DNA of 15,340 nt, taken from the NCBI GenBank assembly GCA_024278555.1, contig JAJRSX010000068.1, forward strand, positions 1 to 15,340. Reading direction: 5' to 3'. Origin of the DNA: a bacterium. Lineage in GTDB: Bacteria > CG2-30-53-67 > CG2-30-70-394. Of the stretch, positions 1-15,340 are shown one piece after another. Below the pieces are notes generated by a model that ran no database searches, was not told the DNA's origin, and was given only the letters and a program-made list of their open reading frames with translations. The translations under genes were made by a program, and so were the position numbers. Within the stretch, counting starts at the first letter, position 1; each line of letters starts with the position of its first letter.

Positions 1-1068
1 GGTGCCGATCATGATCAGGCGGCTCACCGGGTAGAGGTCGCCGTAGCGGGTGTCGAAGGTGCGCGCCACGATCCCCCCGAGGCTGTAGCTGACCAGGACG
101 ATGGGGCGGCCGGCAGGGAGGTGGAGGTCGTTGACCAGCGCCTCCAGGAGTTCGTCGGCGGACTCCCCCACCGGCCCGAACGGGTTGTACTCGAAACGCA
201 TCGCGTGATACCGCGCCTCCCAGTCCGAGGTCTGCGCGGCGATCATATCCATCAGGTCGTCGAGCTCTTCGGCCGGGTCGACTACGGGATAGCGGAAGGT
301 GATGCCGTGGACGAAGATCACCGGGGTCTGCGCGTCGGTGAGGGGGCCTTCGCCGCGAGGGTCGGCGGTGAGGCGAGTGTCGAGCCAGTGGTCGAGGGTC
401 TCGGCGAAGTAGTCGGAGTCGGTGAGGAAGGGGTCGATGACCGAATCGAGGAGGTCGGAGTAGACGTCCACCAACGTCTCCTCGACGTCGTCGTGGAGGT
501 CGTCGAGGAGCTCCCACGGCTGGTGGAGGAGGCCGAGGAGGTTCTTCGCCCGGTCGCGCAGGTAGGCGCCGATTTCACCACCGATGGAGGCGGCCTCGGT
601 GCGACGGGGGTCGGTGTGGCGGGCGGCGCGGATCTCGGCGCCGGTGCGGGCACGGACGAGGAGCAGGGTGAGCGGCCCGCCGTCGTGGTCGGTGGGGAGC
701 CGGCCGGTGAGGTGCGACGGCCGCCCCACCGCCTCGGCGACCACCCTGGACTCTCCCTCTCGGCCCACCGCCAGGAGCCCCCACCAGCCGGCGGCGGCGT
801 GGGCTCCGGGGGTGGCGCTCACCTCCACCGGGCCGTCCGGCGGGGTGAGGCGACCGGCCACCGCGACATCGAGCAGCAGGTTCGCCTCGACCACCGGCTC
901 CAGGGCGAGGGGGGTGGCGCCGGCGCGCGCCGAAAGCTGCGGGGTGAAGGCGATCCGCAGAACCTCTCCACCGCCCGTGGTGCCGTCTTCGCCGCCGCCG
1001 CAGGCGATGACCGCGAGGAGGAGGAGGAGGAGAGGGGCGAAGAGACTGCTACGGCGTGGAATCGCCAA
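1..1068 (-). CDS. Lipoprotein with C-terminal alpha/beta-hydrolase (lipase-like) domain, partial at left edge
   Basis: The reading frame is open from a TTG at 1068 to the window edge (356 codons, no stop), so the C-terminus is missing. A GGAG sits 6 nt before the TTG, and no ATG exists in the frame after the anti-sigma stop. Residues 1-22 form a lipoprotein signal peptide: RR, then a run of leucines, then the lipobox V-I-A-C with the lipidated Cys at 23. Position +2 is Gly, so outer-membrane sorting is expected. A Gly-rich linker and ~200 residues of no recognised family follow. Then comes an oxyanion-type strand, PVIFVHGI (H254-G255), and a nucleophile elbow, VSYSLGGIVAR, with Ser329 as candidate nucleophile. 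The usual first Gly of GxSxG is Ser. Acid and His residues would lie beyond the edge. It is the third gene of the sigma/anti-sigma operon, 37 nt after it, and so is probably a target of that sigma factor. The substrate is unknown; lipase, esterase or PGAP1-like are all possible. Confidence 0.8.
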   Translation of the reverse strand, partial: MAIPRRSSLFAPLLLLLLAVIACGGGEDGTTGGGEVLRIAFTPQLSARAGATPLALEPVVEANLLLDVAVAGRLTPPDGPVEVSATPGAHAAAGWWGLLAVGREGESRVVAEAVGRPSHLTGRLPTDHDGGPLTLLLVRARTGAEIRAARHTDPRRTEAASIGGEIGAYLRDRAKNLLGLLHQPWELLDDLHDDVEETLVDVYSDLLDSVIDPFLTDSDYFAETLDHWLDTRLTADPRGEGPLTDAQTPVIFVHGITFRYPVVDPAEELDDLMDMIAAQTSDWEARYHAMRFEYNPFGPVGESADELLEALVNDLHLPAGRPIVLVSYSLGGIVARTFDTRYGDLYPVSRLIMIGT

Positions 1069-1104
1069 ACCGGGCTCCGAACGCGGCCCGGAAGACCTTG
1101 CGGG

Positions 1105-1362
1105 TCAACCGGCCTCTGCCGCCTTCAGGGCCTGCCGCTCCTCACGCAGGCGGGCATGCATGGCAGCGCTGACCTCGGGAGGGACCTCGGCAGCGGGGGT
1201 CTTGTGGCAGAGCTCGATGGTCCACTTCACCTCGGTGAGCATCGCGCGGCACCGGGGACAGCTCTTCAGGTGCTCCTCCATCTCTTTACAACAGGCGCTC
1301 TCCATGTCGCCTTCGAGGTAGGCGGAGCACCGTTTGAGAAGCTCACGGCAACGGGGATTCAT
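1105..1362 (-). CDS. Soluble zinc-binding anti-sigma factor (ZAS / zf-HC2 type)
   Basis: This is an 85-residue cytoplasmic protein with no membrane segment. It carries the anti-sigma zinc motif H-x3-C-x2-C (His31, Cys35, Cys38), with further cysteines at 5, 12, 24 and 25. The surrounding pattern (CRELLKRCSAYLEGDM, then EEHLKSCPRC) is typical of zf-HC2 anti-sigma N-domains. Known members bind and hold an ECF sigma factor and often release it on thiol oxidation or metal stress; redox sensing here is inferred from the Cys content only. The ATG at 1362 overlaps the sigma factor stop in an ATGA, a standard sigma/anti-sigma coupling. The C-terminal ~45 residues are mostly helix-forming and charged. 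There is no transmembrane sensor, so the signal is probably cytoplasmic. Confidence 0.85.
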   Translation of the reverse strand: MNPRCRELLKRCSAYLEGDMESACCKEMEEHLKSCPRCRAMLTEVKWTIELCHKTPAAEVPPEVSAAMHARLREERQALKAAEAG

Positions 1363-1979
1363 GAAACAGCCCTTCCAGACAGGTAGGTTTGTAGCTGCTG
1401 GCGAACGAAGAGGCGGGCCCGATGCAACCTGGATTTCACCGCGGGTACGCTCATATCGAGAATTTCCGCCACCTCCTTAGCTGAGAGCCCCTCAATGTCA
1501 CGAAGGAGCAAGACAACGCGATATTTTTTTGGGAGCCCCCCGATCGCCTCGCTCAGCCGCTCGCCGAGCTCGGAGCCAAGGACTTCGGCGTCGGGCAGCC
1601 GCCGCTCGTCGGCCACGTCGAGCTCTTCCGGACCCTCCCCGTCGTCGTAAAACTGGGTGAGGGAGAGCTCGCGCTCGGGGGCGAACTTGCTTCGCCGGTG
1701 CTTCTTCTGGCACACGGAAGAGGCGATGCGGAAGAGCCAGTTCCTCAGCTTCGCCTCGCCGCGGAACCCCTTCAGGTAACGCATGGCGTTGATGAAGGTC
1801 TCCTGGAGGATGTCCTGGGCGTCCTCCCGGTTGCCGCACATGCGCAGGCCGAAGTTGAAGATGGCCGTTTCGAAGGGCAGGATCAGCTCCTCGAAGACGG
1901 CATCCTCACCCCCCTGGTACCGTTCGAGGAGGGCGCGCTCTTCCGGCAGGAGGCGATCGGTGGGTTCGATTTCGGCCAC
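1359..1979 (-). CDS. ECF-family RNA polymerase sigma factor (RpoE-like)
   Basis: This 206-residue protein has the two-domain ECF layout. Region 2 spans roughly residues 18-100: an 'F..FGLRMCGNREDAQDILQETF' core, then FRGEAKLRNWLFRIA, the -10 recognition part. An acidic linker follows. Region 4 spans roughly 140-200: LPKKYRVVLLLRDIEGLS, then the helix-turn-helix AKEVAEILDMSVPAVKSRLHRAR, the -35 recognition helix. The start is GTG at 1979, preceded by an AAGGA about 6 nt upstream. It directs RNA polymerase to a small regulon. It is translationally coupled to the anti-sigma gene (4-bp overlap), and a lipoprotein hydrolase follows. The ECF subgroup cannot be assigned by eye, and no clear ECF-type autoregulatory promoter was found upstream. 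Confidence 0.93.
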   Translation of the reverse strand: MAEIEPTDRLLPEERALLERYQGGEDAVFEELILPFETAIFNFGLRMCGNREDAQDILQETFINAMRYLKGFRGEAKLRNWLFRIASSVCQKKHRRSKFAPERELSLTQFYDDGEGPEELDVADERRLPDAEVLGSELGERLSEAIGGLPKKYRVVLLLRDIEGLSAKEVAEILDMSVPAVKSRLHRARLFVRQQLQTYLSGRAVS

Positions 1980-2001
1980 AACGAATCCTTATTCAAGCGT
2001 A

Positions 2002-2030
2002 AGGGTACAGGAGGCTGCGCGGCGCCTCAA
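2002..2030 (-). promoter_or_regulatory. Weak candidate sigma-70-like promoter for the sigma/anti-sigma operon
   Basis: On the minus strand TTGAGG (2030-2025) is followed after 17 nt by TACCCT (2007-2002), ending about 22 nt before the GTG start. It matches the consensus only at 4/6 and 3/6 positions. It is the best-spaced pair in the 148-bp divergent gap (1980-2127), but such matches arise by chance. Confidence 0.2.
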
Positions 2031-2067
2031 TGTGCGACCGCAGGCCCCCATGGCCCATTTTCGGCAC

Positions 2068-2077
2068 AGCTCGAGCT
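2068..2077. promoter_or_regulatory. 10-bp palindrome in the divergent sigma/EF-G gap
   Basis: AGCTCGAGCT is a perfect 10-bp palindrome between the divergent sigma operon and the EF-G-like gene. It could be an operator half-way between two promoters or simply chance; no second copy was seen. Confidence 0.2.
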
Positions 2078-2127
2078 CAGTCCTCGGTGTCACTCTCTGA
2101 CCCCGTTCATCCTGGAGGAAGCATCCC

Positions 2128-4215
2128 ATGGAAAGTCGTGATCTCGCCACCATCCGCAACGTCGGCATCCTCTCCCACGGTGGCGCCGGCAAGACCACCC
2201 TGGCAGAGGCGCTCCTCTTCACCGCCGGTGCCATCCCGCGCGCCGGACGGGTGGAGGACGGTACCACGGTGATGGACTTCGACCCGGAGGAGACACACCG
2301 CAAGGTCTCCATCGCCACCGGCGTCGGCCACCTGGTCTACCGCGGCCACCTGGTGAACCTCCTCGATACCCCCGGCTACTCCAGCTTCCTCTCCGACACG
2401 CGCTCGACCCTGCGGGTCGCCGGCGGCGCCCTGGCGATCATCAGCTCGCTTTCCGGGGTGAAGGCGGGGACCGAGCGGGTGTGGCGTTTCGCCGACGAGT
2501 ACGAGCTCCCCCGGGTGGCCTTCATCAACAAGCTCAACCGGGAGCGTGGCGACTTCGAGCGCGCCGTCCACGACATCGAGGAGCAGCTCTCCGCCACCCC
2601 CCTGCCCCTCTACCTGCCGGTGGGCCGCGAGCAGAACCTGCGCGGCCTCTACGACCTGATCACCGGAAAGGCGTACGAGATCAAGGACGGCAAGCAGACG
2701 GAGATCCCTGCCAGCGACCTCCCGGACGAGCTCACCGCCCAGGCCGCCACCTACCGCGAGCGGCTCATCGAAGCGGCCTGCGAGATGGACGACGAGCTCC
2801 TGGAACGCTACCTGGAGGGGGAGGAGCCGGACGAGGCGCGGGTCCGCGCCCAGCTCCGCGAGGGGACCCTTACCGGCCGCTTCGTGCCGGTGGTGTGCGG
2901 CTCGGCGCTCCTGGGCATCGGCGTCCCCGAGCTCCTCGACGCGATCGTCGCCTACCTCCCGTCGCCCCTGGACAAGGCCCACATCACCCGCATCGAGGGG
3001 GTCAACCCGGAGACCGGCGAAGAGGTCAGCCGCGACCCCAACCCGGAGGGGCCGGTCTGCGCCCAGGTCTTCAAGACCCTGATCGACCCCTACGCCGGCA
3101 AGCTCTCCTACCTGCGCGTCTACTCGGGGACGATCAACGCCGACGCCACCCTCCTCAACGGGAGCTGCGGTCAAAAGGAGCGGCTCCACACCCTCTACCG
3201 CCTCCAGGGCAAGGAGGTGAGCGCGGTCGACCACCTGCAGGCGGGCGACATCGGCGCCACCGCCAAGCTCAAGCAGACTCACACCGGCGACACCCTGTGC
3301 GACCCGGCCCACCCGATCCGCCTGCCGGCGATCACCTACCCGGAGCCGCAGATCACCTACGCCATCGAGACCGTGGACCGTGGCTCCGAGGACAAGCTGG
3401 GTGAGGCGCTGGCCAAGCTCCAGGAGGAGGATCCGATCCTCCGTGTCCATACCGACCCGCAGACCGGCGACACCCTCCTCGACGGCATGGGCCAGGTCCA
3501 CCTGGAGGTGATGGTGGGGAGGCTGAAGGAGCGTTACGGGGTGAACGTGCGCCTGAAGACCCCGAAGGTGCCGTACCGCGAGACGATCACCAAGCCGGCA
3601 CGGGTGCAGGGCAAGTACAAGAAGCAGACCGGCGGCCGTGGCCAGTACGGCGACGTCTGGCTGGAGGTGGAGCCGCTTCCGCGCGGTAGCGGCTTCGTCT
3701 TCGAAGACCGGGTGGTCGGCGGCGTGGTACCCAGGAGCTACATCCCGGCGGTGGAGAAGGGGGTGGTGGAGGCGCTGCAAAGCGGCTGCGTCGCCGGTTT
3801 TCCGGTGGTCGACTGCAAGGTCGCCCTGGTCGACGGCTCGCACCACTCGGTCGACTCATCGGAGATGGCCTTCAAGGTTGCCGGCTCCATGGCGTGGAAG
3901 AGGGCGATGGAGGAGGCGGGCCCGGTCCTCCTGGAGCCCCTCGTCAAGATGGAGATCACCGTCCCGGACGAGACGACCGGCGACGTCATCAGCGACCTCA
4001 ACTCACGCCGTGGCCGGGTCCTCGGCGTCGAGCCCAAGGCGGGGAGCAAGGTAATCGACGCCGAGGTGCCGATGGCCGAGGTCCTCGAGTACGGCCCCGC
4101 CCTGCGCTCGATCACCGGTGGCCGCGGCATGTTCTCCCTCCACGTCGACCGTTACGAGGAGCTCCCCGCCTACCTGAAGGATCGCCTCATCGCGGAGCTC
4201 AAGAAGGAGGAGTAG
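2128..4215 (+). CDS. Elongation factor G-like GTPase (EF-G paralogue)
   Basis: This 695-residue protein has the five-domain EF-G layout. The start is fixed by GGAGGA 8 nt before the ATG. Its G-domain departs from canonical translocase: P-loop SHGGAGKTT (16-24), RKVSI (58-62) where EF-G has RGITI, and DTPGYSSF (80-87) where EF-G has DTPGHVDF. The catalytic His is thus Tyr84, as I recall for the Thermus EF-G-2 type. The guanine-specificity motif NKxD reads NKLN (134-137). G5 is CGSALLG (257-263). Domain IV is well kept: GKYKKQTGGRGQYGDVW and the tip loop GSHHSVDSSEMAF, which suggests ribosome binding. Family members are secondary EF-G-like factors of uncertain role; translocation, recycling or stress functions have been proposed for EF-G paralogues. 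It stands alone, away from rpsL/rpsG/tuf, as such paralogues usually do. No clear promoter was seen. Confidence 0.93.
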   Translation: MESRDLATIRNVGILSHGGAGKTTLAEALLFTAGAIPRAGRVEDGTTVMDFDPEETHRKVSIATGVGHLVYRGHLVNLLDTPGYSSFLSDTRSTLRVAGGALAIISSLSGVKAGTERVWRFADEYELPRVAFINKLNRERGDFERAVHDIEEQLSATPLPLYLPVGREQNLRGLYDLITGKAYEIKDGKQTEIPASDLPDELTAQAATYRERLIEAACEMDDELLERYLEGEEPDEARVRAQLREGTLTGRFVPVVCGSALLGIGVPELLDAIVAYLPSPLDKAHITRIEGVNPETGEEVSRDPNPEGPVCAQVFKTLIDPYAGKLSYLRVYSGTINADATLLNGSCGQKERLHTLYRLQGKEVSAVDHLQAGDIGATAKLKQTHTGDTLCDPAHPIRLPAITYPEPQITYAIETVDRGSEDKLGEALAKLQEEDPILRVHTDPQTGDTLLDGMGQVHLEVMVGRLKERYGVNVRLKTPKVPYRETITKPARVQGKYKKQTGGRGQYGDVWLEVEPLPRGSGFVFEDRVVGGVVPRSYIPAVEKGVVEALQSGCVAGFPVVDCKVALVDGSHHSVDSSEMAFKVAGSMAWKRAMEEAGPVLLEPLVKMEITVPDETTGDVISDLNSRRGRVLGVEPKAGSKVIDAEVPMAEVLEYGPALRSITGGRGMFSLHVDRYEELPAYLKDRLIAELKKEE

Positions 4216-4302
4216 GCGCGTGCGGTGGCCGGGGGTGGGACGGCCCTTCGGGCGGGGACCCTATGGATGGCCCCCAGCCCGAAAGCGCTGCCGGCCGCGC
4301 AG

Positions 4303-4343
4303 GGGCTATCCCCTCCCCCATCCCCGGGCGCGCGTAGCGCGCC
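4303..4343 (-). repeat. GC-hairpin plus G-run intergenic repeat, copy 1
   Basis: On the minus strand the hairpin GGCGCGC-TAC-GCGCGCC (4343-4327) is followed by CCGGGGATGGGGGAGGGGA. Two other copies with the same order (GCKCGC-TNN-GCKCGC stem or near-stem, then G-runs separated by T/A) occur at 12743-12788 (+) and 12901-12940 (-). The hairpin lies 111 nt after the EF-G stop and could also act in transcript termination, but it lacks a T-tract. The adjoining AGGGG-CTAT-CCCCT (4301-4314) forms a second small hairpin. The remaining 4216-4300 shows nothing recognisable. Confidence 0.55.
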
Positions 4344-4362
4344 TTGCTTGCTCACCGCGTCT

Positions 4363-4397
4363 CGGAGAGAGTCCTCTCTCCGGCGGTCGCCGGAGAG
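4363..4397 (+). promoter_or_regulatory. Mutually exclusive hairpins in the sodB leader
   Basis: Three adjacent arms are seen. Arm A is CGGAGAGAG (4363-4371), arm B is CTCTCTCCGG (4374-4383), and arm C is CCGGAGAG (4390-4397, extended by a G at 4389). B is complementary to both A (9 bp, loop of 2-4 nt) and C (9 bp, CTCTCCGGC with GCCGGAGAG, loop GGTC). Only one pairing can form at a time. The segment ends 20 nt before the sodB Shine-Dalgarno. Neither hairpin is followed by a T-tract or covers the SD, so any regulatory role is inference. Confidence 0.45.
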
Positions 4398-4428
4398 TGA
4401 TTACCCATCTCACCTGAGGAGGAACCCC

Positions 4429-5004
4429 ATGGCCTTTGAGCTCCCCGAACTTCCCTACCCCAAAGACGCCCTCGCCCCGCACATCTCCGCCGAGACCCTC
4501 GACTACCACCACGACAAGCACCACGCGACCTACGTCGCCAACCTCAACAAGCTGATCGAGGGGACCGAGTACGCCGACCTGTCCCTGGAGGAGATCATCA
4601 AGAAGGCGTCCGGCGGCCTGTTCAACAACGCCGCCCAGGTGTGGAACCACACCTTCTACTTCGACTGCCTCTCCCCCAACGGCGGCGGCGCCCCCACCGG
4701 CGCGGTGGCCGAGGCGATCAACAAAGCCTTCGGCTCCTTCGACGCCTTCAAGGAGCAGTTCTCCGCCACCGCGGTGGGGACCTTCGGCTCCGGCTGGGGA
4801 TGGCTGGTGAAGAGGGCGGACGGGTCGCTGGCGATCACCTCCACCTCCAACGCCGGCAACCCGATGACCGACGGCGACACCCCCCTGCTCGCCTGCGACG
4901 TGTGGGAGCACGCCTACTACGTCGACTACCGCAACGCCCGGCCGAAGTACGTGGCCGCCTTCTGGAACCTGGTGAACTGGGAGACGGTGGCGAAGAACCT
5001 GTAG
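4429..5004 (+). CDS. sodB: Iron superoxide dismutase SodB
   Basis: This cytoplasmic enzyme converts superoxide to O2 and H2O2. The 191-residue product aligns along its full length with E. coli SodB. The metal ligands are all present: His27, His74 (in [13 protein letters not shown]), Asp157 and His161 (in [16 protein letters not shown]). Gln70 in AAQVWNH is the residue typical of Fe-type rather than Mn-type enzymes, and gateway Tyr35 is present. The start at ATG 4429 is preceded by AGGAGGAA; the in-frame extension upstream to 4225 is low-complexity and has no homology. The gene is monocistronic: its own leader carries alternative hairpins (4363-4397) and a strong terminator follows at 5041. 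In enterobacteria sodB is iron-regulated through Fur/RyhB; no Fur box was recognised here. Confidence 0.97.
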
Positions 5005-5040
5005 CGCTCGGGCACAGTCTGCGACCACGCCCGTGGAAGG

Positions 5041-5070
5041 GGCGGACCCCGGTGGGGTCCGCCTTTTTTT
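5041..5070 (+). terminator. Intrinsic terminator of sodB
   Basis: A perfect 10-bp stem, GGCGGACCCC (5041-5050) with GGGGTCCGCC (5054-5063), a 3-nt loop GGT, and an immediate run of seven T (5064-5070), 36 nt after the sodB stop. This is a textbook Rho-independent terminator. Confidence 0.95.
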
Positions 5071-5155
5071 GTTGTCCCGTTGCAGGAGGATGCGCACCGG
5101 CGCGACACTGCCGCTCCCTTTCTCCCGACGATCCGGATCTCCCATAGGTGTCACC

Positions 5156-5263
5156 ATGTGCCTTTCGCTACTGCTCCTCGTTCTCCTCGATGCCGTCCAC
5201 GGGGACCGCAACCTCTGCCACGCGGACGGCGCCGCCGCCGGTGGCGCCCTGGTGGCCCCGTAG
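5156..5263 (+). CDS. Possible small secreted or membrane peptide ORF (35 aa)
   Basis: This short ORF (ATG 5156 to TAG) starts MCLSLLLLVLLDAVHG, a hydrophobic run resembling a signal peptide or membrane anchor, followed by a short tail ending ALVAP. A weak AGGTG lies about 6 nt upstream. It ends 23 nt before the patatin-like gene, so it could be a leader peptide or the first gene of that transcript. There is no family match I recognise, and leucine-rich translations are common in CTC-rich DNA. The rest of 5071-5286 shows nothing else recognisable. Confidence 0.25.
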   Translation: MCLSLLLLVLLDAVHGDRNLCHADGAAAGGALVAP

Positions 5264-5286
5264 AGCGCCGTCCAGGCCGGTTTGCC

Positions 5287-6219
5287 ATGAAACGCAAGGC
5301 GAAACGCGAGACCGTCTCCCTCGTCCTCGGCAGCGGCGGCGCCCGTGGTCTGGCGCACATCGGGGTCATCGAGGTGCTGGAGGCGCGGGGCTACGAGATC
5401 CGCGCCATCGCCGGCTCCTCCATGGGGGCGGTGATCGGCGGCATCTACGCCGCCGGTGAGCTTGATACCTACGCCCGCTGGGTCTCCGCCCTGTCACGCA
5501 CCGACGTGGTGCGTCTCCTCGACCCCACCCTGAACCGCAGCGGCCTGGTGAAGGGGGAGCGGATCATCAATGCCCTCCGGGAGCTGATCGGCGAGCGCAA
5601 CATCGAGGCGCTCCCCCTCGCCTTCACCGCGGTGGCCACCGACGTCCTGGCGCAGCGCGAGGTGTGGCTCCGCCACGGCCCCCTCTTCGACGCGATCCGC
5701 GCCTCCATCTCCATCCCCACCCTCCTCACCCCCTACCGCATCGACGGCCGCCTGCTCCTCGACGGCGGCCTCCTCAACCCGGTGCCGGTCGCCCCCACCA
5801 TCCACGAGGCCAACGACCTGATCGTCGCCGTCCACCTGGGGGGCCGGCCGTGTGCGGAGTTGGAGGTGGAGCGCACCACGGTGCCGGGGATCAACCACCT
5901 GGGGGAGTACCGCCGGCGCATCGCCGAGTTCATCGAGCGCCTCCCGTGGACCGGCGACAACGGTATGCCCCGGGCCGAGGCGGAGGCGGAGATGGGGTTC
6001 CGGGAGATCATCGTCCGCTCCACCGAGACGATGCAGCACGCCATCGCCCGCCAGAAGCTCGCCGCCTACCCCCCGGACCTACTCATCGAGATCCCGCGCA
6101 ACGCCTGTAGCTTCATGGAGTTCCACCGCGCCACCGAGCTCATCGCCCTCGGCCGGCAACAGACGGAGCGGGCGCTGGCCGACCTCGATCGATCGACCTG
6201 CGGCAACAGCGAGGCGTAG
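5287..6219 (+). CDS. Patatin-like phospholipase / RssA-family serine hydrolase
   Basis: This 310-residue protein has the full patatin signature. The oxyanion loop is GSGGARG (15-21), the nucleophile elbow is GSSMG with Ser45, and the catalytic Asp159 lies in LLDGGLLNPVP. The Ser-Asp dyad is therefore complete. Family members hydrolyse acyl groups of phospholipids or related esters; bacterial RssA-type proteins are cytoplasmic and mostly uncharacterised. There is no signal peptide. The start at ATG 5287 gives a normal N-terminus just before the first beta strand (ETVSLVLGSGGARG). The SD is weak, so coupling to the upstream small ORF is possible; the in-frame extension back to a TTG at 5080 crosses unconserved sequence. 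The C-terminal ~90 residues (from about 195) are helical and specific to this subgroup. It is convergent with the next gene, 13 nt away. Confidence 0.92.
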   Translation: MKRKAKRETVSLVLGSGGARGLAHIGVIEVLEARGYEIRAIAGSSMGAVIGGIYAAGELDTYARWVSALSRTDVVRLLDPTLNRSGLVKGERIINALRELIGERNIEALPLAFTAVATDVLAQREVWLRHGPLFDAIRASISIPTLLTPYRIDGRLLLDGGLLNPVPVAPTIHEANDLIVAVHLGGRPCAELEVERTTVPGINHLGEYRRRIAEFIERLPWTGDNGMPRAEAEAEMGFREIIVRSTETMQHAIARQKLAAYPPDLLIEIPRNACSFMEFHRATELIALGRQQTERALADLDRSTCGNSEA

Positions 6220-6234
6220 CCGCAGCCCCGCCTC
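6211..6234. terminator. Possible bidirectional hairpin between convergent genes
   Basis: GAGGCG (6211-6216) and CGCCTC (6229-6234) form a 6-bp stem with a 12-nt loop at the junction of the patatin and hydrolase stop codons. There is no T-tract on either strand, so the terminator role is weakly supported. Confidence 0.25.
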
Positions 6235-7021
6235 AGGCACACGCCGCGGCAATGCCCACCGGGGCGACGCGATCGAGGAAGGGGGCGGCGAGGTCGCAGA
6301 AGCGGGCGGGCCGCTCCACCATCGGGCTGTGGCCGCACCGATCCACGGTGTGCAGCTCCATCGCCTCCAGGCCGGCGGCCGCGGTGCGCCACGGGGCCAC
6401 CGGGGTCACCCGGTCCTCCCGCCCCCAGAGGAGCAGGGTCGGCACGGTGATCTCCCCGAGCCACCGCTCCAGCCGCGCCCGGCGCGCCTCGCGCAGGAGG
6501 CGGACGATGTTGCGCCGGGCACCGGGACGGGTGACGGTGGCGAAGGTCTCGTCGACCATCGCGTCGGTGATCGTGGTGCGGTCGTAGAAGAGGCGGTCGG
6601 CAAGCTGGAAGGCGTAGTCGCGGGTGAGCTTGCGCGGCGCCCCCACCCCGAGGTTGGTCTCCTCGCCGAGCCCCGGGGTGCCGCTGAGGACGAGCCCGGC
6701 CACCCGCTTCGGGTGGCTGCGGGCAAAGGCGAGGGCGACGAGGCCGCCGAAGGAGTTGGCCATCAGGGTCGCGGTGCGAATCCGCTGATGGTCGAGGAGG
6801 TCACCGAGGTGGTCGGTGAGGGCCGTCAGGGTGGTCTGTGCGCGGTCGTAAAGTGCGTAGGGGTGGCGGCCGGCGACGATGGCGCGGCCGGCGGCGACCA
6901 GGCTCTCGGCCGCCTCCTCCCAGATCCAGCTCCCGGCGAAGAGGCCGGGGAGGAGGACGAGGGGCGGGCCGTCGCCGCGACGATCGCAGGCAAAGGGATC
7001 AATGGACGGATTCTGGCGCAT
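6233..7021 (-). CDS. Alpha/beta-fold hydrolase
   Basis: This is a 262-residue cytoplasmic alpha/beta hydrolase with no signal peptide. Visible elements are the N-terminal strand and oxyanion turn VLLPGLFAGSWIW (PG where HG is usual), the nucleophile elbow ANSFGG with Ser90 (Ala replaces the first Gly of GxSxG), the acid Asp203 in LLLWGREDRVTP, and His231 in CGHSPMVERP. The triad is complete, and a cap region lies at about 120-185. The start is ATG 7021, with GGAGGAG about 9 nt upstream. It resembles the broad family of esterases, lactonases and C-C hydrolases; the substrate cannot be told from sequence. It is convergent with the patatin gene and may follow a short leader ORF (7026-7109). Confidence 0.9.
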   Translation of the reverse strand: MRQNPSIDPFACDRRGDGPPLVLLPGLFAGSWIWEEAAESLVAAGRAIVAGRHPYALYDRAQTTLTALTDHLGDLLDHQRIRTATLMANSFGGLVALAFARSHPKRVAGLVLSGTPGLGEETNLGVGAPRKLTRDYAFQLADRLFYDRTTITDAMVDETFATVTRPGARRNIVRLLREARRARLERWLGEITVPTLLLWGREDRVTPVAPWRTAAAGLEAMELHTVDRCGHSPMVERPARFCDLAAPFLDRVAPVGIAAACA

Positions 7022-7025
7022 GGTT

Positions 7026-7109
7026 TCACTCCTCCGGACCGGGTGTAGAGCCCACCGGCGCGGCCACGGTGCGGATGGGGGGCTCGGCGGTGACTACCTT
7101 TTCGCCCAT
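7026..7109 (-). CDS. Possible 27-aa leader ORF overlapping the hydrolase RBS
   Basis: ATG at 7109 opens MGEKVVTAEPPIRTV..., ending ...GPEE at a TGA located 4 nt before the hydrolase ATG. The GGAGGAG that serves the hydrolase encodes the last Glu codons. This geometry would allow translational coupling. No SD precedes the ORF and no family is recognised, so it may be fortuitous. Confidence 0.2.
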   Translation of the reverse strand: MGEKVVTAEPPIRTVAAPVGSTPGPEE

Positions 7110-7136
7110 TCGCACCGGAGGGATAGCGCCCGACGG

Positions 7137-7384
7137 ACAATCCGTGGTTCAAGCCGCAATAGGAGGCGCGAATGGTGGGTGCCACCGGTCTGACGTCACC
7201 GGTGGAGGCAACCGGATCGCAACGGCCGGGAAGGCGGTTTATTGGCCACGGAACCCACGGAAGCACACGGAAGCAGGGGGCTCCCGTTGGGTTAGAGCGA
7301 GCGGGACCCCATTCCTGCGCGAAGCAGGAGCGGCGCCACACCTTCCTTGCTCCCTCCCTCTGCGTCCCCGCGTCTCTGCGTGAG
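7137..7384 (+). repeat. Dispersed 'CCACGGAACCCACGGAAG' intergenic element, copy A
   Basis: This noncoding stretch fills most of the gap 7110-7426. Its left part (from about 7137 through GCGAATGGTGG, GACGTCACC, CGGTTT) matches 14753-14858 closely. It is followed by the arm GGCCACGGAACCCACGGAAG (7244-7263) and CACACGGAAG. The core 7280-7340 (CTCCCGTTGGGTT, GGACCCCATTCCTGC, CGGCGCCAC) matches the minus strand of 14986-14927. It ends in CTCTGCGTCCCCGCGTCTCT plus GCGTGAG. Short CACGGAAG- and ACGCAGAG-type tandem motifs of this sort recur between genes in many proteobacterial genomes. No ORF is conserved between copies. 7029-7136 otherwise shows only the possible leader ORF. Confidence 0.75.
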
Positions 7385-7401
7385 GCCCCCACCGACTCCC
7401 C

Positions 7402-7416
7402 GGTCCGCAACGGACC
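7402..7416 (-). terminator. Small hairpin downstream of the ClC gene
   Basis: GGTCCG-CAA-CGGACC (6-bp stem) lies 10 nt past the ClC stop. It lacks a T-tract on the minus strand, so termination is only a possibility. Confidence 0.2.
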
Positions 7417-7426
7417 CGCCCCCCCG

Positions 7427-9265
7427 TCAGTGGACCGGCGTCCCGTAGGCGCCGTGGGCGCGGCCGAGGATCTGCTCGTTGTAGGCGCGGATCACGTCCT
7501 GCCGCTTGAGCATCCCGAAGACGCGCTGTGGGTCCTTGCGTGACACCACCGGCATCTGCTCGATGTCCTTGCGCCCGAACTGCTCCATGGCCCGGTTGAG
7601 GGTGTCGTCCGGGTGGACGGTGATCACCTCGCGGGTCATCAGGTCGGCGACCACCACCAGCCGGGCGAGCTCGTCCTCCATGAGCACCGTGCGGATGTCG
7701 TTGAGGGAGATAATCCCCACCATCCGCTCGTTCTCATCGAGGACCGGGAAGTAGATCCACGGGCTGGTGGCGAACCGCTGCGCCAGGGAGTGGAGGTCCA
7801 TCGACTCGGGGACCCAAGTGAAGTCGTCGTGCATCACATCGTCCACGGTGAGGGCGTTCATCGCCGTGAGCTCGCGGCCCACCTTGATTTCGATCCCCTT
7901 GCGGGTGAGGGCCTCGGTGTCGATCGACTCGTGGTAGAAGACGCGCGCGATGATCGTGCCGATGGCCGAGGCGAAGAGGATCGGCAAGACGATCTCGTGG
8001 GAGTTGGTGATCTCGAACAGGAGGAACATGGCGGTGAGGGGCGCGTGGGCCGCGGCGGCGAGGAAGCTCCCGAGCCCCACCAGGGCATAGGCCCCCACCG
8101 GCGCGGTGATGGCCGGGAAGGCCGCGTGGACCAGGACGCCGTAGGCGCCCCCCACCATCGTGCCGATCACCATGGCCGGGGCGAAGATGCCGCCGGCGCC
8201 GCCGGAGCCGAGGGTGATGGCCGTGGCCACCATCTTCAAAATGGCGAGCAGGGCCATGAGGAGCCACGGCAGCTCGCCGTGCATCGCCTCGGAGATGTGG
8301 TGGTAGCCGCCGCCCATCACCTGCGGGAAACCGATGCCCACCATCCCCACCATGGCGGCGCCGATGAGGGGCCGTACCAGACGCGGCAGTCGGCTTGCCT
8401 CGAAGAGGTCCCAGATGCCGTAGAAGATCTTGATGTTGAGGACCGCCAGGCCACCGACCACCACCCCGAGGCCGGCGTAAAGGAAGAGCTCCCAGTAGCT
8501 CACCAGGTGGTAGGGGAGGACGTCGAACATGAGCTCGTTGCCGAAGATCATGCGCGAGCAGGCGGTCGCCACCCCGGCGGCGATCACCAGGGGGGTGAAG
8601 TGGTGCACCTCGAAGTCCCCCAGCAGGACGATCTCGATGGCGAACATCACCCCGGCCATGGGGGCGTTGAAGACCCCGGCGATGCCGGCGGCCGCCCCCG
8701 AGGCGACCATCAGCCGCAGCTTCGTGCCACTCACCCCGAAGGTCTGGCCGACGTTCGAGCCGATGGCGCCGCCGAGCTGGGCGATCGGCCCCTCCAGGCC
8801 GGCAGAGCCGCCCGAGCCGATGGTCAGGGCCGGGGCGACGATGGCGATGAAGATGTTCCGCGCCCGGATCACCCCGCCGCGCAGGTTGACGATCTCCAGA
8901 AAACGCGGCAGACCGTAGCCACCCACCTCCCCGGGGAAGAGGAGAATGAGGGGGATGAGGCAGACGATCCCGAGGAGCGGCAGGAGGATGATGGCAACCC
9001 GATGCCCCCCCCCCATGTCAATGGAGAGCAGCGAGTGGAGCGGCCCGAAGAAGTAGGCCTCCACCTGCTCCAGGCTGGTACGCAACAGGGCGTAGCCCAC
9101 CGTGGCCACCATGCCCACCACCACCGCCATGAGGATGAGCTGGGTCTCGTCCGAGGGACGCACCGCAAGCAGCCGTGCCACCAGGGCCTGCCGGCGGCGG
9201 CGCCACGCCCGCGCGAAGATGCGGAGCCGGCTCACCGCTCCCCCTCCGCTCCGCCTTCTCTCCAC
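7427..9265 (-). CDS. ClC-family anion channel/transporter with C-terminal CBS pair
   Basis: This is a polytopic inner-membrane protein of 612 residues. An Arg-rich cytoplasmic N-tail is followed by the ClC membrane domain (about 40-445) and two CBS domains (about 472-530 and 535-595), which usually bind nucleotides. Diagnostic motifs: GGYGLP (115-120), GSGGSAGLEGP (150-160) with external gating Glu158, and GSGGAGGIFAP (353-363). Compared with CLC-ec1 from memory, Ser107 is Tyr117, the internal proton Glu203 is Ile212 (FAIEIV), and Tyr445 is His423 (TNSHEIVLP). Channel-like or altered coupling and selectivity is therefore possible. GTG 9265 is the longest start; GTG 9235 (602 aa) with GGAGGGGGA just upstream is the likelier one. 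It begins 60-90 nt after glmS in the same direction and probably shares its transcript. Confidence 0.93.
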   Translation of the reverse strand: MERRRSGGGAVSRLRIFARAWRRRRQALVARLLAVRPSDETQLILMAVVVGMVATVGYALLRTSLEQVEAYFFGPLHSLLSIDMGGGHRVAIILLPLLGIVCLIPLILLFPGEVGGYGLPRFLEIVNLRGGVIRARNIFIAIVAPALTIGSGGSAGLEGPIAQLGGAIGSNVGQTFGVSGTKLRLMVASGAAAGIAGVFNAPMAGVMFAIEIVLLGDFEVHHFTPLVIAAGVATACSRMIFGNELMFDVLPYHLVSYWELFLYAGLGVVVGGLAVLNIKIFYGIWDLFEASRLPRLVRPLIGAAMVGMVGIGFPQVMGGGYHHISEAMHGELPWLLMALLAILKMVATAITLGSGGAGGIFAPAMVIGTMVGGAYGVLVHAAFPAITAPVGAYALVGLGSFLAAAAHAPLTAMFLLFEITNSHEIVLPILFASAIGTIIARVFYHESIDTEALTRKGIEIKVGRELTAMNALTVDDVMHDDFTWVPESMDLHSLAQRFATSPWIYFPVLDENERMVGIISLNDIRTVLMEDELARLVVVADLMTREVITVHPDDTLNRAMEQFGRKDIEQMPVVSRKDPQRVFGMLKRQDVIRAYNEQILGRAHGAYGTPVH

Positions 9266-9325
9266 CCCGCGTCCCGGAAGCGTTTGGTGTGGGAGGCGTC
9301 CGGTGTGTGCATGTGGGGCAGGGCT

Positions 9326-11155
<1,830 letters not shown>

Positions 11156-11178
11156 GGGGACTCCTTATCTCAGTGGAA

Positions 11179-11329
11179 AGTAGAAGGTAGAAAGGGGGGG
11201 ATGAATCAAGTAGGGATGGCGCGGGCGGTCGAGGGGGGATCCACGGTGGCTGGCAGCCCACGCCCAAGCGACATCCGGCTACCCTTCCCGCCCATCTCCA
11301 ACCCGCCGCCCCCCTATCTACCTTCTACT
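11179..11329. repeat. ~151-bp inverted-repeat-bounded element between glmU and glmS
   Basis: The left arm (11179-11199, AGTAGAAGGTAGAAAGGGGGG) and right arm (11309-11329, reverse complement with one mismatch in 21) bound a noncoding core of about 110 bp. The layout resembles a miniature inverted-repeat element. The right arm contains the TAG stop codon of glmU (11325-11327). GTAGAAGGTAGA-type motifs recur in intergenic DNA of various bacteria. No transposase is seen nearby, and target-site duplications were not obvious. Confidence 0.6.
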
Positions 11330-12737
11330 CTCTGCTCCGTTTCGCCTTCTCCTCCTTCACCCGCGCCAGGTACCGAGCGCCGGCGCCTTCGCGGTCCTCC
11401 TGCGGGGCGCGGGAGGTGGTGAGCGCACCGGGTGGGACGTCACCGGTGACGGTGGTCCCGGCGCCGATCAGGGCGCCCGCGCCCACCTCCACCGGCGCCA
11501 CGAGCTGGGTGTCGGAGCCGATGAAGACGTCGTCGCCGATCACCGTCTGATGCTTGTTGGCGCCGTCGTAGTTGCAGGTGATGGTGCCGGCGCCGACGTT
11601 CACCCCGGCGCCCATGACCGTGTCGCCGATGTAGGAGAGGTGGCTCACCTTGGAGCCCTCGCCGATCGTCGACCGCTTGATCTCCACGAAGTTGCCCACC
11701 CGCGCCTCGCGCCCCACCTGTGCTCCGGGGCGCAGGCGGGCAAAGGGGCCGAGCTGTGCCGCCTCGGCCACCACACACCCCTCCAGGTGGGAGTGGCCCC
11801 GGTCCACCACCCCATCGCCGAGCTCCGCGTCGATGTAGACGGAGCACGGCCCGATCTCGCAGCCGGCGCCGATGCGCGTTGCCCCGTGGAGGCAGACCCC
11901 CGGGTGGAGGACCGTGTCCTGTCCCACCGTCACCCCCGCCTCCACGTAGGTGGCGGCCGGGTCGATGAGGCTCACCCCCGACGCCATGAGCGCCTGGTTC
12001 ACCCGGGCGCGGGCATGGGCGGCGGCGGCGGCGAGATCCATGCGCGAGTTCACCCCCATCACCTCCGCCGCCACCGGGTAGGCGAGCCCCTCCACCGGCC
12101 GCCCCTCGGCCACCGCCATCTCCACCACGTCGGTGAGGTAGAGCTCCCCCTGGGCATTGTCGCTGGAGAGCTTTGGCAGGGCGGCGCGCAGGAAGGCGAG
12201 GTCGAAGCAGTAGAGGCCGGTGTTGATCTCGCGGATCGCCAGCTCCGCCTCGCTCGCGTCCTTGGCCTCGACGATGCGGGCAAAGCGGCCGGAGCCGTCG
12301 CGCACGATCCGCCCCAGGCCGCCGGGCTCGGCCACCTCGGCGGTGAAGAGGCTCACCGCCGCGCCGCACCGCTCGTGGTGGGCGACCAGGCGGGCGAGCT
12401 CCGCGCCGCGCACGAGGGGGCAGTCGCCGCTCACCACCACCACGCAGCCCCTCTCCCCCTCCACCGCGGTGAGGCCGTGGGCGACCGCGTCGCCGGTGCC
12501 CCGCTGGGGCACCTGCTCCACCACCACCGCGCCCGGGGCCGACGTGGCGAGGTGGTCGGCCACCCGCTCCCCCTGGTGGCCCACCACCGCCACCAGCCGC
12601 TCCGGGTCGAGGGCGGCAACGGCCGCCACGACGAAGTCGACCATCGGCCGGCCGTTCACCGGGTGCAGCACCTTGGGCAGCGCGGATCGCATCCGCGTCC
12701 CCTGTCCGGCGGCGAGGAGGATGACGGTGGTGGACAT
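11325..12737 (-). CDS. glmU: Bifunctional GlcN-1-P acetyltransferase / GlcNAc-1-P uridyltransferase GlmU
   Basis: This enzyme acetylates glucosamine-1-phosphate and couples it to UTP, giving UDP-GlcNAc. It has 470 residues. The N-terminal pyrophosphorylase domain has LLAAGQGTRMRSALPKVLHP and GDCPL, then NTGLYCF. From about 260 a left-handed beta-helix acetyltransferase domain follows (DPAATYVEAGVTVG..., KVSHLSYIGD with the likely catalytic His, and NVGAGTITCNYDG). The tail is Lys/Arg-rich. The start is ATG 12737, beginning MSTTVILLAAGQGTRM; longer frames add low-complexity sequence. No good Shine-Dalgarno precedes it because the leader is a C-rich repeat. The stop codon lies inside an inverted-repeat arm. 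It is the first gene of glmU-glmS-(ClC). Confidence 0.98.
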   Translation of the reverse strand: MSTTVILLAAGQGTRMRSALPKVLHPVNGRPMVDFVVAAVAALDPERLVAVVGHQGERVADHLATSAPGAVVVEQVPQRGTGDAVAHGLTAVEGERGCVVVVSGDCPLVRGAELARLVAHHERCGAAVSLFTAEVAEPGGLGRIVRDGSGRFARIVEAKDASEAELAIREINTGLYCFDLAFLRAALPKLSSDNAQGELYLTDVVEMAVAEGRPVEGLAYPVAAEVMGVNSRMDLAAAAAHARARVNQALMASGVSLIDPAATYVEAGVTVGQDTVLHPGVCLHGATRIGAGCEIGPCSVYIDAELGDGVVDRGHSHLEGCVVAEAAQLGPFARLRPGAQVGREARVGNFVEIKRSTIGEGSKVSHLSYIGDTVMGAGVNVGAGTITCNYDGANKHQTVIGDDVFIGSDTQLVAPVEVGAGALIGAGTTVTGDVPPGALTTSRAPQEDREGAGARYLARVKEEKAKRSRE

Positions 12738-12742
12738 GGGGG

Positions 12743-12788
12743 GCTCGCTTTGCTCGCGGGGGTGGGGGTGAGGGATCGGGGATGGGGG
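12743..12788 (+). repeat. GC-stem plus G-run intergenic repeat, copy 2 (glmU leader)
   Basis: GCTCGC-TTT-GCTCGC is followed by GGGGGTGGGGGTGAGGG and then ATCGGGGATGGGGG. The order and sequence match the copy on the other strand at 12901-12940 (GCGCGCTCCGCGCGCGGGGT...GTGAGGGG). Five G-runs in 31 nt (12758-12788) make a potential G-quadruplex on the plus strand, which is the template for glmU. The glmU mRNA leader is correspondingly C-rich and has no clear SD. Confidence 0.6.
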
Positions 12789-12820
12789 CATGGACGACCC
12801 TACGGGTCGCCTATTCGACA

Positions 12821-12850
12821 ATTATTTGGAAAAAATGAGTCACCTCACAA
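12821..12850 (-). promoter_or_regulatory. Candidate sigma-70 promoter for glmU
   Basis: On the minus strand TTGTGA (12850-12845, 4/6) and AATAAT (12826-12821, 5/6) are spaced by 18 nt within the most AT-rich patch of the window. Transcription would start near 12813, giving a leader of about 75 nt. That leader holds a CGACCC-GTA-GGGTCG hairpin (about 12794-12808) and the C-rich repeat. Confidence 0.45.
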
Positions 12851-12900
12851 ATTACCGCCGGTCGCGGGTGGACCACTCACCCGGAGCAGGCGTGAAGGTT

Positions 12901-12940
12901 CCCCTCACCCCCCACCCCCCACCCCGCGCGCGGAGCGCGC
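12901..12940 (-). repeat. GC-hairpin plus G-run intergenic repeat, copy 3 (end of DUF502 gene)
   Basis: The minus strand reads GCGCGC-TCC-GCGCGC (12940-12926), then GGGGTGGGGGG, TGGGGGG and TGAGGGG. It is inverted relative to the copy at 12743-12788, so the pair flanks the glmU promoter region. The repeat supplies the last codons (SARGVGGGG) and the TGA stop of the DUF502 gene. Its G-runs lie on the coding strand and could form a quadruplex in that mRNA. Confidence 0.6.
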
Positions 12941-13546
12941 CTCCCCCTCCGGCAGGACCAGACCGGCGGAGATCACCACCTTCATCGCCTCCTCCACGCT
13001 CAGCTCCAGCGGGCGGGTGGCAGCGGCGGGGACGAAGAGCAAGAAGCCGCTCGTGGGGTTGGGGGTGGTGGGGACGAAGAGGGTGAGGTGGTCGCCGCTC
13101 AGGGGCGCGGCCACCGCCCCGCGCGCCTCGCCGGTAACGAAGGCGACGGCCCAGGTCTCCGCCTTCGGATACTCCACGAGGACGACGCGCGAGAACTGGT
13201 GCTCCTGGGTCCCCACCACCGCGTGGACCACCTCCCGCGCCCCCTTGTAGACCGGCCGGACGATGGGAATGTTCGCCAGGACCGCCTCCCCCCACGCCAC
13301 CAGACGGCGGCCCACAAAGTTGCGCGACAGAGCCCCGACCAGGGGAATCCCGACGATCAGCAGGATCACCCCCAGGCCCGGCACGTCGCGACCAAGGTAG
13401 TGGGCGGGCAGGTCACCCACCGTCCGATCCAGCAACCGCACCGCCCCACGGAGGAGAGAGAAGGTGAGAAAGAGGGGCACCACCACCGCCAGCCCGGTGA
13501 GGAAGCTGACCCGGAGCTGGCGACGGAGGGAGCGGAGGAGGGGCAT
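12905..13546 (-). CDS. DUF502 family membrane protein
   Basis: This is a 213-residue inner-membrane protein with two predicted membrane segments (about 13-36 and 57-74), then a soluble domain. DUF502 hallmarks are visible: IPIVRPVYKGAREV (about 92-105), the SRVVLVEYP strand and FVPTTPNPTSGFLLFVP. The molecular function of the family is not established. The start is ATG 13546; the SD is poor (GAG about 5 nt upstream). The last nine residues (SARGVGGGG) come from an intergenic repeat and are probably not functional. It lies downstream of the antitoxin and toxin remnant in the same direction; its neighbour in the other direction is glmU, which has its own candidate promoter. Confidence 0.9.
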   Translation of the reverse strand: MPLLRSLRRQLRVSFLTGLAVVVPLFLTFSLLRGAVRLLDRTVGDLPAHYLGRDVPGLGVILLIVGIPLVGALSRNFVGRRLVAWGEAVLANIPIVRPVYKGAREVVHAVVGTQEHQFSRVVLVEYPKAETWAVAFVTGEARGAVAAPLSGDHLTLFVPTTPNPTSGFLLFVPAAATRPLELSVEEAMKVVISAGLVLPEGEARSARGVGGGG

Positions 13547-13566
13547 GGGGACTCGTTCTCCCGCGG

Positions 13567-13632
13567 TCGGTCTCGCCAGTAGCCAGGCCGCTGGTGCTGG
13601 CGGGCCACCGCGAGGTTCAGAATTTCATCTTC
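13567..13632 (-). pseudogene. Remnant of a ParE/RelE-type toxin (C-terminal ~22 codons only)
   Basis: The minus strand, starting 19 nt after the antitoxin stop, encodes EDEILNLAVA followed by RQHQ and RPGYWRDR. This pattern (D-E-I-x-x-L-A-V-A-H/R-x-x-R-x-P-G-Y-W) is the usual C-terminus of the small ParE-like toxins encoded directly after TIGR02574 antitoxins. Only 66 nt remain; the ~70 N-terminal codons are missing. The frame upstream gives no start codon in a suitable place, and the frame downstream runs into the DUF502 start. The toxin is therefore deleted rather than just frameshifted. The family assignment rests on recall of the motif, not on a search. Confidence 0.55.
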
Positions 13633-13651
13633 CTTTTGAGAAAGCGGACCC

Positions 13652-13873
13652 TCACGACACCCGATACTTGGCGAGGACCGCGTTGAGGTGGACCGCCTCG
13701 ATCTCACCCCGGCGGTGGGCGGCGAGTCGATCCTCGGCCTCCCCTGCCCAAAGGCGGTCGGGCTCTGCATCCGGCTCGTCCGGGCTGGCCAAGATCCCGT
13801 CCGCCAACTCGACGCCCGCCGCGGGCGGTAGCTTGCGTGCCTGCTCCACCAAGGTCTCGGCTCTGTCGGTCAT
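13652..13873 (-). CDS. Addiction-module antitoxin (TIGR02574 / PF09720-like)
   Basis: This 73-residue protein has the family pattern. An N-terminal helix (ETLVEQARKLPPAAGVELAD) is followed by ILASPDEPDAEPDRLWAGEA and EDRLAAHRRGEIEAV, close to the usual 'LD..D.....W..E...R...Y..GE' core. Such antitoxins bind and neutralise a ParE/RelE-fold toxin encoded just downstream. The start at ATG 13873 is preceded by GGGAGA about 6 nt upstream. The partner toxin is reduced to a C-terminal scrap (13567-13632), so this gene is an orphan. It may be decaying, or kept as an antidote to related toxins elsewhere in the genome. It is divergent from tmk, 183 nt away. Confidence 0.8.
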   Translation of the reverse strand: MTDRAETLVEQARKLPPAAGVELADGILASPDEPDAEPDRLWAGEAEDRLAAHRRGEIEAVHLNAVLAKYRVS

Positions 13874-13945
13874 GGGTATCTCCCTTTCGTGAAGGTGGTA
13901 CGGCCGATCTTCACCCACCCCAACCCCTCGGCAAAGCACGAATGA

Positions 13946-13961
13946 CCGGATCGGAGTCCGG
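13946..13961. promoter_or_regulatory. Small inverted repeat between antitoxin and tmk
   Basis: CCGGA-TCGGAG-TCCGG (5-bp arms) lies in the 183-bp divergent region, 73 nt before the antitoxin start. Antitoxins of this type often bind operator palindromes in their own promoter. The arms are short, so this is weak. A TATGCT at 13997-14002 (+) could be a tmk -10, but no matching -35 was seen. Confidence 0.2.
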
Positions 13962-14056
13962 CGGAATTCTAACCGACGATCCGGGTACGGTCGCGGTATG
14001 CTGCCCCTTCGACCGCCCGCAATTCGATTCCACGCCGATCCCATCCCCACACCACA

Positions 14057-14704
14057 ATGGACCCCACCCCCACGCCCGGCCGGTTGATCACCCTCGAAGG
14101 GGGCGACGGCGCCGGCAAGTCGACCCAGGCGGCGCTGCTCGCCGCGCGGCTGCGCGCCGCCGGAGTGGAGGTGGTGGAGACGCGCGAGCCCGGGGGGACC
14201 CCCCTCGGGCAGGAGATCCGGCGGCTGCTGGTGACCCCGGGTGGCGACCCGCCGGTGGTGCGCGCCGAGCTCCTCCTCTACCTCGCCGATCGGGCGCAGC
14301 ACGTGGCGCGGGTGGTCGCACCGGCCCTGGCGCGCGGCGCCTGGGTGGTGTGCGACCGCTTCGTCGACTCCACCATCGCCTACCAGGGGGCGGGGCGGGG
14401 GCTCGACGAGGCGGAGGTTACAGCCCTCTGTCGCCTCGCCACCGGCGGCGTGTGGCCCGACCTCACCCTCTGGCTCGCCCTCGACCCGGCGCTGGCTGCC
14501 CGCCGCCGCGCCGGCCGCGGCGGGGCCGACCGGATGGAGCTGGAGGGGATCGCCTTCCAGGAGCGGCTGGTCGCCGCCTTCGCCCGCCTCGCCGCGGCCG
14601 AGCCCGGCCGCTGGCGAGAGGTGGCCGCGGACGGCGACGTAGAGACGGTCGCCGCCAAGCTGTGGGCGGCGGTGGCGGACCGCTTCCCGGCGGTGGCGGG
14701 GTAG
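14057..14704 (+). CDS. tmk: Thymidylate kinase Tmk
   Basis: This cytoplasmic kinase phosphorylates dTMP to dTDP using ATP. The 215-residue product has the P-loop EGGDGAGKST (14-23), the TREPGGTPLG motif that contacts dTMP, the DRF(V)DST motif with YQGAGRG, and an Arg-rich LID (ARRRAGRGGADRME). The length is normal. The ATG at 14057 gives a short Pro/Thr N-tail before LITLEGGDGAGK. No Shine-Dalgarno is visible upstream, so the true start could be the TTG (LITLE) a few codons in. In many proteobacteria tmk precedes holB; here it is instead followed by a repeat-rich noncoding region. Confidence 0.97.
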   Translation: MDPTPTPGRLITLEGGDGAGKSTQAALLAARLRAAGVEVVETREPGGTPLGQEIRRLLVTPGGDPPVVRAELLLYLADRAQHVARVVAPALARGAWVVCDRFVDSTIAYQGAGRGLDEAEVTALCRLATGGVWPDLTLWLALDPALAARRRAGRGGADRMELEGIAFQERLVAAFARLAAAEPGRWREVAADGDVETVAAKLWAAVADRFPAVAG

Positions 14705-14724
14705 ACGGCCCCGCCGGGGGCGTC
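14704..14724 (+). terminator. Hairpin at the tmk stop codon
   Basis: GACGGCCCC (14704-14712) pairs with GGGGGCGTC (14716-14724) with one internal G:G mismatch and a 3-nt loop. The stem begins at the last base of the tmk stop codon. No T-tract follows, so its termination strength is uncertain. Confidence 0.35.
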
Positions 14725-14752
14725 ACCAATGCTCCAAGGCGGTGGCAATGCG

Positions 14753-15040
14753 GCCCATCCATAGATTGAGCCACGAATGGGATGCGAATGGTGGTGCCTC
14801 CAGTCCGACGTCACCAGTGTGGACAACCGGACCGCAACGGCCCGGAAGGCGGTTTTTTGGCCACGGAACCCACGGAAGGGCACGGAAGGGGCGAGAGTTT
14901 GCGGCGGGGGGAAGAGAACGAGGTGGCGCCGGCCGTGTTTCGAGCAGGAATGGGGTCCGGGTTGCTCGCTCAACCCAACGGGAGTTCCCGACTTCCGTGC
15001 CCTTCCGTGGGTTCCGTGGCCAATTCCCTGCCGGGCAGCT
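14753..15040. repeat. Dispersed 'CCACGGAACCCACGGAAG' element, copy B, with inverted core and 30-bp arms
   Basis: The left part (about 14753-14858) matches copy A (about 7137-7243). The arm at 14859-14888 (GGCCACGGAACCCACGGAAG plus GGCACGGAAG) is repeated as a perfect 30/30 inverted copy at 14992-15021. Between the arms the core (14927-14986) matches the copy A core (7280-7340) only on the opposite strand. The locus thus looks like two elements placed head to head, or an element whose core has flipped between its arms. No ORF is conserved. Confidence 0.75.
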
Positions 15041-15072
15041 CATTGCCCCGATTGCATCCCCATCGCCGCCTC

Positions 15073-15117
15073 GTCCCCGAAATGGGGACCGCTGAAAGCT
15101 GCTGAGAGGATCAGCGG
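15073..15117. repeat. Two adjacent hairpins in noncoding DNA
   Basis: GTCCCC-GAAAT-GGGGAC (15073-15089) is followed directly by CCGCTGA (15089-15095) pairing with TCAGCGG (15111-15117). Both stems are perfect. They sit in a 636-bp gene-free stretch (14705-15340). No promoter or T-tract was recognised, and their role is unknown. Confidence 0.4.
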
Positions 15118-15163
15118 AAATAGCGATGCAGGCCAAGTACGGCGTCGCTCCACGCCTCGGCCG

Positions 15164-15183
15164 GTGTGTCTCTGTGGTGAAAT
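15164..15183. repeat. Fragment of an ACACAGAG-type intergenic repeat
   Basis: GTGTGTCTCTGTGGTGAAAT (reverse ATTTCACCACAGAGACACAC) resembles the short 'CACCACAGAGACACAGAG' motifs scattered between genes in many proteobacterial genomes. It is similar in style to the CACGGAAG and ACGCAGAG motifs of the element at 7137-7384. The assignment is from recall. Confidence 0.35.
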
Positions 15184-15269
15184 CGCCTTCCAGGCTCGCA
15201 CCGTGATCACCTCGTGAGTCCCTCGACCCGGTTGGCGGTATCCCCTCCCCCTGACATCTTGCCCTCTTT

Positions 15270-15308
15270 CCGATTGCCCATCGTCGGTCATGAGCTAGGG
15301 GCAATCGG
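15270..15308. repeat. 10-bp inverted repeat near the right edge
   Basis: CCGATTGCCC (15270-15279) and GGGCAATCGG (15299-15308) are perfect inverted copies with a 19-nt loop. It could be the terminator of a gene beyond the right edge, or an element end. There is no long T-tract. The remaining 15118-15340 shows no convincing gene. Confidence 0.4.
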
Positions 15309-15340
15309 CATTTCTTGCGATGACGGCGTCGGTCGGCTGA

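Follow-up and report, generated by a model that had tools for sequence, protein, structure and literature searches.

The window analyzed here, a stretch of 15,340 nucleotides, is one contig (C37) of a bacterial genome of 3.06 Mb in 211 contigs. It carries two copies of a repeat. Copy A (7137-7384) lies between genes for an alpha/beta-hydrolase and a CLC-type channel, both on the same strand, and copy B (from 14753) lies downstream of tmk, 317 bp from a contig end. (The gene names were read from the translations.) The initial annotation held that neither copy contains an open reading frame, and no convincing one was found in either. Neither copy matches an Rfam family, nor does any other element that was checked.

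Copy B begins with a left flank (LEFT, 14753-14856, plus strand), which ends GGCCCGGAAGGCGGTTTT and is conserved throughout the family. There follows an arm (ARM, 14857-14888, plus strand), composed, as arms generally are, of three tandem CCACGGAA-type units (here TTGGCCACGGAACCCACGGAAGGGCACGGAAG), a direct repeat with a period of 9-10 bp and without a dyad. Then come a spacer (SPACER, 14889-14922, minus strand), which adjoins LEFT here but RIGHT in canonical copies, and a core (CORE, 14923-14991, minus strand), inverted with respect to both the flanks and copy A. The second arm (14992-15023, minus strand) is complementary to the first at 32 of 32 positions, with 103 nt between the two. The arms had initially been given as matching perfectly over 30 bp; perfect they are, over a slightly greater length. 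Beyond the second arm is the start of the right flank (RIGHT, 15024-15039, plus strand), TTCCCTGCCGGGCAGC, a sequence kept in most copies. It scores 14.0 against a threshold of 12.5, and RIGHT is recognizable in copy B over only about 16 bp.

Copy A, all of it on the plus strand, has LEFT at 7137-7241 and ARM at 7242-7273, and then CORE at 7274-7339 in the canonical, majority orientation. The core passes straight into CTCCCTCTGCGTCCCCGCGTCTCTGCGTGAGG, and the block at 7340-7384 (CTCTGCGTCCCCGCGTCTCTGCGTGAG) stands where the spacer, second arm, and RIGHT would be. Copy A, otherwise canonical, has lost these three parts to another repeat block. A similar ending is found in a copy on C174 (L033) and a looser one on C199 (L040).

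The left part and arm of the two copies align in the same orientation, at 88% over 96 nt (7178-7273 with 14793-14888). The cores align in opposite orientation only, over 53 nt at 89% (7241-7293 with 14972-15024) and, in a second stretch, over 45 nt at 82% (7295-7339 with 14923-14967). The inversion of the core between the arms of B, relative to A, is thus real, and it lies essentially where it was first placed.

The rest of the genome shows which copy is the odd one. A search with 14753-15040 returns 98 matching pieces, and about 31 relatives of the element can be scored, so the pattern in B is not due to chance. The stretches around them, laid out block by block, have the architecture LEFT - ARM - CORE - SPACER - inverted ARM - RIGHT, about 300 bp in all. 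LEFT is about 104 bp long and ends GGCCTGGAAGGCGATTTT, while RIGHT begins TTCCCTGCCGGGCGGC. Between them lies a module of 167 bp, consisting of two inverted arms of about 30 bp and an asymmetric center of 103 nt. Two arms are therefore the normal layout. The second arm had been seen as a peculiarity of B, but it is A that departs from the family. Mean pairwise identity is 86-89% in the arms, 79% in the core, and 77% in the spacer. Neighboring genes could be assigned, with a rough GC-frame ORF caller, for 28 of 32 elements examined, and they are codirectional in 18 cases, convergent in 5, and divergent in 5. The element is a non-coding, interspersed, mosaic palindromic repeat, and its module is a stem-loop.

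Two side observations concern the blocks themselves. Upstream of the module at L063, the opposite strand of RIGHT is, by eye, an open frame ending ...DPMPPGRE, with its stop at the arm in the copy at 7.3 kb of C48. The same frame is common to several RIGHT copies, and RIGHT may derive from the 3' end of a gene. Elsewhere (L043 and L052:994-1110), a truncated module core is directly bordered by a GGGGTCAGGCTTGCAAACTTGCAA...TTGCAAGCCTGACCCC repeat, which looks as though it had inserted into the core.

The perfection of the arms in B had been offered as a sign of recent gene conversion. It is weak evidence of that, because arms are conserved across the whole family and those within one element match each other only slightly better than shuffled pairs do (29.07 versus 28.53 of 32 positions, p=0.016).

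How often, then, is the module turned round? Scoring 112 arms for the blocks outside and inside them, against shuffled controls, gives 18 LEFT-CORE and 19 RIGHT-SPACER arms but 3 LEFT-SPACER and 3 RIGHT-CORE arms (Fisher p=2e-6). Counted by locus, from the arm table and the alignments, 27 have the module in the canonical orientation and 4 have it exactly inverted, with one more that is probable. The inversion is seen at both junctions in B and in the copy at 7.3 kb of C48, which is the strongest single case since it has both flanks and lies mid-contig. It is seen at the LEFT junction on C14 and at the RIGHT junction on C112, where the element runs off its contig. The probable fifth case, at 32 kb of C174 (L037), has a spacer score just below threshold. 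In all the inverted copies the junctions are at the arms. The orientation is biased, 4 of 31 being inverted rather than half (p=3e-5 by a rough binomial test, the copies not being independent). I have high confidence in this layout and census. Copy B is the minority form. The copies are not all laid out like B, with A merely a truncated version: A is truncated, yet it has the majority orientation. Comparing core with arms over all the genomic copies, as the initial annotation suggested, shows that both orientations exist and so favors inversion.

The inverted copies belong to more than one lineage. When 22 modules are placed on a maximum-likelihood tree, three changes are needed to account for the inverted label, at least two of them forced by well-supported branches, though most branches are weak and the exact number of changes is uncertain. 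Copy B and the copy at 7.3 kb of C48 are neighbors (89/73), the C112 copy falls within a canonical clade (95/93), and the C14 copy stands apart. For the LEFT of the C14 copy, the nearest match is the LEFT of a canonical copy, on C203 (0.098). On a tree with mostly weak branches, then, inversion is shown to have happened more than once. Distances between modules do not correlate significantly with those between their flanks (Mantel r from about 0 to 0.18), and for that reason they do not separate a module turned in place from a cassette copied or inserted in either orientation.

I propose that the element is a non-autonomous repeat whose arms serve passively as homology, and that its center is occasionally inverted by exchange, template switching, or conversion. 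This mechanism, which I infer from the layout, seems to me probable, if well short of assured. A hairpin would be extruded or copied, and the arms would then exchange, or templates switch between them, leaving the center turned round. The other route would be conversion: a dispersed copy elsewhere, paired by way of the inverted arms, would act as donor and set the module in backwards. Neither a dedicated recombinase nor a regulatory role would be needed. Passive homology is the mechanism left because no dedicated recombinase of the classes searched, no dyad, no promoter, and no link to RAYT genes was found.

The element, taken as single-stranded DNA, folds far better than its shuffles (z=-6.6). 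In the arms, none of 27 predicted pairs has changed on both sides. Without compensatory changes, no selection for a hairpin RNA is seen, and a structured RNA gene was rejected as a candidate for lack of covariation in the arms and of an Rfam match.

The most serious competitor to passive homology is that the module, ARM-core-ARM, is itself a MITE-like mobile unit, inserted either way into a LEFT/RIGHT repeat, the inverted copies then being independent insertions. I regard this as possible but unlikely. It draws support from the lack of correlation between module and flank distances and from arms that stand alone around other centers, on C139 and C163 of this genome, or that occur in other bacteria without LEFT or RIGHT. 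Against it, no LEFT-RIGHT junction lacking the module appears among 43 further arm/RIGHT regions scanned, the junctions are the same in inverted and canonical copies, and no transposase flanked by arms was found in the regions fetched.

The arm in fact has a wider distribution than the element. With up to 3 mismatches allowed, this genome contains 121 matches to it, where a reversed-pattern control has 0, and many of the 121 flank other centers. The sister species has only 2 at up to 1 mismatch, and elsewhere in the class and phylum no family has the arm. When 84,980 species genomes were scanned for the 29-nt motif GCCACGGAAYCCACGGAAGNNCACGGAAG, it turned up in Marinobacter (four species), Tamilnaduibacter, and MAGs of the Ectothiorhodospiraceae, in each case without LEFT or RIGHT. 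At those arms whose surroundings were read, an inverted partner is nearly always present, often in concentric nested palindromes with variant units. No match was found in phages or plasmids. Text searches of the literature turned up no relevant paper on the arm sequence among the papers listed and, for Marinobacter, none on nested miniature inverted repeats.

Marinobacter daqiaonensis has 102 arm matches at up to 3 mismatches. At many loci among its elements (L193-L224), nested palindromes are built concentrically of an outer GCCGCGGAATCCGCGGAAG, a middle GCCACGGAATCCACGGAAG, and an inner GCCACGGAC. Just one pair of the 32 elements, L197 and L198, shares both center and outer flank. Their modules align on the same strand (85.6% over 188 nt), and their outer flank plus arm on the opposite strand (96.5% over 85 nt). 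The pair is an analogous case in another genus, with the module turned with respect to the flank.

One might suppose from this distribution that the motif, common to this organism and to distant bacteria, is what some undescribed enzyme, cellular or mobile, recognizes, and that this enzyme puts nested palindromic cassettes in place and turns their centers. I consider that quite improbable.

How old are the arm elements here? At one locus, on C163 here and on C172 of the sister genome, an arm element whose second arm has decayed adjoins what by eye seems to be the same gene, and because of this some arm elements are probably older than the two species. At locus A both of the sister's contigs end between the same genes, and at locus B the stretch that follows tmk there cannot be aligned and offers no alignable empty site. 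In the place where copy B sits here, the sister carries a repeat of its own, ACCTCCCCCGCGCGCCTGGAGGCGC, in about three copies (L191, on C157).

Because both copies lie between genes and lack an ORF, the initial annotation reasoned that an enzyme acting in trans would be needed to invert the segment. The search for one lends no support to this. The genome has no serine recombinase (PF00239) and no IS110/Piv protein (PF01548), so the invertases of these two groups were rejected as agents of flipping. Of tyrosine recombinases (PF00589) it has XerD, a XerC-like protein that falls just short of the XerC cut-off, a partial integron-integrase frame, and a single match below threshold. (The integrase frame, L179, at G000:C121:12663-13133, encodes 151 aa matching positions 174-315 of TIGR02249, below its cut-off.) A single-copy Rayt/TnpA-like transposase had also been suggested. 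There are instead four RAYT-like Y1_Tnp transposase genes (L064-L067), with no convincing match to arm, LEFT, or RIGHT near any of them, and mobilization by RAYT was rejected since none is flanked by the arm. Some are bounded, as reading their flanks shows, by GGGGTCAG/GGGGACAG inverted ends that resemble the GGGGWSAS motif of TIRYT. The transposase of L067 has a C-terminal DnaA-like stretch (NCBIfam), and the GGGGTCAGGCTTGCAAACTTGCAA...TTGCAAGCCTGACCCC ends occur near it as well. No transposase was noticed between arm pairs in the regions fetched.

A dedicated switch is unlikely, and the segment gains no support as one operating now. On this proposal the module would be flipped actively, by a site-specific recombinase, and phase variation would result. 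Inverted repeats do bound a segment found in both orientations, and the inverted copies are polyphyletic, both of which would fit. Yet the recombinases searched for include no dedicated one, the tyrosine recombinases being those just listed. The arm, moreover, offers no dyad, the best being 3 bp (TGGCCA), which 97% of shuffles equal, and the orientation is strongly biased. In consensus scans, B and its surroundings show no sigma-70-like promoter, and B shows no terminator. Active flipping by such a recombinase is very unlikely.

Least credible of all is that the inverted layout of B is an artefact of assembling a MAG from short reads: the genome is in 211 contigs, B is near the end of one, and the C112 copy runs off another, but the inverted copies on C48 (a contig of 53 kb) and C14 (32 kb) lie well inside theirs, the core of each copy has diverged in its own way, and a typical read is longer than a 32-bp arm.

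What the genome offers is a small natural test set, in which the center of an element has been repeatedly inverted between short inverted repeats. It bears on how palindromic intergenic repeats of bacteria may be remodeled without dedicated recombinases. It also carries a caution: finding a segment in both orientations, with inverted repeats around it, does not on its own count as evidence for a phase-variation switch. That unrelated bacteria share the same 29-nt arm, in nested palindromes, gives a lead toward a family of dispersed repeats not yet described.

Set beside known systems, the element shares with the Hin/Gin, FimB/FimE, and Piv switches a segment bounded by inverted repeats and found in both orientations. 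It differs from them in its biased orientation and in having no detected recombinase, dyad crossover site, or promoter.

It is also like the REP, BIME, and REPIN repeats with their RAYT (TnpAREP) proteins, being short, mostly intergenic, mosaic, arranged in inverted pairs, present in high copy number, and accompanied by RAYT-like genes. A REP/REPIN repeat, however, is itself a short stem-loop, with a stem of 5-13 bp and a GTAG or CGTC tag at one end (PMC3733652). No hairpin lies within the arm, and none of the four RAYT-like genes has an arm nearby, so membership in this class was rejected. Canonical copies do have a GTAG string at the border of arm and core, joined to no arm stem. As a separate matter, hairpins of a Pseudomonas-REP-like kind, GTAGGAGCGGGTTGCACCCGCGATCC, are dispersed in this genome near arms (L087, L090, L100, L104, L111).

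There is a likeness, too, to MITEs such as the Correia elements (CREE), which are of about 100-300 bp and have terminal inverted repeats, no ORF, and many dispersed copies. The element has the structure by which MITEs are described: it is short, non-coding, and multi-copy, with terminal inverted repeats. Unlike them, it has additional conserved flanks beyond its arms, and no partner transposase was found in the regions fetched. The arm ends read TTA/TAA or TTG/CAA, and these lie inside the inverted repeat, so they are inseparable from any target-site duplication. The element is best called a MITE-like interspersed palindromic repeat with a recurrently inverted center, of a family for which no description was found.

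As for the inversion, there is a parallel in chloroplast DNA, where hairpins are known to go with small, recurrent inversions, typically of 4-50 bp (PMC12371153). There too a segment between inverted repeats is repeatedly found inverted. The inverted center here is longer, at 103 nt, and it belongs to a repeat family dispersed through a bacterial genome.
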